Below are positions 1 to 64,000 of a stretch of DNA of 64,000 bases, one piece after another (within the stretch, counting starts at the first letter, position 1; each line of letters starts with the position of its first letter). Below the pieces are notes generated by a model. It made no database searches and was not told the origin of the DNA. It worked only from the letters and a program-made list of their open reading frames with translations. This DNA is from Olivibacter sp. XZL3 (lineage in GTDB: Bacteria > Bacteroidota > Bacteroidia > Sphingobacteriales > Sphingobacteriaceae), in NCBI RefSeq assembly GCF_004368405.1, contig NZ_SBJH01000109.1:1-64000 (forward strand), given 5' to 3'. The translations under genes and the position numbers were made by a program.

Positions 1-229
1 GTCTTGATCCAAGAGAAAGAAATTTAACCGGCTCCGAAAAAAAGTAGCCCAAAAACTTGTAATTAATTAGAGTATATGAAACCATCATGATTGGTCATCA
101 AACAATGGAAGTAATAAAACGAGCCCGCGAGTTCTTGAACAACTACTCAGTAAACAATCGTAAAAAATCATGATACCAACCTGTGTAGGCAGGCGTCATT
201 ATCTTTAAAAAGAACGAAAATATACACCA
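1..229. other. Upstream region of argG, no confident gene
   Basis: This left-edge stretch has no supported gene. A 28-codon open stretch from an ATG at about 88 to a TGA at 172 could be the tail of an upstream gene, but no family is recognisable and the frame is closed a little further upstream. A weak -7-like box, TATCTTTA, lies at 200-207, about 22 bases before the argG start, without a clear -33 partner. Confidence 0.3.
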
Positions 230-1417
230 ATGAAAAAGAAAGTAGTATTAGCATTTAGCGGAGGATTAGACACCTCATTCTGTGCCATTTACCTGTCGCA
301 AGACATGGGCTTGGAAGTTCATTCAGTTATCGTAAATACGGGAGGATTTTCGGAAGAAGAACTAAAACAGATCGAAGCACGCGCATACGAGCTTGGTGTT
401 GCTTCACATGCTACTATAGATGAAACGCAAAATTACTATAACGACAGTATTAAATACCTTATTTATGGTAACGTACTGAAAAATGCGACCTATCCCTTAT
501 CGGTAAGTGCGGAGCGTGTATGCCAAGCCACAGCTATTGCCAATTATGTAAAAAAAATCGATGCAAACTTTGTGGCACACGGAAGCACCGGGGCAGGTAA
601 CGATCAAGTGCGATTCGATATGATTTTCAATATCCTGATCCCAGAGGTCGAAATCATCACCCCCATTAGAGATTTGAAATTAAGTCGACAATCGGAAATA
701 GACTACCTTCACAATCACGGGGTAACTTATAGCGCAGAAAAGGCAAAATACTCGATCAATAAAGGTATTTGGGGCACCTCGGTAGGAGGTCAGGAAACCC
801 TCACCTCCCACGAGACTTTACCGGAGGAAGCTTGGCCCACGCAAGTGACGGCCAGTGGAAGCAGAAGAATTACGATTGAATTTGAAAAGGGCGAGCCCGT
901 TGCACTTGATGGCGAGCGATTAGGACCGGTTAAAGTGATACAACGCCTGCAAGCCATTGCCCAGCCCTACGGAATAGGAAGAGATATCCACGTAGGTGAT
1001 ACGATTATCGGCATTAAAGGAAGAGTAGGCTTCGAGGCGGCTGCACCGGTTATTGTTATCAAAGCGCACCACACGCTCGAGAAACATACACTCACGAAAT
1101 GGCAATTAAGCTGGAAAGACCAGTTAGCCTCTTTCTACGGGAACTGGATGCATGAAGGTCAGTTTCACGATCCGGTGATGCGTGATATCGAGGCGTTCCT
1201 GCAGCGTTCGCAAGAGACCGTTAGCGGCAAAGTTTTTGTCGAATTGAACCCCTATCGATTCAATGTAATTGGTGTAGAATCTGCGCACGACTTAATGTCT
1301 AGCAAATTTGGAAGCTACGGCGAAATGAATAATGCATGGACAGGTGAAGATGTGAAGGGTTTCTCGAAGATCTTCGGCAATCAGGTAATGATCTGGCATA
1401 AAGTTAATCAGAAATAG
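230..1417 (+). CDS. argG: Argininosuccinate synthase
   Basis: Ligates citrulline and aspartate with ATP to argininosuccinate, the penultimate step of arginine synthesis, in the cytoplasm. The protein is 395 residues, usual for the family. The ATP-pyrophosphatase loop SGGLDTS is at residues 10-16, and the central GSTGAGNDQVRFD and C-terminal segments fit ArgG. The ATG at 230 places the first beta strand directly before the P-loop, so the start is secure. It is the first gene of a same-strand arginine cluster reaching argH at 9204. The gap to argC holds a word-like intergenic repeat rather than a tight operon junction. Confidence 0.97.
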   Translation: MKKKVVLAFSGGLDTSFCAIYLSQDMGLEVHSVIVNTGGFSEEELKQIEARAYELGVASHATIDETQNYYNDSIKYLIYGNVLKNATYPLSVSAERVCQATAIANYVKKIDANFVAHGSTGAGNDQVRFDMIFNILIPEVEIITPIRDLKLSRQSEIDYLHNHGVTYSAEKAKYSINKGIWGTSVGGQETLTSHETLPEEAWPTQVTASGSRRITIEFEKGEPVALDGERLGPVKVIQRLQAIAQPYGIGRDIHVGDTIIGIKGRVGFEAAAPVIVIKAHHTLEKHTLTKWQLSWKDQLASFYGNWMHEGQFHDPVMRDIEAFLQRSQETVSGKVFVELNPYRFNVIGVESAHDLMSSKFGSYGEMNNAWTGEDVKGFSKIFGNQVMIWHKVNQK

Positions 1418-1423
1418 TGATCA

Positions 1424-1500
1424 AGTTATGAGTTGTGCGTTACGAGTTGCCAGCTTGGTTCCACTCGCAACCCGCAACTGACAACTGGTAACTCATAAAA
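1424..1500. repeat. Intergenic word-repeat (aactgacaactggtaactc type)
   Basis: The argG-argC gap has short degenerate words on both strands: gttatgagttgtgcgttacgag on the left and caactgacaactggtaactc on the right. The right half is roughly the complement of the left, so a hairpin is possible. Similar words recur in gaps at 2474, 4051, 42156, 50571 and 53630. Function unknown; transcript termination or processing is possible. Confidence 0.5.
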
Positions 1501-1501
1501 A

Positions 1502-2473
1502 ATGAACAAAATAAAAGTAGGAATTGTAGGTGGGGCTGGTTACACAGGCGGTGAGCTTTTGCGGATTCTCATCAATCATCCCCATGCCGACATTGTTTTT
1601 GTAAACAGCAATAGTAACGCCGGAAATCCCGTCTATTCTGTACATACCGATTTATTTGGAGAGACGGAACTGCAATTTACCGATAAACTATCCCGGCATA
1701 TAGACGTATTATTCCTTTGTGTTGGCCACGGAGCGGCGCGTAAATTTTTAGAGGCGAACGATATTGATGAATCTATTCATATCATTGATTTAAGCCAGGA
1801 TTATCGACTGAAGGCCAAAGCGGGGGATTTTGTATATGGTTTACCGGAACTTCAACGGGATAGGATAAAGAAAGCAAAACACATTGCAAACCCGGGTTGT
1901 TTTGCTACAGCAATTCAATTGGCGTTATTGCCCCTTGCCGCTCAAGGCTTACTTCATTCAGAAATACACATAAACGCCACCACCGGTTCAACGGGCGCCG
2001 GCCAGAGCTTGTCGCCGACATCCCATTTTAGCTGGAGAAATAACAATCTCTCGATTTATAAGGCCTTTGAACATCAACACTTACACGAAATCGGAGAAAG
2101 CCTTTTACAGTTGCAGCCCACATTCGATCAACCCATCAATTTTGTGCCGCAACGCGGTGCATTTACGCGGGGTATTTTGGCTTCGGCCTATATCGAATCG
2201 GCCTTATCTTTAGAGGAGGCGTATGATTTATACAATACTTATTATAAAGGCCATCCTTTTACACATGTAAGTCCACCGAATATTGATTTAAAACAGGTGG
2301 TGAATACCAATAAAGCACTGATTCATTTGGAAAAGCATGGCAATAAGCTGATGATCATCTCGATGATCGATAACCTGCTGAAAGGCGCCAGTGGACAGGC
2401 GGTACAAAACATGAATCTTTTGTTTGGGCTGGATGAAACCGCAGGCCTGCGGCTGAAGGCAACCGGATTTTGA
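1502..2473 (+). CDS. argC: N-acetyl-gamma-glutamyl-phosphate reductase
   Basis: Reduces N-acyl-glutamyl 5-phosphate to the semialdehyde with NADPH, the third step of acylated arginine synthesis. The 323-residue protein has the nucleotide-binding GIVGGAGYTGGE near residues 7-18 and the catalytic cysteine 133 in NPGCFATA. The segment around GSTGAGQS also fits the dehydrogenase fold of the ArgC/Asd family. It is followed by a four-helix-bundle gene that interrupts the otherwise biosynthetic order before argD. The acyl group may be acetyl or succinyl, depending on the carbamoyltransferase downstream. Confidence 0.96.
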   Translation: MNKIKVGIVGGAGYTGGELLRILINHPHADIVFVNSNSNAGNPVYSVHTDLFGETELQFTDKLSRHIDVLFLCVGHGAARKFLEANDIDESIHIIDLSQDYRLKAKAGDFVYGLPELQRDRIKKAKHIANPGCFATAIQLALLPLAAQGLLHSEIHINATTGSTGAGQSLSPTSHFSWRNNNLSIYKAFEHQHLHEIGESLLQLQPTFDQPINFVPQRGAFTRGILASAYIESALSLEEAYDLYNTYYKGHPFTHVSPPNIDLKQVVNTNKALIHLEKHGNKLMIISMIDNLLKGASGQAVQNMNLLFGLDETAGLRLKATGF

Positions 2474-2507
2474 GTTTTAAGTTAGAAGTAATACGTTATA
2501 CGTTTAA

Positions 2508-2873
2508 ATGCAGAATTATAAAGAATTGAATGTCTGGGCAAAGTCGCATCAAACCACCTTGAATATCTATAAAATAAGTGCGTCTTTTCCTAAAGAAGAA
2601 CAATACGGCTTGACCAGTCAATTGCGTAGATCTACAGCGTCCATACCAGCAAATATTGCAGAAGGCTGTGGACGACCGTCTCAAAAAGATTTCGTTCACT
2701 TTCTGAGCATTTCTTTAGGATCGGCAAATGAAACAGAATATTTTTTATTGTTAGCAAATGACTTAGGCTATGTATCACAAAAGACTTATGAATTGCTGAA
2801 AGATGAAATTAATCAGATTAAAGCCATGCTGATTTCGCTTATAACAAAAATACGGAGTACGATAACTCCTTAA
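2508..2873 (+). CDS. Four helix bundle protein (23S rRNA IVP / Avd-like family)
   Basis: A 121-residue member of the four-helix-bundle family first known from 23S rRNA intervening sequences and related to the Avd accessory protein of diversity-generating retroelements. Diagnostic segments are LNVWAKSHQ near residue 6, then QLRRSTASIPANIAEGCGR, then FLSISLGSANETEYFL. The molecular role of stand-alone copies is unknown. It sits between argC and argD, where it has no metabolic logic, and is flanked by word-like intergenic repeats (2474-2507 and 2874-2901), as if inserted in a gap. A second, broken copy lies at 17968-18327. No reverse transcriptase is nearby. Confidence 0.88.
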   Translation: MQNYKELNVWAKSHQTTLNIYKISASFPKEEQYGLTSQLRRSTASIPANIAEGCGRPSQKDFVHFLSISLGSANETEYFLLLANDLGYVSQKTYELLKDEINQIKAMLISLITKIRSTITP

Positions 2874-2901
2874 AACGTAAAACTTAACACTCATAACTTA
2901 A

Positions 2902-4050
2902 ATGAAACTCTTCGACGTATATCCCATAAACCCAATTGAGATCGTAAAAGGAAAAGGTTCGTATGTTTATGACGCCAATGGACAGGAATATCTGGACTTG
3001 TATGGTGGTCATGCTGTGATTTCCATAGGTCATAGCCACCCGCATTATATCCATCGGATTACTGACCAGTTGAATAAATTGGGCTTTTACTCCAACTCCA
3101 TCGAGATTCCTTTGCAATCGCAATTAGCTGAATTATTAGGGAAGATTTCTGATAAAAAGGATTATCAGCTCTTTTTATGCAACTCAGGAGCGGAGGCCAA
3201 TGAGAACGCACTTAAACTGGCGTCCTTTTATAACGGACGCAAGAAAGTAATTGCATTCAAGGGTGCTTTTCACGGGCGGACTTCGCTGGCTGTCTCGGCA
3301 ACGGACAACCCTAAGATCATTGCGCCGGTAAATGAAACGGACAACGTCATTTTCCTCCCTTTTAACGATGAAGAAGCGCTCGAAAAGACCTTTGCCGAAC
3401 AAGGCGAATTGATTTCATCTGTTATTATTGAGGGCGTTCAAGGCGTTGGCGGCATTCGCGTAGCCACCCAAAGCTTTCTGCAAAAAATAAGGGAGCTAAG
3501 TACGCAGTACAATGCCATTTTTATTGCCGATTCGGTGCAGTGTGGCTACGGACGATCCGGAAAATTCTACTCACACGATTATGCCGAGGTAGATGCTGAT
3601 ATATATAGTATGGCCAAAGGTATGGGCAATGGCTTCCCGATCGGTGCCATTTCTATCTCCCCGAAAATAAAGCCTTGGTTTGGTGAATTGGGCACCACCT
3701 TCGGCGGCAATCACCTCGCTTGTGTGGCTGCTTTAGCTGTTTTAGAGACCATGGAAAAAGAACAGTTGATACAAAATGCCGCTGAGATTGGCGATTATTT
3801 AAAAACAGAACTTCAACGCTTTGATGAGATCAAAGAAGTGAGAGGAAATGGGCTCATGATCGGCATCGAACTTCCTGAGGAATTCAATCAGGTGAAAAAA
3901 GACCTGCTGTTTAAAAATCATATCTTTACAGGCGAAGCCAAACCGAATGTCATCCGGTTGCTCCCTGCTCTGAACATCGGACGAAAGGAAGCAGATAGGT
4001 TCTTGGAAGCATTATCGGAGAGGATAAGAAGTTATAAAGTTAAGTTGTAA
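2902..4050 (+). CDS. argD: Acetylornithine/succinylornithine aminotransferase
   Basis: PLP-dependent class III aminotransferase that converts N-acyl-glutamate semialdehyde to N-acyl-ornithine using glutamate. The protein is 382 residues. Visible motifs are the phosphate-binding NSGAEANENALK (about 94-105), the PLP-contacting Asp210 in IADSVQCGYGR, and the Schiff-base Lys239 in SMAKGMGNGFP. The position between argC and the carbamoyltransferase supports an arginine role rather than another class III aminotransferase. The start follows directly on the word-repeat downstream of the four-helix-bundle gene. Confidence 0.94.
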   Translation: MKLFDVYPINPIEIVKGKGSYVYDANGQEYLDLYGGHAVISIGHSHPHYIHRITDQLNKLGFYSNSIEIPLQSQLAELLGKISDKKDYQLFLCNSGAEANENALKLASFYNGRKKVIAFKGAFHGRTSLAVSATDNPKIIAPVNETDNVIFLPFNDEEALEKTFAEQGELISSVIIEGVQGVGGIRVATQSFLQKIRELSTQYNAIFIADSVQCGYGRSGKFYSHDYAEVDADIYSMAKGMGNGFPIGAISISPKIKPWFGELGTTFGGNHLACVAALAVLETMEKEQLIQNAAEIGDYLKTELQRFDEIKEVRGNGLMIGIELPEEFNQVKKDLLFKNHIFTGEAKPNVIRLLPALNIGRKEADRFLEALSERIRSYKVKL

Positions 4051-4131
4051 GTGATGAGTGACGAGTTATACGTCGTAAGCTTAAAACGTATAACGTACAA
4101 CTTAAAAACGTACAACTAAAAAACATATTCA
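4051..4131. repeat. Intergenic word-repeat (acgtataacgtacaac type)
   Basis: The 81-base argD-argF' gap is mostly repeated short words: gagttatacgtcgtaagc followed by aaaacgtataacgtacaac and aaaaacgtacaac. The left words are near complements of the right ones, so a hairpin could form. The same words flank the four-helix-bundle gene at 2474-2507 and 2874-2901. Confidence 0.5.
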
Positions 4132-5094
4132 ATGAAGAAATTTTTTTCAGTAGCAGACGTAAACGATTTATCAAGTGTTGTCAAAGAGGCCTTGGCCCTT
4201 AAAGCCTCGCCGAACACCTACCGTAGCTTGGGACAAAACAAAATGCTGGGCCTTGTTTTTCTTAACCCGAGTTTGCGCACCAGGTTGAGTACGCAAAAAG
4301 CGGCTATAAACTTAGGAATGGATGTGATGGTGATGAATATGGATAAAGACGGCTGGGCATTGGAAACCCGCGATGGCGTTGTAATGGACGGTACGACCGT
4401 TGAACATATTAGAGAAGCAGCGGCCGTTATGGGCGAATATTGCGATATATTAGGCTTGCGGTCGTTCCCCGGACTAAAAGACCGCGAAGAAGATTACAGC
4501 GAAAATCTGTTTAACAAGTTTGCGGCCTATTGCAAGAAACCCGTGGTGAGCTTAGAGAGTGCTACACGCCACCCGCTTCAGAGCTTAACCGATTTGATCA
4601 CCATCATAGAAAACTCCGAAGTTACTGCCAAACCGAAAGTGGTACTTACTTGGGCGCCCCACGTCAAAGCACTCCCTCAAGCAGTGCCGAACTCTTTCGC
4701 CGAATGGATGTGCAAAGCCCAAGAACAAGGCTTACTCGATTTTACGATTACGCATCCTGAGGGATACGAACTGGATGAAAGCTTTACAAGAGGCGCTACT
4801 ATCATAACGAAGCAGGAGGAAGCGCTAAATGGAGCCGATTTCGTATATGTAAAGAACTGGTCGAGTTACCAAGAATATGGCAAAATACTGGTCACGGGAA
4901 GAGAGTGGATGCCTACGCCAGAGAAACTGAAAGTAACGAACCGAGCAAAAGTGATGCATTGCTTACCTGTCAGAAGGGATTTAGAGCTGGCTTCAGCGCT
5001 GCTGGACGGACCGGAATCCTTGGTTATCCAAGAAGCAGGTAATCGCGTATGGGCTGCGCAGGTAGTTTTGAAACGGATACTTGAAAATCTATAA
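4132..5094 (+). CDS. argF': N-acyl-ornithine (acetyl/succinyl) carbamoyltransferase
   Basis: Transfers a carbamoyl group from carbamoyl phosphate to an N-acylated ornithine to give N-acyl-citrulline. The 320-residue protein has carbamoyl-phosphate motif SLRTR at 47-51 and HCLPVRR near the C-terminus, and overall resembles the Bacteroides succinylornithine enzyme (MEAATRHPLQS-like, TWAPH, VPNSFAEW, ITHPEGYELD segments) more than ordinary OTCase. The acyl-specificity position in the 80s loop, Pro90 in the Bacteroides fragilis enzyme and Glu92 in the Xanthomonas enzyme by my recollection, aligns with Val90 here (DGTTVEHI). The acyl substrate therefore cannot be fixed from sequence. Usually followed, as here, by a deacylase. 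Confidence 0.9.
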   Translation: MKKFFSVADVNDLSSVVKEALALKASPNTYRSLGQNKMLGLVFLNPSLRTRLSTQKAAINLGMDVMVMNMDKDGWALETRDGVVMDGTTVEHIREAAAVMGEYCDILGLRSFPGLKDREEDYSENLFNKFAAYCKKPVVSLESATRHPLQSLTDLITIIENSEVTAKPKVVLTWAPHVKALPQAVPNSFAEWMCKAQEQGLLDFTITHPEGYELDESFTRGATIITKQEEALNGADFVYVKNWSSYQEYGKILVTGREWMPTPEKLKVTNRAKVMHCLPVRRDLELASALLDGPESLVIQEAGNRVWAAQVVLKRILENL

Positions 5095-5110
5095 AAGTAG
5101 ATCGGCGGTA

Positions 5111-5893
5111 ATGAGCACGGAAAAACTGAGTATCGTAAAAATAGGCGGCAATATCGTAGAGAATGAGACGGCCCTATCTGAATTCACAAAGGCCTTTGCT
5201 GAATTGGAAGGACGAAAAATTTTAGTACATGGGGGCGGTAAAATTGCCAGCAAACTGGCGGGTGACCTGGGTATTGAAGCGAAAATGATTAACGGAAGGC
5301 GGATCACCGACCTCGAAACGCTGAAGATCGTGACGATGGTTTACGCGGGATTAGCAAATAAGAGCATTGTCGCACTACTGCAAGCGAACGGCTGTGACGC
5401 TATCGGACTAAGTGGCGCCGATGCTAATACCATTCGTACGGTGAAGCGGCCGGTTAAGGAAATCGATTATGGCTTTGCAGGTGATATAACCGCCGGTTCG
5501 GTTCACGCCGACCGCATCCAAAGTTTACTTGAAATAGGCTTGTGTCCGGTTTTCTCGGCAATAACCCACAATGGCGAAGGCCAGTTATTAAACACGAATG
5601 CCGATACCATCGCCTCCGCATTGGCTGTCGGACTCGCCTCCAACTACGACATCTCACTTATTTATTGCTTTGAAAAGAAGGGTGTGCTAAGCGATATTAA
5701 GGATGAGCACTCCGTTATCGCAAAAATCGACTACCCTAAGTACGCCACGTTGAAGGTGCAGGGAATTATTGCGGATGGTATGATTCCGAAACTTGACAAT
5801 GCCTTCGACGCAATTTCAAAGGGCGTAAAAAAAGTAATCATCAAACAGGCGGACGACTTGATTGATGAGCAAGCGGGAACAACAATTTTTTAA
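5111..5893 (+). CDS. argB: Acetylglutamate kinase
   Basis: Phosphorylates N-acyl-glutamate, the second step of the pathway. With the ATG at 5111 the product is 260 residues and begins one strand before the phosphate-binding KIGGN at 10-14; a TTG at 5081 would add ten unconserved residues overlapping the preceding gene. The amino-acid-kinase motif HGGGK is at 40-44, and LSGADAN and NTNADTIAS follow. There is no N-terminal extension of the arginine-feedback type. Only 16 bases separate it from the carbamoyltransferase gene and 18 from proC, so co-transcription is likely. Confidence 0.95.
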   Translation: MSTEKLSIVKIGGNIVENETALSEFTKAFAELEGRKILVHGGGKIASKLAGDLGIEAKMINGRRITDLETLKIVTMVYAGLANKSIVALLQANGCDAIGLSGADANTIRTVKRPVKEIDYGFAGDITAGSVHADRIQSLLEIGLCPVFSAITHNGEGQLLNTNADTIASALAVGLASNYDISLIYCFEKKGVLSDIKDEHSVIAKIDYPKYATLKVQGIIADGMIPKLDNAFDAISKGVKKVIIKQADDLIDEQAGTTIF

Positions 5894-5911
5894 CTCTCAT
5901 AGCATACCGAT

Positions 5912-6715
5912 ATGCCAAAAATTACGATTATAGGAAGCGGGAACATTGGTCTCTCATTAGCAAAAGGCTTACTTGCCAAAACATACTGTGCAGCCGACGA
6001 CATAACGCTCACTAGACGCAATATCAAAAATATGGCCCACGAGGCCAACCTTGGTTTTAAACTTTCCGATAAAAACGAGGAAGCGGTTGTCGACGCTAAC
6101 ATCATCGTTTTGGCGGTATTGCCGCAACAGTTAAATCAGGTGTTAGAACAGATCAATGGGATTATTGTACCGAATAAACAGCTTGTTGTTTCGGTAGTTT
6201 CAGGCGTCAGCTGTAAGGATATTCGCAATAAACTGGGCGACGATGTGCAAGTGATCCGTGCTATGCCGAACACGGCTATCGCTATCGGGCAATCCATGAC
6301 CTGCATCGCCTCCGATCATGCACAGGAGCAGCACATGGACGAGGTAACGCGTTTATTTGAGACAGTAGGTGCCGTCGTTACTATCAATGAAGATTTGATG
6401 ACCTCTGCAACGGCGCTTTGCGCCTGTGGGATAGCCTTCTTTTTAAGAAGCATCCGCGCTGCATCGCAGGGAGGGGTCGAAATAGGATTTCATGCACACG
6501 ATGCCCTTAAAATGGCCGTTCAGACGGCGAAGGGCGCCGCAGATCTGTTACTGCAAATGCAAAGCCATCCGGAAAGTGAAATAGATAAAGTCACTTCCCC
6601 AAAAGGTTGCACCATTGCGGGCCTGAACGAGATGGAACATAACGGCTTCAGCTCGGCTTTTATTAAAGGAATCAAACTGTCTGCCTTGCGAGCCGGCGGT
6701 CTATATGAGGAATAA
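5912..6715 (+). CDS. proC: Pyrroline-5-carboxylate reductase
   Basis: Reduces pyrroline-5-carboxylate to proline with NAD(P)H. The 267-residue protein has the Rossmann motif IGSGNIGLSLAKG at residues 6-18, then AVLPQQ and the family signature AMPNTAIAIGQSMT. The C-terminal helical region (TSPKGCTIAGLNEMEHNGF) matches the ProC dimerisation domain. It lies between argB and argE with 11 to 18 base gaps, so proline and arginine synthesis from glutamate appear to be expressed together; it might also handle semialdehyde formed from ornithine. Confidence 0.94.
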   Translation: MPKITIIGSGNIGLSLAKGLLAKTYCAADDITLTRRNIKNMAHEANLGFKLSDKNEEAVVDANIIVLAVLPQQLNQVLEQINGIIVPNKQLVVSVVSGVSCKDIRNKLGDDVQVIRAMPNTAIAIGQSMTCIASDHAQEQHMDEVTRLFETVGAVVTINEDLMTSATALCACGIAFFLRSIRAASQGGVEIGFHAHDALKMAVQTAKGAADLLLQMQSHPESEIDKVTSPKGCTIAGLNEMEHNGFSSAFIKGIKLSALRAGGLYEE

Positions 6716-6726
6716 CGACGCCTATC

Positions 6727-7794
6727 ATGAAAGATTTAGTAACGGAGAGTATTGACTTGTTAAAAGAACTGATTCAGATTCCGTCTTTTAGTAAAGAGGA
6801 AGCAGGAACGGCGGATCTGATTGAAGGCTTTCTACAAAAGCGAAATATACACTGTTATAGAAAGGCGAACAATGTATGGGCTTTCAATAAACATTTCGAC
6901 CAGAGGAAACCGACTATCTTATTAAATTCTCATCACGATACGGTAAAGCCTAATACGGGCTACACGCGAGACCCCTTTAAAGCAGATGTTGTCGACGGTA
7001 AGTTATACGGATTGGGAAGTAACGATGCGGGAGGGCCGCTGGTATCACTGTTAGCCACCTTTCTGCATTTTTATCAGGCAGAAGACCTAAGTTATAATTT
7101 ATGTTTAGCGGCCACTGCCGAAGAGGAAATATCGGGCAAAAACGGCATTGAACTAATACTGCCCCTGTTGGGTCCTTTGGATTTTGCGATCGTAGGCGAG
7201 CCAACCGAAATGCACCTCGCCATCGCGGAGAAAGGCTTGATGGTACTCGATTGCACCGCCTACGGTTTATCGGGCCATGCTGCAAGGGAAGAAGGCGACA
7301 ATGCTATTTATAAAGCCCTGCAAGATATTGAATGGTTCCGGACATTTAAATTTCCGAAAGAGTCCGCTGTTTTCGGACCTATTAAAATGAGCGTTACCGT
7401 CATTAATGCAGGTTCGCAACACAACGTTGTACCCGCTACCTGCATGTATGTAGTGGACGTAAGGACAACCGACGCCTACTCCAATGAAGAAGTATTGAGC
7501 ATCATTCGTCAACACGTAACGAGCGATGTAGTCCCTCGATCTACCCGACTAAACCCATCTTCTATAGCAAAAGACCATCCTTTCGTGAAAGCGGGAATAG
7601 CCCGAGGCAGAAAGACCTATGGCTCGCCTACCATGAGCGATCAAGCGCTGATTCCGGTGCCGTCATTAAAAATGGGTCCCGGTGATTCCGCTCGTTCACA
7701 CAGTGCGGATGAATTTATTTATCTTCGCGAAATCGAAGAGGGAATAGAACTTTATGTAGCTTTGCTAAGCAAGGTCTTAGTTATTAGCGATTAG
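6727..7794 (+). CDS. argE: M20 family deacylase, acetylornithine deacetylase-like
   Basis: Zinc-dependent M20 amidohydrolase. In pathways with an acyl-ornithine carbamoyltransferase the deacylase works on N-acyl-citrulline, so that is the probable substrate here. Metal-site residues are visible: His69 and Asp71 in SHHDTVKP, Asp100 in GLGSNDAGG, the Glu132-Glu133 pair in TAEEEISG, and Glu in VGEPTE. The 355-residue length fits ArgE/DapE proteins. It follows proC by 11 bases and precedes argH, which uses the product of argG. Confidence 0.92.
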   Translation: MKDLVTESIDLLKELIQIPSFSKEEAGTADLIEGFLQKRNIHCYRKANNVWAFNKHFDQRKPTILLNSHHDTVKPNTGYTRDPFKADVVDGKLYGLGSNDAGGPLVSLLATFLHFYQAEDLSYNLCLAATAEEEISGKNGIELILPLLGPLDFAIVGEPTEMHLAIAEKGLMVLDCTAYGLSGHAAREEGDNAIYKALQDIEWFRTFKFPKESAVFGPIKMSVTVINAGSQHNVVPATCMYVVDVRTTDAYSNEEVLSIIRQHVTSDVVPRSTRLNPSSIAKDHPFVKAGIARGRKTYGSPTMSDQALIPVPSLKMGPGDSARSHSADEFIYLREIEEGIELYVALLSKVLVISD

Positions 7795-7872
7795 CTTTCG
7801 GTTAACAGCAATCGGCGATGGGCTCTCGGCTAATGGCTTTTTTACTTTTTAATTTTGAATTTTTAATTTCTT

Positions 7873-9204
7873 ATGAAACTTTGGCAAAAAGAAACAGTAG
7901 TAGAGCAATCTGTTGAGAAATTTACCGTAGGCAACGACAGAGATCTCGATATCTTTCTAGCTCCCTTCGATGTATTGGGATCACTGGCGCATACGCAAAT
8001 GCTCGAAAGCATCGGTCTTTTAACAAAGAAAGAGCTGAGCATTATTCAAACGGAGCTAAAACAAATATACCGGGAAATTGAGGAAGGCAGTTTTGCCATT
8101 GAAGAACATGTAGAAGATATACATTCCCAGATCGAGCTGTTACTCACGCAGCGCATCGGTGAAGCTGGAAAAAAGATACACAGCGGCCGTTCGAGAAATG
8201 ACCAGGTATTGGTTGACCTCAAGCTTTATTTTAGAAATGAAATAAAGCAAATAGTACACAATACGCAGCGATTGTTTGATCTGCTTATTCATTTAAGCAA
8301 TGAATACAAAGATGTGTTAATGCCCGGCTATACCCACTTGCAAATAGCGATGCCTTCCTCATTTGGCTTATGGTTCGGTGCCTATGCGGAAAGTTTAGTG
8401 GACGACCTGGAGCTGATGCTTGCTGCCTGGAAAATCTGCAATAAAAACCCCTTGGGATCTGCCGCGGGCTATGGCTCGTCCTTTCCCTTAAACAGAACAT
8501 TGACTACCGAGCTACTTGGTTTCGAAACGCTGAACTACAATGTGGTTTATGCGCAAATGGGACGAGGGAAAACGGAACGTATACTGGCACAGGGAATGAG
8601 TGCCATTGCTGCGTCCCTGGCTAAAATGTCGATGGATGCCTGTCTGTATATGAACCAGAATTTTGGGTTCATCAGCTTTCCCGATGAGCTTACAACAGGC
8701 TCGAGCATTATGCCTCATAAAAAAAACCCGGATGTTTTTGAGCTTATCCGATCGCGGTGTAATAAAATTCAGGCGCTGCCTAATGAAATTGCATTGATGA
8801 CCACCAATTTACCGGTAGGGTATCATCGTGACTTACAGCTGCTCAAAGAAAATCTATTCCCAGCATTTCAGTCTATGAATGAGTGTTTGCAGATGATGCA
8901 TTTAATGCTAAAAAACATCAAAATAAATACCCATATCCTGGACGATCCGAAGTATAACTATCTATTCAGTGTGGAAGTGGTGAACCAAGAAGTATTACAA
9001 GGCGTACCCTTTAGAGAAGCCTATAAGAATATCGGTTTATCAATAGAACAGGGCACTTTTAAACCCATTAAGGAGGTTAAGCATACACACGAAGGAAGTA
9101 TAGGAAACCTTCAGAATAACGAAATCAAAAATATGTTCGAAAAGGTGATTGCTGAGTTCGGCTTCAACAAAGTAGACAAGGCGCTGAAAGAACTACTGCG
9201 GTAG
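7873..9204 (+). CDS. argH: Argininosuccinate lyase
   Basis: Splits argininosuccinate into arginine and fumarate, ending the pathway. The 443-residue protein carries the fumarase/aspartase superfamily signature GSSIMPHKKNPD at 276-287, with SGRSRNDQ at 104-111 and GYTHLQ at 152-157 also matching ArgH. The gap from argE (7795-7872) contains word-like repeats and an AT-rich run. The gene converges on pyrH across a hairpin-forming repeat (9205-9303). Confidence 0.97.
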   Translation: MKLWQKETVVEQSVEKFTVGNDRDLDIFLAPFDVLGSLAHTQMLESIGLLTKKELSIIQTELKQIYREIEEGSFAIEEHVEDIHSQIELLLTQRIGEAGKKIHSGRSRNDQVLVDLKLYFRNEIKQIVHNTQRLFDLLIHLSNEYKDVLMPGYTHLQIAMPSSFGLWFGAYAESLVDDLELMLAAWKICNKNPLGSAAGYGSSFPLNRTLTTELLGFETLNYNVVYAQMGRGKTERILAQGMSAIAASLAKMSMDACLYMNQNFGFISFPDELTTGSSIMPHKKNPDVFELIRSRCNKIQALPNEIALMTTNLPVGYHRDLQLLKENLFPAFQSMNECLQMMHLMLKNIKINTHILDDPKYNYLFSVEVVNQEVLQGVPFREAYKNIGLSIEQGTFKPIKEVKHTHEGSIGNLQNNEIKNMFEKVIAEFGFNKVDKALKELLR

Positions 9205-9303
9205 AAGGTAGGGAGGTATAAGGTGTAGGGTATAGGTTGGCCCTTTAAAACCTTATACCTTACACCCATACACCTTTAAACCTTAGGCCTTATACCTTTA
9301 AAT
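9205..9303. repeat. Hairpin-forming intergenic repeat between argH and pyrH
   Basis: The convergent argH/pyrH gap is made of ggtataaggtgtagggtat on the left and ccttataccttacaccc plus ccttaggccttatacc on the right. These are near-perfect complements around gttggccctttaaaa, so a long stem can form in either transcript. This could act as a bidirectional terminator. The same ggtataagg/ccttatacc words recur at 53546-53584 and about 37500-37530. Confidence 0.6.
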
Positions 9304-10011
9304 CTAGTCCTTTACCAAGGTGCCAATGGCCTCTCCTTTCGCCAGACGAACCAAATTACCGTTCTTATTCATGTCGAACACGATAATTGGCAGCTTATTC
9401 TCTTGGCATAAAGTGAAGGCTGTCATATCCATCACGTTCAATCCTTGATTATATACGTCTTGGAAGGTTATTTGGTCGAATTTAGTGGCATTCGGGTCTT
9501 TTTCGGGATCTGCCGTATAAATGCCATCCACGCGCGTACCTTTAAGAACTACATCGGCATTGATTTCTATCGCTCTTAATGAGGCCGCCGTGTCGGTAGT
9601 AAAATAAGGATTTCCAGTTCCTGCACCAAAGATAACGATGCGTCCTTTTTCAAGGTGCCTTACCGCTCTTCTACGGATAAAAGGTTCACAAATCTGTTCC
9701 ATTTTTATCGCGGTCAAAAGACGTGTTTTCATACCGGCCTTTTCCAATGCATCTTGCAAAGCCATGCTATTGATAACCGTAGCCAACATGCCCATGTAGT
9801 CGGCCTGCACACGATCCATACCTGCCTTTTCTGCACTTAATCCCCTATAAATGTTTCCTCCTCCTATAACAATTGCAATTTCTACGCCCTCATCATAAAC
9901 CGTTTTGATGTCCTGCGCGTATTGGGCTACGCGGTCTATATCGATACCATATTGCTTATTACCCATTAAAGCTTCACCGCTAAGTTTAAGTAGGATACGT
10001 TTGTATTTCAT
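9304..10011 (-). CDS. pyrH: Uridylate (UMP) kinase
   Basis: Phosphorylates UMP to UDP with ATP; essential hexameric bacterial enzyme of the amino-acid-kinase fold. The protein is 235 residues and starts with [12 protein letters not shown], the PyrH lysine-glycine loop, followed by GGGNIYRG and the central [12 protein letters not shown] segment. In many Bacteroidota pyrH is followed by frr; here no frr gene is seen, because the gene runs convergently into argH. Upstream is a 700-base non-coding gap. Confidence 0.96.
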
Positions 10012-10737
10012 ATGTAAATAATTATTGTTGAGTATTCGCGTTATTTTGCCTTAGCAAGCATCCGTTTTGCCATCGTGTATATTGAAGCCATAAAACTTTA
10101 AGGGGTATATCTGTCAGGGATAATTTACACGGGTTAAATAGGATATCTATCAAATTTATATTTGCTATGAATTGATGGACATTCATCCGAATCTTATTTA
10201 ATTTTTAAAAAGATGTATAACATCTCCCTTCCACTAGCAACTTCACGCACGCTTTTTAGGGTATCAATGTTCATTTTTTGGATCTTACGTCACTTCAGAA
10301 TGCACGCCTGACCGTAGTTTCAGACAGTTATCTGTAAATAATTCAATATACATTCATAGAGATGCCCTTATTAGTATCCATCAGGATCGTTGGGTTATCA
10401 TTGACGATTGAAAAATAAGAACTGCCCGCCAAAGATATTAAAAAATCGCAATAATCCATTTACCTAAACAGGCCTTCTCAATAACAATTTCCAACACAAA
10501 AAACCACAGTCCCTTTTGGCCTTTGCATAAAGGCACATTCGTTCAAAGAGGTATAATGAGGGGTTAAGCAACGTCAGAGAGCATATCCCGGCCGGGAACA
10601 AGAAGCCCACACCGAACGTAGCACCTGTAGGACTCGATTTAGGGGCGCAGCAGCCGGCAGGCCGATCAACGCAAAGTAAGTTAGGTACGATTGTTGTGTA
10701 TATAGAAAAAACTTTATCACTAACCTTACAACACGAT
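10012..10737. other. Long non-coding gap with a GC-rich structured island
   Basis: This gap of about 700 bases contains no convincing gene. Most is AT-rich. A short hairpin gcctttgcataaaggc lies at 10519-10534. From about 10560 to 10680 the base composition changes sharply to GC-rich and contains self-complementary segments (cccggccggg at about 10592, gccggc at about 10653). On the minus strand the island reads as short Arg/Leu/Cys-rich peptides with early stops, not a gene. It may be a structured RNA, a repeat or a mobile-element remnant. I could not match it to the RNase P, tmRNA, SRP or common riboswitch cores I know. Confidence 0.45.
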
Positions 10738-11325
10738 ATGGTTACCTATTTAAATCAGATTTTACGATATACGAAATTAGCATCGTCTGTTACTTTTATA
10801 TTTTTGGGTGTGTCCCTCACCTTGGCATCTTGTACCTCAAAGAAAGCGATTACGGAACGACTGGATGTGCCTTATGTGGCGACAAAACCGGCAGTTGTCG
10901 AGGCGATGTTGCAAGTTGCACAAGTGAATAAAAACGATACGATATACGACCTAGGCTGCGGCGATGGACGGATTGTTATTACAGCCGCTAAAGAATATGG
11001 AGCTACCGGTGTCGGAGTCGACATCGACCCGAACAGAATCAAGGAGGCGAACAAAAACGCGCAGAAAGAAGGCGTCAGCGATAAAGTCCAATTTATCCAG
11101 CAAGATCTTTTTGAAGTGGATTTTAGTAAGGCAACCGTTGTTACCTTGTATCTATTGCCTTATGTGAACCTAAAGTTAAAACCGAAATTGCTCGCACAGT
11201 TAAAACCAGGCACACGTATCGTATCTAACGAATTCGATATGGGCGATTGGAAACCCGAAAAGGAGGTTAAAGTAGGCGGATCTACGATTTATTTTTGGAC
11301 CATACCCGAACAGTCTAATCCATAA
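10738..11325 (+). CDS. Lipoprotein-type class I SAM methyltransferase
   Basis: The catalytic part is a class I SAM-dependent methyltransferase with motif I YDLGCGDGRIVI and the acidic VGVDIDP, then TLYLLPYVNLKL and GTRIVSNEF; this pattern resembles FAM173/ATP-synthase-lysine methyltransferases. With the ATG at 10738 the protein is 195 residues and begins with a hydrophobic segment ending in LTLASC, a lipobox with Cys32. A GTG at 10696 would add 14 residues. A methyltransferase behind a lipoprotein signal is odd because SAM is cytoplasmic; the segment could instead be a membrane anchor. The target is unknown. Confidence 0.75.
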   Translation: MVTYLNQILRYTKLASSVTFIFLGVSLTLASCTSKKAITERLDVPYVATKPAVVEAMLQVAQVNKNDTIYDLGCGDGRIVITAAKEYGATGVGVDIDPNRIKEANKNAQKEGVSDKVQFIQQDLFEVDFSKATVVTLYLLPYVNLKLKPKLLAQLKPGTRIVSNEFDMGDWKPEKEVKVGGSTIYFWTIPEQSNP

Positions 11326-11365
11326 AGATGAGTTAGCCATGAGAAATAAATTGACACAATAGCCT

Positions 11366-11373
11366 TAACTTTG
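11366..11373 (+). promoter_or_regulatory. Candidate -7 box of hemW
   Basis: TAACTTTG matches the Bacteroidota -7 consensus TAnnTTTG exactly and ends five bases before the hemW ATG at 11379, implying a leaderless or nearly leaderless transcript. The upstream TTGACA at 11351 is too close (12-base spacer) for the usual -33 spacing, so only the -7 element is supported. Confidence 0.4.
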
Positions 11374-11378
11374 CCAGC

Positions 11379-12530
11379 ATGGCTGGCATTTATTTTCATA
11401 TTCCCTTTTGTAAACAGGCATGTCATTACTGTGACTTCCATTTCAGCACTTCGATTAAATATAAGGGAGAGCTATTGGAGGCCATGGCGAAAGAACTGCG
11501 ATTACAATCGGCCTTTCTTAGCACGCGGGAGATCAACACCATCTATTTCGGAGGCGGCACGCCGTCGGTCTTAGAAGCCCACGAAATAAGCTACTTATTA
11601 GACGAAGCGAGTCGTTATTTCGATATCGAACAGGCAACAGAAATCACCTTGGAAGCGAATCCGGACGATTTGGACCAGAAAAAGGTGGAGGCTCTCCGGG
11701 AAACTCCTGTAAACAGGTTTAGCATTGGCATTCAGTCTTTTTTTGATGAAGACCTAAAGTGGATGAACCGGGCTCATACGGCACAGGAAGCCGACAGCGC
11801 AATAAAGCGCGTTCAGGATGCGGGATTCGAAGACGTGACAGCCGATTTAATTTACGGCTACCCTTTATTGAGCGACGAGAAATGGCTAAGCAACATACTG
11901 AAACTTACCGGTCTGCGCGTTCCACATATTTCGGCCTACAGTATGACGGTTGAGTCGAAGACGGCCTTAGCTCATTTTATTAAAGTAGGCGCACAGAAAA
12001 ATATGGATGAAGAACAGGCGGCCGCACAGTTTCTTCAACTCATCGAAACCTTAAGTAGCTTTTCTTACGAGCATTATGAAATTTCGAATTTTGCTTTCCC
12101 AAACCGATATGCCAAACACAATACCAATTACTGGAAATCTGAGCCCTATTTAGGGATCGGGCCTTCGGCCCACTCTTATAATGGTTCCCAACGGCAATGG
12201 AATATCAGTAATAATATGCGCTATATGGACGAAATCGGCAAAAACAATGTTCCGGCAGAAATTGAATTGCTATCGCCTGTCGATCAGATCAACGAATACA
12301 TCATGACCTCCTTGCGGACAATGTGGGGCTTGGATCTGAATCGCATTCAACAACTTTACGGAGCTGCTTGGTATGACCTTATTGTAAACAGCGCAAAACG
12401 CTTTGAAGAAGAAAATAAGTTGTTTCGAGAACACGAGCATCTAAAGCTCACAACCGCGGGCAAATTAATGGCAGATTTTATAGCTTCCGAGCTTTTTATT
12501 GAAGACGAAGATGAGTACAAAAAAGACTAA
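11379..12530 (+). CDS. hemW: Radical SAM heme chaperone HemW
   Basis: Radical SAM protein of the HemW type, which binds heme and delivers it to target proteins; formerly confused with oxygen-independent coproporphyrinogen oxidase HemN. The 383 residues begin with IYFHIPFCKQACHYCDF, giving the CxxxCxxC iron-sulfur motif near residues 11-18, followed by FGGGTPS and EANPDD. The length and the missing N-terminal extension favour HemW over HemN. The 3' end overlaps the following SDR gene by about 20 bases, suggesting translational coupling. Confidence 0.9.
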   Translation: MAGIYFHIPFCKQACHYCDFHFSTSIKYKGELLEAMAKELRLQSAFLSTREINTIYFGGGTPSVLEAHEISYLLDEASRYFDIEQATEITLEANPDDLDQKKVEALRETPVNRFSIGIQSFFDEDLKWMNRAHTAQEADSAIKRVQDAGFEDVTADLIYGYPLLSDEKWLSNILKLTGLRVPHISAYSMTVESKTALAHFIKVGAQKNMDEEQAAAQFLQLIETLSSFSYEHYEISNFAFPNRYAKHNTNYWKSEPYLGIGPSAHSYNGSQRQWNISNNMRYMDEIGKNNVPAEIELLSPVDQINEYIMTSLRTMWGLDLNRIQQLYGAAWYDLIVNSAKRFEEENKLFREHEHLKLTTAGKLMADFIASELFIEDEDEYKKD

Positions 12531-13338
12531 TAAAAACATATTCCCCATTCATCATCAAGTCATATGGATTATCGGAGCTTCTTCCGGTATTGGAGAGGCC
12601 TTGGTAAAGTACTATGCGACGATGGGAGCAAAATTGATCATTTCGGCTCGTTCGAAAGACAAATTATATCAAGTCAAGTCGTCCTGCAAAGGAAATCCCA
12701 TGAATGTGCATGTATTACCCTTAGACTTAGAGAACCCCCATACGCTTGCCGGGAAAGTACAGGAAGCGCTCCGCATCTTTGGACGTGTTGATACCTTGAT
12801 TCATTCGGCCGGTGTAACCCAAAGAGCTTTGGCATTGGAAACGAATTTAGCGGTAGCACAAAAAATAATGAACATCAACTATTGGGGGCCAGTGGCCATT
12901 ACACAAGAAGTAATACCAGCCATGCAACGCATGGGAAGGGGACACATCGTGGTGATGAGCAGCTTAATGGGAAAGATCGGAACCCGTTTCAGATCCTCCT
13001 ATGCTGCTTCCAAGCACGCTTTGCATGGTTATTTTGAATCACTACGTCCTGAGATATATGACGACAACATACGCATCAGTATGGTCTGTCCAGGCTTTGT
13101 CGACACTTCGCTGGGAGAAAAAGCATTAAAAGGTGATGGAGAAAAGTACCTGAAGAAGGATGAAGTACACGCCAAAGCGATGACAGTAGACCAGTTTGTA
13201 AAGCGCTTGGTTCCCTATTTGGCTAAACAAAAAGAAGAAATCTTTATCGCAGGAAGTGAAATCAAAGTGATTTGGGCAAGCAAGTATTTGCCCGGCAAGC
13301 TTTTCAGGAAAAAAATCCGCGAAGCAAAGGTGCTTTAA
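12511..13338 (+). CDS. Short-chain dehydrogenase/reductase, DHRS7-like
   Basis: Classical SDR oxidoreductase of unknown substrate. With the ATG at 12511 it is 275 residues; a TTG at 12499 would only add a few charged residues inside hemW. Motifs are the cofactor loop GASSGIGEA, NNAG-equivalent HSAGVTQ, and the catalytic SSLMGKIG...YAASK pair. The C-terminus AKYLPGKLFRKKI resembles membrane-associated DHRS7-type SDRs. It overlaps hemW and is followed by a word-repeat gap. Confidence 0.85.
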   Translation: MSTKKTNKNIFPIHHQVIWIIGASSGIGEALVKYYATMGAKLIISARSKDKLYQVKSSCKGNPMNVHVLPLDLENPHTLAGKVQEALRIFGRVDTLIHSAGVTQRALALETNLAVAQKIMNINYWGPVAITQEVIPAMQRMGRGHIVVMSSLMGKIGTRFRSSYAASKHALHGYFESLRPEIYDDNIRISMVCPGFVDTSLGEKALKGDGEKYLKKDEVHAKAMTVDQFVKRLVPYLAKQKEEIFIAGSEIKVIWASKYLPGKLFRKKIREAKVL

Positions 13339-13404
13339 ATGATACGTTCTACGTTATAAGCTTTAGGTCATTGGCGGAGTGGCTTTTGGCTCATTCACCG
13401 ATGC

Positions 13405-14652
13405 TCAAGGCTTTAATGACTGATGCGACAGGTAATCCAATATTTTATCTGTCGCGCCGGCCTGCTGCTGGACGTAGGCAAAAGCCCTCTTCCCTGCTTC
13501 TTGTCGTACTTCAACTTCTTGCAAGCGTTCAAACACTGCTACGAAGTCCTGTAAATTGTGCACACTGAAAGCCGCTTTGGTTGCAACTAGATCTTTTGCT
13601 TCCTGAAACTTATGATAGTGCGGACCAAAAATTACCGGCACGCCATAAGTTGCAGCTTCCAATATATTATGTATACCCACGCCGAACCCTCCTCCCACAT
13701 AAGCGATGTCTGCATAGCTATATAAATAGGAAAGCATCCCTATATTGTCGATAATCAACACAAAAGCATCTGTGTCATTCGGTGGCCTCACACTGCTGTT
13801 TAATGTAGAATAACGGACACTATTTTTAAATCGGCTATCGATTTCGTCAAGGTGTGGCGCATCAATCATGTGGGGGGCAATAATGATTTTCCATTCCGGA
13901 TAGATCTGCCGTAATGACATAATTAATTCTTCATCCGGCAACCAAGTGCTACCTGCTACCAGTACCTTGTGGCCGCCAACAAAACGTGAAACAACGTCGA
14001 TCGTTCGTTTATGCCTTGATAGATGCGCTACGCGGTCGAAGCGAGTGTCACCCGTTAAGGAAACGTTTTCTAAGCCAATACGGTGCAGCAGGGAGACGGT
14101 TTCCTGATTTTGCGCAAAATAAAAAGTCACATAACGCAGGGTTGATCTAAAAAAGCGGCCATACCAGGTGAAATAGAATTGGTTCTTTCTAAATATGACA
14201 GACACTAAGTAAAGAGGAATCCCACGGCGGTGAAGCTGTTGAAAATAGTTATGCCAGAATTCATATTTTACAAAAAATGCCTCTTCGGGATTAATAAGGT
14301 CGATAAACTTACGGGCATTCCCTGGTGTATCGGCAGGAAGATAGAACACATAGTCGGCTTTGGCATAGTTGGCCCTTACTTCATAACCTGAAGGAGAGAA
14401 GAAAGTCACCACTACCGACTTCATCGGAAAGCGTTCCCTATAGGCCTCTAATACCGTACGTCCCTGCTCAAATTCGCCTAAAGAAGCGAAGTGAAACCAG
14501 GTATGTTTTTTGGATGGGTCGACTTTTGTGGCTATTAACTGGAATAATCCCTCCCTTCCCTTTTTCCATTTTCGTATTCTAGCATTAAATGGCGCGGCGA
14601 TCAACACAAAGAGCTGCCCCAAAAAGATACCCAAATTATACAGAATCGACAT
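13405..14652 (-). CDS. waaA: 3-deoxy-D-manno-octulosonic acid (Kdo) transferase
   Basis: Transfers Kdo from CMP-Kdo to lipid A precursor in the inner membrane, making the LPS inner core. The 415-residue GT30-type protein has an N-terminal membrane segment (about residues 1-22), the WFHFASLGEFEQG acceptor-side motif, and C-terminal CMP-Kdo site AYVGGGFGVGIHNILEAATYGVPVIFGP. It is transcribed divergently from the nucleotide-sugar genes that follow, consistent with an envelope polysaccharide neighbourhood. Confidence 0.95.
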   Translation of the reverse strand: MSILYNLGIFLGQLFVLIAAPFNARIRKWKKGREGLFQLIATKVDPSKKHTWFHFASLGEFEQGRTVLEAYRERFPMKSVVVTFFSPSGYEVRANYAKADYVFYLPADTPGNARKFIDLINPEEAFFVKYEFWHNYFQQLHRRGIPLYLVSVIFRKNQFYFTWYGRFFRSTLRYVTFYFAQNQETVSLLHRIGLENVSLTGDTRFDRVAHLSRHKRTIDVVSRFVGGHKVLVAGSTWLPDEELIMSLRQIYPEWKIIIAPHMIDAPHLDEIDSRFKNSVRYSTLNSSVRPPNDTDAFVLIIDNIGMLSYLYSYADIAYVGGGFGVGIHNILEAATYGVPVIFGPHYHKFQEAKDLVATKAAFSVHNLQDFVAVFERLQEVEVRQEAGKRAFAYVQQQAGATDKILDYLSHQSLKP

Positions 14653-14775
14653 GCTACCGGAAGATTATGATGCTACTGATATAGGACAAACGCCCCAGAT
14701 AGTTCTCTTAAGAAACGGCAATTATATTCAATTTGTTTATCTTCGCCAAAGAATATTCTAAACATTTATAAAAGG

Positions 14776-15759
14776 ATGGCAAGAAGACGTATACTCATCA
14801 CAGGAGCGGCCGGTTTTCTCGGCTCACATCTCTGTGATAGATTTATTAGGGAAGACTTTCATGTGATTGGCATGGACAATCTCATCACAGGAGACCTACG
14901 AAATATACAGCATTTATTTAAGCTAGAAAATTTTGAGTTTTATAACCACGATGTTTCCAAATTTGTATACGTCCCTGGCCACTTAGATTATATCTTACAT
15001 TTTGCATCGCCTGCCAGTCCTATTGATTACCTTAAGATACCGATACAGACTTTAAAAGTCGGCTCGCTGGGCACACACAATTTATTGGGCCTGGCGCGCG
15101 CTAAGCGTTCGCGTATTCTGGTTGCGTCTACATCTGAGATCTATGGCGACCCGACGGTAAGTCCGCAGTCGGAGGAATATTGGGGCAATGTGAACCCGGT
15201 GGGGCCACGCGGCGTTTACGACGAAGCAAAGCGCTTTCAGGAAGCGATTACCATGGCCTATCACACCTTTCATGGTTTAGACACCCGTATTGTTCGGATA
15301 TTCAATACTTATGGCCCCCGCATGCGGCTGAACGATGGTCGGGTTTTACCTGCTTTTATCGGGCAAGCACTAAGGGGCGATGATTTAACCGTATTTGGCG
15401 ACGGTTCGCAAACCCGCTCTTTCTGTTATGTAGACGATCAGGTGGAAGGTATTTATCGTCTGTTGATGAGCGATTACACCCAACCGCTAAACATTGGAAA
15501 TCCGGATGAAATAACCATTAAGCAGTTTGGTGAGGAAATAATAAAATTGACCGGGACCAAGCAGAAGCTAGTATATCATGATCTACCTGTTGATGACCCT
15601 AAGCAACGCCGCCCTGATATAACAAAGGCAAAAGAAATCTTGGGATGGGAGCCAAGCGTTTCCAGAGCAGAGGGACTGCAAAGGACCTACGAATATTTTA
15701 AATCGCTTCCCGAAAAGGAAATAAAACATAAAGATTTTACGTATTATAACAAGCATTAA
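14776..15759 (+). CDS. UDP-glucuronic acid decarboxylase (UDP-xylose synthase)
   Basis: Extended SDR that probably converts UDP-glucuronate to UDP-xylose with bound NAD. The 327-residue protein has GAAGFLGSH at 10-18, the STSEIYGDP active-site strand with Ser120-Glu121, and catalytic Tyr148/Lys152 in GVYDEAKR, which is the Uxs signature (YDEAKR rather than YxASK). It is followed at 17 bases by galE and then rfbB, forming a three-gene sugar-nucleotide operon for surface polysaccharides. No UDP-glucose dehydrogenase or glycosyltransferase is adjacent. Confidence 0.88.
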
Positions 15760-15776
15760 TTAAAAGACCCTAATAT

Positions 15777-16820
15777 ATGAGCAAAATTTTGGTTACCGGC
15801 GGTACCGGATATATAGGATCCCATACCGTTGTAGAATTACAGGATGCTGGTTACACTCCTATTATTGTTGATAATTTATCAAATTCCAATAAAGGAGTCC
15901 TGAAACAGATCGCCGCTATTACAGGCAAGGTCCCAGCTTTCCATGAGTTTGATCTCTGCGACGAACCGAAGGTAATTGAATTTGTAAATAACAATCCGGA
16001 TATTACCGGTGTCATTCATTTCGCTGCCAGCAAGGCAGTAGGAGAATCGGTACAGGAGCCTATTAAATACTATCGAAACAATTTCTTTTCCTTAGTTAAC
16101 TTACTCAGTGCTTTCAAAGACCGGGACATTAACTTTGTATTTTCGTCAAGTTGCACCGTTTACGGCCAGCCGAAAGAACTACCGGTTACAGAAAATGCTC
16201 CGGTGCAGCAAGCCGAGTCGCCTTATGGTAACACCAAACAGGTGGCAGAAGAAATTTTAAGCGATACGGCTAAAGCATTCGCAAACTATCATATTATTGC
16301 GCTACGTTATTTCAACCCCGTGGGGGCACATGCCAGCGCTTTAATCGGCGAACTGCCCTTAGGCGTTCCTCAGAATCTGGTTCCTTTTATTACACAGACC
16401 GCGATTGGAAAAAGAGAGAAGATCACCGTTTTCGGAGACGACTATAACACACCCGATGGATCGGCTATCAGGGATTATATACACGTGGTGGACTTAGCAA
16501 AGGCGCATGTAGCGGCTATAAAACGATTGGAAGAGAAAAAAGCCACGGCCGACTATGAGGTATTCAATATCGGTACCGGCAAAGGTTTATCAGTTCTCGA
16601 GATTATCAAGGCTTTTGAATCCTCAACAGGTGTCAAGCTGAATTATGAAATCGGAGCCCGAAGAGCCGGAGATATCGAAAAAGTTTGGGGAGACGTGTCT
16701 AAATCTTCGGCCGAATTGGGATGGAAAGCCGAATTGGGCGTAGAAGAGATGATGCGCTCTGCTTGGGCCTGGGAAGTTTATTTAAAAGAAAAGAACCCCT
16801 TTGGAAGCGAATTAAAATAG
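15777..16820 (+). CDS. galE: UDP-glucose 4-epimerase
   Basis: NAD-dependent extended SDR interconverting UDP-glucose and UDP-galactose. The 347-residue protein has GGTGYIGSH at 8-16, the FSSSCTVYG strand, SPYGNTK catalytic Tyr/Lys, RYFNPVGAH and the GalE-typical GDDYNTPDGSAIRDYIHVVDLA. Middle gene of the sugar-nucleotide operon, with 17 bases to the preceding and 27 to the following gene. Confidence 0.94.
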   Translation: MSKILVTGGTGYIGSHTVVELQDAGYTPIIVDNLSNSNKGVLKQIAAITGKVPAFHEFDLCDEPKVIEFVNNNPDITGVIHFAASKAVGESVQEPIKYYRNNFFSLVNLLSAFKDRDINFVFSSSCTVYGQPKELPVTENAPVQQAESPYGNTKQVAEEILSDTAKAFANYHIIALRYFNPVGAHASALIGELPLGVPQNLVPFITQTAIGKREKITVFGDDYNTPDGSAIRDYIHVVDLAKAHVAAIKRLEEKKATADYEVFNIGTGKGLSVLEIIKAFESSTGVKLNYEIGARRAGDIEKVWGDVSKSSAELGWKAELGVEEMMRSAWAWEVYLKEKNPFGSELK

Positions 16821-16847
16821 CGTTATCAACATATTTAACAGAAAACA

Positions 16848-17894
16848 ATGAATATCATCATAACGGGAGGTGCCGGGTTTATTGGATCACACGTGGTCAG
16901 ACGATTTGTCAACAATTACCCACAATATAACATCATCAATCTTGATAAATTGACTTATGCCGGTAATTTAGCCAATCTAAAAGACATAGAGCACCATGCC
17001 AATTACCAGTTTGTTAAAGGAGACATCACCGACGCTGCTTTTATCGACAGCTTATTCGAGCGAACGAAACCCGACGCAGTGATCCACCTCGCTGCCGAAT
17101 CACATGTGGATCGCTCCATTAGCAATCCGCTGGACTTCGTACTGACCAATGTCGTTGGCACCGTCAACCTCCTGAATGCAGCACGAAAATATTGGAAAGA
17201 CGATGTAAGTAAGCGCTTTTATCATGTCAGCACCGACGAGGTATACGGGGCGTTGGGAGAAAGCGGTATGTTTACCGAAGAAACGAAATACGACCCACAT
17301 TCACCTTATTCTGCCTCTAAAGCCGGTTCCGATCACTTTGTTAGGGCCTATCATGACACCTATGGGTTGAACACCGTTATTTCAAACTGTTCAAACAATT
17401 ACGGCTCCCACCATTTTCCGGAAAAGTTGATTCCACTGGCCATCCACAACATAAAAAACAATAAACCAGTGCCTGTATACGGAAAAGGGGAAAATGTTCG
17501 CGATTGGCTCTGGGTTGAAGATCATGCCCGTGCTATTGACGTAATTTTCCATCAGGCCAAAGCTGGAGACACTTATAACATTGGTGGACACAATGAGTGG
17601 AAGAACATTGATCTCATTAAGCTGCTATGTGCCATTATGGACAAGAAACTAGGCCGTCCAGCAGGCGAATCCGAGAAATTGATCACTTTCGTAAAAGACC
17701 GGGCGGGACATGACCTAAGGTATGCCATCGATTCCACCAAGCTCCAGAAAGAACTAGGCTGGGTGCCCAGTCTCCAGTTTGAAGAGGGCCTTGAAAAAAC
17801 CGTTGATTGGTATCTATCGAATGAAGAATGGCTAGCGAACGTAACATCCGGCGCGTATCAGGAGTATTATAGTAAACAGTATGAAAGGGAATAA
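16848..17894 (+). CDS. rfbB: dTDP-glucose 4,6-dehydratase
   Basis: Makes dTDP-4-keto-6-deoxyglucose, the entry to dTDP-rhamnose and other deoxysugars. The 348-residue protein has GGAGFIGSHVV at 7-17, HLAAESHVDRSI, VSTDEVYGALG with the catalytic Asp-Glu pair, and SPYSASKAGSDH. These features separate it from general epimerases. RfbA, RfbC and RfbD are not in the window, so they are probably encoded elsewhere. The gene ends before a word-repeat and a decayed four-helix-bundle gene. Confidence 0.93.
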   Translation: MNIIITGGAGFIGSHVVRRFVNNYPQYNIINLDKLTYAGNLANLKDIEHHANYQFVKGDITDAAFIDSLFERTKPDAVIHLAAESHVDRSISNPLDFVLTNVVGTVNLLNAARKYWKDDVSKRFYHVSTDEVYGALGESGMFTEETKYDPHSPYSASKAGSDHFVRAYHDTYGLNTVISNCSNNYGSHHFPEKLIPLAIHNIKNNKPVPVYGKGENVRDWLWVEDHARAIDVIFHQAKAGDTYNIGGHNEWKNIDLIKLLCAIMDKKLGRPAGESEKLITFVKDRAGHDLRYAIDSTKLQKELGWVPSLQFEEGLEKTVDWYLSNEEWLANVTSGAYQEYYSKQYERE

Positions 17895-17967
17895 GGCAGT
17901 AGGGTGTAAGGGTATAGTTAATAGAACCTGAGGGCTTCGAAACAGCTCTCTTGTAAATTAAAGAACA

Positions 17968-18327
17968 TTGACGCATATTTCTTCACATAAAGACTTAAAA
18001 GTTTACCAGAAATCACTTGACTTTGTAGAGAAGATTTACCGGATCACCTATAATTTTCCTGAAAGCGAAAAATTCGGTTTGATTGCTCAATTACGAAGCG
18101 CGGCCATATCTGTTCCTTCCAATATAGCGGAAGGAGCAGCCCGATAATTCATAAAGGAATATATACATTTTTTGCATATAAGTCTCGGCCCAATGGCAGA
18201 AATCGAAACACAATTGGAAATTGCCAAACGATTAACTTTTTATACAGAAGACGTAGAGATAGATGAAGATATAATACATATAAAGCGTATGCTGATAAAG
18301 CTTATACAGGTATTGAAAACAAAATGA
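17968..18327 (+). pseudogene. Four helix bundle protein, nonsense-interrupted
   Basis: Translation from a TTG at 17968 gives a 119-residue four-helix-bundle protein of the same family as 2508-2873: HKDLKVYQKSLDFVEKIY, then QLRSAAISVPSNIAEGAAR, then KEYIHFLHISLGPMAEIETQLEIA. The frame is open across the whole length except for one TAA at 18145-18147, directly after GAAR, where the family usually continues into a polar stretch and KEYIHFL. Both halves remain conserved in one frame, so a recent nonsense mutation is likely (or a sequencing error). It lies between the rfbB operon and an unknown gene. Confidence 0.8.
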
Positions 18328-18391
18328 TTAATAGTATCAATAATTAAAACACCTATTAACTATTTACAAACTCCCTATTCACTCTTTAACA

Positions 18392-19381
18392 ATGTTATAC
18401 AATCCCTTTCAGAAATTTACCTTCGATAATAAAACTTGCTTTTTAAGCGGGCAATCATTGACCTCTCCCGAGGAGCAAATACAAGTGTTCCCCTCTTGGT
18501 TGATGCAGCACTATCATCTAGAGGACAAGCCCTTTAAGCTACTTGATGAAAGTATCACTACCTACAAAAAGCTCAAAGTTCCTTGTTCTGTTGATACTTC
18601 CAATAAACTGGAAGCCTTTGAAGAGGAAATAAGGGCTGCATTTTTGGAGGGCTATCGGGCGGTTGCCAAGCTAGATAAGCAATTGTTGTTTCAATGGATT
18701 GGTAAGTTGCTTTATGGTATCGTCTTTAACGAGATACAGATAGGTATCAGCCAGCAGTTCATGAGCGGCGAGGCGATGAATTTTTCGCAGGTCCTGGCTA
18801 AGAAGTTCACGAATCTACATGTTATGTTGCAGTCGTTGATCAGGCCTATGGAATTCGAAAACAGTTTGCCCTTTAGTATCAATGTCTTTGAAATCGATAC
18901 GCCCGAAGACACCTTCAATTATCGGGACGAAATTAACACCCTGGTTTTCTCTTTGCGCATGAAAGATTTCGGCATTGTAGCTTGCCTTCAAGATAATGGG
19001 GCCAATAACCGCTACCACGATGCTAAACTTCAGTTAGTAGCTGGAAAAAAATTACATCCTATACAATTTGAAGAAATCTGCGGCCTGTTCTTTTATTCTG
19101 CTTATCTATTCAATCGATTACCAGAATATGCTATAATGCCCACAGAAGAAGCCATCTATATAGACCCCATGCCACTGGCAGGTACAGATACCCGCCCCAT
19201 TTTTGACACTTTCCAGGTAAAGACGTTCGGTCAGGTTCTTGAAAATTTTTGGAAGCCATGGGGCTATACCCTGTTTGAAATCATTAAGGATCCGGAACAC
19301 CCGATGACATTTCTGACAGACCAAGACGGGAATTTCCGCCAAAGCGATACCATTGATTTGCCGAACAAATACGAAAATTAG
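18392..19381 (+). CDS. Conserved hypothetical protein, function unknown
   Basis: I do not recognise a named family. The 329-residue product has no signal peptide or clear membrane segment. It opens with a possible zinc-knuckle-like or structural CFLSGQSL at residues 16-23, has a helical middle (EEIRAAFLEGYRAVAKLDKQLLFQWIGKLLYGIVFNE region) and an alpha/beta C-terminal half. Composition and codon use look like its neighbours. Its stop overlaps the stop of the convergent rhomboid gene by four bases. The full length and the clean frame favour a real gene. Confidence 0.7.
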   Translation: MLYNPFQKFTFDNKTCFLSGQSLTSPEEQIQVFPSWLMQHYHLEDKPFKLLDESITTYKKLKVPCSVDTSNKLEAFEEEIRAAFLEGYRAVAKLDKQLLFQWIGKLLYGIVFNEIQIGISQQFMSGEAMNFSQVLAKKFTNLHVMLQSLIRPMEFENSLPFSINVFEIDTPEDTFNYRDEINTLVFSLRMKDFGIVACLQDNGANNRYHDAKLQLVAGKKLHPIQFEEICGLFFYSAYLFNRLPEYAIMPTEEAIYIDPMPLAGTDTRPIFDTFQVKTFGQVLENFWKPWGYTLFEIIKDPEHPMTFLTDQDGNFRQSDTIDLPNKYEN

Positions 19382-20010
19382 CTGACGAGCTGCCCTACAG
19401 CGCTAAAGAAATGACCAATCACCTGCGGATACAATAGAACGGTCACGACGACACCGACAACCGCGCCATAAAAATGGGCATCGTGGTTAATGCTATCGCG
19501 GCTCGCCCGGGCTGCCCAAACACAGTAAATAAGGAATAAAGGGCCAAAGATTACTGCGGGAATTGGAATAAAAAATACACCTATGTAAGAGGTAGGCTGG
19601 AAAAGTATTGCACTGAAGAGGACGCCACATATAGCACCAGAGGCTCCAAGGCTATAGTAATGATAATTGTCTTTCTGCTTTAGAATGGTCGTTACATCAC
19701 TGATAATCAAACTCAATAGATAAATCAATGCGAACTGTATGTGCCCCCAACTACTGATTGATGCCAATATTCTTTCTAGCTGAAAACCGAAAAAAGAAAA
19801 GGTGAACATATTAAAAAACAAGTGCATCCAATCTCGATGGATCATACCGCTTGTAAGTAAGGTGTATATCCGTCCTCCCCTACTTATACTATAAGGATGT
19901 AGCATAAACCGCTCAAGAACACCCTGATTTGAAAAAGCGTAGATACTAGTAATAAGCGTAAAAATAAAAATGAGACTGGCTACGGGCGTCTCGACAATAT
20001 AACTCTCCAT
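19378..20010 (-). CDS. Rhomboid family intramembrane serine protease
   Basis: A 210-residue multi-pass membrane protein with the rhomboid catalytic motif GASGAICG (nucleophile serine in the fourth conserved segment) and a partner histidine in the last helix (HDAHFYGAVVG). The HRDWMHLFFNMFTF segment matches the conserved L1/TM2 HxxxN region. It would cleave membrane-bound substrates near the bilayer; the substrate is unknown. It converges with the preceding hypothetical gene. Confidence 0.9.
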   Translation of the reverse strand: MESYIVETPVASLIFIFTLITSIYAFSNQGVLERFMLHPYSISRGGRIYTLLTSGMIHRDWMHLFFNMFTFSFFGFQLERILASISSWGHIQFALIYLLSLIISDVTTILKQKDNYHYYSLGASGAICGVLFSAILFQPTSYIGVFFIPIPAVIFGPLFLIYCVWAARASRDSINHDAHFYGAVVGVVVTVLLYPQVIGHFFSAVGQLVS

Positions 20011-20055
20011 ACGTTGAATAATAGGGTTGAAAGTACTAAAAAAAGCGCTATTAAG

Positions 20056-21126
20056 CTAGAATAATCCCAATTGTTTTCCTTTTGCCGGGACAAAAAGGTC
20101 TGTGCGTAATTCCGTTAATTTATTTTCGCCCATAAAGCGCAGTGCAGCGAGCTTAAATAATTGATGTAAGCTGTCGGCCAGCCGCCCCTCTCCTTTAATC
20201 CGTCGGCCGAATTGGCTGTCATTTAAATTGCCCCCATGGCAAGCGGCGATACCGTGCAGGATTTTCTCCGCCCTATCAGGATAAGCTTTATAAACCCAAT
20301 CTTTAAACAGCTCAGCGATAGCTCCATTAAGTCTTACAATAGTGAAAGAAGCAGCTTTTGCGCCATGCTTTGCCGCCTGCTCGATGAGTGCAGGCATTTC
20401 ATCGCTATTCAATCCCGGCACAATGGGCGCACACATTAACATCACCGGTATCCCAGCCTCACTCAGCTGCCTGATCACCTTTAACCTGCCAACAGCGGTA
20501 ACGGTTCGAGGTTCCATCTTCTGTCTTAACTCTTCGTTCAAAGAGTTAATGGTGACGGCAACATGAACGAGCTGCAACTTTGCCAATTCACGCAAAATAT
20601 CTAAATCTCTAAGTATTAAGTTGTTTTTGCTGATGATAGACACCGGATGCTTATACTTGAGAAAGACCTGAAGGAGCGATCGCGTGAGTTTAAGCTTCCG
20701 CTCGAGCGGCTGATAACAGTCGGTATTGCCCGAAAGCATAATTGTTGAAGGGACGTATCCCTTCTTATTAAATTCCTCTTCCAAAAGAACGGCACAATTC
20801 CGTTTAACAATAATTTTTCTTTCAAAATCCAGGCCCGCACTATATCCCCAATACTCGTGTGCATTCCGGGCATAACAGTAAATGCAGCCATGCTCGCATC
20901 CCTGATAGGGATTTATAGACCGCATAAAGCGCAAGTCAGGACTATCGCTCTCGCTAATAATTCGCTTAGGGCTCGATTCGATCACTTGCGTAGCCGTGTT
21001 CTCCAAAAAAGGTTCATCGAGACCTTCAATATGCTCACACACGTATTTGTTCTTGAAGAACTTATTATGTGTGTTAATCTGAGCCCCCCTACCCTTGAAA
21101 TACTCCTCGTTTTGCATCGTATCCAT
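20056..21126 (-). CDS. PA0069/Rv2578c-family radical SAM protein (SplB-like)
   Basis: Radical SAM enzyme related to spore photoproduct lyase by family. The 356-residue protein has Cys77, Cys81 and Cys84 in GCEHGCIYCYAR, an extended N-terminus with SPKRIISESDSPDLRFMRSINPYQGCEHG, and a C-terminal segment matching this uncharacterised family. The reaction is unknown; in Bacteroidota such genes often sit among DNA damage-response genes, but none is adjacent here. An exact -7 box and a 17-base perfect palindrome lie directly upstream, so it is probably under a dedicated repressor. A second Met at codon 4 (21117) could be the real start. Confidence 0.85.
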   Translation of the reverse strand: MDTMQNEEYFKGRGAQINTHNKFFKNKYVCEHIEGLDEPFLENTATQVIESSPKRIISESDSPDLRFMRSINPYQGCEHGCIYCYARNAHEYWGYSAGLDFERKIIVKRNCAVLLEEEFNKKGYVPSTIMLSGNTDCYQPLERKLKLTRSLLQVFLKYKHPVSIISKNNLILRDLDILRELAKLQLVHVAVTINSLNEELRQKMEPRTVTAVGRLKVIRQLSEAGIPVMLMCAPIVPGLNSDEMPALIEQAAKHGAKAASFTIVRLNGAIAELFKDWVYKAYPDRAEKILHGIAACHGGNLNDSQFGRRIKGEGRLADSLHQLFKLAALRFMGENKLTELRTDLFVPAKGKQLGLF

Positions 21127-21130
21127 AAAA

Positions 21131-21138
21131 CAAATATA
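21131..21138 (-). promoter_or_regulatory. -7 box of the radical SAM gene
   Basis: On the minus strand this reads TATATTTG, an exact match to TAnnTTTG. Transcription would start at about 21124-21126, at or just before the coding start. The palindrome next to it covers the region where the -33 element would lie. Confidence 0.6.
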
Positions 21139-21175
21139 ACTAATTTTATTAGTAATAATACTAATAAAATTAGTT
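21138..21175. promoter_or_regulatory. Operator-like 17-bp perfect palindrome
   Basis: Two perfectly complementary 17-base arms, aactaattttattagta (21138-21154) and its inverse tactaataaaattagtt (21159-21175), flank a four-base spacer. The dyad touches the -7 box and covers the -33 position of the radical SAM gene, as expected of a repressor site. It lacks a T-run and GC content, so it is not a terminator. The regulator is not encoded in the window. Confidence 0.7.
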
Positions 21176-21237
21176 GTACAGCATTCCTTTCTGAATAAAT
21201 TGATGTCTATTATTGGAAACTGCTTCGCAGCGAAATG

Positions 21238-21885
21238 TTAGGCTCCGAGCGTATCGTCCAAGAGCAGCAGATATAGCTGCTTAGGTCCATGCGCACCTAA
21301 CACCAAGGTCTTCTCGATGTCTGCGGTTCTGCTAGGGCCTGTAATGGTACTGATCATGGTTGGCAGCTCCTGGCCATACCTGCCCTTGATTACTTCAAAT
21401 CCGTCTTTTAAATCCATTACCAATTGCGATGTATAGGCGATTACAACATGCACATGCGGATAAATACTAAGCCTTCGTCCAGCAAAGCTGGCGTTACTCA
21501 CCATAATACTGCCCGACCGCGCAATGAGCGCTTCGCATTTGGTTATACCCATCTCGGCTTTTTGAAATTCGGCATCGCCCCTAAAGTAGGGAAACTCGTA
21601 ACGATCCAGCATGGTCTGAATTTCATCTTCCCAAGCGTAAATCCGCTTTACATCCTCCGTTTCAGTAATAGCAAGTAAGCTTTCTATCAATTGAAGTTCA
21701 TCTTCACAAAAAATAAAGTTCCCTGCGATTGCCGTAAAATTCTGTGCAAATACTATCTCGATCGGCTCGCTTGCTTCTTTATAAAGAGGCACCTCTTCTA
21801 AATTGGGATAGGGATTATCGCGCTTCAACAGCAATGCTTTCCGTATTTTCTTCAATAATCTTTCCTTCGCAGTAGCTTCTTGCAT
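21238..21885 (-). CDS. LUD domain protein (LutC-like)
   Basis: LutC/YkgG-type LUD protein, a family linked to lactate utilisation but often of unknown role when alone. With the ATG at 21885 the product is 215 residues beginning MQEATAKERLLKKIRKALL, the usual start; an upstream start at 21963 would run into the ftsH terminator. Conserved features are ALIARSGSIMVSN, YPHVHVVIA and ISTITGPSRTADIEKTLVLGAHGPK. No LutA or LutB genes are present. It follows ftsH on the same strand, after a strong terminator. Confidence 0.88.
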   Translation of the reverse strand: MQEATAKERLLKKIRKALLLKRDNPYPNLEEVPLYKEASEPIEIVFAQNFTAIAGNFIFCEDELQLIESLLAITETEDVKRIYAWEDEIQTMLDRYEFPYFRGDAEFQKAEMGITKCEALIARSGSIMVSNASFAGRRLSIYPHVHVVIAYTSQLVMDLKDGFEVIKGRYGQELPTMISTITGPSRTADIEKTLVLGAHGPKQLYLLLLDDTLGA

Positions 21886-21974
21886 AATCGTTCTATTTAC
21901 TGTGCAATTTATAAGTTTTTTATTAAAAGGCACTGTTCGAGTAAGCTTACCCTGGTTAAGCAAAGCTTAAAAAA

Positions 21975-22004
21975 AGAGGCGCTACCTTTACAAGCTGCGC
22001 CTCT
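21975..22004 (-). terminator. Rho-independent terminator of ftsH
   Basis: Perfect 8-bp stem agaggcgc/gcgcctct with a 14-base loop, followed on the minus strand by a run of Ts. It lies between the ftsH stop and the LUD gene. Confidence 0.85.
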
Positions 22005-22033
22005 GTTTATTTTCTTAAAAAACCTATTGGAAA

Positions 22034-24157
22034 TTACTCAGCAGCATCAGCTGCACTTTTATCATCGGACGACTTACTTTTTTCAAAAGTTCCGGAATTG
22101 TCTCCCACGCCTTCATGCATAAGCCCTTCCGCAGCCTTCCTTTGATCTGAAGAACCCTCATCGCCGTTTACGAATTCATCATAAGTAGTACGATGGTCAA
22201 AAGGTCTCTTACCTAAAATTTCCTCCAAATCCGATTGGAACAAGATTTCCTTTTCCAGTAGCTTTTCAGCTAAAGCCTTCAAGCCCTCTGCTTTTTCGCT
22301 AAGCAATTGTCTTGTTTTTTCGTAGACGTCACTGATCAATTTGCGAACTTCTTCATCAATAAGTTCGGCAGTTTTTTCCGAGTAAGGCTTTTGAAACTGC
22401 GACTCCTGGCTATCGTTGAAAGATATGTTACCGACCTTACCGTTCATACCATATACGGCAACCATTGCATAAGCCAATTTGGTGATCCGCTCCAAGTCAT
22501 TCTGTGCTCCTGTCGAAATTTTTCCGAAAGTGAGGTCTTCAGCCACCCGACCACCCATGGTCATACACATGCCGTCGATTAACTGTTCGGTGGTGTATAA
22601 GAATTGCTCTTTTGGTAAATATTGCGCGTAACCCAGCGCTGCCACACCTCTTGGAACAATGGACACCTTCACCAACGGATCCGCGTGTTCTAAAAACCAG
22701 CCAGCAATGGCATGCCCGGCCTCATGATAGGCAACAATGCGTTTTTCCTCCGGAGAGATGATTTTGTTCTTCTTCTCCAAGCCACCGATCACGCGGTCGA
22801 TTGCGTCTTGGAAATCCTGCATATCAACCGACTCCTTATTCTTGCGGGCGGCTATAAGCGCGGCCTCATTACAGACATTGGCGATTTCAGCACCGGCAAA
22901 TCCCGGAGTTTGGGCGGACAGCTTTTTGGCTTCGACATCCGCAGCCAACTTAATCGGCTTCAAATGCACCTTAAATATCTGTTCCCGTCCTACCAAGTCC
23001 GGCTTGTCTATCGAAATCTGTCTATCAAAACGTCCAGGCCTTAAGAGCGCCGAGTCCAACACATCCGGGCGGTTGGTAGCAGCCAATATAATGATACCTG
23101 AATCGGTTCCAAAGCCGTCCATCTCTACCAATAATTGGTTCAGCGTGTTTTCTCTTTCATCGTTTCCACCGACAATGTTGTTTTTTCCACGGGCCCGCCC
23201 GATAGCGTCAATTTCATCAATGAAGATAATACAAGGCGCTTTGTCTTTAGCCTGCTTAAATAAGTCACGCACCCGGGAAGCCCCAACCCCTACAAACATT
23301 TCAACAAAATCAGAACCGGATAAAGAGAAAAAAGGCACTTGCGCTTCTCCGGCTACCGCTTTTGCCAATAAGGTCTTACCTGTACCGGGAGAACCTACGA
23401 GCAAGGCACCTTTCGGTATCTTTCCGCCAAGGTTCGTATATTTCTTTGGATTTCTCAAGAAGTCTACAATTTCCATGACCTCTTGCTTCGCCTCTTCGAG
23501 CCCAGCGACATCATTAAAGGTAATATTCACTTGCGATTCTTTATCAAAGAGTTGCGCTTTCGACTTACCAATATTAAAAATCTGTCCACCAGCTCCGCCA
23601 GCACCACCGCCCATCCGGCGCATGATAAATACCCAGAACAAAATAACAAGTCCTAAAGGCAGAATAATGGAAAGCAACCAACCGGTCCACGGACTATTTC
23701 GCTCTTCCAGCGTAACACTTACGCGTTCGTTTTCAGGAACGCCCTGCTGTGCCGCATTTAACTTGCGCTCCAAGGCGTCAAAGGATCCATCTTGAAAAAA
23801 GTATTGAGGGCCAGCATTACCGGTAGAAAGGTTAAGGCCATTATTTTTGGCCCTTACATCTTTATACTTTTCCTCACTGAGCCTATCCTTCTTTATATAG
23901 ACCTCAACGCCAATCAATTCATTTCGTTTATACGCTACCAGTTTTTCTACATCACCTTCCTTTAACATAGTTGATTCAAAGCGCTGATAGGTAATTTCTT
24001 TTGCACTCTCTCCTGTAAATACGTATTGGAGCGCAATAAAACCCAATATCATGGCGATCCATAGCCACATAATATTGAATTTCGGAGGTTTAGGGCTGAT
24101 TTTCTTCCCCGGAACTTTCTTTATTTTCCCAGGTTGATTTGACATATTATCTTTCAT
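22034..24157 (-). CDS. ftsH: ATP-dependent zinc metalloprotease FtsH
   Basis: Membrane-anchored AAA+ protease that degrades misfolded membrane and regulatory proteins. The 707-residue product has two N-terminal membrane segments (about 28-47 and 157-177) flanking a periplasmic domain, Walker A GSPGTGKT, Walker [12 protein letters not shown], the second region of homology ([15 protein letters not shown]) and the zinc site HEAGH. The C-terminal tail is acidic and serine-rich. A second Met at codon 5 is possible. rsfS lies 38 bases upstream on the same strand, so the two are probably co-transcribed. Confidence 0.97.
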
Positions 24158-24195
24158 AAATTGTTTATCCTCTTTGTTTATTTAGCGTGCGACAC

Positions 24196-24570
24196 CTATG
24201 CACTTTGAAAATACTTAAGCTCTGCATCACCCCATAGGTCTTCAATCGCGTAAAATTGCCTTTTATCCGTCTTGAAGATATGTACAACTACATCTATATA
24301 ATCTAACAAAATCCACTCAGCATGATCTATCCCTTCTTTTCGCCAAGGATCCTGCTTAATCGATTTATACACTTCCTCTTCCACACTCTTCGCTATTGCC
24401 CGCACTTGGGTCGTCGATTCGGCATGACATATTACAAAATAATCAGAAACAGAGCTATAAACATTCTGGAGGTCTAATCTAACTATTTCATTACCCTTCT
24501 TCTCTTGGATACCGTGTATTATAACTTCCGAGAGATGAGTGGATTCTTTAACCTTTTTACTTTTTACCAT
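24196..24570 (-). CDS. rsfS: Ribosomal silencing factor RsfS
   Basis: Binds ribosomal protein L14 and blocks 30S-50S joining under nutrient stress. The 124-residue protein has the family core LDLQNVYSSVSDYFVICHAESTTQVRAIA and WILLDYIDVVVHIF...REFY-like RQFYAIEDLWGDAE. It precedes ftsH as in many Bacteroidota. The gene begins divergently from birA, with their promoters packed together in a few tens of bases. Confidence 0.93.
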   Translation of the reverse strand: MVKSKKVKESTHLSEVIIHGIQEKKGNEIVRLDLQNVYSSVSDYFVICHAESTTQVRAIAKSVEEEVYKSIKQDPWRKEGIDHAEWILLDYIDVVVHIFKTDKRQFYAIEDLWGDAELKYFQSA

Positions 24571-24580
24571 TAAAAAATTT

Positions 24581-24588
24581 TAGTTTTG
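24581..24588 (+). promoter_or_regulatory. Candidate -7 box of birA
   Basis: TAGTTTTG matches TAnnTTTG exactly. Transcription would start near 24594, downstream of the first in-frame TTG (24586), so that TTG cannot be the start codon if this promoter is real. This supports the TTG at 24619. No clear -33 box is visible. Confidence 0.4.
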
Positions 24589-24618
24589 AACAGTTTTTCA
24601 TTTAATGCCACAAAGACT

Positions 24619-25380
24619 TTGCAAAGTAACACTTTTTTGGGACTTATTGTTGGAGAAAATATTATTACTCTACAACGGGTAAGTTCGACTAATGATTATC
24701 TTAAATCTAACCTGTCAAATTCTACGCCATATAGTGAAGGAACTGTAATAATGGCAGTAGAGCAATACGCCGGAAAAGGGCAGGCCGGCAATGTTTGGCG
24801 CAGCGAACCGGGAAAAAACTTAACTTGCAGCATCCTATTGAACCCTGGTTTTCTTTCACCAAAAGATCAATTCAACCTGAACATTGCAGTCAGCTTGGCG
24901 ATAATTGATACGCTCAGACCGATACTTGGAGGAGACCTTCGTATAAAATGGCCTAACGACATTTACTTCCTGGACAAAAAAATCGGTGGGATCCTAATAG
25001 AAAACATACTCCGCGGAATGACTTGGAAACATGCCATTATCGGCTTAGCAATAAATGTCAACCAGACCGATTTTGATAATCACCACGCAAAGGCTTCCTC
25101 TCTTAAACAACTTTTAGGTCGGGACTTCGACATTAACGAACTGCTATCCTCCTTATGTCTGCAGCTAAGCATTGAGTACGAACTCCTTAAACATGGAAAC
25201 GCGGAGCAAAGGCCTCGGTATAAACGCGATCTATATCGCTTAGGACAACGTGCCAACTTTATGGTAGGGGATCAATGTAAGAACGGCACCGTTCTTGACA
25301 TCAGTAGAGAAGGGAAATTAGTAGTGGATTTTGACGGACAGCTGACAGAGTTCGGCATTAAGGAAATCGCCTTCCTTTGA
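24619..25380 (+). CDS. birA: Biotin--[acetyl-CoA-carboxylase] ligase
   Basis: Attaches biotin to the carboxyl carrier protein. Core motifs are the substrate-binding SSTNDYLK, the GKGQAGNVWRSEPGKNL loop (here AGKGQ for GRGQ) and KWPNDIYFLDKKIGGILIE. There is no N-terminal DNA-binding domain, so it is not a biotin repressor. No ATG lies upstream of the conserved core; I choose the TTG at 24619 (253 residues) because related proteins as I remember them begin with a residue pattern like QxNTFxGLxVG, and because a -7 box lies at 24581. TTG at 24586 is the alternative. Confidence 0.9.
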   Translation: MQSNTFLGLIVGENIITLQRVSSTNDYLKSNLSNSTPYSEGTVIMAVEQYAGKGQAGNVWRSEPGKNLTCSILLNPGFLSPKDQFNLNIAVSLAIIDTLRPILGGDLRIKWPNDIYFLDKKIGGILIENILRGMTWKHAIIGLAINVNQTDFDNHHAKASSLKQLLGRDFDINELLSSLCLQLSIEYELLKHGNAEQRPRYKRDLYRLGQRANFMVGDQCKNGTVLDISREGKLVVDFDGQLTEFGIKEIAFL

Positions 25381-25574
25381 ACGTTCCTGACAACTATGCA
25401 GAAGAATGTATTAAAAGCTGACGGAGATGCCAAGGGATTTGATGCACTTCGCGTTGCATAATCCTTTCCTTTTCTATATGTTTGCAAGATTCTTAGCCAA
25501 ATGACGACGACGCTGTTCACTATAGATTAAACCTTTTTGACAGTTGGCGTCTAAATAGTCAAATTAGTATTAGA

Positions 25575-26024
25575 ATGAAAAAATTCACTGCATTTTTAGC
25601 AATCTTGATTTTCAGCACCTTGGCGGCATCCGCACAAATTAAGACCCCAGTAAAATGGGCTTACGCTGCGAAGAAAATAAACAATAACGAGGCGGTACTT
25701 CTTATAAAAGCGACCATCGACAAAGGATGGCACATTTACTCGCAGAACCTAAAGCCGGGAGGGCCCGTACCTACCAGTTTCACTTTTTCCAAATCTTCGG
25801 ATTATACTCCGGTCGGTAAAACCGCTGAACCGAAAGGCATAAGCCATTTTGAGAAAGTGTTCGATATGGACGTTATATATTTCGAAAATGAGGTTGTTTT
25901 TCAACAGAAAATCAAGTTAAATAAAGCAACTACTTCTGTAAAAGGAACGGTAGAATTTATGGTTTGCAACGACAAGGAATGCTTGCCTCCTGACGAAGTG
26001 GACTTCACTATTCCGATAAAATAA
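25575..26024 (+). CDS. Secreted DsbD N-terminal-domain protein
   Basis: A 149-residue exported protein with a signal peptide (about residues 1-20, ending SAQ). The rest matches the periplasmic N-terminal domain of thiol:disulfide interchange protein DsbD, including GWHIYSQNL and the two cysteines in MVCNDKECLPPDEV. It lies 98 bases before the gene for the membrane and thioredoxin parts, so the DsbD domains are split between two genes. Together they would carry electrons from cytoplasmic thioredoxin to periplasmic substrates. Confidence 0.85.
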   Translation: MKKFTAFLAILIFSTLAASAQIKTPVKWAYAAKKINNNEAVLLIKATIDKGWHIYSQNLKPGGPVPTSFTFSKSSDYTPVGKTAEPKGISHFEKVFDMDVIYFENEVVFQQKIKLNKATTSVKGTVEFMVCNDKECLPPDEVDFTIPIK

Positions 26025-26122
26025 TAAGGAGCAACGCCCCGCGCTTTATTACAATAAGGAGACCCGGAAATTGACGGCGTGTCAAGAATAATTACTAATT
26101 TCACGCCTTCAAACTAAAACTG

Positions 26123-27796
26123 ATGTATAGAAAATTCGTAATAATTCCATTAATAAGTATTTTCTTCAGCTTTTTTGCGAATAGTGCTTCTTCACGTACG
26201 CTACAGGTCGATACTATTTCCTTTGACGATATCGAATTTACTGACATTACCGAAGACACCAGCACAGCTACCGACACCGCTCAGCTCACCACTTCGATAA
26301 AGGCGCCATCCACCGCCGCTTCGACGATAGAAAGCGACGAAGCCACTGTGTCGCTTTGGCAAATATTCATTAACGGTCTGCTCTTTGGTTTCGCAGCTAT
26401 TTTAATGCCCTGTATTTTTCCGATGCTCCCTTTAACGGTCAGCTTTTTCACCAAGCGGGCAGGCTCACGGGCGAAGGCGATTGGGCAAGCGATCGTATAT
26501 GGTTTGTCTATTATCGTCATTTACGTCGGTTTAGGCATGTTGGTTACGATCTTTTTTGGTTCCGACGCATTAAATGCGCTTTCTACCAACGGTATTTTCA
26601 ATTTCTTGTTTTTCCTCTTGCTAGTGGTGTTTGCCGCCTCCTTTTTAGGCGCATTCGAGATTACGCTTCCGAGTTCGTTTGTCAATAAAGTAGACGCCAA
26701 ATCCGATCAGGGAGGCCTTATCGGAATTTTCTTTATGGCTTTTAGCTTAGCTTTGGTTTCGTTTTCCTGTACAGGCCCGCTAATTGGCACGCTGTTGGTT
26801 GATGCGGCATCCAAGGGCGAGCGTTTAGGACCGGCGATCGGTATGTTCGGATTTTCATTGGCTTTAGCGATTCCTTTTGCCCTATTTGCGCTGTTTCCGT
26901 CCTTATTGAAATCACTGCCAAAGTCGGGCGGCTGGTTAAACAGCGTCAAAGTAGTGCTGGGCTTTCTTGAACTGGCTTTTGCCTTAAAGTTCTTGTCGAA
27001 TGTAGATTTGGCCTATCATTGGAATTGGCTGGATCGGGAAGTGTTTTTAGCCCTTTGGATCGTCATATTTGCTTTAATGGGCTTATATTTATTGGGAAAA
27101 ATAAAATTCGCTCACGACAGCGAAGTGCAGCATTTGTCGGTGTTACGTACCTTTTTTGCTATCGCCGTGCTATCTTTTGTTGTGTATCTTATTCCCGGCA
27201 TGTGGGGTGCACCCTTAAAATCAGTGAGTGCATTCTTGCCTCCTAGCGCCACACAAGATTTTGATTTAAGCGCCGGTGTAACGGTTTCTTCCAGCAATAG
27301 CGCGAGCAGTTCAGGCCCAAAGAAATATGCTGAAATCTTTCATGAACGCGGCACCCCAAAAGGCTTTGACCCCTATTACGATTACGAGCAGGCCTTACAA
27401 GTTTCTAAACAGCTAAACAAGCCCGTGTTAATTGACTTTACCGGATGGAACTGTGTTAACTGCCGGAAAATGGAGGCCAATGTCTGGACCGATCCGAAAG
27501 TAAAAAGCCTACTGAATAATGAATTCGTGATGGCAGAATTATTTGTGGACGATAAAACGGCTTTGTCGGAAAGTGAACAATATACTTCTGCTTACAGCAA
27601 GAAGAAAATCAATACGATTGGAAAAAAATGGAGTGATTTTCAAGCGTCAAAATTTAATAGCAACTCTCAGCCATTATACGTTATTGTGGATGGTGACGAA
27701 AATGTACTGGTTCCTCCACAGGGAGCCAATTATGATGTTCAAAATTATATCGAATTTTTGGAGTCTGGTATGAAAGCATACAAAGAGCGCCCATAG
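26123..27796 (+). CDS. DsbD-like membrane protein with C-terminal thioredoxin domain
   Basis: Electron-transfer membrane protein of 557 residues. An N-terminal signal is followed by a linker rich in Ser/Thr, then eight or so membrane helices with the DsbD cysteine motifs MPCIFPMLPL and FSCTGPLIGTLL, then a periplasmic thioredoxin-like domain with CVNC at about 444-447 (FTGWNCVNCRKMEANVW). It lacks the usual DsbD alpha domain, which is encoded by the preceding gene. pfkA starts 34 bases downstream. Confidence 0.92.
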   Translation: MYRKFVIIPLISIFFSFFANSASSRTLQVDTISFDDIEFTDITEDTSTATDTAQLTTSIKAPSTAASTIESDEATVSLWQIFINGLLFGFAAILMPCIFPMLPLTVSFFTKRAGSRAKAIGQAIVYGLSIIVIYVGLGMLVTIFFGSDALNALSTNGIFNFLFFLLLVVFAASFLGAFEITLPSSFVNKVDAKSDQGGLIGIFFMAFSLALVSFSCTGPLIGTLLVDAASKGERLGPAIGMFGFSLALAIPFALFALFPSLLKSLPKSGGWLNSVKVVLGFLELAFALKFLSNVDLAYHWNWLDREVFLALWIVIFALMGLYLLGKIKFAHDSEVQHLSVLRTFFAIAVLSFVVYLIPGMWGAPLKSVSAFLPPSATQDFDLSAGVTVSSSNSASSSGPKKYAEIFHERGTPKGFDPYYDYEQALQVSKQLNKPVLIDFTGWNCVNCRKMEANVWTDPKVKSLLNNEFVMAELFVDDKTALSESEQYTSAYSKKKINTIGKKWSDFQASKFNSNSQPLYVIVDGDENVLVPPQGANYDVQNYIEFLESGMKAYKERP

Positions 27797-27830
27797 TTCC
27801 TAATAATGAATTAAGCTATACATTTACAAT

Positions 27831-28805
27831 ATGAGTACAATAAAAAATATTGCAGTATTTACTTCTGGTGGAGACTCGCCGGGCATGAACGCCGCCATAC
27901 GGGCTGTTGTGCGGACGGGCCTACACTATAACCTAAATGTGTTTGGTATTCAGCGAGGGTATGACGGAATGGTAAACGGAGATATATTTCCAATGGATGC
28001 CAAATCTGTAGCCAACATCATCCAACGGGGTGGCACTATTTTAAAAACCGCACGAAGCAAAGAGTTTAGGGAAGTTGAGGGAAGGCAAAAAGCATATGAG
28101 CAGATCCGTAAGTTTCAAATCGATGGACTGGTTGCGATCGGAGGCGATGGAACCTTTACGGGCGCCGCGAAATTTATCGAAGAACACGATATCCCGGTGA
28201 TGGGGCTCCCCGGCACGATAGACAATGATTTAGCGGGAACTGATTTTACCATTGGCTACGATACAGCCATCAATACGGTGATCAATGCGGTTGACAAAAT
28301 AAGAGATACCGCAGAATCTCATGATCGCTTGTTTATTATTGAAGTGATGGGCCGCGACTCTGGGCTTATAGCCTTGCGCAGCGGAATAGGAACCGGAGCG
28401 GAAGCTATTCTTATCCCCGAAAGCGCGACAGACTCAAAAGCTTTATTGGAAAAGCTGGCTCATGGCAGAAAAGACAAATCCTCTAAAATTGTGCTGGTTG
28501 CTGAAGGCGATGAAGAAGGAGGTGCTTTTGTAATAGCCGAACTGGTAAAAAAACATTTCCCAAATTACGACACACGGGTTTCCATTCTGGGGCATATACA
28601 GCGTGGGGGCAGTCCGACTTGTATGGACCGCGTCTTGGCTAGTCGCTTAGGTGTGGCAGCCGTGGAAGCCTTATTAGCAGGGCGCCGTGGCGAAATGGCA
28701 GGCGTAATTAATGGGGACATCAGTTTTACACCTTTTGATAAGGCTATAAAACATATAGATTCGCTCACGCCAAGCTTACTTAAAATTGTAGATATCTTAT
28801 CTTAA
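27831..28805 (+). CDS. pfkA: ATP-dependent 6-phosphofructokinase
   Basis: Glycolytic enzyme converting fructose 6-phosphate to fructose 1,6-bisphosphate. The 324-residue protein has GGDSPGMNAAIRA near 13-25, ATP-site GGDGTFTGA, and the active-site block GTIDNDLAGTDFTIGYDTA; the glycine after GGDG favours ATP rather than pyrophosphate use. The C-terminal half includes LGHIQRGGSP, the allosteric/substrate block. It converges on msrA across an inverted repeat. Confidence 0.96.
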   Translation: MSTIKNIAVFTSGGDSPGMNAAIRAVVRTGLHYNLNVFGIQRGYDGMVNGDIFPMDAKSVANIIQRGGTILKTARSKEFREVEGRQKAYEQIRKFQIDGLVAIGGDGTFTGAAKFIEEHDIPVMGLPGTIDNDLAGTDFTIGYDTAINTVINAVDKIRDTAESHDRLFIIEVMGRDSGLIALRSGIGTGAEAILIPESATDSKALLEKLAHGRKDKSSKIVLVAEGDEEGGAFVIAELVKKHFPNYDTRVSILGHIQRGGSPTCMDRVLASRLGVAAVEALLAGRRGEMAGVINGDISFTPFDKAIKHIDSLTPSLLKIVDILS

Positions 28806-28820
28806 GTATTTCCTGAAATT

Positions 28821-28879
28821 GGAGGTGTCTGAAAAGGTTCGCTCGAATGACAAAAATCTAACCGTTTTTAGACATCTCC
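28821..28879. terminator. Inverted repeat between convergent pfkA and msrA
   Basis: Left arm ggaggtgtctgaaaaggtt (from 28821) is the near-exact complement of the right arm aaccgtttttagacatctcc (ending 28879), with two mismatches and one bulge. It may terminate both genes or be a small repetitive element; there is no clean T-run. Confidence 0.45.
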
Positions 28880-28949
28880 TATCAATTCGTCCCTGCTTTT
28901 TACCATTCAGCGGCATCACCACAGCCGGGCTAGCGCTATACCATATCCA

Positions 28950-29609
28950 CTACTTATTTTTTAACTTCTTCTTGAACACTTTTTCGAATTTTTCTAACTT
29001 CGGTGCTATCACGAACTGGCAATAGCCCTCGCTCCGATTCAAATTGAAGTAGTTCTGATGGTAGTCTTCCGCCACATAAAAAGCGCCGTAAGGCTTTACC
29101 TCGGTTACGATCGGTTTCGCATAAGCTTTTTCAGCATCTAATCTCTTTATATAGTAGTTCGCTTTTTGCTGTTGCTGCAAATTATGGTAAAAGATCGCCG
29201 ACCTGTATTGCGTACCTACATCATTCCCTTGTCGGTTTTTTTGCGTTGGATCATGCGCTATAAAAAAAGCCTCCACTAATTCATCGAAGCTTATTGTATC
29301 GGGGTCGAAGATAATATTTACCGCTTCAGCGTGTCCGGTATTACCGGTGCACACCTCTTTGTAGGTCGGGTTCTTTACATGTCCGCCGGTATAACCCGAA
29401 ATCACCGTATCAACGCCATGAAGCTGTTGAAACTGAGCTTCCACGCACCAGAAGCAGCCCGCGGCAAAGGTGGCTGTATCCAGGTGCCCTGCACCTGCAG
29501 TTGGCTCAAACGCATTCTTTTCCTGCTCATGTTGCTTTTCATGCGCTCCTGCACAGCAGATAAACACACTTATAACCAAGGCCTGTACAATCAATCCTAT
29601 TCTTTTCAT
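28950..29609 (-). CDS. msrA: Peptide-methionine (S)-S-oxide reductase, exported
   Basis: Repairs oxidised methionine. The catalytic motif GCFWC is at residues 51-55 (nucleophile Cys52), and GYTGGHVKNPTYKEVCTGNTGHAE follows. With the ATG at 29609 the protein is 219 residues and starts with a signal segment MKRIGLIVQALVISVFICC that looks like a lipoprotein or secretion signal, so it probably acts in the periplasm. An upstream start at 29630 would overlap the previous stop. It is the last gene of a minus-strand pair with the oxidoreductase. Confidence 0.93.
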   Translation of the reverse strand: MKRIGLIVQALVISVFICCAGAHEKQHEQEKNAFEPTAGAGHLDTATFAAGCFWCVEAQFQQLHGVDTVISGYTGGHVKNPTYKEVCTGNTGHAEAVNIIFDPDTISFDELVEAFFIAHDPTQKNRQGNDVGTQYRSAIFYHNLQQQQKANYYIKRLDAEKAYAKPIVTEVKPYGAFYVAEDYHQNYFNLNRSEGYCQFVIAPKLEKFEKVFKKKLKNK

Positions 29610-29622
29610 CTGTCTGTTTAAA

Positions 29623-30621
29623 TCAATCAACCCTTAGCACCAATTTACCAAATTGCTCTGAACGGTCCATCTTTCTTACGGCTTCTTCCGCATGGGCCAG
29701 CGGAAAAATCGAATCAATCACCGGCTTCACGCGATGTTCATTAACAAAAGAAAGCATGTTACTAAAATCGCTAGGCGAGCCCATGGTACTTCCTAAAATG
29801 CTCAATTGTTTCCAAAAAATCTTCCTTGCATTGAGTTCGGGCAAATTGCCAGATGCTGTAGCTCCGAAAAATACGATTCTTCCGCCCGGTTTGGCCAGTT
29901 CTATATAGTTGGCAAATCCGTCTCCGATCGCACTGTCGATGATCACATCAAAGCCCCCTTCTGGTTGGATCTTTTCCATCCAATTTTTGTCCGTATACAG
30001 TACCCCTGCTTTCGCTCCCATTTCCAAGGCCTTCCTGATCTTTTCTCTTTTGCCCGATGTAACATACACTTCCGCACCGGCAAACAGCGCCCATTGCAAT
30101 GCGAAGCTAGCCACGCCGCCACCGACACCTGCAACTAGGACCCTTTCTCCTGCTTTTAATTGAGCTCTGCTAAACAGGGCCCGCCACGCCGTAAGGCCGC
30201 CAAGTGGAATCGCAGCAGCCTCTTCAAAAGTGAGATGCGAGGGCATGATGTGTAAGGCGTCAAGCGGTACCCGCACATACTCAGCCAACGTGCCGTCCTG
30301 TGGGAGCCCTAGGATATGGAATGCTGTTGATTGAGCGGCCTCACTTTCTCCCCACATTAAGGAAGGATTGATAAGCACCTCCTTGCCGATCCACTCATTT
30401 TCCGATTCACTACCCACCTCTGCGACAACACCGGCTCCGTCCGAACCCAAAATAATCGGAAATTTCAATCCTGCGTATTGCCCTTTCTGTATCCAATAAT
30501 CGCGCCTGTTGAGTGCGGCCGCTTTAATCGCTACCAAGGCTTCATTCGCTTTTAATTTCGGTTTATTTACATATTTTATGGTTAAAGGCAGGTTGATACC
30601 TTCCAATACAATTGCTTTCAT
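29623..30621 (-). CDS. Zinc-binding-type alcohol dehydrogenase / quinone oxidoreductase
   Basis: Medium-chain dehydrogenase of 332 residues counted from the ATG at 30621 (MKAIVLEG). It has the ALNRRDYWIQKGQY and GSDGAGVVAEVG segments of the family and the NADPH-binding VAGVGGGVASFALQWA. It lacks the four-cysteine structural zinc lobe, so a quinone or enone reductase role is more likely than zinc alcohol dehydrogenase. The substrate is unknown. It sits 13 bases upstream of msrA and probably shares its transcript. Confidence 0.85.
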   Translation of the reverse strand: MKAIVLEGINLPLTIKYVNKPKLKANEALVAIKAAALNRRDYWIQKGQYAGLKFPIILGSDGAGVVAEVGSESENEWIGKEVLINPSLMWGESEAAQSTAFHILGLPQDGTLAEYVRVPLDALHIMPSHLTFEEAAAIPLGGLTAWRALFSRAQLKAGERVLVAGVGGGVASFALQWALFAGAEVYVTSGKREKIRKALEMGAKAGVLYTDKNWMEKIQPEGGFDVIIDSAIGDGFANYIELAKPGGRIVFFGATASGNLPELNARKIFWKQLSILGSTMGSPSDFSNMLSFVNEHRVKPVIDSIFPLAHAEEAVRKMDRSEQFGKLVLRVD

Positions 30622-30724
30622 CTTCAAAGTAATTAGTTGATAATTTTTAACCCTCAATGGATCCGGACCCCTTAGCGGCTTATCCACCGCCTCAGCTACA
30701 GCGAGAAATTGTGGTAATTAAAAA

Positions 30725-30756
30725 AAAGCAGTGCTCACCTGGGCAAGCACTGCTTT
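30725..30756 (-). terminator. Rho-independent terminator of the superoxide dismutase gene
   Basis: Perfect 11-bp stem aaagcagtgct/agcactgcttt around a 10-base loop, followed on the minus strand by a run of eight Ts. It lies 43 bases downstream of the sod stop. Confidence 0.9.
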
Positions 30757-30798
30757 CACATGTCTGTAAATTCTTCGTTCGGATTGCCGAACCGATCA

Positions 30799-31410
30799 TT
30801 ATTTCTTAGCTTCTGCGTAGCGTTCGCCAACTGCTTTCCAGCAAATTACATTAAAAATTGCATCAAGGTAAGCAGGTCGCTTATTCTGATATTTTAAATA
30901 ATAAGCGTGTTCCCATACGTCGATTCCTAAAATCGGCGTTCCTTTAACCTCTGCTACGTCCATTAATGGGTTATCTTGATTTGGAGTTGAAGTAACTTGC
31001 AGTTTACCCGCTTCATCAACTACCAGCCAAGACCAGCCTGAACCGAAACGCGTTGCTCCTGCATCTTGAAGTTTCTTTTTAAGTTCTTCAAAAGAACCAA
31101 AGGTTTCATCAATAGCTGTTGCGAGCTCTCCGCTTGGCGTAGTTTGAGGTTCTTTAGCCAATATCGTCCAAAACAGGGTATGGTTATAGTGCCCTCCGCC
31201 GTTATTGCGAACCGCAGCTGGATATGCTGAAACATTCTTTATGATTTCTTCAATAGAAAGCGATTCAGCATCAGTTCCAGCAATTGCTTTATTCAGGTTA
31301 TCAACGTATGCCTGATGGTGTTTACCATGATGAATTTCCATGGTTTCTTTATCAATATGGGGTTCTAATGCATCGGTTGCGTATGGTAACGCAGGAAGTG
31401 AAAAAGCCAT
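30799..31410 (-). CDS. sodA: Superoxide dismutase, Fe/Mn type
   Basis: Removes superoxide in the cytoplasm. With the ATG at 31410 ([10 protein letters not shown]) the protein is 203 residues, and the metal ligands are visible as His27, His77, Asp164 and His168 in DVWEHAYY. The [12 protein letters not shown] block also fits. Which metal is used cannot be safely decided; many Bacteroidota enzymes work with either. It has its own promoter and terminator, so it is monocistronic. Confidence 0.95.
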
Positions 31411-31445
31411 AATTTTATGTTTTTTAATTTCTGATTTATGATACA

Positions 31446-31453
31446 CAAATATA
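31446..31453 (-). promoter_or_regulatory. -7 box of sodA
   Basis: Reads TATATTTG on the minus strand, an exact TAnnTTTG match, giving a leader of roughly 30 bases before the ATG at 31410. A clear -33 TTTG is not seen. Confidence 0.5.
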
Positions 31454-31489
31454 ACGATATATGTCTTGAATTGTTCTTAAGCATTCAGT

Positions 31490-31635
31490 TTTTATAAGGA
31501 GATGACAATAGACAGAGATGTGAGCAAGGTAACATGTTAATAGGGACATGCCGTCGCGGTCTACTTATTCATTCGCTAGCGACTTTGTCTATTCCCTACA
31601 GCTGCTTCCATTAACTATTCCCTATTAACAGTCCA
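31490..31635. repeat. Intergenic word-repeat with dyad parts
   Basis: The sodA-tadA gap contains ttaatagggacatg and, inverted, cattaactattccctattaac, together with gacaatagacag and ttgtctattccc. These are complementary pairs of the word-repeat type seen in other gaps. No gene is visible. Confidence 0.45.
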
Positions 31636-31638
31636 AAT

Positions 31639-32109
31639 TTACCGCCTTTTTAACTGAAAAAACCGTTGCATCAGTTCGCGGCAGCTTTCTTCCATAATGC
31701 CGCTCACGACGGTGGTTTTAGGATGGATTATATTTCTTGAAACCACCGTATAACCCCTCTTTTCATCCGGTGCACCGAAAACGATTCGCTTGATTTGCGA
31801 CCAGTAAGAAGCGCCGGCACACATTACGCAAGGCTCTATCGTTACATAGAGTGTGCAATCTTTTAAGTATTTACCCCCGATATAATTGGCAGCCGCCGTA
31901 AAAGCTTGCATTTCTGCGTGTGCTGTTACATCGTTTAGCGTTTCGGTAAGGTTGTGCCCGCGGGCAATAATTTTACCGTCGTGAACTATCACCGCACCGA
32001 TGGGAACCTCCTCCGCTTCAAAAGCCTTCTCCGCCTCTCGCAGTGCTTCTTTCATAAAAAACTCATCCGATACGGTGTCGCTCGTATCTTCAAAATTTAT
32101 ATACTTCAT
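31639..32109 (-). CDS. tadA: tRNA adenosine(34) deaminase
   Basis: Deaminates the wobble adenosine of tRNA-Arg(ACG) to inosine. The 156-residue protein has the zinc deaminase motifs HAE at 64-66 and PCVMC at 93-97 (zinc cysteines 94 and 97). The N-terminal 18 residues before FFMKEALREAEKAF are an extension; the Met at codon 19 is an alternative start giving a more usual length. Confidence 0.93.
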   Translation of the reverse strand: MKYINFEDTSDTVSDEFFMKEALREAEKAFEAEEVPIGAVIVHDGKIIARGHNLTETLNDVTAHAEMQAFTAAANYIGGKYLKDCTLYVTIEPCVMCAGASYWSQIKRIVFGAPDEKRGYTVVSRNIIHPKTTVVSGIMEESCRELMQRFFQLKRR

Positions 32110-32196
32110 TTATCCTTATTTGTGCAATAGGCTGTAAGCTTAAGCTATAGGCTACCGCCCTCCCGCAATTTATTGATTAAATCCTTCTCAATGCTG

Positions 32197-32535
32197 CTAT
32201 ATCAATTTGGCTCCGTTGGGCACTTTTGCTGCAACGGTAGACAATACGATATCGCCGTTTTCGTCTGCAAATCCGGTAACTAAGCATTCGGACATAAACG
32301 TCGCGATCTGCTTCTTCGGGAAGTTCACAACGCCGATAATCTGTTTACCTAACAAAGCCTCTTTCGTATAGTGTTTGGTTATCTGTGCGCTACTCTTTCG
32401 AACGCCTATTGCCGGCCCGAAGTCAATGGTCAGCCTATAAGCCGGCTTACGGGCTTCGGGAAAATCCTCCACTGTTAGGATCGTACCGACACGCAGCTCT
32501 ACTTTTTCAAAGTCTTGCCAACTTATCTCTTCCAT
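32197..32535 (-). CDS. CsaA-like tRNA-binding domain protein
   Basis: A stand-alone OB-fold tRNA-binding domain of 112 residues, counted from the ATG at 32535 (MEEISWQDFEKVELRVGTI), which is the usual size of CsaA proteins. Conserved segments are FPEARKPAYRLTIDFG, KKSSAQIT-like RKSSAQITKHY and GKQIIGVVNFPKKQIATFMSE. CsaA has been described as an export-related chaperone; the cellular role here is uncertain. Upstream in-frame codons run into the preceding gene and are not conserved. Confidence 0.9.
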   Translation of the reverse strand: MEEISWQDFEKVELRVGTILTVEDFPEARKPAYRLTIDFGPAIGVRKSSAQITKHYTKEALLGKQIIGVVNFPKKQIATFMSECLVTGFADENGDIVLSTVAAKVPNGAKLI

Positions 32536-32640
32536 GGGATAAACATAGATAAACTTGCCTTTTTTTACAAGTATTATTTTGGGCAACCAGATCGAGGCAT
32601 CAAAGAACCAAGCGGCAGATGATATGGAGCTTTGCCGCTT

Positions 32641-32671
32641 CGGATAAAAATCGGATAAAAATCGGATAAAA
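32641..32671. repeat. 11-bp tandem repeat
   Basis: cggataaaaat occurs twice in tandem and is followed by a partial third copy cggataaaa. It lies in the gap between the ABC permease stop and the CsaA-like gene. Confidence 0.7.
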
Positions 32672-32695
32672 GGAAAGGAATTTAAAACACCGACT

Positions 32696-33943
32696 TTATT
32701 CGTAACGTAACGCTTCGATTGGATCAAGCTTTGACGCTTTAGAAGCGGGATAAAACCCAGAAACCATTCCAACGCCCACACAAACAACGATGCCCATGGT
32801 AATCCACTTCCAAGGAATGACGAAGCTTGTTCCTACTACGGCGGCCACCACGTTACCGATTAAAATGCCAAGCAAGATGCCGCCAATTCCGCCGAGTAGG
32901 CAAATAACGATCGCCTCCGTCAAAAACTGCATCCGAATGACTTGCGGCGTAGCACCTATCGCCTTTCGCACACCGATTTCCCTGGTGCGCTCTGTTACTG
33001 ACACCAACATAATGTTCATTAAACCTATAGAAGCTCCGATTAAGGTGATGATACCGATAACGAAAGCGCCCACTGCCACGTAGGTCAGACTACTGACCAA
33101 CACCTGCGCGACCGCATCGCTTTTGGTGATTTCAAAGTTATTTTCCTGCGTAACTCCCAGTCCACGGATATTTCTAAATAAGGCCGTCGCTTCACCAATT
33201 GTCGGTTCGATTCCCTGTGCACTACCGCTCGTCACGGTTATGGTATAAGAGGGCATTGCTCCCTGAACCACCGCGCGTGCGCGTAATAAAGGAATGATGC
33301 ATGTTTTATCAGCCCCCATGCCTGCACTGGAACCCCGGTTTTCTAATATTCCGATAATAAGGTATTTCGAATTACCGATAACAAGCATTTTATTTAAAGG
33401 GTCTTCGTTTCTTTTGAATAAGCGACTTTTGATTTCGCTTCCGATAATGACCACGTTTGAACCCGTCTCCAGTTCACGCTGGGTAAAATTTCGTCCGCTT
33501 TCCAGTTTATAACCGCTGGTCTGTAAATACTGATCGTCGGCACCTAATATGGCAATGTTTGGGTTCGACTGTTCACTGCCATATTTAACAACCGCATAAT
33601 TAGAAGCATAGGCGCTAATGGAAACGATCGCGCCATAATCGAAGCGCCTTTGAAAGGCTAAGGCTTCCCGATAGGAGATCTTCTCAAAAACTTTAGGCCG
33701 GGTACCGCTTCCGCCGATTTGTACATTAATTCCTCGGTTCCTTATATTAAAGGAATTTGCGCCCATCGCAGAAAAAGAATCCCTTAACGAATTTTGAATT
33801 GCATCGATTGATGTAAGAATACCCACCAAAGCGGTTATACCTATTGCAATAATCAAAGCCGTTAAAAAGGTACGCAGCTTATTACTTGCAATAGACTCCA
33901 GAGAGAGTCTGATATTTTCTCGGTAAGGCATCTTTACTGACAT
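32696..33943 (-). CDS. ABC transporter permease, MacB/FtsX type
   Basis: A 415-residue membrane protein of the MacB permease class: one N-terminal membrane helix (about 18-38, LRTFLTALIIAIGITALVGI), a large periplasmic MacB_PCD domain, and three C-terminal helices containing the FtsX signature (TERTREIGVRKAIGATPQVI). Such proteins drive periplasmic export or lipoprotein transfer with a separate ATPase. No ATP-binding gene is adjacent, so the partner must be encoded elsewhere. Confidence 0.9.
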   Translation of the reverse strand: MSVKMPYRENIRLSLESIASNKLRTFLTALIIAIGITALVGILTSIDAIQNSLRDSFSAMGANSFNIRNRGINVQIGGSGTRPKVFEKISYREALAFQRRFDYGAIVSISAYASNYAVVKYGSEQSNPNIAILGADDQYLQTSGYKLESGRNFTQRELETGSNVVIIGSEIKSRLFKRNEDPLNKMLVIGNSKYLIIGILENRGSSAGMGADKTCIIPLLRARAVVQGAMPSYTITVTSGSAQGIEPTIGEATALFRNIRGLGVTQENNFEITKSDAVAQVLVSSLTYVAVGAFVIGIITLIGASIGLMNIMLVSVTERTREIGVRKAIGATPQVIRMQFLTEAIVICLLGGIGGILLGILIGNVVAAVVGTSFVIPWKWITMGIVVCVGVGMVSGFYPASKASKLDPIEALRYE

Positions 33944-34006
33944 GATCGCAAACGATTTGCTATTAAGACCTGCGAAATCGGATTATGTTACAGTTTGAAG
34001 CGAGGT

Positions 34007-35287
34007 TTAGGCATTTGGAATAGAACGCTCTTCGCTTAACAGCTCAAAAATGGTGATCTCGGGTAAAATACCCACACGACCCGGGTATCCTAAAAAGCCA
34101 TAGCCGACATTGACGTAGAGCTGTTGATTAGCCTCTGTATAAAGGCCGGCCCACTCGTTATAGACATATTTTGCAGGGCTCCATTGATAATGTTCGCCCC
34201 GAACACCAAATTGCATACCATGCGTATGGCCGGCAAACATCACGTCAATATCCTTATTATCCAATACTTGCGCTCGCCAATGTGAAGGATCGTGTGAGAG
34301 CAAAAGTTTAACGGGCAATTCATCCGTGTTCTTCTTTGCTAAGTCGATACGACCATATTTAGGGAACCTGCCAGTTCCCCAGTTTTCTACGCCCAATATG
34401 CCAATCTCTTCATTGTCGACCCGTAATCTTCTATGTTCATTCAGCAACAAATCCCAACCCATCACCTTATGAACGTCTTTTACCTGTTGTAAGTTTCTAC
34501 GCTTTTCGGGGCTATCCTCCCTCCCGTAGAAATAATCTCCATAGTCGTGATTTCCTAAAGTTGAATACACGCCCAACGGCGCTTTTACTTTACTGAATAA
34601 ATCCTGATAGTTCCGCATTTCGTCGGCCTTGTTATTAACCAAGTCGCCGGTAAAGAAAATCAGATCGGGATTTTCGCCAAGGAGCATATCTATCCCACCC
34701 TGCACCGCTTTCTTATTGTAGAAGCTACCGGAGTGAATATCTGATATCTGTCCGATTTTAATGCCATGAAAGGCTTTTGGTAAGTTCGGCAAATACAGTT
34801 TCTGTCTTCGGACGCGGTAGTCATACCCGCCCACAGCAATTCCCCAGCTCAAAGTGGCGAAAGGCACTGCGGCGACCAGGATACCGGCTCTGGTTAAAAA
34901 TTGAGATCGGCTAATGCCAACCTCAGTGCTAGCTGCCGTCGATTCAACCTGTTGATCAGTTTGTGATACCACCTGTTTCCTGCGAAATAATTTTCTACCC
35001 ATCCATATTCCGCCCCTTCGAAACTCATCCAAAAGCAACACCAGCACATAAAAAACTTTACTGGTAAAGGTTAAGAAAAAAGCTACCAGCACGATGGAAC
35101 GAATGATTAAGGGAAGACTTAAGTAAAGACTTGCCAGAACACCGGCAAAGAGAATCAAACTATATGCCCACCACGTCGTTTTGAAAAATCGTGCCTTAGC
35201 CCATTGTATTGTACTCTTTTGCAGAGCATAATAAATATAAAAGTCGATTAATAGTAGTACAAAGGCATTAATGACAATCAATCTCAT
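34007..35287 (-). CDS. Membrane-anchored metallophosphoesterase
   Basis: Calcineurin-like phosphoesterase of the YkuE/YaeI type. Four N-terminal hydrophobic helices are followed by a cytosolic-looking linker, another membrane helix (about 135-160) and the catalytic domain with SDIHSG, GDLVNN, GNHDYG and GHTHGM metal motifs. With the ATG at 35287 the protein is 426 residues; starts at 35320 or 35332 are possible, the latter only one base after the hemH stop. The substrate may be a lipid phosphate such as UDP-diacylglucosamine-related, but that is inference. Confidence 0.85.
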   Translation of the reverse strand: MRLIVINAFVLLLIDFYIYYALQKSTIQWAKARFFKTTWWAYSLILFAGVLASLYLSLPLIIRSIVLVAFFLTFTSKVFYVLVLLLDEFRRGGIWMGRKLFRRKQVVSQTDQQVESTAASTEVGISRSQFLTRAGILVAAVPFATLSWGIAVGGYDYRVRRQKLYLPNLPKAFHGIKIGQISDIHSGSFYNKKAVQGGIDMLLGENPDLIFFTGDLVNNKADEMRNYQDLFSKVKAPLGVYSTLGNHDYGDYFYGREDSPEKRRNLQQVKDVHKVMGWDLLLNEHRRLRVDNEEIGILGVENWGTGRFPKYGRIDLAKKNTDELPVKLLLSHDPSHWRAQVLDNKDIDVMFAGHTHGMQFGVRGEHYQWSPAKYVYNEWAGLYTEANQQLYVNVGYGFLGYPGRVGILPEITIFELLSEERSIPNA

Positions 35288-35333
35288 GTTAAAATCTGTT
35301 TCTAGCAGCAAACGGGACATGCCCGTTAACATC

Positions 35334-36404
35334 CTATTTATTTATAATTGCCTCTCCGAGCGGTGTGGCGGCTGGCATAGGTTGCCTGCCTAGTACCATC
35401 AGCTTTAAAGCCTCTATCCATTTTGAATGTGTATTTAGGCTAGGAACTAATTCGACATGCTCCCCACCCAACTTATTGAATTCTTGTCCGTATTCAACAC
35501 TTATCTCATATAAGGTTTCAATGCAGTCTGCAACAAAAGCCGGACTAAACACAAGCAGTCTTTTTGCCCCCTCATGCGCGAGCTTCTCCAAGGTATCACT
35601 TGTATAAGGTTGAATCCAAGGCTCCTTTCCTAAGCGCGACTGGAAACATACGGTATATTTTTCCGGATTAATATCGAGTTTCTGCGCGATGAGCCGCGCA
35701 GTTGCATGGCATTGCGCCAAATAACAGAACTTATTAGCGGAAGTTATTTCCTGTCGGCAATTGGAGGCATTGCAATCGTGATTTCCTGAGCTGTCTACGT
35801 TCTTAAGCTGCCTAACGGGCAGGCCGTGAAAACTAAACAGTACATGATCAAAGGTTTCCGGCCTTTTTAATCGTCCGTTATCTGCAAAAGCTTCGATCAT
35901 CAATTCGTTATCGTAAAACTGATTGACGATGGATATTTCCGGAAAGGCCGGCCAGCCACTCATTAGACGCATTACCTTCTCGATCACCGAACCGGTGGTA
36001 GCTGACGCATATTGGGGAAACAGCGGGATGATACGGACGCTATCTACCATTGCGACGCGCAACTTTTCAAGTGCTTGTTCAATCGAAGGGTTCTGATAAC
36101 GCATCGCCAGTTCTATATGATATTCGTCTCCCAACTCCTCGCGCAATAGATCGACTTGCTCCTTGCTGATATAGAGCAGCGGCGATCCCTTTTCCTTATC
36201 CCAAATTTCATTGTACAGTTTAGCTGTTTTCGGACTTCTAAACGGCACGATAATCCCCCTCACTAAAAGGTTTCTTTGAATTACACCGATATCGATCACT
36301 CGGCCATCCATCAAAAATTCATCCAGATATCTTCGAACATCAGGCACTTTGGGACTATCGGGGGTTCCCAAATTTATCAATAACACGCCTTTTTTTGCTT
36401 TCAT
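35334..36404 (-). CDS. hemH: Ferrochelatase
   Basis: Inserts iron into protoporphyrin IX, or into coproporphyrin in some lineages. With the ATG at 36404 (MKAKKGVLLINLGTPDSP) the protein is 356 residues. Family blocks are LFPQYASATTGSV, FSFHGLPVRQ with the catalytic histidine, and FSPAFVADCIETLYEI with the second metal-site region. The following gene starts immediately after its stop, so the pair is probably co-transcribed. Confidence 0.95.
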   Translation of the reverse strand: MKAKKGVLLINLGTPDSPKVPDVRRYLDEFLMDGRVIDIGVIQRNLLVRGIIVPFRSPKTAKLYNEIWDKEKGSPLLYISKEQVDLLREELGDEYHIELAMRYQNPSIEQALEKLRVAMVDSVRIIPLFPQYASATTGSVIEKVMRLMSGWPAFPEISIVNQFYDNELMIEAFADNGRLKRPETFDHVLFSFHGLPVRQLKNVDSSGNHDCNASNCRQEITSANKFCYLAQCHATARLIAQKLDINPEKYTVCFQSRLGKEPWIQPYTSDTLEKLAHEGAKRLLVFSPAFVADCIETLYEISVEYGQEFNKLGGEHVELVPSLNTHSKWIEALKLMVLGRQPMPAATPLGEAIINK

Positions 36405-36593
36405 TATGTAACTAGTCTGATCAGTATCCACTCCCTTACAACACAACGCTGCTGCAAAACGTGAAATCGTTGGCAGCGAAGCATCTTGAGAATCCAGATT
36501 CCAAAATTACAAATTTGTCTGCGCTTTGGTTTTACCCAAAAATGAATGTGAGGTTTGTATGATAATGGAAAGCAAATACTAATCGAACTCAGG

Positions 36594-37442
36594 TTAAAAG
36601 CTTTCTAATTTTTCTTTCACTTTCTGCATCAACCACATGGGCGTTGAGGTAGCACCACATACACCAATCGTTTCATTCGGTTTAAACATTCCAGCGTCAA
36701 GCTCTGCAGGATCCGAAATAAATATGCTTTGTGGGTTATTTCTTAAACATACATCGTATAGCACTTTCCCGTTTGAAGATTTCCTGCCTGATACAAAAAC
36801 GATCTTGTTAAACTGTTGGGCGAATTTAGCCAAGTCTTCGTAACGGTTTGATACCTGCCTACAGATGGTATCATTGGCCTTTACTTCATATCCCCGTTTT
36901 AGCAATTCGTCTTTAATTTGATAGAATTTATCGGTGCTTTTTGTAGTTTGGCTATATAAGGTAAATTTAGCCGGCAGCTCCAGCGTATCAAGTTCATCAA
37001 TGTCCTGAAAAACCAACGCTTCGTTATTGGTTTGACCTTGGAGACCTATGACTTCGGCATGCCCGTGTTTTCCGAAGATGAGAATTTGCTCCTTTTCGTC
37101 AAAAGACGTTTTTATTCGATTCTGCAATTTCAGGACCACCGGGCAGGAGGCGTCTATCAACGTAATGTTATTCTCCAAAGCGATCCTATAGGTTTCAGGC
37201 GATTCGCCATGGGCCCTAATCAATACCTTTTCATTGTTCAGATGAGGTAAATCCTGGTGAGAAATAATGCGCAAACCCTTTGCTTTTAAGCGAGCGACCT
37301 CTTCATCGTTATGTACAATATCCCCTAAACAATAAAGGTAGCCTTCCTCTTCCAAAATCTCTTCCGCCATATCTATAGCATAGACTACGCCGAAACAAAA
37401 GCCGGAATCTTTATCAATCGAAACATGCAGCTGGTGACTCAT
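36594..37442 (-). CDS. ispH: 4-hydroxy-3-methylbut-2-enyl diphosphate reductase
   Basis: Iron-sulfur enzyme performing the last step of the MEP isoprenoid pathway. The 282-residue protein has the three cluster cysteines at 16 (SGFCFGV), 100 (DASCPVV) and 194 (TICRQV), plus the RAHGESP and SSNGKVLYDVC segments. A -7 box TATCTTTG on the minus strand at 37447-37454 lies about five bases before the start, suggesting a leaderless transcript. Confidence 0.96.
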   Translation of the reverse strand: MSHQLHVSIDKDSGFCFGVVYAIDMAEEILEEEGYLYCLGDIVHNDEEVARLKAKGLRIISHQDLPHLNNEKVLIRAHGESPETYRIALENNITLIDASCPVVLKLQNRIKTSFDEKEQILIFGKHGHAEVIGLQGQTNNEALVFQDIDELDTLELPAKFTLYSQTTKSTDKFYQIKDELLKRGYEVKANDTICRQVSNRYEDLAKFAQQFNKIVFVSGRKSSNGKVLYDVCLRNNPQSIFISDPAELDAGMFKPNETIGVCGATSTPMWLMQKVKEKLESF

Positions 37443-37446
37443 TTAG

Positions 37447-37454
37447 CAAAGATA
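37447..37454 (-). promoter_or_regulatory. -7 box of ispH
   Basis: Reads TATCTTTG on the minus strand, an exact TAnnTTTG match ending about five bases before the ispH start codon. No -33 box is evident. Confidence 0.4.
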
Positions 37455-37543
37455 GCTATTTTTTATATTAGCAGCTATACGCAATATGCTGTAAGCTTTT
37501 GCCTTTAAGCTTACACCCTAACCTTAGGCCCTGAGCCCCACCG

Positions 37544-38974
37544 TTACTTCAGCGCATTCAGTAATTTAAACATTTGCTGCCGCATATTATAAGCCGTGCC
37601 TTCATAGTTATTTACGAGCAAACTGAATACAAGCTCTGTCCCGTTTGAGGCTTTTTGGTAACCCGTATAGCCCAATACACCGCCGATTGTCCCACTTTTC
37701 ATCTTCATGCCATTATAAACAGGGATACTCTTATAATAAGCACTGAACCACGGCTCTCTTTTAATGGATGCCAAAATTTTCGCCATCGCCATGGTAGTCA
37801 CCCGGTTTTCCGGGGACAATCCACTACCATCAAAAATCCGTATAGCGCCCTTTTCCAATCCCAACTTGGCTACCCAAAAGTCGCGCAACACATCCGCCGC
37901 TTCGTCCGTATCGAGCACTTTGCCTTTTTCCAGCGCCATTGTCTTAAGGAGCGCCTCGCCGTACAAATTGATACTTTTTTGGTTAAACCAATAAACGAGT
38001 TCTGCCAAGGCGGGCGATTGGTGCATGCTTAAATCTTTTCCTGTTTGCGGCACCTTCTTTCCCGACAGCTTTAGCAATTGGCCAGAAGTAGCGGGTTCCC
38101 GGACGCTGATGCCCTTACTCTCTAAACTTAGTTGCAATCGCAAGGCTGCATCGTAAGCCGCATCGGGGAGAGCAATCTGCACCGGCTTCTTTAGGTCAAT
38201 ACCATAGGTACCTCGTAGATATATGAGCGAAGAATAAGGAGCACTGTAAGGATACACTTTATCACCCGAACCATGACTGCCGGTAGTGGCTTCATTGACA
38301 ATTTTCAGATAGGATACATTGGGAACAGTGGACTGCAAAGTAGTGGTCGCTCCGACTTGCTTACCGGGCAAAAGATGAATATCTACTAGATTTTCACGCC
38401 AGTTCAATGCCGAGATGCCTGCTCCGTAATAACTCCCCAGATCTTGCCAAATCCATCTTGGCCCGGCCTTTTGCCCACCGTACAACAAATCATCACCAAT
38501 AACGCTTCCATTTATTTTTTTGATACCTGCATTCGCAATTGCCGTTGTCCATTGTGCGAGTAGAGCGGATTCTTTTGTTTGATCAAACCGACTGCTGCCC
38601 AAAGAAGGATCGCCACTTCCCTTAATGATGATATCACCTGTTAAGACTCCGTTTACAATTTCTCCGGTATAATATAGCCGCGTTTGGTAGCTATAATCTG
38701 CACCCAACAAATAAAAAGCAGCGGCAGCGGTAATCGTTTTTAAAGTCGAGGCTGTTGCCAGACCGGTGTTTCCGTTTTTAGTAAACAGAACGGCTCCGGT
38801 TTTAGCATCTAATACGGTGAGTGAGGCTATCCCGTGTTTTAAAGCAGGCAGACGTTCGAATTGCTGATAGGCATTGCTAATTTTGCCTTCTAGCGACTGC
38901 CCATAGGATTGGGCCACTAAAAAAACAACTAAAACCGCGTTAAAGCCCGCTTTTATAAAATAATTTAAAACCAT
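37544..38974 (-). CDS. dacB: D-alanyl-D-alanine carboxypeptidase/endopeptidase (PBP4 family)
   Basis: Periplasmic class C penicillin-binding protein that trims or cuts peptidoglycan crosslinks. The 476-residue product has a signal peptide (about 1-25), the nucleophile motif STLK at 76-79, the SxN motif in KSINLYGEALL and the KTG-equivalent KSGT near the C-terminus. An inserted domain between the first and second motifs is typical of PBP4. It stands alone on the minus strand between ispH and asd. Confidence 0.93.
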   Translation of the reverse strand: MVLNYFIKAGFNAVLVVFLVAQSYGQSLEGKISNAYQQFERLPALKHGIASLTVLDAKTGAVLFTKNGNTGLATASTLKTITAAAAFYLLGADYSYQTRLYYTGEIVNGVLTGDIIIKGSGDPSLGSSRFDQTKESALLAQWTTAIANAGIKKINGSVIGDDLLYGGQKAGPRWIWQDLGSYYGAGISALNWRENLVDIHLLPGKQVGATTTLQSTVPNVSYLKIVNEATTGSHGSGDKVYPYSAPYSSLIYLRGTYGIDLKKPVQIALPDAAYDAALRLQLSLESKGISVREPATSGQLLKLSGKKVPQTGKDLSMHQSPALAELVYWFNQKSINLYGEALLKTMALEKGKVLDTDEAADVLRDFWVAKLGLEKGAIRIFDGSGLSPENRVTTMAMAKILASIKREPWFSAYYKSIPVYNGMKMKSGTIGGVLGYTGYQKASNGTELVFSLLVNNYEGTAYNMRQQMFKLLNALK

Positions 38975-39118
38975 AGTTCTTTTTGACCATCAAATTTAAT
39001 ACGCAGTTCTGTTACCCATCCCTTCCGTGCGAATAAGCCACGACTAAAAAAGTTGAAAGCAAAACGTAATGGATTGAAAGCTTGTATAAAACGCTGATGA
39101 ATAGGCGCAGACTTTCAG

Positions 39119-39156
39119 AAAAAAAGGAAGACGATTTTTAAGCATCTTCCTTTTTA
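39119..39156 (-). terminator. Rho-independent terminator of asd
   Basis: The stem ggaaga/tcttcc is extended by flanking A and T runs (aaaaaggaaga...tcttccttttt) and lies directly downstream of the asd stop, with Ts following on the minus strand. Confidence 0.75.
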
Positions 39157-39174
39157 TTTTATACCGACGAAGCA

Positions 39175-40164
39175 CTAAACCATCCCTTGCTTCACAAGGT
39201 ATTCGGCAATTTGTACAGCATTGGTTGCCGCACCTTTCCGCAAGTTATCAGCTACAACCCATAAGTTGAGCGCCTTATCTTGGCTTTCATCTCTACGAAT
39301 GCGTCCAACGAACACCTCGTCTTTTCCATGCGCATCTTTCGGCATCGGATATTTTAGGTTCGTCGGATCGTCCACAACGACAACCCCTGTTTGCTTCTCG
39401 AGCAGTTCCCTCACCTCGCTTAGGTCGAAGTCGTTTTCAAATTCAATATTCACCGCTTCGGAGTGGCCACCGATAACCGGAATCCTGACCGTTGTAGCTG
39501 TCACTCGAATGTTATCATCTCCCATGATCTTATTTGTTTCTTTGATCATCTTCATTTCTTCTTTCGTGTAACCGTTCTCCTGGAACACATCGATCTGAGG
39601 AATTACATTGAGGTCGATTTGATAAGGGTACGCTTTTTCCCCTTCTTTGCCGGCGCGCTCATCATTCAGCTGCTGCACTGCTTTTACTCCCGTGCCGGTT
39701 ACCGATTGATAGGTAGAAACGACGACCCTTTTAATTTTATATCGCTCGTGCAAAGGCTTTAAAACGACCACCATTTGAATCGTTGAGCAGTTGGGATTCG
39801 CTATAATCTTATCATCTGAAGAAAGAACGTGTGCGTTGACTTCAGGAACCACTAACTTTTTAGTGGGATCCATACGCCAGGCAGATGAATTGTCAATAAC
39901 AGTAATTCCTGCAGCGGCAAATTGAGGTGCATAGTTTGTTGAAGTACCTCCTCCGGCGGAAAACAAAGCAATCTGCGGCTTCATGACTATTGCCTCGTCG
40001 GGTGTAACCACCTTATACTTCTTTCCCTTGAATTCAATTTCCTTACCCTTACTTTTTTCTGAGGCTACCGGAATTAATTCTGTAACTGGGAAATTGCGCT
40101 CTGCTAAAACTTTTAACATCTCCGACCCAACAAGGCCGGTAGCGCCAACGACTGCAATTTTCAT
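39175..40164 (-). CDS. asd: Aspartate-semialdehyde dehydrogenase
   Basis: Reduces aspartyl phosphate to the semialdehyde, feeding lysine, methionine and threonine. With the ATG at 40164 (MKIAVVGATGLVGSEML) the protein is 329 residues. The catalytic Cys126 is in NPNCSTIQ and the VSTYQSVTGTGVKA and GHSEAVNIEF segments are conserved. A minus-strand TATGTTTG at 40302-40309 may be its promoter, giving a leader of about 130 bases. Confidence 0.95.
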   Translation of the reverse strand: MKIAVVGATGLVGSEMLKVLAERNFPVTELIPVASEKSKGKEIEFKGKKYKVVTPDEAIVMKPQIALFSAGGGTSTNYAPQFAAAGITVIDNSSAWRMDPTKKLVVPEVNAHVLSSDDKIIANPNCSTIQMVVVLKPLHERYKIKRVVVSTYQSVTGTGVKAVQQLNDERAGKEGEKAYPYQIDLNVIPQIDVFQENGYTKEEMKMIKETNKIMGDDNIRVTATTVRIPVIGGHSEAVNIEFENDFDLSEVRELLEKQTGVVVVDDPTNLKYPMPKDAHGKDEVFVGRIRRDESQDKALNLWVVADNLRKGAATNAVQIAEYLVKQGMV

Positions 40165-40370
40165 CGACATAATTGTTTTAATTGTGTTTGAAGCCTGCAT
40201 AAACCGTCCCAACGCTCGGTTGTTGTGGTCTACAGCGTCATGTGCTTCTTTTAATTTTTGTTGTAGTTATAAATTTTAATAAATCAATTTTGATTAACCT
40301 CCAAACATACAAATTTTAACGGTAAAACAGAAGATTTTTCTTTCGCCCCCTTTATTCATATGTAGTTTAC

Positions 40371-40397
40371 GCGGGCATTGGCCCGTTTTTAGCGGGC
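40371..40397. other. Three-segment hairpin between asd and tdh
   Basis: Segments gcgggc (40371-40376), gcccg (40381-40385) and gcgggc (40392-40397) allow the middle one to pair with either neighbour, with a five-T run after the middle segment. It resembles a small attenuator or a repeat, but the predicted tdh promoter is downstream of it. Confidence 0.35.
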
Positions 40398-40425
40398 ATG
40401 AGACCTTAATTTGTTTCCAGCGGTA

Positions 40426-40457
40426 TTCGTGAATTCCACGCATTTTATCTAAGTTTG
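40426..40457 (+). promoter_or_regulatory. Promoter of the threonine dehydrogenase gene
   Basis: TTCG at 40426-40429, a 20-base spacer, then TAAGTTTG at 40450-40457, an exact -7 match. Transcription would start around 40463, at the ATG itself, so the mRNA should be leaderless. Confidence 0.55.
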
Positions 40458-40462
40458 TGGCG

Positions 40463-41416
40463 ATGGAAGAAAGCATTATCATTATAGGATCTAACGGCCA
40501 GATTGGAACGGAATTAGCGACGGCCTTACGATTGAAATATGGAGAAAGCAGGGTAGTAACATCTGATATAAGACAACCCATTACTGCATCGCCGGGGCCA
40601 TTTGAAATCGTGAACGTATTAGATAAAGAGGCCCTACAATCCTTGTTCGAAAAGTATCGGCCAACACAAGTTTATCTTCTGGCGGCCGTGCTCTCTGCGG
40701 TAGGGGAGCAGCAGCCTAAAATGGCTTGGGACTTAAACATGACCGGCTTGCTAAACGTTTTAGACCTATCGGTGGAGTATGGGGTCAACAAAGTATTCTG
40801 GCCAAGCTCCATTGCTGTTTTTGGTCCGCACTCGCCCAAAGAAGAGACGCCGCAATATTGCGTGATGGATCCCAATACCGTATATGGGCTAAGTAAACAG
40901 GCGGGAGAACGCTGGTGTGAATATTATTTCAACAAGTACGGCTTAGACGTGCGCAGCATACGTTATCCTGGCTTAATCAGCTGGAAAGCAGCTCCTGGCG
41001 GCGGGACTACCGATTATGCAATCCATATTTTTCATGAGGCCTTACGTAAGGGAAGTTATACCTGTTTCCTTTCTGCTGATACGCGACTGCCTATGCTTTA
41101 TATGGAGGATGCCATTCGAGGTACGCTTCAGTTGATGGACGCTCCTTCGGAAAAGCTAACGATCCGAAGCAGTTACAACCTGACGGGACCTAGCTTTACA
41201 CCCTCCGATTTGTCGGAAGCAATCAAGCAGCATATCCCTGAATTTTCCATCGACTACGCAGAGAACGATCCGCGCCAGGCAATTGCCGACGGATGGCCGT
41301 CATCCATCAATGACGAATATGCTCGAAATGATTGGGGCTGGAAACCGCAGTTCGATTTAGCGGCCCTGACAGCGGAAATGATCAGTAATCTGAAACAACA
41401 TCTAGAAACCACTTAA
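40463..41416 (+). CDS. tdh: L-threonine 3-dehydrogenase, SDR type
   Basis: NAD-dependent epimerase-fold enzyme; the Bacteroidota-type threonine dehydrogenase oxidises L-threonine to 2-amino-3-ketobutyrate. The 317 residues from the ATG at 40463 include IIGSNGQIGTEL at 8-19, SSIAVFGP with Ser115/116, catalytic Tyr141 and Lys145 in TVYGLSKQAG, and the family-specific RYPGLISWKAAPGGGTTDYA and RQAIADGWP segments. A GTG two codons upstream lies inside the -7 box and is unlikely. yebC starts 13 bases downstream. Confidence 0.9.
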   Translation: MEESIIIIGSNGQIGTELATALRLKYGESRVVTSDIRQPITASPGPFEIVNVLDKEALQSLFEKYRPTQVYLLAAVLSAVGEQQPKMAWDLNMTGLLNVLDLSVEYGVNKVFWPSSIAVFGPHSPKEETPQYCVMDPNTVYGLSKQAGERWCEYYFNKYGLDVRSIRYPGLISWKAAPGGGTTDYAIHIFHEALRKGSYTCFLSADTRLPMLYMEDAIRGTLQLMDAPSEKLTIRSSYNLTGPSFTPSDLSEAIKQHIPEFSIDYAENDPRQAIADGWPSSINDEYARNDWGWKPQFDLAALTAEMISNLKQHLETT

Positions 41417-41429
41417 CAAAACATAGTAC

Positions 41430-42155
41430 ATGGGAAGAGCATTTGAGTTTAGAAAAGAAAGAAAATTTAAACGCTGGGCCAAAATGGCCGTACAATTTAC
41501 GCGGCTAGGGAAAGAAATAGCAATAGCCGTTAAGGAAGGCGGACCACATCCAGAATCCAATTCGCGACTTCGTACCGCCATACAGAATGCCAAGGCGGTC
41601 AATATGCCAAAAGATCGGATAGAGGCCGCTATTAAACGTGCTTCGGAGAAAGACGCCAAAGGCTACGAAGAGCATGTTTATGAAGGCTATGGCCCGCATG
41701 GAGTACCTATTTTAATTGAAACAGCGACGGATAACACCAACAGGACGGTCGCCAATATCAGGAGCTATTTCACTAAAGCGGGCGGTTCTCTAGGAAAAAC
41801 AGGCTCACTCGATTTTATTTTTCAACGCAAATCAGTTTTCCGCTTCGCAGCGACAGAGGAATTGGACCTGGAAGAATTGGAATTGGAGTTAATTGATGGT
41901 GGTTTAGAGGAACTTTATGTGGAGGCAGACGAGGAGGGGAATGACATCGTGGTGGTACAAACCTCCTTTGAGGATTTCGGCAATATGCAAAAACTGTTAG
42001 AAGAGAAGGGTATTAACATAAAAAGTGCTAAATTGGAACGCATCAACTTGTCGACCACCGAGGTTTCAGAAGAAGCTTCGGCCGAAGTACTAAAACTCAT
42101 CGACAAGATTGAGGAAGACGATGATGTACAGGCGGTATATCATAACATGGTTTAA
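41430..42155 (+). CDS. YebC/PmpR family protein
   Basis: A 241-residue member of the YebC family (TACO1 in mitochondria), implicated in transcription regulation and more recently in relief of ribosome stalling; either is possible here. It starts with GRAFEFRKERKFKRWAKMA and has NMPKDRIEAAIKRA and the conserved acidic second and third domains. Some Bacteroidota have more than one copy, so this may be one of several. It follows tdh closely, probably in the same transcript. Confidence 0.93.
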   Translation: MGRAFEFRKERKFKRWAKMAVQFTRLGKEIAIAVKEGGPHPESNSRLRTAIQNAKAVNMPKDRIEAAIKRASEKDAKGYEEHVYEGYGPHGVPILIETATDNTNRTVANIRSYFTKAGGSLGKTGSLDFIFQRKSVFRFAATEELDLEELELELIDGGLEELYVEADEEGNDIVVVQTSFEDFGNMQKLLEEKGINIKSAKLERINLSTTEVSEEASAEVLKLIDKIEEDDDVQAVYHNMV

Positions 42156-42226
42156 CATGGGTTGTCGGTTTTTGGTGGTTAGTTTCGTGTAGGTCACTAA
42201 CAACTGACAACTAAACAGCTAGCAAA

Positions 42227-43303
42227 ATGACTTTTGAAGATTTCTTTATAAAAAAACGAATAGACCTTCGCCAGCTGGAGAAGGCGGAGCCTCAATTATA
42301 TAAGGAATTCAAAAGTCATTTCGAGCTAATGGGCGAAAAAAGCTTTGATCATACGAAAAAGTTCTGGTTCAATCGTCTCCGTAAAAGCTTCCATCTAAAA
42401 GAAGACGTCGCTGTTCCTCAACCCGTTATTAGCACCTCACCTCTGGACGAGAACAAAGCAATTGCCGCAGCCGAATCTCCACAGGCGGTTAAACCGGTAG
42501 GCTTTAAACCGCGCTTTAAATCCGGACAAACTAACCGTATAAAAGAAGAAGGCGCGGAAGACAAATCGTTGAAAGATGATGACGGCTCGGCTGCTGCTGA
42601 GCAGGACACCCCGAAAGCGAAAAAACCTACAGGTTTTAAGCCCCGTTTCAAAGCGGGAACAACGAACAAAGAGACTACATCCGATCAACAGGAAAAGCCT
42701 TTACCTTCTCCGCAAGACAGCCAAGGAACGGAACAGGAAAACAATATAGAGCAGTCTACAACAACAGCATCCACGGGCGTTTCCAAGCCGACAGGTTTCA
42801 AACCGCGATTCAAAGCCGGCGTGACCGGAAAAACTACCACGGAATCACAAGCGCCGGAACAAACAGCTCCTCAGCAGCCAGAAAAAGGAGATAACGATAG
42901 CCCTAAAGCCTCCAAGCCTTCGGGCTTTAAACCACGGTTTAAGGCGGGTGCAACCAAGACGACACCTCCAACGGGTGAAGATGCGGGCAATAAAGAGCAG
43001 GACGTCCCAAAACAGAGTCCGGACACAGTTAAGCCATCACTTGAAGAGGAAGGTGAAACGAAAGAAGTCGCGAAGCCTTTAGGTTTCAAACCGCGGTTTA
43101 AGGCGGGTGCAACCAAGACGGCACCTCCAACGGGTGAAGATGGGGGCAATAAAGAGCAGGACGTCCCAAAACAGAGTCCGGACACAGTTAAGCCATCACT
43201 TGAAGAGGAAGGTGAAACGAAAGAAGTCACAAAGCCTTTGGGCTTTAAACCACGGTTCAAGCCGGGGATGAAGAAGGATAATGCTGCTGATAATAACGAC
43301 TAA
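42227..43303 (+). CDS. Repeat protein with six KPxGFKPRFKxG motifs
   Basis: No known function. The 358-residue product starts with a folded, helical N-terminus of about 60 residues (EDFFIKKRIDLRQLEKAEP, then FDHTKKFWFNRLRKSFHL). The rest is a low-complexity chain with six near-identical KPxGFKPRFKxG motifs spaced about 35 to 55 residues apart by acidic, Glu/Gln/Pro/Ser-rich linkers. It has no signal peptide, so it is probably cytoplasmic and disordered. Part of it is a 159-base tandem duplication. The basic motifs could bind a nucleic acid or a partner protein; that is inference. Confidence 0.8.
   Translation: MTFEDFFIKKRIDLRQLEKAEPQLYKEFKSHFELMGEKSFDHTKKFWFNRLRKSFHLKEDVAVPQPVISTSPLDENKAIAAAESPQAVKPVGFKPRFKSGQTNRIKEEGAEDKSLKDDDGSAAAEQDTPKAKKPTGFKPRFKAGTTNKETTSDQQEKPLPSPQDSQGTEQENNIEQSTTTASTGVSKPTGFKPRFKAGVTGKTTTESQAPEQTAPQQPEKGDNDSPKASKPSGFKPRFKAGATKTTPPTGEDAGNKEQDVPKQSPDTVKPSLEEEGETKEVAKPLGFKPRFKAGATKTAPPTGEDGGNKEQDVPKQSPDTVKPSLEEEGETKEVTKPLGFKPRFKPGMKKDNAADNND
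42941..43258 (+). repeat. 159-bp tandem duplication inside the repeat protein
   Basis: Copies at 42941-43099 and 43100-43258 are nearly identical in DNA (53 codons each), starting with aaggcgggtgcaaccaagac; only a few bases differ, so the duplication is recent. It adds one KPLGFKPRFKAG motif and is expected to vary in copy number. Confidence 0.9.
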
Positions 43304-43304
43304 A

Positions 43305-44450
43305 TCATTGGTTTTGTGCTTCAAGCACCCTTAGCACATTACCACCCAGTATTTTTCGAATCATTGCCTCCGTATAACCGCAGTCAATCAAAGCTTCAGT
43401 GAGAAGCGGGTAAGCACTTACATCACTTAAACCCTTGGGCGTTGCATCCATCCCATCGAAGTCCGCCCCTAGTCCAATGTGATCAATACCAGCTAGTTCT
43501 ACAAGGTAGTTGATATGATCCACCACCAATGACAAGGGGGGTTCCAAAGAAAGCTTTACTTCTTTGGGAAGCAACTGGTACTTTTTGTCTATAGTAGTCG
43601 GCACGCTGTCCTTCTTTGTGACATGCCTGGCATATAAGCTGCTTACATTTTTCCGAAAAGTCGGATCCAAAAAATCGGCATAAAAATTCACGCCGATGAC
43701 GCCACCATTTTTAGCAATAGCCTTGATTTGTTCATCTTTTAGGTTTCGATAATGTGGATTGATGGCGTAAACATCACTGTGGCTAACAAAAACGGGCTTT
43801 TTTGTAATCTCCAGCACATCGTAAAACGTTTGCTCCCCCACGTGTGATAAGTCGATTACCATGCCTAGGGCATTCATCCGCTGCACCACCTGCTTTCCAA
43901 AGGCGTTCAGGCCGGTGGATTGATCTTTCTTCTTTTGTTGTTCGTCGGCCGCCGAAGAAGCCCAACTTGTACTGTTATTCCAAGTGAGCGTCAAATACCG
44001 GACACCCCGACTATAAAGACTGTCGACATTTGCTAAGCGGTCTTCAATCATATGCCCGCCTTCGACACCTAGCATTGCGACTATTTTACCTTGTTGAACG
44101 CCCTTTCGAATTTCTTCTACATTCTTTGCAAGTACTATTTGGTCTGCGTTCCTATTCAACAGCTCATACAAAGCATCAATCTGTTTATTCGCATATTGAA
44201 ATGGGTTTCTTTTTTTTTCATCACACCAAACCGAAAAAAACTGTACATCAACGCCCCCCTCCTTCAATCGAGGTAGGTCGGTATGTCCCTTATCTAATCG
44301 TTTTGCAATATTTTTTCCTTTGATAATTGACTCCGTTAATACGTCATTATGCAGATCAACTACAATGGCTTCTTTATGGAGCGCGTTTTTGTGCTGTGCA
44401 TGAACCAAATTAGCTATCGGCAGACAGATGAAAAACAGAAAAAACTTCAT
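43305..44450 (-). CDS. Exported M19 (renal dipeptidase-type) dipeptidase
   Basis: Zinc membrane-dipeptidase family protein. From the ATG at 44450 it is 381 residues with a signal peptide (about 1-20, ending HAQ). Metal ligands are visible in VVDLHNDVL (HxD), the GVEGG glutamate, DLSHVG and FVSHSDV histidines, and LGADFDGMD. It would hydrolyse dipeptides in the periplasm or at the surface. It converges on the repeat protein gene, with only one base between stops, and is divergent from the SNF2 gene. Confidence 0.92.
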   Translation of the reverse strand: MKFFLFFICLPIANLVHAQHKNALHKEAIVVDLHNDVLTESIIKGKNIAKRLDKGHTDLPRLKEGGVDVQFFSVWCDEKKRNPFQYANKQIDALYELLNRNADQIVLAKNVEEIRKGVQQGKIVAMLGVEGGHMIEDRLANVDSLYSRGVRYLTLTWNNSTSWASSAADEQQKKKDQSTGLNAFGKQVVQRMNALGMVIDLSHVGEQTFYDVLEITKKPVFVSHSDVYAINPHYRNLKDEQIKAIAKNGGVIGVNFYADFLDPTFRKNVSSLYARHVTKKDSVPTTIDKKYQLLPKEVKLSLEPPLSLVVDHINYLVELAGIDHIGLGADFDGMDATPKGLSDVSAYPLLTEALIDCGYTEAMIRKILGGNVLRVLEAQNQ

Positions 44451-44467
44451 GATCGGTAGGATAATAG

Positions 44468-44499
44468 TTCGCAATATATCATTAAAAACCCTATATTTA
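44468..44499 (+). promoter_or_regulatory. Candidate promoter of the SNF2 gene
   Basis: TTCG at 44468-44471, a 20-base spacer, then TATATTTA at 44492-44499 (seven of eight to TAnnTTTG). The leader would be roughly 15 bases. The spacing equals that of the tdh promoter. Confidence 0.4.
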
Positions 44500-44520
44500 A
44501 AGCTTTTTTAATAACAGATA

Positions 44521-47433
44521 ATGCTAAGAATAGATACGCATAAGCCATACACTTTAGTTTATTCTCTATGTCAACACGAATTTTTAGGTTATTTAATTGA
44601 GCCGCACATTGTGCAGCTAAATCCCAACGGCGAATTCTCGCTTACTTACCAACGCATTTTTAGCAATACCGCCAATGAATACATTGCCGCTTTAGAAGAA
44701 AGTGATCTAAAGATCATCAAGCTGCTAGATGAGCTGGATCAATCGGAGCTTATCAAGAAGATGCATAAAAAAACGATTCGTCCCCGTGAATTTTTCAGCA
44801 AAATTTTCGACAAGAAATTATACGATTATATCCGCCCTAAAATAGACAAGAAATTAGCCCACATATTAAAGCTGGTTGGCGATAAGCCTCTTTATTTGAT
44901 GAGTAAGGAAGGCTGGCCCGTGGAAGAAAAGCTAACGATTGCGCAAGAACCTGCCTCCGTACTGTTTCATTTTCGCCGAACAGCCGACGAGACACGGTAT
45001 TTTCCAACAATAAAATTTCGGGGCATGCGCATTGATTTTATGTTTAAGAATGCGCAGATAATCAGCAATGAGCCGGCATGGTTACTATTAGAAGGAACAC
45101 TCTATTCTTTCGAGCAGGACTTGGACGGAAAAAAGCTATCGCCTTTTTTGAACAAACGCTACATCAGCATACCAAGAAATACGGAATATAATTACTTCGA
45201 CAGATTTGTACGATCACTGATTACCAAGCATCATGTATATGCAGAGGGCTTCGACATCAGGACTTACCTGCATGAGGCCTCTCCTTTATTAAAAATCGTC
45301 AACACGAACAATGGCGATGCTTTCGCCCAGTTACAGTTTAAGTATGGCCCTTATATCTTTGATGCCGGTAGTGAGCACAAGGTGACCGTTCAAATGGACT
45401 ACAAAGAATCGGAGGATCTGTATACTTTTCATCGCGTAAAGCGGTCCTTAAAATGGGAGGAAAATCACTTACAAGAACTTATAGACCTCGGATTGTATAA
45501 GCCTGATCCGCTTTTTAATAATCTAAGTATAAAGAACAACAAAGAGCTTAGCGACGGCGCATCCAACACACATTTGTTGATCAATTGGATAAATGTTAAC
45601 CACGATTTTCTGGTTAATAAGGGTTACCAGATCGAACAAAAGGCCGAAAATCAACGAAAATATTTATTAGGCAACACAAAAATACAGCTAGAAGTAAAAG
45701 AAGAAAATGACTGGTTCGATGTACATGCCGTAGTGCGCTTTGGGCCCTATGAAATCCCTTTCATACAACTAAGGGACCATATTCTACATCAAAAAAGAGA
45801 GTTTATTTTACCTTCCGGAGAAACAGCAATCATTCCGGAAGCCTGGTTTGCTCAATTTAACAATCTTTTTTACTACTCGGCAAATAAAGGGAGCATTCAG
45901 CTTCAAAAACATCATATCGGACTCATCAACGACCTGAGCGAAAGCAATATTCAGGGACTGAGCATGGAGCGTAAATTACAACGTCTTCAGGAATTTGAAC
46001 AGATCGAAGATGTTGCGCAACCAATGAATTTTAGAGGCTCCTTGAGAAGCTACCAAAAAGCAGGTTATAATTGGTTTCATTTCTTGAAGAGTTACCATTT
46101 TGGCGGATGCCTGGCAGACGATATGGGTTTGGGTAAGACGGTACAAACGCTTGCCCTGCTTCAAAAAGAACGCGAAGAATTACAAGAGCAAGGTTTTACA
46201 GGCACGTCCTTGATTATCATGCCAACCTCACTCATTTATAATTGGCAAAGTGAAGCCAAAAAATTCGCTCCCGCATTAAAATTATTGATTCATACGGGCA
46301 CCAACAGGCCAAAGGCCAACGATCACTTCGGGAAGTTTGATGTGGTTATTACAACCTACGGTATAGCCCGCGTGGATGAAGAGCTGTTACAGGGATTTTA
46401 TTTTCACTATATCATCTTGGACGAAAGTCAGAACATAAAAAACCCGAGCTCTAAATCATTTAAGGCCGTGAAAGCACTGCGAAGCAAATACCGGCTTACC
46501 TTGAGCGGCACACCGGTTGAAAACTCCGTGGCCGACCTCTGGTCGCAGATGTCTTTCTTAAATCCGGGGTTACTTGGCAGCCATGCTCATTTCCAATCGG
46601 ACTTTGTGATTCCTATTGAAAAGAAGAAAGACGAAGAAAAAGCACGTAAGCTACAAGCGATTATTAAACCTTTCGTTTTGCGAAGGACAAAAGATCAGGT
46701 GGCGCAAGAACTTCCGCCAAAGTCTGAACAGGTTTTCTATTGTCAGATGAGCGATGAGCAGGCCGAGTACTATGAAAAAATAAAGTCAGAATATCGGAAC
46801 GTACTTTTAGAGCAGTCGCTAGATGAGCTGATGGGTAAATCACAAATTCAGGTGCTTCAAGGTTTAACAAAACTCCGCCAATTAGCCAATCATCCCCGTA
46901 TGGTGGATGAGACTTACAAGGGAGAATCCGGAAAATTTGAAAATGTGGTGCACACATTAGACAGCGTGCTGTCAAGAGGACATAAAGTTCTTATATTTTC
47001 GCAATTTGTGAAGCAGTTAGAGATTTTCCGCAACTATTTCGATAAGAAAAAGATCCGCTATGCTTATTTAGACGGCTCCACCAGAAACAGGGAAGATGTC
47101 GTCAACGCGTTTAGGACAAACGAAGAAGTGAAGCTATTTCTGATTTCCATTAAAGCAGGCGGGGTTGGCCTGAATCTGGTAGAGGCTGACTATGTGTTTA
47201 TTTTAGATCCTTGGTGGAACCCAGCGGTAGAACAACAAGCTATTGATCGATCGCATCGCATTGGGCAAACGAAGAATGTGTTCATCTACAAGTTTATCAC
47301 GAAAGACAGTGTAGAAGAAAAAATTCTGGCCTTACAAGATCGCAAGAAGGTCATAGCGAACCAACTGATCACCACAGAAGAAAGCTTCGTTAAGTCGTTA
47401 ACGTCCGAGGACATTAAAGAGCTACTTACCTAA
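44521..47433 (+). CDS. SNF2-family DEAD/DEAH-box helicase
   Basis: A 970-residue Swi2/Snf2 ATPase. The C-terminal half has Walker A DDMGLGKTVQT at about 535-545, motif II DESQ at about 632 in LDESQNIKN, and helicase C motifs SIKAGGVGLNLVEADYVF and QAIDRSHRIGQT. The N-terminal half of about 450 residues is less recognisable and lacks a clear SWIM zinc finger. It probably translocates on DNA to remodel protein complexes. The motif II serine is a variant of the usual DEAQ/DEAH, but the rest of the motor is intact. Confidence 0.92.
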   Translation: MLRIDTHKPYTLVYSLCQHEFLGYLIEPHIVQLNPNGEFSLTYQRIFSNTANEYIAALEESDLKIIKLLDELDQSELIKKMHKKTIRPREFFSKIFDKKLYDYIRPKIDKKLAHILKLVGDKPLYLMSKEGWPVEEKLTIAQEPASVLFHFRRTADETRYFPTIKFRGMRIDFMFKNAQIISNEPAWLLLEGTLYSFEQDLDGKKLSPFLNKRYISIPRNTEYNYFDRFVRSLITKHHVYAEGFDIRTYLHEASPLLKIVNTNNGDAFAQLQFKYGPYIFDAGSEHKVTVQMDYKESEDLYTFHRVKRSLKWEENHLQELIDLGLYKPDPLFNNLSIKNNKELSDGASNTHLLINWINVNHDFLVNKGYQIEQKAENQRKYLLGNTKIQLEVKEENDWFDVHAVVRFGPYEIPFIQLRDHILHQKREFILPSGETAIIPEAWFAQFNNLFYYSANKGSIQLQKHHIGLINDLSESNIQGLSMERKLQRLQEFEQIEDVAQPMNFRGSLRSYQKAGYNWFHFLKSYHFGGCLADDMGLGKTVQTLALLQKEREELQEQGFTGTSLIIMPTSLIYNWQSEAKKFAPALKLLIHTGTNRPKANDHFGKFDVVITTYGIARVDEELLQGFYFHYIILDESQNIKNPSSKSFKAVKALRSKYRLTLSGTPVENSVADLWSQMSFLNPGLLGSHAHFQSDFVIPIEKKKDEEKARKLQAIIKPFVLRRTKDQVAQELPPKSEQVFYCQMSDEQAEYYEKIKSEYRNVLLEQSLDELMGKSQIQVLQGLTKLRQLANHPRMVDETYKGESGKFENVVHTLDSVLSRGHKVLIFSQFVKQLEIFRNYFDKKKIRYAYLDGSTRNREDVVNAFRTNEEVKLFLISIKAGGVGLNLVEADYVFILDPWWNPAVEQQAIDRSHRIGQTKNVFIYKFITKDSVEEKILALQDRKKVIANQLITTEESFVKSLTSEDIKELLT

Positions 47434-47486
47434 GTTCGATCTCAGGTTATTAGGGAATAGTGAATTAGTAATTTTTTACTCCAACT
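47434..47486. repeat. Short intergenic repeat
   Basis: The convergent SNF2/hexosaminidase gap contains ttagggaatagtgaattagtaatttttt, related to the ttccctattaac words seen at about 31620. Confidence 0.3.
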
Positions 47487-49751
47487 TTAATAGACCACGA
47501 TTTCGTCTGTAAAAAGGAACCCTTTTCTATCGTTTTTGCCAATAACGCGGATATAGCGGGCCAATCGGCCCTGAAGGTCGAAGCTAAAGGTCTTAAACCT
47601 AAGCGACGAGTCGGTAGCGGGTACGTCATTATCCACCCTTTGCAGCTCACGGAAGTGCTTGCCGTCATCCGATGCAAGAATTTTCACGCTCGACGGCATG
47701 TAGACGCCCGGCCCGGTAAGCTGCATAAACCGCAGCTTTACTTGATGTAATTCTTCTCGCCGTTCGAAATCGAGCGTTACATCAAAATCGCCTAAAAATC
47801 CTTGCCATTCGCCATCTCCATAGCTTAATCCGCCGTATTGTCCATTCAGCAATGTGCTATCTGCATGTGCGGGATAGCTGTCGTTCCACTTGTTGTTATA
47901 AATGATTTTTTTTCCAATTCCCTTATGTATATCGACGGTAAATTCCTTCACGTTTCCGAACCGAACGGAGTCTTTAAACACGGCTGCCTTAACGGTTGTG
48001 GTATTGAGCAACGACAAGGGGCTCAAGTATAAGGTAGCGTTCCTGGTAGGTTCACTCCCATCCGTGGTATACCTGATTTCTGGGTCGTATTGTTCGGACG
48101 CGATCACTACAGTAGCCTTCTTCGTATTGGTGTCGTATTTACCTGTCATATCCACATCGTAGGAAGGTCTGTAGTAATTGACGTTTAATCGCTGTAAAAG
48201 CAGGTAGTGCTTCTGCAGGCGTTTTCGGAAATCCTGCCAGTTCCTTTTCTCCGTTGGCGTCCATGCAACTTCCGCCAGCGCAATAGCTCGAGGGAAAATC
48301 ATGTATTCAACCTGCTCTTGCGTAGGCATATACTCAGTCCACACATTGGCCTGTACACCTAATATATGCGCTTGCTTATCTGCTGCAATATCCGGCGAAA
48401 TAGGATGATAAGCGTAAACTTTCTCTAAGGTTAAAAGGCCTCCCATTGCCTCCGGCTGCCCAATCGGATTGCTTTGATAAGAATCGAAATACATATAGCT
48501 TCCAGGTGTCATGATGACATCATGTCCGGCATTTGCCGCCTCGACGCCCCCTTTTTCTCCTCGCCAGCTCATGACCGTTGCGTCCGGCGCTAAGCCACCT
48601 TCCAATATTTCATCCCACCCGATTAGCTTTCTTCCCTTCTCCTTCAAATAAGCGCCAACACGTTTGATCGCATAACTTTGCAGCCCTTCCTCATTTTCAA
48701 GATTTTCATTTCGTATCCGATCCTGGCATTTGGGACATCCCTTCCAGGCTTTCTTATCCACTTCATCGCCCCCGATGTGGATATAGGTAGAGGGGAAAAT
48801 TTCCAGTACTTCATCCAACACGCCCGTGACAAACGAAAAGGTCTCTTCATTTCCGATACAGAACTCAGCATTTTTATAGGGCTCACCGGAACAGGACAAA
48901 TGAGGAAAAGCGGCCAACACTTCTTCACTATGGCCGGGTATTTCGATCTCCGGAATGACGGTAATGCCCCGATCTGCCGCATAAGCCACTAGATCACGCG
49001 CTTCCGCTTGGGTATAATAGCCCCCTGAAGCGTTGGGATCCCCCATTTCAAGGTATCGGCCTCCCTGATTTCGCCAATCTTTCCATTGCGGGTAATTGCG
49101 CCACGCTGCTTTTTGTGTAAGCGCCGGATACTTTTTGATTTCAAGGCGCCATCCGGCTCCGTCTGTTAAATGCCAATGAAAAGTATTCAATTTATATAAA
49201 ACCATCAGGTCGAGCATCCTTTTTAGAAAAGAGATCGGATAAAAATGACGCGAAACATCAAGCATTAATCCACGGTAGTTGAACTTGGGTTCATCCTTAA
49301 TAGACGCGGCAGGCACTAAACGCCCGTCGGTTTGCGTATAAGCAATCTGCATGAGGGTTGCCAAAGCATGTATAACCGCCATCCGATTATGAGCAACGAT
49401 CATTATTTTATCCGTGTCTACCTCCAACTGGTAAGCGCTTTCCGGCAAACGGTCTTCAGCCTCTGCTTGTAATAAAAAAATGCCTTTTTCCGGCAGCTTT
49501 TTCCGCGATTTCACCTTGTGCGCTGTTTCAAAATGAATATACGGGTGCGATCTGAGAAGCTCGGACTCTGCGGCGAAGTCTTGACTTACGTATACGTCTA
49601 CCATTTCAGGATATTGAAAATATCCCGTCCTTTCTTGTATAAATGTAGGCGCCGGGATAATAGAGAGACTATCTTGAGCAAAGATTACGGCTGGGCAAAA
49701 GCAAAGAATAAGCCATAGAAATAGCCCGGTAGAGAACTTCTTCTTTTCCAT
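47487..49751 (-). CDS. Beta-N-acetylhexosaminidase, GH20
   Basis: Exported glycoside hydrolase that removes terminal GlcNAc/GalNAc. From the ATG at 49751 it is 754 residues with a signal peptide (about 1-25), a GH20b domain, the catalytic (beta/alpha)8 barrel with the Asp329-Glu330 pair in HIGGDEVD, then a chitobiase/hexosaminidase C-terminal domain and a discoidin-like (F5/8 type C) domain near the C-terminus. An exact -7 box TAAGTTTG at 49778-49785 (minus strand), with ATTG 20 bases further upstream, makes a good promoter. Confidence 0.93.
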   Translation of the reverse strand: MEKKKFSTGLFLWLILCFCPAVIFAQDSLSIIPAPTFIQERTGYFQYPEMVDVYVSQDFAAESELLRSHPYIHFETAHKVKSRKKLPEKGIFLLQAEAEDRLPESAYQLEVDTDKIMIVAHNRMAVIHALATLMQIAYTQTDGRLVPAASIKDEPKFNYRGLMLDVSRHFYPISFLKRMLDLMVLYKLNTFHWHLTDGAGWRLEIKKYPALTQKAAWRNYPQWKDWRNQGGRYLEMGDPNASGGYYTQAEARDLVAYAADRGITVIPEIEIPGHSEEVLAAFPHLSCSGEPYKNAEFCIGNEETFSFVTGVLDEVLEIFPSTYIHIGGDEVDKKAWKGCPKCQDRIRNENLENEEGLQSYAIKRVGAYLKEKGRKLIGWDEILEGGLAPDATVMSWRGEKGGVEAANAGHDVIMTPGSYMYFDSYQSNPIGQPEAMGGLLTLEKVYAYHPISPDIAADKQAHILGVQANVWTEYMPTQEQVEYMIFPRAIALAEVAWTPTEKRNWQDFRKRLQKHYLLLQRLNVNYYRPSYDVDMTGKYDTNTKKATVVIASEQYDPEIRYTTDGSEPTRNATLYLSPLSLLNTTTVKAAVFKDSVRFGNVKEFTVDIHKGIGKKIIYNNKWNDSYPAHADSTLLNGQYGGLSYGDGEWQGFLGDFDVTLDFERREELHQVKLRFMQLTGPGVYMPSSVKILASDDGKHFRELQRVDNDVPATDSSLRFKTFSFDLQGRLARYIRVIGKNDRKGFLFTDEIVVY

Positions 49752-49777
49752 TCGTTTGTTAATAAGATCTGACGCTG

Positions 49778-49809
49778 CAAACTTAGGGAAATTAGCGCGT
49801 ATATCCAAT
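49778..49809 (-). promoter_or_regulatory. Promoter of the hexosaminidase gene
   Basis: Minus strand: ATTG (49806-49809), a 20-base spacer, TAAGTTTG (49778-49785). The leader is about 20 bases to the ATG at 49751. Confidence 0.55.
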
Positions 49810-49881
49810 GTACGAAGGATGACCGGGATATCAATTTAATGCTTTAATGATAACGCCACCGTGTGCGAACTGTAATTTCGA

Positions 49882-50532
49882 CTAATTAAACGAAAATTTC
49901 AGGTAGTTGATATTCTTATTGTCGGCTAAGTATTTTTTTTCGTAGTAAGTCTTTATGGCAAGCATATCATTTACGAGTTCGGAACGATATAAATCTTCCG
50001 TTTTGCAATGGAGCGTCAGTTTAAGCTCTTCTATTTTACCGAAGGTGTAGGCGTGTAGACCGTCGTTATCCGTTTTTAAATTGACGCAGCCTCCCTCTTT
50101 CAGAACATGACGATAACGCGCTAAAAACTTATCGGACGTTAAGCGCTTCTTTTCGCGACTAATTTGAGGTTGCGGGTCGGGAAAAGTTATCCAAATTTCG
50201 TCTACCTCTCCTTCCTCAAAGAAGTCCAGTAGGGTTTCAATCTGTATCCTTAAAAAAGCGACATTATTTATCAGCTCCTCCCGTGCGGTTTTCGCGCCCC
50301 TCCAAATACGATTCCCTTTGTAATCTACACCAATGAAATTCTTTTCCGGAAAAAGCTTCGCCATATTTACGGCATACTCCCCTTTGCCGCAGGCGAGCTC
50401 CAGCACGACAGGGTTGTTGTTACCAAAATGTTGTGAGGCCCACTTCCCTTTCATCACTTTTCCCTCCTCCAACTGTAACACGTTATCAAAGGTTGCTATC
50501 TCAGCAAATTTTCTCAATTTATCTTTTCCCAT
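49882..50532 (-). CDS. trmB: tRNA (guanine-N7-)-methyltransferase
   Basis: Makes m7G46 in tRNAs. The 216-residue protein has SAM motif VLELACGKGEYAVNMAKLFPE, FIGVDYKG, and the catalytic/SAM-binding ITFPDPQPQISREKKRLTS block typical of TrmB. A strong promoter lies upstream (minus-strand TTTG, 18 bases, TAAGTTTG), ending about eight bases before the ATG, so the message is nearly leaderless. Confidence 0.95.
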   Translation of the reverse strand: MGKDKLRKFAEIATFDNVLQLEEGKVMKGKWASQHFGNNNPVVLELACGKGEYAVNMAKLFPEKNFIGVDYKGNRIWRGAKTAREELINNVAFLRIQIETLLDFFEEGEVDEIWITFPDPQPQISREKKRLTSDKFLARYRHVLKEGGCVNLKTDNDGLHAYTFGKIEELKLTLHCKTEDLYRSELVNDMLAIKTYYEKKYLADNKNINYLKFSFN

Positions 50533-50540
50533 TGCGGGTG

Positions 50541-50570
50541 CAAACTTAGATAAAAAGTTTTATACGCAAA
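50541..50570 (-). promoter_or_regulatory. Promoter of trmB
   Basis: Minus strand: TTTG (50567-50570), an 18-base spacer and TAAGTTTG (50541-50548), an exact match to both elements. It is the best promoter in the window by consensus. Confidence 0.6.
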
Positions 50571-50615
50571 ATAGTTGTGAGTTGTCCGTTGCCGGTTGCG
50601 AGTGGCCTAGAACAC

Positions 50616-52067
50616 CTACCAACGCCAATCGCCTGAAATGCGCAGTGGCTCTTCCAGTTTATTTTTAATCATGAGCGCCTTTACTTCTTCGTCGGAAAGC
50701 CTTTTGGCCTCAATCTCCGGGGCATCCGCTATGCCGTAGGCCAGCATCGCACTAAAGCGAACGGTATTGATGAGCCCCTGCTTGTCCACCAAGTTTATAT
50801 GGTCACAATCGGCATGATAACAATTAAGAACGTCCTTACTTAGGTAAGTATCCCCGCCGCCACCGGTAGGTATCCCTTGCAGCATAAAGGGCTGATGATC
50901 GCTGTGTAAACCAGTTCTGCCCTGAAAGTTATTCTTAAACGCTGTGTCTACAGCCTGCACCTGTTTTCCGATGGTCTCAAACAAGGGTCTACTTTCTTCT
51001 ACGCTTGCCTGAAAACTTTTTGGATTGTTGGTCATATCAAAATTCAGCATATAGCGAATATCATCGATACGCTTATCCTCTATAGCTCGTTGCACATAAG
51101 CTTTCGAACCAAGCAAACCTTCTTCTTCGCCCATAAAGAGCACGAATTCAATCGTTCGACGCGGTTTCAGGTTCAGTTTTTTAAGCGTCCGAGCCATATC
51201 GATTACTGCAAAAGCGCCTATACCGTTATCAATTGCCCCCGTAGCCAAATCCCAACTGTCTAAATGTCCGCCAACGACTATCTTTTCTTCCGGTAATGCA
51301 GTCCCTTTTATACGCGCGATAACGTTACGGGCGGTGATCGGGCCGGCATAGTTTGTCATTGCAATAGAAGCAATTACTTTTCCCTTGCTTGCCAACGAAT
51401 CTTTTAGGGCCAAGCCGTCTTCCAAACCAATACATACAGCAGGAATTGAAATCAGGCTTCCTGTCACAGAAGCAGTTCCTGTGAGTAACACCCCGCCTGG
51501 AACCGTATTATAAAGCATAATTCCTTTTGCTCCATATTTAATAGCCAGCGCAGTTTTCTCCGATCGATGTAAGTTTTTTGCAAGTGGGTCAGCATCTGGC
51601 AACACACCTAAATAAGCCAAAACAATTTTCCCTTTCGCTTTGCCGGGATCTGCCAGGTAGTCGGTCTCCAACCCACTTCCCATATCCACCAATTCTGCAG
51701 TTAAATCGACCTTTTGTGGCGCATGGGCAAGCGCTACCGCTTTGATATCTTTCCTGTTATCTGTTATCTTGACTGAAAGGGTACCTCTGCTCCAGCCCTC
51801 TGCTTCAAATGCTTGAAAAGACACGTCCTCGAAACCATAGGACTTGAAGAGGTCGTAGGCAAATTGCTCTGCCTTAGCACCGTTCTCTGAGCCTGTTAAT
51901 CGATGCCCGATGCGCTCGGTAGCTGTTGCTAGCGAGGTATAAGCTTCCGAATGATGGAGTACCTCATCGTTTATCGCCTTGAAAGTAGAAATCAATGTTT
52001 CGTTCGACTGACAAAAAGCGCTGGAAACGAGAAAAAAGAGCGTGAAGGATAGGAAGCATTTAAGCAT
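50616..52067 (-). CDS. M28 family zinc peptidase
   Basis: Exported aminopeptidase-like enzyme. From the ATG at 52067 (MLKCFLSF) it is 483 residues with a signal peptide ending near SSAFCQ; the TTG at 52076 is less likely. A protease-associated (PA) domain is followed by the di-zinc M28 domain with GGHLDSWD, GAIDNGIGA, MGEEEGLLGS, NFDMTN and the distal CDHINL. It probably cleaves small peptides in the periplasm. A minus-strand TAATTTTG box at 52074-52081 suggests a leaderless transcript. Confidence 0.92.
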   Translation of the reverse strand: MLKCFLSFTLFFLVSSAFCQSNETLISTFKAINDEVLHHSEAYTSLATATERIGHRLTGSENGAKAEQFAYDLFKSYGFEDVSFQAFEAEGWSRGTLSVKITDNRKDIKAVALAHAPQKVDLTAELVDMGSGLETDYLADPGKAKGKIVLAYLGVLPDADPLAKNLHRSEKTALAIKYGAKGIMLYNTVPGGVLLTGTASVTGSLISIPAVCIGLEDGLALKDSLASKGKVIASIAMTNYAGPITARNVIARIKGTALPEEKIVVGGHLDSWDLATGAIDNGIGAFAVIDMARTLKKLNLKPRRTIEFVLFMGEEEGLLGSKAYVQRAIEDKRIDDIRYMLNFDMTNNPKSFQASVEESRPLFETIGKQVQAVDTAFKNNFQGRTGLHSDHQPFMLQGIPTGGGGDTYLSKDVLNCYHADCDHINLVDKQGLINTVRFSAMLAYGIADAPEIEAKRLSDEEVKALMIKNKLEEPLRISGDWRW

Positions 52068-52203
52068 ATTATTCAAAATTAGTGACCAAATGATTAAGTG
52101 ATATGCAATATTAACGATTTGCAGGTAAAAACAATTGTTGGCCGCATATTTTAACGTCTTTTTTCTACAACACTGCTTTGCCGAAAGCTATCGGAAACAA
52201 TTA

Positions 52204-53388
52204 TTAAACAACCCGACAAAGTAATCCCTTTAAATATTCCCCTTCAGGAAAAGAGGCTCTAATGGGGTGATCCTCGGGCTGGGTAAACTGATAAATAAAC
52301 TGTATCTCTTTTCCGGCATCCAGCGCAGCCCAAGCCAAGACCTGTTTAAAGGTATCGATGTCCATAGCGCCAGAGCACGAAAAGGTAGCGAGGAGTCCCC
52401 CGCTTTGCAGCAAAGACAAACCTAGTCGATTCAGTTCCTTATACGCGCGGGAAGCTTTTTCTAAACTGCTTCTTGACGGCGCATATTTCGGAGGATCTAA
52501 AATAACGATATCGAATTTTTCGTTTTGTTCCTTAAATAGCTTCAGCTGCTTATTGACGTCACTTTGAATGGCTTTATGCCTGGCGCTATCGAGTCCGTTC
52601 TCGCTTATATTATGACCTAAGGTCTCCATGGCCAGGGCGGAGCTATCAACGCTATACACTTCTGCTGCCCCCATTTTTAAAGCATTTAAGCTAAAACCAC
52701 CTGAATAGCAAAAACAGTCGAGCACCTTTTTACCATAAGCATATTGGGCTACAATTAATCGATTGACTCGCTGATCGCAGTAGAAGCCGGACTTTTGCCC
52801 GGCGGCTATATTCACCTTATAAGAGACGCCATTTTCGATTACGTCGACGAATTCTGGAGGGTGCTCACCAAAAAGGACGCCTCCTTCAGCCATTAAACCG
52901 TCATGGGCCCGCGCCGCCCCGTCTTCCCGTTGATAGATGCCTTTCGGTTGCAGCAATTGCCTCAATTCATCAATAACGATGGCTTTTACACGCTCGATAC
53001 CGGCGGTTAATATCTGTAGGGATATAAAGTCGCCGAAGCGATCTGCTATCAATCCCGGTAAAAAATCGGCTTCGCTGAAAATAAGCCGTGCGGTATTGGT
53101 TTGGTTGGTAAAAAGACTGGCCCTTGCGCCGACTGCTTTCCGGATGCGCGCTCGCCACCAATCTTCATCGATCTGCTTTGCCGGATTCCATTCCAACAGG
53201 CGTATTGCTACACGCGACTCGCCGTTGTAATAACCATAGGCGATGAATTCACGATCGTCGTTATAAACACGTACTACATCGCCATTTGTCGGCTTTCCCC
53301 CCGTCGTTGCTATCGCTCCCGAAAACACCCATGGGTGTAATTGCCATGCCGCTTTATCTTTACCTTTTTTTAATATAATTTCTGCCAT
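52204..53388 (-). CDS. RlmI-like class I rRNA cytosine methyltransferase
   Basis: SAM-dependent methyltransferase of the RlmI family (m5C1962 of 23S rRNA in E. coli). From the ATG at 53388 it is 394 residues. An N-terminal PUA domain (about 1-80, EIILKKGKDKAAWQLHPWVFSG) precedes the catalytic part with SAM motif DCFCYSGGFSLNALK and ILDPPKYAPS. The target in this organism is not certain. The nearest exact -7 box, TAAGTTTG at 53467-53474, would give a leader of about 75 bases. Confidence 0.88.
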   Translation of the reverse strand: MAEIILKKGKDKAAWQLHPWVFSGAIATTGGKPTNGDVVRVYNDDREFIAYGYYNGESRVAIRLLEWNPAKQIDEDWWRARIRKAVGARASLFTNQTNTARLIFSEADFLPGLIADRFGDFISLQILTAGIERVKAIVIDELRQLLQPKGIYQREDGAARAHDGLMAEGGVLFGEHPPEFVDVIENGVSYKVNIAAGQKSGFYCDQRVNRLIVAQYAYGKKVLDCFCYSGGFSLNALKMGAAEVYSVDSSALAMETLGHNISENGLDSARHKAIQSDVNKQLKLFKEQNEKFDIVILDPPKYAPSRSSLEKASRAYKELNRLGLSLLQSGGLLATFSCSGAMDIDTFKQVLAWAALDAGKEIQFIYQFTQPEDHPIRASFPEGEYLKGLLCRVV

Positions 53389-53733
53389 CTTTAGTGCCCT
53401 AACGCAGGCATCCAAAAAGTTGCCGTTTCCGAATCAACTCTTTAGATGCCTCTCTTAAACAAGGTCAAACTTAGATAAAATGGCTGGCATTCTCCACCAT
53501 GGATGTGATAAAAAGCGGTAAAGCACCAGCATTAAGCTGTAAGCACTATACCTTAGGCCCTAAGGTATAAGGCCTAAGGTATAGGGATAAGCTACAGGAA
53601 ATAAGGGATAAGGCAATAATGGACTGGCAACTAATAACTAATAACCAACAACTATTTCCCAAAAAAACAGCAACCGTATGCAACACCTTTCAACCTGCTG
53701 CGTCTATTAGACAAAGAACAATAAATAATTACA
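53389..53733. repeat. Non-coding gap with a perfect inverted repeat
   Basis: This gap holds no gene. It includes the word-repeat stretch: ctataccttaggcc (53546-53559) and its exact complement ggcctaaggtatag (53571-53584), then ataagggataagg and ggcaactaataactaataaccaacaac. A minus-strand -7 box TAAGTTTG is at 53467-53474. Otherwise nothing is recognised. Confidence 0.6.
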
Positions 53734-54270
53734 TTGGAAGTCAGCTATAGCGACCCGCATGAAGATTTGATTGCCGACTGTAAGAAAGGCAACCGGCAAG
53801 CTCAATTTAAATTGTACAAGCTTTATTCGAAAGCCATGTATAATACAGCTTTGCGTATTGTGCTCGACGCGGAGGAAGCGGCTGATGTGCTGCAGGACGC
53901 ATTTATTGACGCTTTTAAGCGGTTGGACAGCTTTCGGCAAGAAAGTACCTTCGGCTTATGGATGAAACAGATTGTTGTTAATAAATCGCTCTCGGCGCTA
54001 AGAAAGAGAACCGTCGTTTTTGAATCTATCAGCGATATAGACGATGTAGCGGATGAAGAGATCGAAGAAAGCAACTACAGCTTTCAATTAGAAAAGGTAA
54101 AAGAAGCGATCAATCAATTAGCAGCGGGTTATCGCCTGGTTTTAACGCTTTATCTATTGGAAGGCTACGACCACGAGGAGATCGCCCATATACTCAAAAT
54201 CAGCGAAAACACTTCTCGTACGCAATTTTTAAGAGCAAAAAGAAAACTATTGGAGATACTTAAGAATTAA
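53734..54270 (+). CDS. ECF-type RNA polymerase sigma factor
   Basis: A 178-residue sigma-70 family factor with region 2 (AADVLQDAFIDAFKRL, FGLWMKQIVVNKSLSALRKR) and region 4 (LTLYLLEGYDHEEIAHILKISENTSRTQFLRAKRKL). No ATG precedes the conserved N-terminus; the TTG at 53734 is the only plausible start. It directs polymerase to a specific regulon, probably linked to the envelope. The next two genes, a membrane protein and a surface repeat protein, follow in the same direction, so the first is likely the anti-sigma factor. Confidence 0.9.
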   Translation: MEVSYSDPHEDLIADCKKGNRQAQFKLYKLYSKAMYNTALRIVLDAEEAADVLQDAFIDAFKRLDSFRQESTFGLWMKQIVVNKSLSALRKRTVVFESISDIDDVADEEIEESNYSFQLEKVKEAINQLAAGYRLVLTLYLLEGYDHEEIAHILKISENTSRTQFLRAKRKLLEILKN

Positions 54271-54354
54271 AATAATGTATCCATCAAAATGTGGGTTTGG
54301 AAAGTTAATAGAAGCCGCTCTTTGGCCAAAAGGAGCTTCGTAAAAAATTTAAGT

Positions 54355-54900
54355 ATGGGAGATATTGAGAAATTCATTACCGACAACAGGAAAGCATTTG
54401 ATGATGAATTACCACCTGATGGGATTTGGGAGAACATAACAGCGGTTTTCGAGGGGGAAGATTTAATAAAAAAGCGCGAGAAATCCTTACGTCTTAGGAC
54501 TATGGTATCGGCAGCAGCCATGTTGGTGCTAATAGCTAGTGCGGCCATCTTATTTTACTATACACGTCCGTCTGCCCGTCTTGACTACAGTCAGATAGAC
54601 CCGGTATTAGCGAAACAACAAGTAGAATACGCTTCGCTGATTAATGAGAAAAAAGATGCTTTATCGACTATGGCTATGAACGATCCACAGTTGTATCAGG
54701 AATTTACAGCGGTTATTGAAAAAATGCAGGCAAACTACAAACAACTCAAAACGGAACTCAATCAAAGTCCAAATAAAGAGTTAACCTTAGAAGCGATGAT
54801 CAATAACCTAAAGGTACAGATTGAAGTTCTTAATCAACAGTTGGAAATTTTAAATTATATCCATAAACAAGAAAAAAAGACTCCTTATGAACAGATATAA
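54355..54900 (+). CDS. Single-pass membrane protein, possible anti-sigma factor
   Basis: No named family recognised. The 181-residue product (ATG at 54355; an upstream ATG at 54289 would add 22 basic residues) has a soluble N-terminal part with ELPPDGIWENITAVFEGE, one transmembrane segment (about 49-69) and a coiled-coil-like C-terminal part rich in Glu, Lys and Gln. This architecture and the position directly after an ECF sigma gene suggest an anti-sigma factor, but the anti-sigma domain is not recognisable. It overlaps the next gene by 14 bases. Confidence 0.7.
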   Translation: MGDIEKFITDNRKAFDDELPPDGIWENITAVFEGEDLIKKREKSLRLRTMVSAAAMLVLIASAAILFYYTRPSARLDYSQIDPVLAKQQVEYASLINEKKDALSTMAMNDPQLYQEFTAVIEKMQANYKQLKTELNQSPNKELTLEAMINNLKVQIEVLNQQLEILNYIHKQEKKTPYEQI

Positions 54901-56101
54901 AATCGCTGTCTATATAACTATAGCTCCCTTGCTTATACTGAGCCAGCTTACCTTGGCTCAAGACGAAAACGGAGGAAAGAAACTAGCCCATAGCCTTGAA
55001 GCGACCGCTGCAAAAATTGAAGGTATGACGAACAAGCTGACAAAGCAGCTGAAAGAGATCAACACCGATGAAATTGTGCAACGCGCCGAGCGAATCGCCC
55101 GTTTTTCTGAAGAGCAGGCAGAGAAAATAGTAAGCAAGACGGCAACTATCGATTGGGAAAATGAGCTTCCCCTGTTGGATCCAAAAAATGGGGGCGTAGA
55201 ACAAACGAAGACGGTACAAAAAGTTTATATTATGTCCAGAAACACCCCACTGACTATTGACAACCGTTATGGCAAGGTGGAAGTAAAGACTTGGGCAAAG
55301 AATGAAATTAAAGTAGACATCGTCATCAGGGCCGTGGAAGCCTCGGGAAGCAAAGCCGAGGAAATCATCAACAGTGTTTCCATTGCCGAAACGAAGTCTC
55401 CGAATAATATTTCATTGGTTACGCAAATCAACAGGGGAAAATCAAGTTGGTGGAACAATGTTGTTAGCGGAAATAACCGAGGCGTACAGATCAATTACCT
55501 GGTGTACTTGCCAAAAACGAACTCGCTCACCATCAACAATAGATACGGTGCCGTCATTTTGCCCGATTTAGCAGGCAGTGTAGACTTGGACGTTTCCTAC
55601 GGCAGTTTAAATGCCGGCAGATTGTCGGGCAGTAGTATCCGCGTTAATTCCAGCTACGGATCAGCAAAAATTGTGTCTGTAAAAGATGCCGTCTTAGATT
55701 TCAAATATGGCAGTATGGATTTAGGCGAAGCCGAAAATATACAGTTAAACATTGGATATTGTGGTGGCAGTCAAATAGGCGTTCTTAAAAGCTCAGGCGA
55801 TGTTGCTATCAAATATTCCGGAGGCTTCAAGATTGGATTAGCCGAAACCATTCGGAAATTGAACCTAGATGCGGCATATTCGTCGAGCACTGTCCGAATT
55901 GATCCTGCCGCTCATTTCTCTTATCAAGTTGATGTTAGCTACGGCGGATTCGACAAAGGCCATGCTGTTATTACAAAAGAAGAGCCCGACCCTAGCGAAC
56001 GTGGTCCGAAGCTTCATAAAACCTACCATGGCTATTTCGGAAAAAGTTCGGCTAACCAGGTACGAATCGACTCGAAATATGGTTCGATAACGTTTAAGTA
56101 G
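54887..56101 (+). CDS. Exported DUF4097-like beta-repeat protein
   Basis: A 404-residue exported protein with a signal peptide (about 1-24, ending LAQ) and a heptad-rich stretch at about 30-90. The C-terminal two thirds form repeats of short strands with motifs NRYGxV, SYGS and SKYGSI, a pattern of adhesin-like or head-GIN/DUF4097 families. It would be on the periplasmic side or surface. It overlaps the membrane protein gene and is likely the target or effector of the sigma circuit. A precise function cannot be given. Confidence 0.72.
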   Translation: MNRYKIAVYITIAPLLILSQLTLAQDENGGKKLAHSLEATAAKIEGMTNKLTKQLKEINTDEIVQRAERIARFSEEQAEKIVSKTATIDWENELPLLDPKNGGVEQTKTVQKVYIMSRNTPLTIDNRYGKVEVKTWAKNEIKVDIVIRAVEASGSKAEEIINSVSIAETKSPNNISLVTQINRGKSSWWNNVVSGNNRGVQINYLVYLPKTNSLTINNRYGAVILPDLAGSVDLDVSYGSLNAGRLSGSSIRVNSSYGSAKIVSVKDAVLDFKYGSMDLGEAENIQLNIGYCGGSQIGVLKSSGDVAIKYSGGFKIGLAETIRKLNLDAAYSSSTVRIDPAAHFSYQVDVSYGGFDKGHAVITKEEPDPSERGPKLHKTYHGYFGKSSANQVRIDSKYGSITFK

Positions 56102-56215
56102 TTGCTGTAAGCTGTAAGCATTAGGCTTTAAGCTTATAACTTCGGTCCATTTTTACTTTTTAATTTAGATGTAACCAATAATTAAAAGTTGCGTCTTATA
56201 TAAAACGTAATCTAT

Positions 56216-59026
56216 ATGGACCCTAAACTACTTCCTCATGTTATTTGCCGCACGCCTCTTTTTTCTTTTGAAGACACATTAAATGATAAATGGGACGAAC
56301 TGAAAGAGGCCATTAAAATTTCGTCAAAAGACCTTTACGAACAAATAAAAGACACCACGAGCGAAGGCTATGATCAACTTCCACAAAAAGTGAAATTCTC
56401 CTGTTGGAAGTATTTCAATCGCGCTCGGTTCAGAGCCACCCCTTTTGGACTTTTCGGTTCCATCACGCTGCTGCCCATGAATAAATATGGGGCTAAAATT
56501 GTTCTTAAAAAAGAACCTAGCCTTCGCTCATTTACCAATTGGGTCCATAAAGACACGTTATTATCCAACACGGAGTCACTATATAAAAAAGCCAATCTCA
56601 TTCGTGCCAACACCTCTGCTTATCCCTGCGGAGACCAACTACGCTATATAAGCACTTTAGAAGATGGAACTTTTGAGATTGCCTCCATTGAAAGGCAGCC
56701 GGTCATTGAAACGGTGTTAATGCTATGTAAGGATTCCATTGCCAAAGAAAAAATTGTAGAACACCTTACCCATAGGCAGAAGCTTCACCTATCAGTTGCA
56801 GAAGACCTATTGATGCAGCTCATTGAATTGCAATTGCTACTGACCGATCTGCATCCGAATATCATCGGCACCGATTATTTTAAGCGGGTCGGCTTGAAGT
56901 CAACAGCACCGCAAAGAGATCCTTATTTCATCTCGGCCCGGTCCTTACTGGAGGGCAGCGTCTCCAGCGGACAATTTAAAGTGATACCCGAAGCCATTAA
57001 TTTCATAAAAGACTACCTGCCACAAACCTCTCATAAACCGCTTGAAAAATTTAAGCGCGCCTTTCAGTCGAAATTTGAATACCGGGAAGTGCGCTTATTA
57101 GAGGCACTCGATCCCGAAATAGGTGTAGGGTATAATGAGTTGGAATCGTCGCCCGGTACGGACGAATTGGTAGACCGCTTGGTGAACAATCGGTTAATGC
57201 AAAATAATGATCAAGTCCCCTACACACCATTCCATCAGTTTCTATTAAACGGCATACTTAAAGGAGAAAATATTCAGCTAGCAGACCTAGCCAAACATCA
57301 GCTGCCTCTGAGGAAAGCTACGCTACCGAACACGTTTGGCGCTATCGTCAAGCAAGTAGATGATCAATTGTATGTCGAACAAGCCGGAGGTTGTACGGCC
57401 AACTCTCTTTTAGGCCGATTTACATTGGAAGAACCAAACTTGACAGATTACTGCAAAACCTTAGTGGCGAAAGAAGAAGCTGCTAATCCAGAAGTGCTGT
57501 TTTTTGACATCGCTTATCAATCGGAAAAAAAAGTTGATAATGTAAACCGTCGGAACCGACTTTATAATTATGAAGTCACCCTTGTCGGTTGGAGTGATCA
57601 AGAGCATTCTTTACCACTGGACGACCTACTAATTAGTGTGAGAAACAATGAAGTTATACTCCGTTCAAATAGATTAGCCAAACGGCTGGTGCCTCGCTTA
57701 GCGAGCGCCTATAATTACTCGCGATCAGACCTGTCTGTTTATCGCCTCCTATGCGACATACAACATCAAGGCCTTCAAACGAATCTGGCCGTTAATCCCT
57801 CGAAGATATTTCCTAACCTTGATTACTATCCGCAAGTAACCTACAAGAATGTTGTGTTTTCGCCTCGCATGTGGAAGGTTCCAAAAAAAACCTTGTTTAG
57901 TGCCACTTCACCTGTTAAGGCATTAAAAAAGTGGCTGCGAGCAGAAGCGATACCCGCTAAATTCAAATGCTTCAGTAACGATCAGTTTCTTTTATTCGAT
58001 TCAGCATCGGATGAGGATCTGGAGTTCTTCCTGCAATACACTAAAAATGGGGGTGAGCAGTATATTACGGAAGTAGCCTTACCGAAAAAGCCCTTGGTCG
58101 AAGACGAGCTTGGTCGTCCATATCTTTCGGAAATGAACCTTCAATTTTATTGCGAAACGAAGCCCTACACAGCTGTCTCAAGGGCCATCACCAAGAACAG
58201 CCATACCGACGCTCTTTCACTTATAGGGCAAAACTGGCTGTATTTTGAAATATACGCGCATTCATTACGTTCTGATGTCATATTGACCGAAACGATAACT
58301 GCCTACCTAAAATTGATAAAGCAACACGTGAGCAAGTGGTTCTTTATTCGTTATTCCGTTCCGTCACCACATATCCGCCTACGCCTGCACCTAAAGGAAC
58401 CTAAGGCATCATTTCATAAAGCCGTTAGTGTTTTAACCGCTTTATTAGAAAAAGACATCCGTAGCGGTGTGGTGACAGATCTACAAATAAAAAATTATCA
58501 TAGAGAAATAGAGCGTTATGGTTTGAGCAGGATGGATCGTGCAGAACGTTGCTTTTGGAAAGAAAGTAAATACACATTACTGCTTATCAACAGCAAGATC
58601 GATCGTCCAACGAGCTATCGATTCGTACTACGCTTAATAGACGATTTATTCAAAGGCTTGGATTTTAATTACAGCCAAGTAATGGCTTTTGCAAAAAAGG
58701 GGGCCGATGCCTTTGCCGATGAATTTAAAGCCGGCATAAAGGAGTTTAAAGCCATAAACGAAGCCTTTGAACCATTTAAGGAAGACGATCACAGTTTTTC
58801 GTCAACAAAAAAGATTGAACGTGCCTATCAGACCGCTTTGAAAGAAATAATAGATTTACTGAAACAAAGCGATGCAGACGATCGCCTGCAATTAATTAGC
58901 GATTTAGTCCACATGCATGTCAATAGGCTCTTTTCAAGCGACCAACGCGTTCATGAGTTTATTATTTACCAATTTTATCTGAAACAGCTAAGGAGCCGAC
59001 AAAGCCGTTTAAAACAGACAGTTTAA
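56216..59026 (+). CDS. Lantibiotic dehydratase, LanB type (full length)
   Basis: LanB enzymes use glutamyl-tRNA to glutamylate Ser/Thr of a peptide and then eliminate glutamate, giving dehydroalanine/dehydrobutyrine. The 936-residue protein contains the glutamylation domain, starting with CRTPLFSFED (11-20) and FRATPFGLFGS (72-82), and the C-terminal elimination domain from about residue 650 with WFFIRYSVPSPHIRLRL (Arg712, His719, Arg721) and an IERYGL near 767. Both halves are therefore in one gene. No LanC cyclase, lantibiotic transporter or protease is adjacent. A Ser/Thr-rich, Cys-free peptide gene lies at 60178. The 3' end overlaps the convergent kinase gene by 65 bases. Confidence 0.9.
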   Translation: MDPKLLPHVICRTPLFSFEDTLNDKWDELKEAIKISSKDLYEQIKDTTSEGYDQLPQKVKFSCWKYFNRARFRATPFGLFGSITLLPMNKYGAKIVLKKEPSLRSFTNWVHKDTLLSNTESLYKKANLIRANTSAYPCGDQLRYISTLEDGTFEIASIERQPVIETVLMLCKDSIAKEKIVEHLTHRQKLHLSVAEDLLMQLIELQLLLTDLHPNIIGTDYFKRVGLKSTAPQRDPYFISARSLLEGSVSSGQFKVIPEAINFIKDYLPQTSHKPLEKFKRAFQSKFEYREVRLLEALDPEIGVGYNELESSPGTDELVDRLVNNRLMQNNDQVPYTPFHQFLLNGILKGENIQLADLAKHQLPLRKATLPNTFGAIVKQVDDQLYVEQAGGCTANSLLGRFTLEEPNLTDYCKTLVAKEEAANPEVLFFDIAYQSEKKVDNVNRRNRLYNYEVTLVGWSDQEHSLPLDDLLISVRNNEVILRSNRLAKRLVPRLASAYNYSRSDLSVYRLLCDIQHQGLQTNLAVNPSKIFPNLDYYPQVTYKNVVFSPRMWKVPKKTLFSATSPVKALKKWLRAEAIPAKFKCFSNDQFLLFDSASDEDLEFFLQYTKNGGEQYITEVALPKKPLVEDELGRPYLSEMNLQFYCETKPYTAVSRAITKNSHTDALSLIGQNWLYFEIYAHSLRSDVILTETITAYLKLIKQHVSKWFFIRYSVPSPHIRLRLHLKEPKASFHKAVSVLTALLEKDIRSGVVTDLQIKNYHREIERYGLSRMDRAERCFWKESKYTLLLINSKIDRPTSYRFVLRLIDDLFKGLDFNYSQVMAFAKKGADAFADEFKAGIKEFKAINEAFEPFKEDDHSFSSTKKIERAYQTALKEIIDLLKQSDADDRLQLISDLVHMHVNRLFSSDQRVHEFIIYQFYLKQLRSRQSRLKQTV

Positions 59027-60089
59027 TCTGCACCTTGGTTTGAAAATAATTTTTCCCATCGCGGAAATAAGTAAATGTAGCCTGATCGCCATAGGTGTGC
59101 TCCAACCTCTTCGCGATGTTTTCCAGGCCTTTGCTTAAACCAGTGGTATTATGAATGGCATTAATTAAGTTTTTTGTCTCAATGAATACGCTGTCCTCAT
59201 CTGTATATAATCTTAGGGTGGCAGGATGATTAGACAAGGATAAATTACCGTGCTTAAAAATGTTTTCCGTTAGCGTTATTAAAACTAAAGGGATCATCCA
59301 AATACTCCGGACTTTTTCCTCTACTTCTATATTGAAATAAATCTGATGGTTCTGACGCAGTCGGTGCAAGTGAATGAGATTATGCACCTGTTCAATTTCC
59401 TCTTCAATAGCGATATAGCCTTTATCTTCACTACTTTCTACCGCATAACGCATCATGGCCGACAGCGTCAAGATAGCATCCGCCGCTATAGGCGCAGATT
59501 TCCGCGTTTTGTTGTAGATAAAATTTAGCGTATTAAACAAAAAATGGGGATTGATCTGTGCCCGCAGATAAGCGTTCTGTGCGTTGGCCAATTCCTTTTC
59601 CATCTTCTGTTGTGCAATAATCTGGTGAAGCTGCCGTCTTTCCAAGCTGGCCGTTCGCTCTTTTTCTTTCAATAAGTTGATTAAGAAATAATATCCAGTT
59701 GAGAAACCAATGAAATATAACGTTCGCCAGGTAACCTTTATAAGATTAGCTCTTTCGAAGTTAATACGTTCGATGCCAAAAAAGTGAGGATAATACGAAG
59801 CGAAATTTGCGATAACATAATAAAACAGATAATACGCAATTACTTCAAGGACGATGCCTGCTGGCAATGTAAGAAAGGCGATTCCTCTTTTCAGGATTCT
59901 AGGCAAAACATAGTGCGCATGGAAATAGAACAAACCTATATAGATCGCATAATGTACAATGTAGGAAGGGGGCTTCCCAAATTTCCCTGAAACGATGCCT
60001 ACGATCATCGTTTCGTAGAGCATAAATATTGTCCAAGTAATTATGTGAGCACGGTATTTCAGTAAAAAATTTAGAAACGTTTTACCCAT
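58962..60089 (-). CDS. LytS/YesM-type sensor histidine kinase
   Basis: A 375-residue membrane histidine kinase. About four hydrophobic segments occupy residues 10-140, followed by a coiled linker and the HisKA_3/His_kinase block with phospho-acceptor His182 in QINPHFLFNTL and the N-box ENIFKHGNL near 290. No extracellular sensory domain is visible, so it probably senses through its membrane part. It pairs with the LytTR regulator upstream on the same strand (248 bases away) and converges on the LanB gene with a 65-base overlap. Confidence 0.92.
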   Translation of the reverse strand: MGKTFLNFLLKYRAHIITWTIFMLYETMIVGIVSGKFGKPPSYIVHYAIYIGLFYFHAHYVLPRILKRGIAFLTLPAGIVLEVIAYYLFYYVIANFASYYPHFFGIERINFERANLIKVTWRTLYFIGFSTGYYFLINLLKEKERTASLERRQLHQIIAQQKMEKELANAQNAYLRAQINPHFLFNTLNFIYNKTRKSAPIAADAILTLSAMMRYAVESSEDKGYIAIEEEIEQVHNLIHLHRLRQNHQIYFNIEVEEKVRSIWMIPLVLITLTENIFKHGNLSLSNHPATLRLYTDEDSVFIETKNLINAIHNTTGLSKGLENIAKRLEHTYGDQATFTYFRDGKNYFQTKVQIKLSVLNGFVGSLAVSDKIGK

Positions 60090-60177
60090 AATTTTTCGGT
60101 TTCGTGTAAGCTAGAGCACATTCTGTGTAAAAATTTTGCACCGCAATATAATAACTCCCAATTTTAAAAGAAAAGCC

Positions 60178-60297
60178 ATGAAAAAGATTGAAATTACAAA
60201 AAAAACAGTTTTCCTGTTTAAACAGGCTAAAAAAAATGGACAGGTAAAAAGTGAAACTAACACTACCGAACTTCTTACGTGGACTTTCACAAATTAA
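60178..60297 (+). CDS. Putative RiPP precursor peptide, cysteine-free, Thr-rich
   Basis: A 39-codon gene between the kinase and regulator genes on the opposite strand. Residues 1-15 (MKKIEITKKTVFLFK) follow the pattern seen at the start of Bacteroidota class I lanthipeptide leaders: a Lys-rich start, alternating hydrophobics and KxTV. Residues 25-39 hold seven Ser/Thr (25, 27, 29, 30, 34, 36, 38) and no cysteine; the tail ends TWTFTN. A purine-rich aaaagaaaag precedes the ATG by about four bases. If real, it is a substrate of the LanB encoded upstream, giving dehydrated residues but no lanthionine rings. Too short for routine gene callers. Confidence 0.6.
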   Translation: MKKIEITKKTVFLFKQAKKNGQVKSETNTTELLTWTFTN

Positions 60298-60337
60298 AAA
60301 TTCAAACAGTTTTAGTTGGTTGGTTTTAAAGACTGGT

Positions 60338-61072
60338 TTAGTTATGACGGCCAGTCTTTATTGTATTCTTTAATAGGTAATCATAAAAGGCGTCTTTATA
60401 AAAGGTACCTATGGGGACAAGTATATTCTTTGGAAGTTTCACAAGACTCCCTTCCACTTTCTCGATGTAATTTTTCGAAATAATAAAGGAACGATGAATT
60501 TGGATAAAATCGTCCGTTTCATCAAAACGTTCCTTTATCTCTTTTAACGTTAGATAGGTCATAATTTCTTCCGAAAGCGTGTGGATTTTAATATAGTTCT
60601 TGACACTTTCGACAGCAATTACTTCATCAAATTTGACCCGTACAAAGCGATTCCTTTCCTCGGTTGTTTTAACGTAAAATTCCCTGGTACTCTCCTCCGC
60701 ATGCGACTTAACATCCTCTTTGATTAATTTACTGATCGTTAAAGCAAATTTAGCAAAGGTAAAAGGCTTTAATAAATAGGCGTCAGCTTCCACCTCAAAT
60801 GCTTCGAACGCGTATTTAGTATGAGCGGTGGTGAAAATCAACTTATCCGTCTTACTCCGCACCGCCCTGGAAAGATCTAAACCGGATATACGGGGCATAT
60901 CGATATCCATGAATATAAAATCTACACCATCGCCTTGGCCAATTTCTGTCATTGCCTGAATCGGGTCAACATAACTGTGTAACAGTCTTAATTCAGGCAT
61001 CTGTTGTATATAATCTGCGATAATCTCTATGGCATCGGGTTCATCGTCGATAACAATACAGGTATGGGTCAT
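60338..61072 (-). CDS. LytTR response regulator
   Basis: A 244-residue response regulator. Receiver domain with acidic DDEPDA at 9-14, phospho-acceptor Asp56 in FMDIDMP and Lys near 106 in LLKPF; LytTR DNA-binding domain from about residue 140 with ESVKNYIKIHT and FIQIHRSFIISKNYIE. It is probably phosphorylated by the kinase gene downstream and may control the peptide and dehydratase genes. A strong promoter (CTTG, 20 bases, TAAGTTTG) lies directly upstream. Confidence 0.94.
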   Translation of the reverse strand: MTHTCIVIDDEPDAIEIIADYIQQMPELRLLHSYVDPIQAMTEIGQGDGVDFIFMDIDMPRISGLDLSRAVRSKTDKLIFTTAHTKYAFEAFEVEADAYLLKPFTFAKFALTISKLIKEDVKSHAEESTREFYVKTTEERNRFVRVKFDEVIAVESVKNYIKIHTLSEEIMTYLTLKEIKERFDETDDFIQIHRSFIISKNYIEKVEGSLVKLPKNILVPIGTFYKDAFYDYLLKNTIKTGRHN

Positions 61073-61088
61073 GTGAACTTGTTTACTT

Positions 61089-61120
61089 CAAACTTAACCA
61101 AACTTTTCGTCTTTCACAAG
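61089..61120 (-). promoter_or_regulatory. Promoter of the LytTR regulator gene
   Basis: Minus strand: CTTG (61117-61120), a 20-base spacer, then TAAGTTTG (61089-61096), an exact -7 match. The leader is about 10 bases. Confidence 0.55.
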
Positions 61121-61202
61121 ACTTAACTATCACCCTTACAAAATGAATTCGATTCGATACCATGCGCATTGAAAGTATTCATATAAATCAAGCGAGTAAA
61201 AA

Positions 61203-61238
61203 AAAGACCGCCCTATCTGAAGGAGGGCAGTCTTTTTT
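61203..61238 (-). terminator. Rho-independent terminator of the SusC/SusD operon
   Basis: Stem aagaccgccct/agggcagtctt with one mismatch and a short loop, followed by T-runs on both strands. It lies 53 bases after the SusD stop, and separates the operon from the regulator gene. Confidence 0.85.
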
Positions 61239-61290
61239 TGGTATACCAGCATTTTATTCGATATACCGACATTATGTTTCCATTACCTGA

Positions 61291-62793
61291 TTAATCCGAT
61301 GGGTTTTGATCGGAGGTACTTAATGCTTTATTTGCATTGATTTCATCCTGAGGTATAGCGAACAACCATCTGTTCGTGCTGGCTGGCAAATCGAACAAAT
61401 TAGGATTAAAGTTATTTGCTGTTCCTCCGTTTAGGTTGGCACCGGCGTGATTACCTGGCCCAGTTGGTCTATTCAATCCGTTGCCTAAACGTTTAATATC
61501 CAATAATCCGAATCCCTCACCCCAAAGCTCTATCTTTCTCTGAAGCAATATCTCTTGTAAAAGCGCATTACCGCCAAGGTTCGAAGCCGAGTACGATGGA
61601 TAACGCGTTACTACCAAGCTTTGTAGGGCGTCAATAGCAACTCCATCCTGCCCTAACCTTGCTGCTGCTTCAGCCTTAATCAAATACATTTCCGCTAATC
61701 GCATTAACAAATAGTCAGAAGCCCAATTACCCGACTGCCGAAGTTGGAATTTGACCTGCGAATAAATCGGCAGTTCAGCATCAGGGCTTCCCGCAAACAT
61801 ATTTTTACGCACATCTTCTTCCGGAATTTGATCATACAACGCTTTGGTAATTTTCTTCTGTGTACCCAAAGCAGCATACCCTCCGGTCGCCTGACGGTTA
61901 TCCATATGCGAGTAGAACGATGCGAAGATGGTTGATTGCTCTACGTTCACTTCTAATCCCCACAACCATTCGGCAGAACTCAGCGTATTGAAACCCGCAG
62001 CCGTATATTGCCCTTGCGTAAACAAGGATGCATCACTATTTGCAATTGCTTGATCCGCGACTTGAAGCGCCGTATTATAGTCGCCATATTGAAGCGCTAC
62101 ACGCGCATGAATCCCTTGAGCAGTTGCCAGGTTAATATGCGATCGATGAACTCTAGATTTTCCCGCCAATAGACGCTCTGCCTCTGTTAGATCTGCAAAA
62201 ATTTGGTTATACACCTCTTGTACCGTTCCCCGACCTTTGCCTTCCGTGGTTGGTTCCGTGTAAAGTGGCACTCCGGGGCTGTTCAAATCCGTTTTACAGA
62301 AAAAATTAACTAAATAATAATAGGAATGCGCACGCAATGCCAAAGATTGCCCTATAATGTGGTCTTTATCTTCTTGCGTACCTGTTGCATTAGGCACTTG
62401 AGCGATAATTCTGTTCACATTGTTAATAATACGATAATAGTAATACCAAGTCCGGTCGGGACGTTGATCCGGCTGTGCATTACTAGCTTGCGCATAGTTG
62501 TAGTCGGTGTTAAACCATCCGTATCCCTGGCTATGAACCACCATATCCTCGCCCATCAAGTCGGACACTAAATCATAGGCTTTTTGCCCAAAATTTCCGT
62601 GGTTGGTAAGCGAAGAATACATCGTTCTGATCGTTCCGTTCAGTGCAACCATCGCACCATCCGTTGTTTCAAACACGGTCTCCGCATCAACGTTATCGGT
62701 TGGGTTCGTTTCTAAATATTCCTTTTTACAGCTTGTCACTAGGAAGATACCAGCGAATGCGACAAGACTGATTCTTTTATATATCTTATTCAT
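61291..62793 (-). CDS. RagB/SusD family nutrient-uptake outer membrane lipoprotein
   Basis: Surface lipoprotein that captures glycans or other nutrients for its TonB-dependent partner. The 500 residues from the ATG at 62793 include a lipoprotein signal with lipobox VTSC at Cys22, then YLETNPTDNVDAET, SLALRAHSYYYLVNFF and LMRLAEMYLIKAEAAARLG, which are SusD TPR-region signatures, and the usual C-terminal RKIELWGEGFGLLDIKRLG. It is 18 bases downstream of susC. The ligand cannot be told from sequence. Confidence 0.95.
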   Translation of the reverse strand: MNKIYKRISLVAFAGIFLVTSCKKEYLETNPTDNVDAETVFETTDGAMVALNGTIRTMYSSLTNHGNFGQKAYDLVSDLMGEDMVVHSQGYGWFNTDYNYAQASNAQPDQRPDRTWYYYYRIINNVNRIIAQVPNATGTQEDKDHIIGQSLALRAHSYYYLVNFFCKTDLNSPGVPLYTEPTTEGKGRGTVQEVYNQIFADLTEAERLLAGKSRVHRSHINLATAQGIHARVALQYGDYNTALQVADQAIANSDASLFTQGQYTAAGFNTLSSAEWLWGLEVNVEQSTIFASFYSHMDNRQATGGYAALGTQKKITKALYDQIPEEDVRKNMFAGSPDAELPIYSQVKFQLRQSGNWASDYLLMRLAEMYLIKAEAAARLGQDGVAIDALQSLVVTRYPSYSASNLGGNALLQEILLQRKIELWGEGFGLLDIKRLGNGLNRPTGPGNHAGANLNGGTANNFNPNLFDLPASTNRWLFAIPQDEINANKALSTSDQNPSD

Positions 62794-62811
62794 CACTTCT
62801 ATTCAATTGTT

Positions 62812-64000
62812 TTATAGTCCAACAGTTACACCAAAGGTGAAATTCCGCATTAACGGATAAGTATAGTCAGCAGTTCCCGTAAAGGCTCTCTGCGGGTCCA
62901 TCCCTTTTCTTGAAGTAAAGATGTGCGCATTGTCGATGTTGGTAAAGACGCGCAAATTAGATAGGCCAAGTTTACTGAGCGTACTTTTTTCAAACGTGTA
63001 TCCCAAGGTAATATTCTTGATATTCAAATAAGATGCGTCGAATAAGAAACGTGACGAGACAGCATTTCCTGCATTTGCTCCCGCAATTTGGTTATGTAGT
63101 CGAGGTACATCGGTCACATCACCCGGATTTTTCCAGGCATTTAAAATATCGGTATGCCAGTGGCTACCATAACTTCCTTGATGCATCAAAGCCGCATAGT
63201 TGCTGTCATAAAATTTGCCTCCCAGTTGAAAGGTCAATAAGACTGATAAGTCAAATTGCTTATAACGGAAAGCGTTAGACAAGCCCCCTGTAACATCTGG
63301 AATCGCCGATCCATGATAGTAGAAGGTCGCTTGATTAATATTATTGGTAGTCGTTTTACCGACGACTTCTCCTGCCTCGTTAAGCTCATCGCGGTACCAT
63401 AGCGCATCTCCGTTAGCAGGATCAACCCCCGCATAATCCCTTAACCAAAACTGATACAGGTCTTCGCCTTCCATTAGCTTTTTAGTACCACTGATAATAC
63501 CATCTGCGCGGTTCTCTTCAGGCAACTTGGTAATCCTGTTTTTGTAATGGCTCAAATTCAGGTCGATCCGCCAATCGAAGTCTTCCGACCGAATAGCATT
63601 ATAGCCGATCTGCAAATCGATTCCTCGGTTATACATCGTACCGACATTTCTCCAAATGGAACTAATTCCGGTTGAAGTTGGCAAGGGCACTTCAAAGAGA
63701 AGGTTGGACGATTCTCTGTTATACCATTCCACCGATCCTTCAATGCGATTATTAAACAATGCAAAGTCCAAACCAACATTGAACGCCTTATTTTTTTCCC
63801 AACCTAGATTAGGATTCGGTAAAGTCGAGATAATCGCCCCCGGATAATTCACGTTGTTTAGGCCCAGCTCATACAAGCTCTGCCAACCATAGAAGTTGTC
63901 AATATTCGTGTTAGTAGGATTCTCTGGATCCGTTTCGTCTGAACTACGTGTCTGAACAATTCCTTCATTACCTTGCTCTCCGTAACTTCCACGTAATTTA
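62812..64000 (-). CDS. SusC/RagA family TonB-linked outer membrane protein, partial
   Basis: The 3' part of a SusC gene; the frame continues to the right edge and the start lies outside. The visible 396 or so residues include RGSYGEQGNEG close to the edge, GLDFALFNNRIEGSVEWYNRESSNLLF, and a barrel-like C-terminus ending in aromatic/hydrophobic strands (FTFGVTVGL). It works with SusD as a pedal-bin transporter. An upstream anti-sigma/sigma pair, if any, is outside the window. Confidence 0.95.
   Translation of the reverse strand, partial: KLRGSYGEQGNEGIVQTRSSDETDPENPTNTNIDNFYGWQSLYELGLNNVNYPGAIISTLPNPNLGWEKNKAFNVGLDFALFNNRIEGSVEWYNRESSNLLFEVPLPTSTGISSIWRNVGTMYNRGIDLQIGYNAIRSEDFDWRIDLNLSHYKNRITKLPEENRADGIISGTKKLMEGEDLYQFWLRDYAGVDPANGDALWYRDELNEAGEVVGKTTTNNINQATFYYHGSAIPDVTGGLSNAFRYKQFDLSVLLTFQLGGKFYDSNYAALMHQGSYGSHWHTDILNAWKNPGDVTDVPRLHNQIAGANAGNAVSSRFLFDASYLNIKNITLGYTFEKSTLSKLGLSNLRVFTNIDNAHIFTSRKGMDPQRAFTGTADYTYPLMRNFTFGVTVGL

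Follow-up and report, generated by a model that had tools for sequence, protein, structure and literature searches.

Organization of the locus

Analysis of the window, that is, the whole 64,000-nucleotide stretch of DNA, located a LanB dehydratase gene at 56216..59026 on the forward strand, encoding a full-length protein of 936 aa with glutamylation and elimination domains. A LytS-type sensor histidine kinase gene (58962..60089, reverse strand; 375 aa; PF06580, 8e-20) is convergent to it and overlaps the 3′ end of LanB by 65 bases. Further along, the forward strand carries the gene for a Cys-free, Thr-rich precursor peptide of 39 aa (60178..60297; MKKIEITKKTVFLFKQAKKNGQVKSETNTTELLTWTFTN), and the reverse strand a gene for a LytTR-type response regulator of 244 aa (60338..61072), in which Pfam recognized the Response_reg and LytTR domains (PF00072, 5e-16; PF04397, 1.6e-16). 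The preliminary description of this DNA had read the LanB gene, the convergent LytS kinase, the Ser/Thr-rich 39-residue gene, and the LytTR regulator as a closed block with no adjoining cyclase, protease, or transporter; the coordinates and domains were verified, and no gene of these three kinds was seen among the neighboring ORFs with Pfam. The block has as its neighbors an ORF for which Pfam gave no match (54887-56101) and, on the other side, a gene of the SusD family (61291-62796). An inverted repeat read in the sequence at 60328..60359 (AAAGACTGG / CCAGTCTTT; no strand assigned) lies at the convergent ends of the peptide and regulator genes and is a possible two-way terminator; the terminator scan, limited to loops of 3-8, does not list it.

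Features of the LanB dehydratase

LanB enzymes dehydrate Ser and Thr through glutamyl-tRNA. The window protein matched Lant_dehydr_N and Lant_dehydr_C in Pfam (PF04738, 4e-73; PF14028, 2e-49) as well as TIGR03891, and its PDB profile matches were NisB (4wd9/6m7y) and 9g04. Residues R69, R73, T75, R721, R723, E764, R767, H899, and R904 are retained by 85-86 of the 86 relatives, and the positions aligned with the elimination site of NisB, which we take in roles and numbering to be R784, R786, E823, R826, and H961, are invariant in all 86. Position 112, presumably the counterpart of NisB D121, is a Lys in 55 of the 86 relatives, which counts against our main reading. LanB-like enzymes with other outcomes, the PEARLs, do exist, and the enzyme might instead add glutamate or another residue without elimination, as a PEARL-like tag or extension, or the dehydro residues might later be reduced to D-amino acids. 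Such outcomes are improbable, given the presence of both domains, the invariant elimination-site positions, and the absence of any further enzyme family recurring in the module. Structure predictions from two-sequence alignments were of low confidence (mean pLDDT, 45.7 for the kinase and 32.6 for LanB), and no claim is based on them.

Recurrence of the module among relatives

This LanB was present in 122 of the 399 family genomes sampled. We examined 86 related LanB loci, which form 58 groups below 70% identity; the set is non-random, as 80 additional loci, for the most part high in the ranking, were hand-picked. The canonical gene order was found at 72 of the 86. Every canonical locus has between one and seven peptide genes in the gap between kinase and regulator, giving 143 peptides in total, all of them profile hits on the LanB strand. 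The preliminary description had named the lack of a conserved peptide beside LanB homologues as grounds for rejecting its proposal; such a peptide was found at 72 of 72 canonical loci, a count that is partly circular since the profile was built from the peptides of these same loci. Two observations are less circular: at the 72 canonical loci no hit fell beyond the gap, and peptides were detected in 6 of the 14 non-canonical ones. Eight of the 86 loci gave no profile hit; by eye, a Thr-rich, leader-like ORF was seen in L128, L142, L145, L149, and L155, and L135, L152, and L154 had no peptide-like ORF by profile or by eye.

The LytS/LytTR pair, which the preliminary description had likewise suggested looking for beside LanB homologues, recurs as well, with the kinase family in 57 and the regulator family in all 58 of the 58 groups. 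These frequencies led us to reject a chance neighborhood. The genome itself (5.36 Mb) has 16 LytTR matches, so the chance of finding one no farther than 3 kb from any particular LanB is about 2% by our arithmetic. Distances among LanB, kinase, and regulator correlate at 0.92-0.95 (67 loci), with none of 1000 permutations reaching the LanB-kinase value, and these correlations could reflect descent as a block. Beyond these three, no gene family (ORFs of at least 90 aa) occurred in more than 15 of the 58 groups.

The precursor peptide

The window peptide contains 8 Thr, 1 Ser, and no Cys; its leader would span approximately residues 1-24 and its core approximately residues 25-39. Short intergenic ORFs are frequently spurious, and this one has no Pfam or NCBIfam match, which would suit an untranslated or unmodified ORF in a gap conserved as a regulatory RNA. 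However, pN/pS for pairs within tandem arrays was 0.20 in the leader and 0.26 in the core, the comparison between the window and O. jilunii peptides gave 15.3 changes per 21.2 synonymous sites and 19.7 per 89.8 non-synonymous sites, and the leader and Thr pattern are kept across 50 groups. The peptides are under purifying selection, a non-coding gap between kinase and regulator was rejected on this ground, and we regard the regulatory-RNA explanation as scarcely credible. A profile including the window peptide had that peptide as its sole strong match in the genome (next match, E 0.7). ORFs of 90 aa or longer contain 6.5% Thr and 6.8% Ser; in the C-terminal half of 150 peptides, the corresponding shares are 20.5% and 12.0%. 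The Pro of the common TDPTT motif is missing from the window peptide, a departure that counts against our reading.

PMC7268733 reports LxLxKx5L as the leader motif of Bacteroidetes class I lanthipeptides, alongside FxLD as a known class I motif. None of 50 module representatives has the strict LxLxKx5L motif; a loosened, hydrophobic variant occurs in 12 of the 50 versus 3.4 expected from shuffles, and the window has IEITKKTVFLF. Taken together, the gene context, the shared leader, and the conserved catalytic positions make it very likely, as far as sequences can tell, that the peptide is modified by LanB.

Cysteine, LanC, and the predicted product

A search for LanC (PF05147) gave no match in the genome of the window (122 contigs, rated 100% complete), and a LanC encoded elsewhere in that genome was rejected as a candidate. 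The same search was positive in 110 of the 399 family genomes; among the 122 genomes with this LanB, LanC is absent in 69 and a LanC-like match exists somewhere in 53. The peptides are Cys-free in 135 of 143 canonical cases. Cys occurs in the C-terminal half of 6 of the 143, from three loci, contrary to the main reading, and near the C-terminus at 7 of the 14 non-canonical loci (four by profile, three by eye). The earlier proposal that the lack of Cys fits the absence of LanC thus holds for this genome and many relatives, but not absolutely, as a minority of mostly divergent loci carry Cys. The LanC-like matches and the Cys-bearing peptides would fit an ordinary class I lanthipeptide route, with the cyclase and the cysteine partner encoded elsewhere; we consider this highly improbable, since most precursors lack Cys, LanC is missing from the own genome and from the larger part of the others, and the closest LanC on a contig shared with LanB, among the matches listed, is 10.7 kb away. 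Because the peptide has no Cys and no LanC was found in the genome, the product would stay linear, and the mature form is likely to be without rings.

Repeats at the promoters

The N-terminal half of the kinase is hydrophobic by hydropathy, and the His box NPHFLFN of this protein lies at residue 180. The kinase and peptide genes diverge, and the 88 bp separating them contain a direct repeat with a 21-bp period, TTTCGTGTAA-N11-TTCTGTGTAA (60100..60130, forward strand). Direct repeats 21 bp apart have the spacing expected for LytTR regulators, and this one is the window's best candidate site for such a regulator; nowhere else in the window is the pattern matched with three or fewer mismatches, and 100 shuffles gave no match. 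Among relatives, 21-bp repeats, counted whatever their sequence, were enriched upstream of the peptides (z 9.2 and 10.0; 49 groups), LanB (z 6.4 and 7.9), and the regulator genes (z 8.1); for the upstream regions of other genes, z was 2.4 with a period of 21 bp and 2.3 with one of 20 bp, and the region upstream of LanB also gave z 3.7 at 16 bp. In the window, 21-bp repeats scored 8/11 at the peptide promoter, 9/11 upstream of LanB, and 6/11 for the regulator, and the repeat upstream of LanB (TGCTGTAAGCT/GGCTTTAAGCT) differs in sequence from that at the peptide promoter.

Proposed pathway and its alternatives

We lean toward a compact RiPP module in which a linear peptide dehydrated by LanB acts as an extracellular signal in a positive feedback through kinase and regulator; dehydration, export, cleavage, sensing, and feedback are steps that we infer. 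LanB would bind the Lys- and aromatic-containing leader of the small precursor and, with glutamyl-tRNA, dehydrate Thr and Ser in the core. The result would be a linear peptide that contains dehydrobutyrine and some dehydroalanine but is free of lanthionine rings. Enzymes encoded elsewhere would export it and remove the leader. The mature peptide would then most likely serve as an extracellular signal, sensed by the LytS kinase through its membrane part, and the kinase would activate the LytTR regulator, which would bind the repeats with 21-bp spacing at the shared promoter region of peptide and kinase and, in relatives, also at the LanB and regulator promoters. Such binding would form the positive feedback loop. 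For the kinase sensing the product, the best support is the putative LytTR-type repeat in the kinase/peptide intergenic region, and the considerations for and against the mature product as its ligand appear to us evenly balanced.

With regard to export, several results count against this pathway: neither a transporter nor a protease is a recurring companion of the module at the 86 loci, no double-Gly was seen in the window leader, and hydropathy revealed no hydrophobic stretch in the window peptide. The fetched flanks include a C39-type ABC transporter at only 4-5 of the 86 loci, and a C39 peptidase occurs in the own genome on other contigs only.

The preliminary description had left the product as either a signal or an antibiotic. 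Many characterized LanB products are antibiotics and bacteriocins are commonly under two-component control, so the peptide may be dehydrated by LanB yet antimicrobial, with the kinase/regulator pair controlling its production upon another cue. Of the 24 multi-copy loci, 19 have cores that are not all identical when compared over the last 22 residues, a pattern compatible with a mixed antimicrobial output; in the other 5 they are all identical, however, and core variation within arrays is constrained by the purifying selection noted above. As no further gene family, whether for immunity, transport, or proteolysis, recurs with the module, the antibiotic option is the less likely one, and we consider it rather unlikely, although it is the alternative to which we give most weight. 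A signal is the preferred interpretation and would, if correct, represent a dehydroamino-acid pheromone class in Bacteroidota.

Comparison with known systems

As in class I lanthipeptide systems (nisin with NisB/NisC; in Bacteroidota, for example, pinensin and the Pedobacter lusitanus peptides), the module combines a full-length, NisB-related LanB with matching catalytic positions and a short precursor with a Lys-rich leader and a Ser/Thr-rich core. Unlike them, it has no LanC and no recurring transporter or protease, and most of its precursors lack Cys. The grouping of a peptide gene with a histidine kinase and a LytTR regulator, and the presence of a repeat in the promoter of the peptide gene, resemble the LytTR-family quorum sensing of Agr and Com ABDEX; in contrast to Agr, the modification enzyme is LanB rather than AgrB, the kinase is of the Pfam His_kinase (LytS) type, and its ligand is putative. 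The predicted linear dehydrobutyrine peptide is reminiscent of linaridins and other dehydrobutyrine-rich RiPPs, whose dehydration enzymes are unrelated to LanB. PEARLs and the split LanBs of thiopeptide or pearlin pathways also represent the LanB superfamily outside lanthionine formation; they are small or split proteins, whereas the module LanB has both domains fused and conserved catalytic positions.

No description of a Cys-free LanB/LytTR module was found in the open-licence papers searched, and one may be in print elsewhere. PMC7268733 states that its mining discarded ORFs whose estimated core lacked Cys, and systems of this kind would therefore have gone unnoticed in that study. Our findings suggest that the module is an overlooked kind of modified peptide signal. 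Whether it represents a large, unrecognized RiPP class of Sphingobacteriaceae, in which LanB-only, ring-free dehydrobutyrine peptides serve as LytS/LytTR autoinducers, we judge to be equally arguable in either direction. Such a class would escape lanthipeptide mining that takes LanC as its starting point or drops Cys-free precursors. It would also place LanB beyond lanthionine chemistry, in a four-gene system that is compact and readily testable. Other LanB lineages of Sphingobacteriaceae with Cys-free precursors may belong to it as well. In a class-wide sample, 5 of 395 genomes matched at E 1e-150 or better, all from the window's own family, and one of the five was a partial match from a second LanB lineage.

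Conservation of the LanB module

The four genes of the locus lie where the preliminary description had placed them: LanB at 56216-59026 (forward strand), the LytS kinase at 58962-60089 (reverse), the 39-residue peptide at 60178-60297 (forward) and the LytTR regulator at 60338-61072 (reverse). LanB and the kinase are convergent and overlap by 65 bases, the divergent kinase and peptide genes share an 88-bp region, and the peptide and regulator genes converge at an inverted repeat read in the sequence at 60328-60359. A profile built from six LanB proteins and searched against 399 Sphingobacteriaceae genomes matched at least 211 of them at E 1e-80, LanB counts being lower bounds because scoring was limited to two places per genome. 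Window-type LanBs, taken as the listed places scoring about 565 bits or higher, numbered at least 129, including one partial match, across 122 genomes, and 86 of these places, representing 58 groups below 70% identity, were examined. The closest named relative was Olivibacter jilunii, a member of the Sphingobacteriaceae whose LanB is 65% identical. Gene order (LanB, convergent kinase, peptide(s), regulator) was unchanged in 72 of the 86 loci (44 groups), and each of the 72 had peptides between kinase and regulator, 143 altogether and all on the LanB strand, with no hit of the peptide profile outside the gap in these loci. The expectation that a small peptide gene and a LytS/LytTR pair would recur beside LanB homologues was thereby borne out. 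Among the 78 loci with any profile hit, the peptide was present in one copy in 54, two in 8, three in 3, four in 1, five in 7, six in 3 and seven in 2. The 14 loci arranged otherwise included six with profile hits, five more with a look-alike recognized by eye and three with no peptide. A draw of 395 genomes from the class yielded five LanB matches at 1e-150, all in Sphingobacteriaceae, one being a second-lineage LanB.

Clustering of ORFs of at least 90 aa from the 86 loci, counted over the 58 groups, recovered the regulator family in all 58 and the kinase family in 57, and the distances of LanB, kinase and regulator correlated at 0.92-0.95 (67 loci with all three picked automatically). The next commonest family, SusD-like by eye, reached 15 groups, and two further families (14 groups each) were syntenic genes from a single part of the tree. 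Clustering placed a C39-type ABC transporter family in five groups, and a motif search found such a transporter in four of the 86 loci (L117, L121, L126, L152), 4-11 kb from the LanB end. Given these low counts, no gene for a cyclase, transporter, protease or immunity function could be assigned to the module among these ORFs. In loci L109, L116, L117, L119, L121, L123-L125, L127, L129, L136, L144, L148 and L151, another regulator-like match lies on the opposite strand, 2.3-3.4 kb past the LanB end; it may represent an adjacent duplicate copy of the system.

Precursor peptides and LanB chemistry

The window peptide contains eight Thr, one Ser and no Cys, and matched no Pfam or NCBIfam model; seven more peptides (five of the module family, two from other LanB loci of the same genome) had no NCBIfam match and only sub-threshold Pfam matches. 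Across 50 group representatives, the leader conserves a Lys, a hydrophobic position, a Thr (43/50) and an aromatic residue at window position 14 (50/50), while the core motif TDPTT is kept as Thr in 38, Asp in 32, Pro in 45, Thr in 43 and Thr in 29. The Pro is missing in five representatives, including the window, O. jilunii and genome G004. In an eight-sequence alignment the window peptide's T10, T29 and T36 were invariant, but in the wider alignment of 50 sequences Thr was present at T29 in just 29 and at T36 in just 31. Leader and core are both under purifying selection (pN/pS of 0.20 and 0.26, respectively, from within-array pairs that are mutually non-independent). Over their last 22 residues, the cores of the 24 multi-copy loci were all identical in 5 and not all identical in 19.

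The lack of both Cys and LanC, the premise of a ring-free product, held for the window peptide and its 5.36-Mb genome, where a profile search of the whole assembly found no LanC-like match; the lack of Cys also held for most canonical peptides, but not across all relatives. Cys occurred in 8 of the 143 canonical peptides (in the C-terminal half of six, from three loci) versus near the C-terminus in 7 of the 14 divergent loci (L134, L146, L150 and L153 by profile; L128, L145 and L149 by eye). The Cys-free peptide is therefore the rule for canonical loci, not for every relative, and the C-terminal Cys of the divergent loci perhaps represents an older state. The same LanC search gave matches in 110 of the 399 family genomes; the 122 genomes with window-type LanB comprised 53 with a LanC-like match somewhere and 69 with none, and the closest sharing the LanB contig, among the matches listed, lay 10.7 and 14.6 kb away.

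The LanB profile matched NisB and 9g04 in the PDB. Window residues R69, R73 and T75 align with what we take to be NisB R83, R87 and T89, and R721, R723, E764, R767, H899 and R904 with NisB R784, R786, E823, R826, H961 and R966, the printed PDB chain numbering running three higher. Every one of these residues was conserved in all 86 relatives, apart from T75 (85 of 86), and R12, D299 and R445, the presumed counterparts of NisB R14, D299 and R464, were conserved in 85-86 of 86. Position K112, which we assume to correspond to NisB D121, is not Asp and is variable among the 86. Since the NisB-aligned catalytic positions are so widely kept, both LanB half reactions would be expected.

In the portions consulted, PMC7268733 describes mining that threw out precursor candidates lacking a core Cys, PMC3091789 is a LanC-based screen noting Bacteroidetes LanBs located away from LanC, PMC10352776 reports no LanB in Bacteroidales, PMC12328550 cites work on P. 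lusitanus and PMC8895600 surveys two-component quorum sensing; a Cys-free LanB/LytTR module was not described in those portions. Structures 9g04 and 9g05 appear in the MadB paper (PMC12241602).

Regulation and proposed mechanism

LytTR-family sites usually show a 21-22-bp period. Upstream regions of 49 group representatives (43 for the regulator) were scored by repeat period against chance. Direct repeats with a period of 21 bp were over-represented ahead of the peptide (two runs, z 9.2 and 10.0), LanB (z 6.4 and 7.9) and the regulator (z 8.1). The remaining periods were mostly near chance, with exceptions at 22 bp for the peptide (z 2.5-2.6) and 16 bp for LanB (z 3.7), and the corresponding regions of 90 other genes had z scores of 2.4 for a 21-bp and 2.3 for a 20-bp period. 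The candidate site at 60100-60130 was the sole match to its own pattern within the 64-kb window. Control of LanB and the regulator in this strain is less clear, because the repeat upstream of LanB (9/11) differs in sequence from the peptide-side site and that upstream of the regulator reaches only 6/11.

We propose that LanB would make a linear, ring-free dehydrobutyrine peptide, which may serve the kinase/regulator pair as a self-amplifying signal; among these proposed steps, modification by LanB is the strongest and sensing the weakest.

Other LanB lineages

Five contigs of the window's genome carry LanB matches, the window itself lying on contig C122; the genome also has 16 LytTR matches and C39 peptidase matches confined to other contigs. 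Fifteen more LanB loci were fetched, fourteen of them within Sphingobacteriaceae. Kinase, regulator and receiver genes there were assigned from their size and position and by visual inspection. A second lineage of LanB, about 940-1065 aa long, is accompanied by genes with the size and place of a kinase and a regulator; seven of its loci (L160, L161, L163, L165, L169, L170, L171) carry a Thr-rich peptide whose C-terminal part lacks Cys, the similar locus L162 has two Cys, and L158, L167 and L168 had no peptide past the Ser/Thr filter. In a third arrangement, a small peptide is followed first by a receiver-like protein (about 124-134 aa) and then by LanB, as at L007:12089-12244 (contig C104) and L008:9535-9711 (contig C116) of the window's genome and in L157, L159 and L164. 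These peptides end in SSMTFTTS-like cores (for example, DETVSSMTFTTSNFI) without Cys, some leaders having one or two. Given such peptides and cores in both types, Cys-free LanB substrates may be common in Sphingobacteriaceae. L166, from a different family, has an ordinary precursor with Cys. In two further loci of the window's genome, L009 (contig C70) and L010 (contig C111), a LanB cut by the contig end adjoins a C39-peptidase ABC transporter; C70 additionally carries a LytTR regulator and a kinase-sized gene, and L010 a 94-aa candidate precursor with no Cys near its C-terminus.
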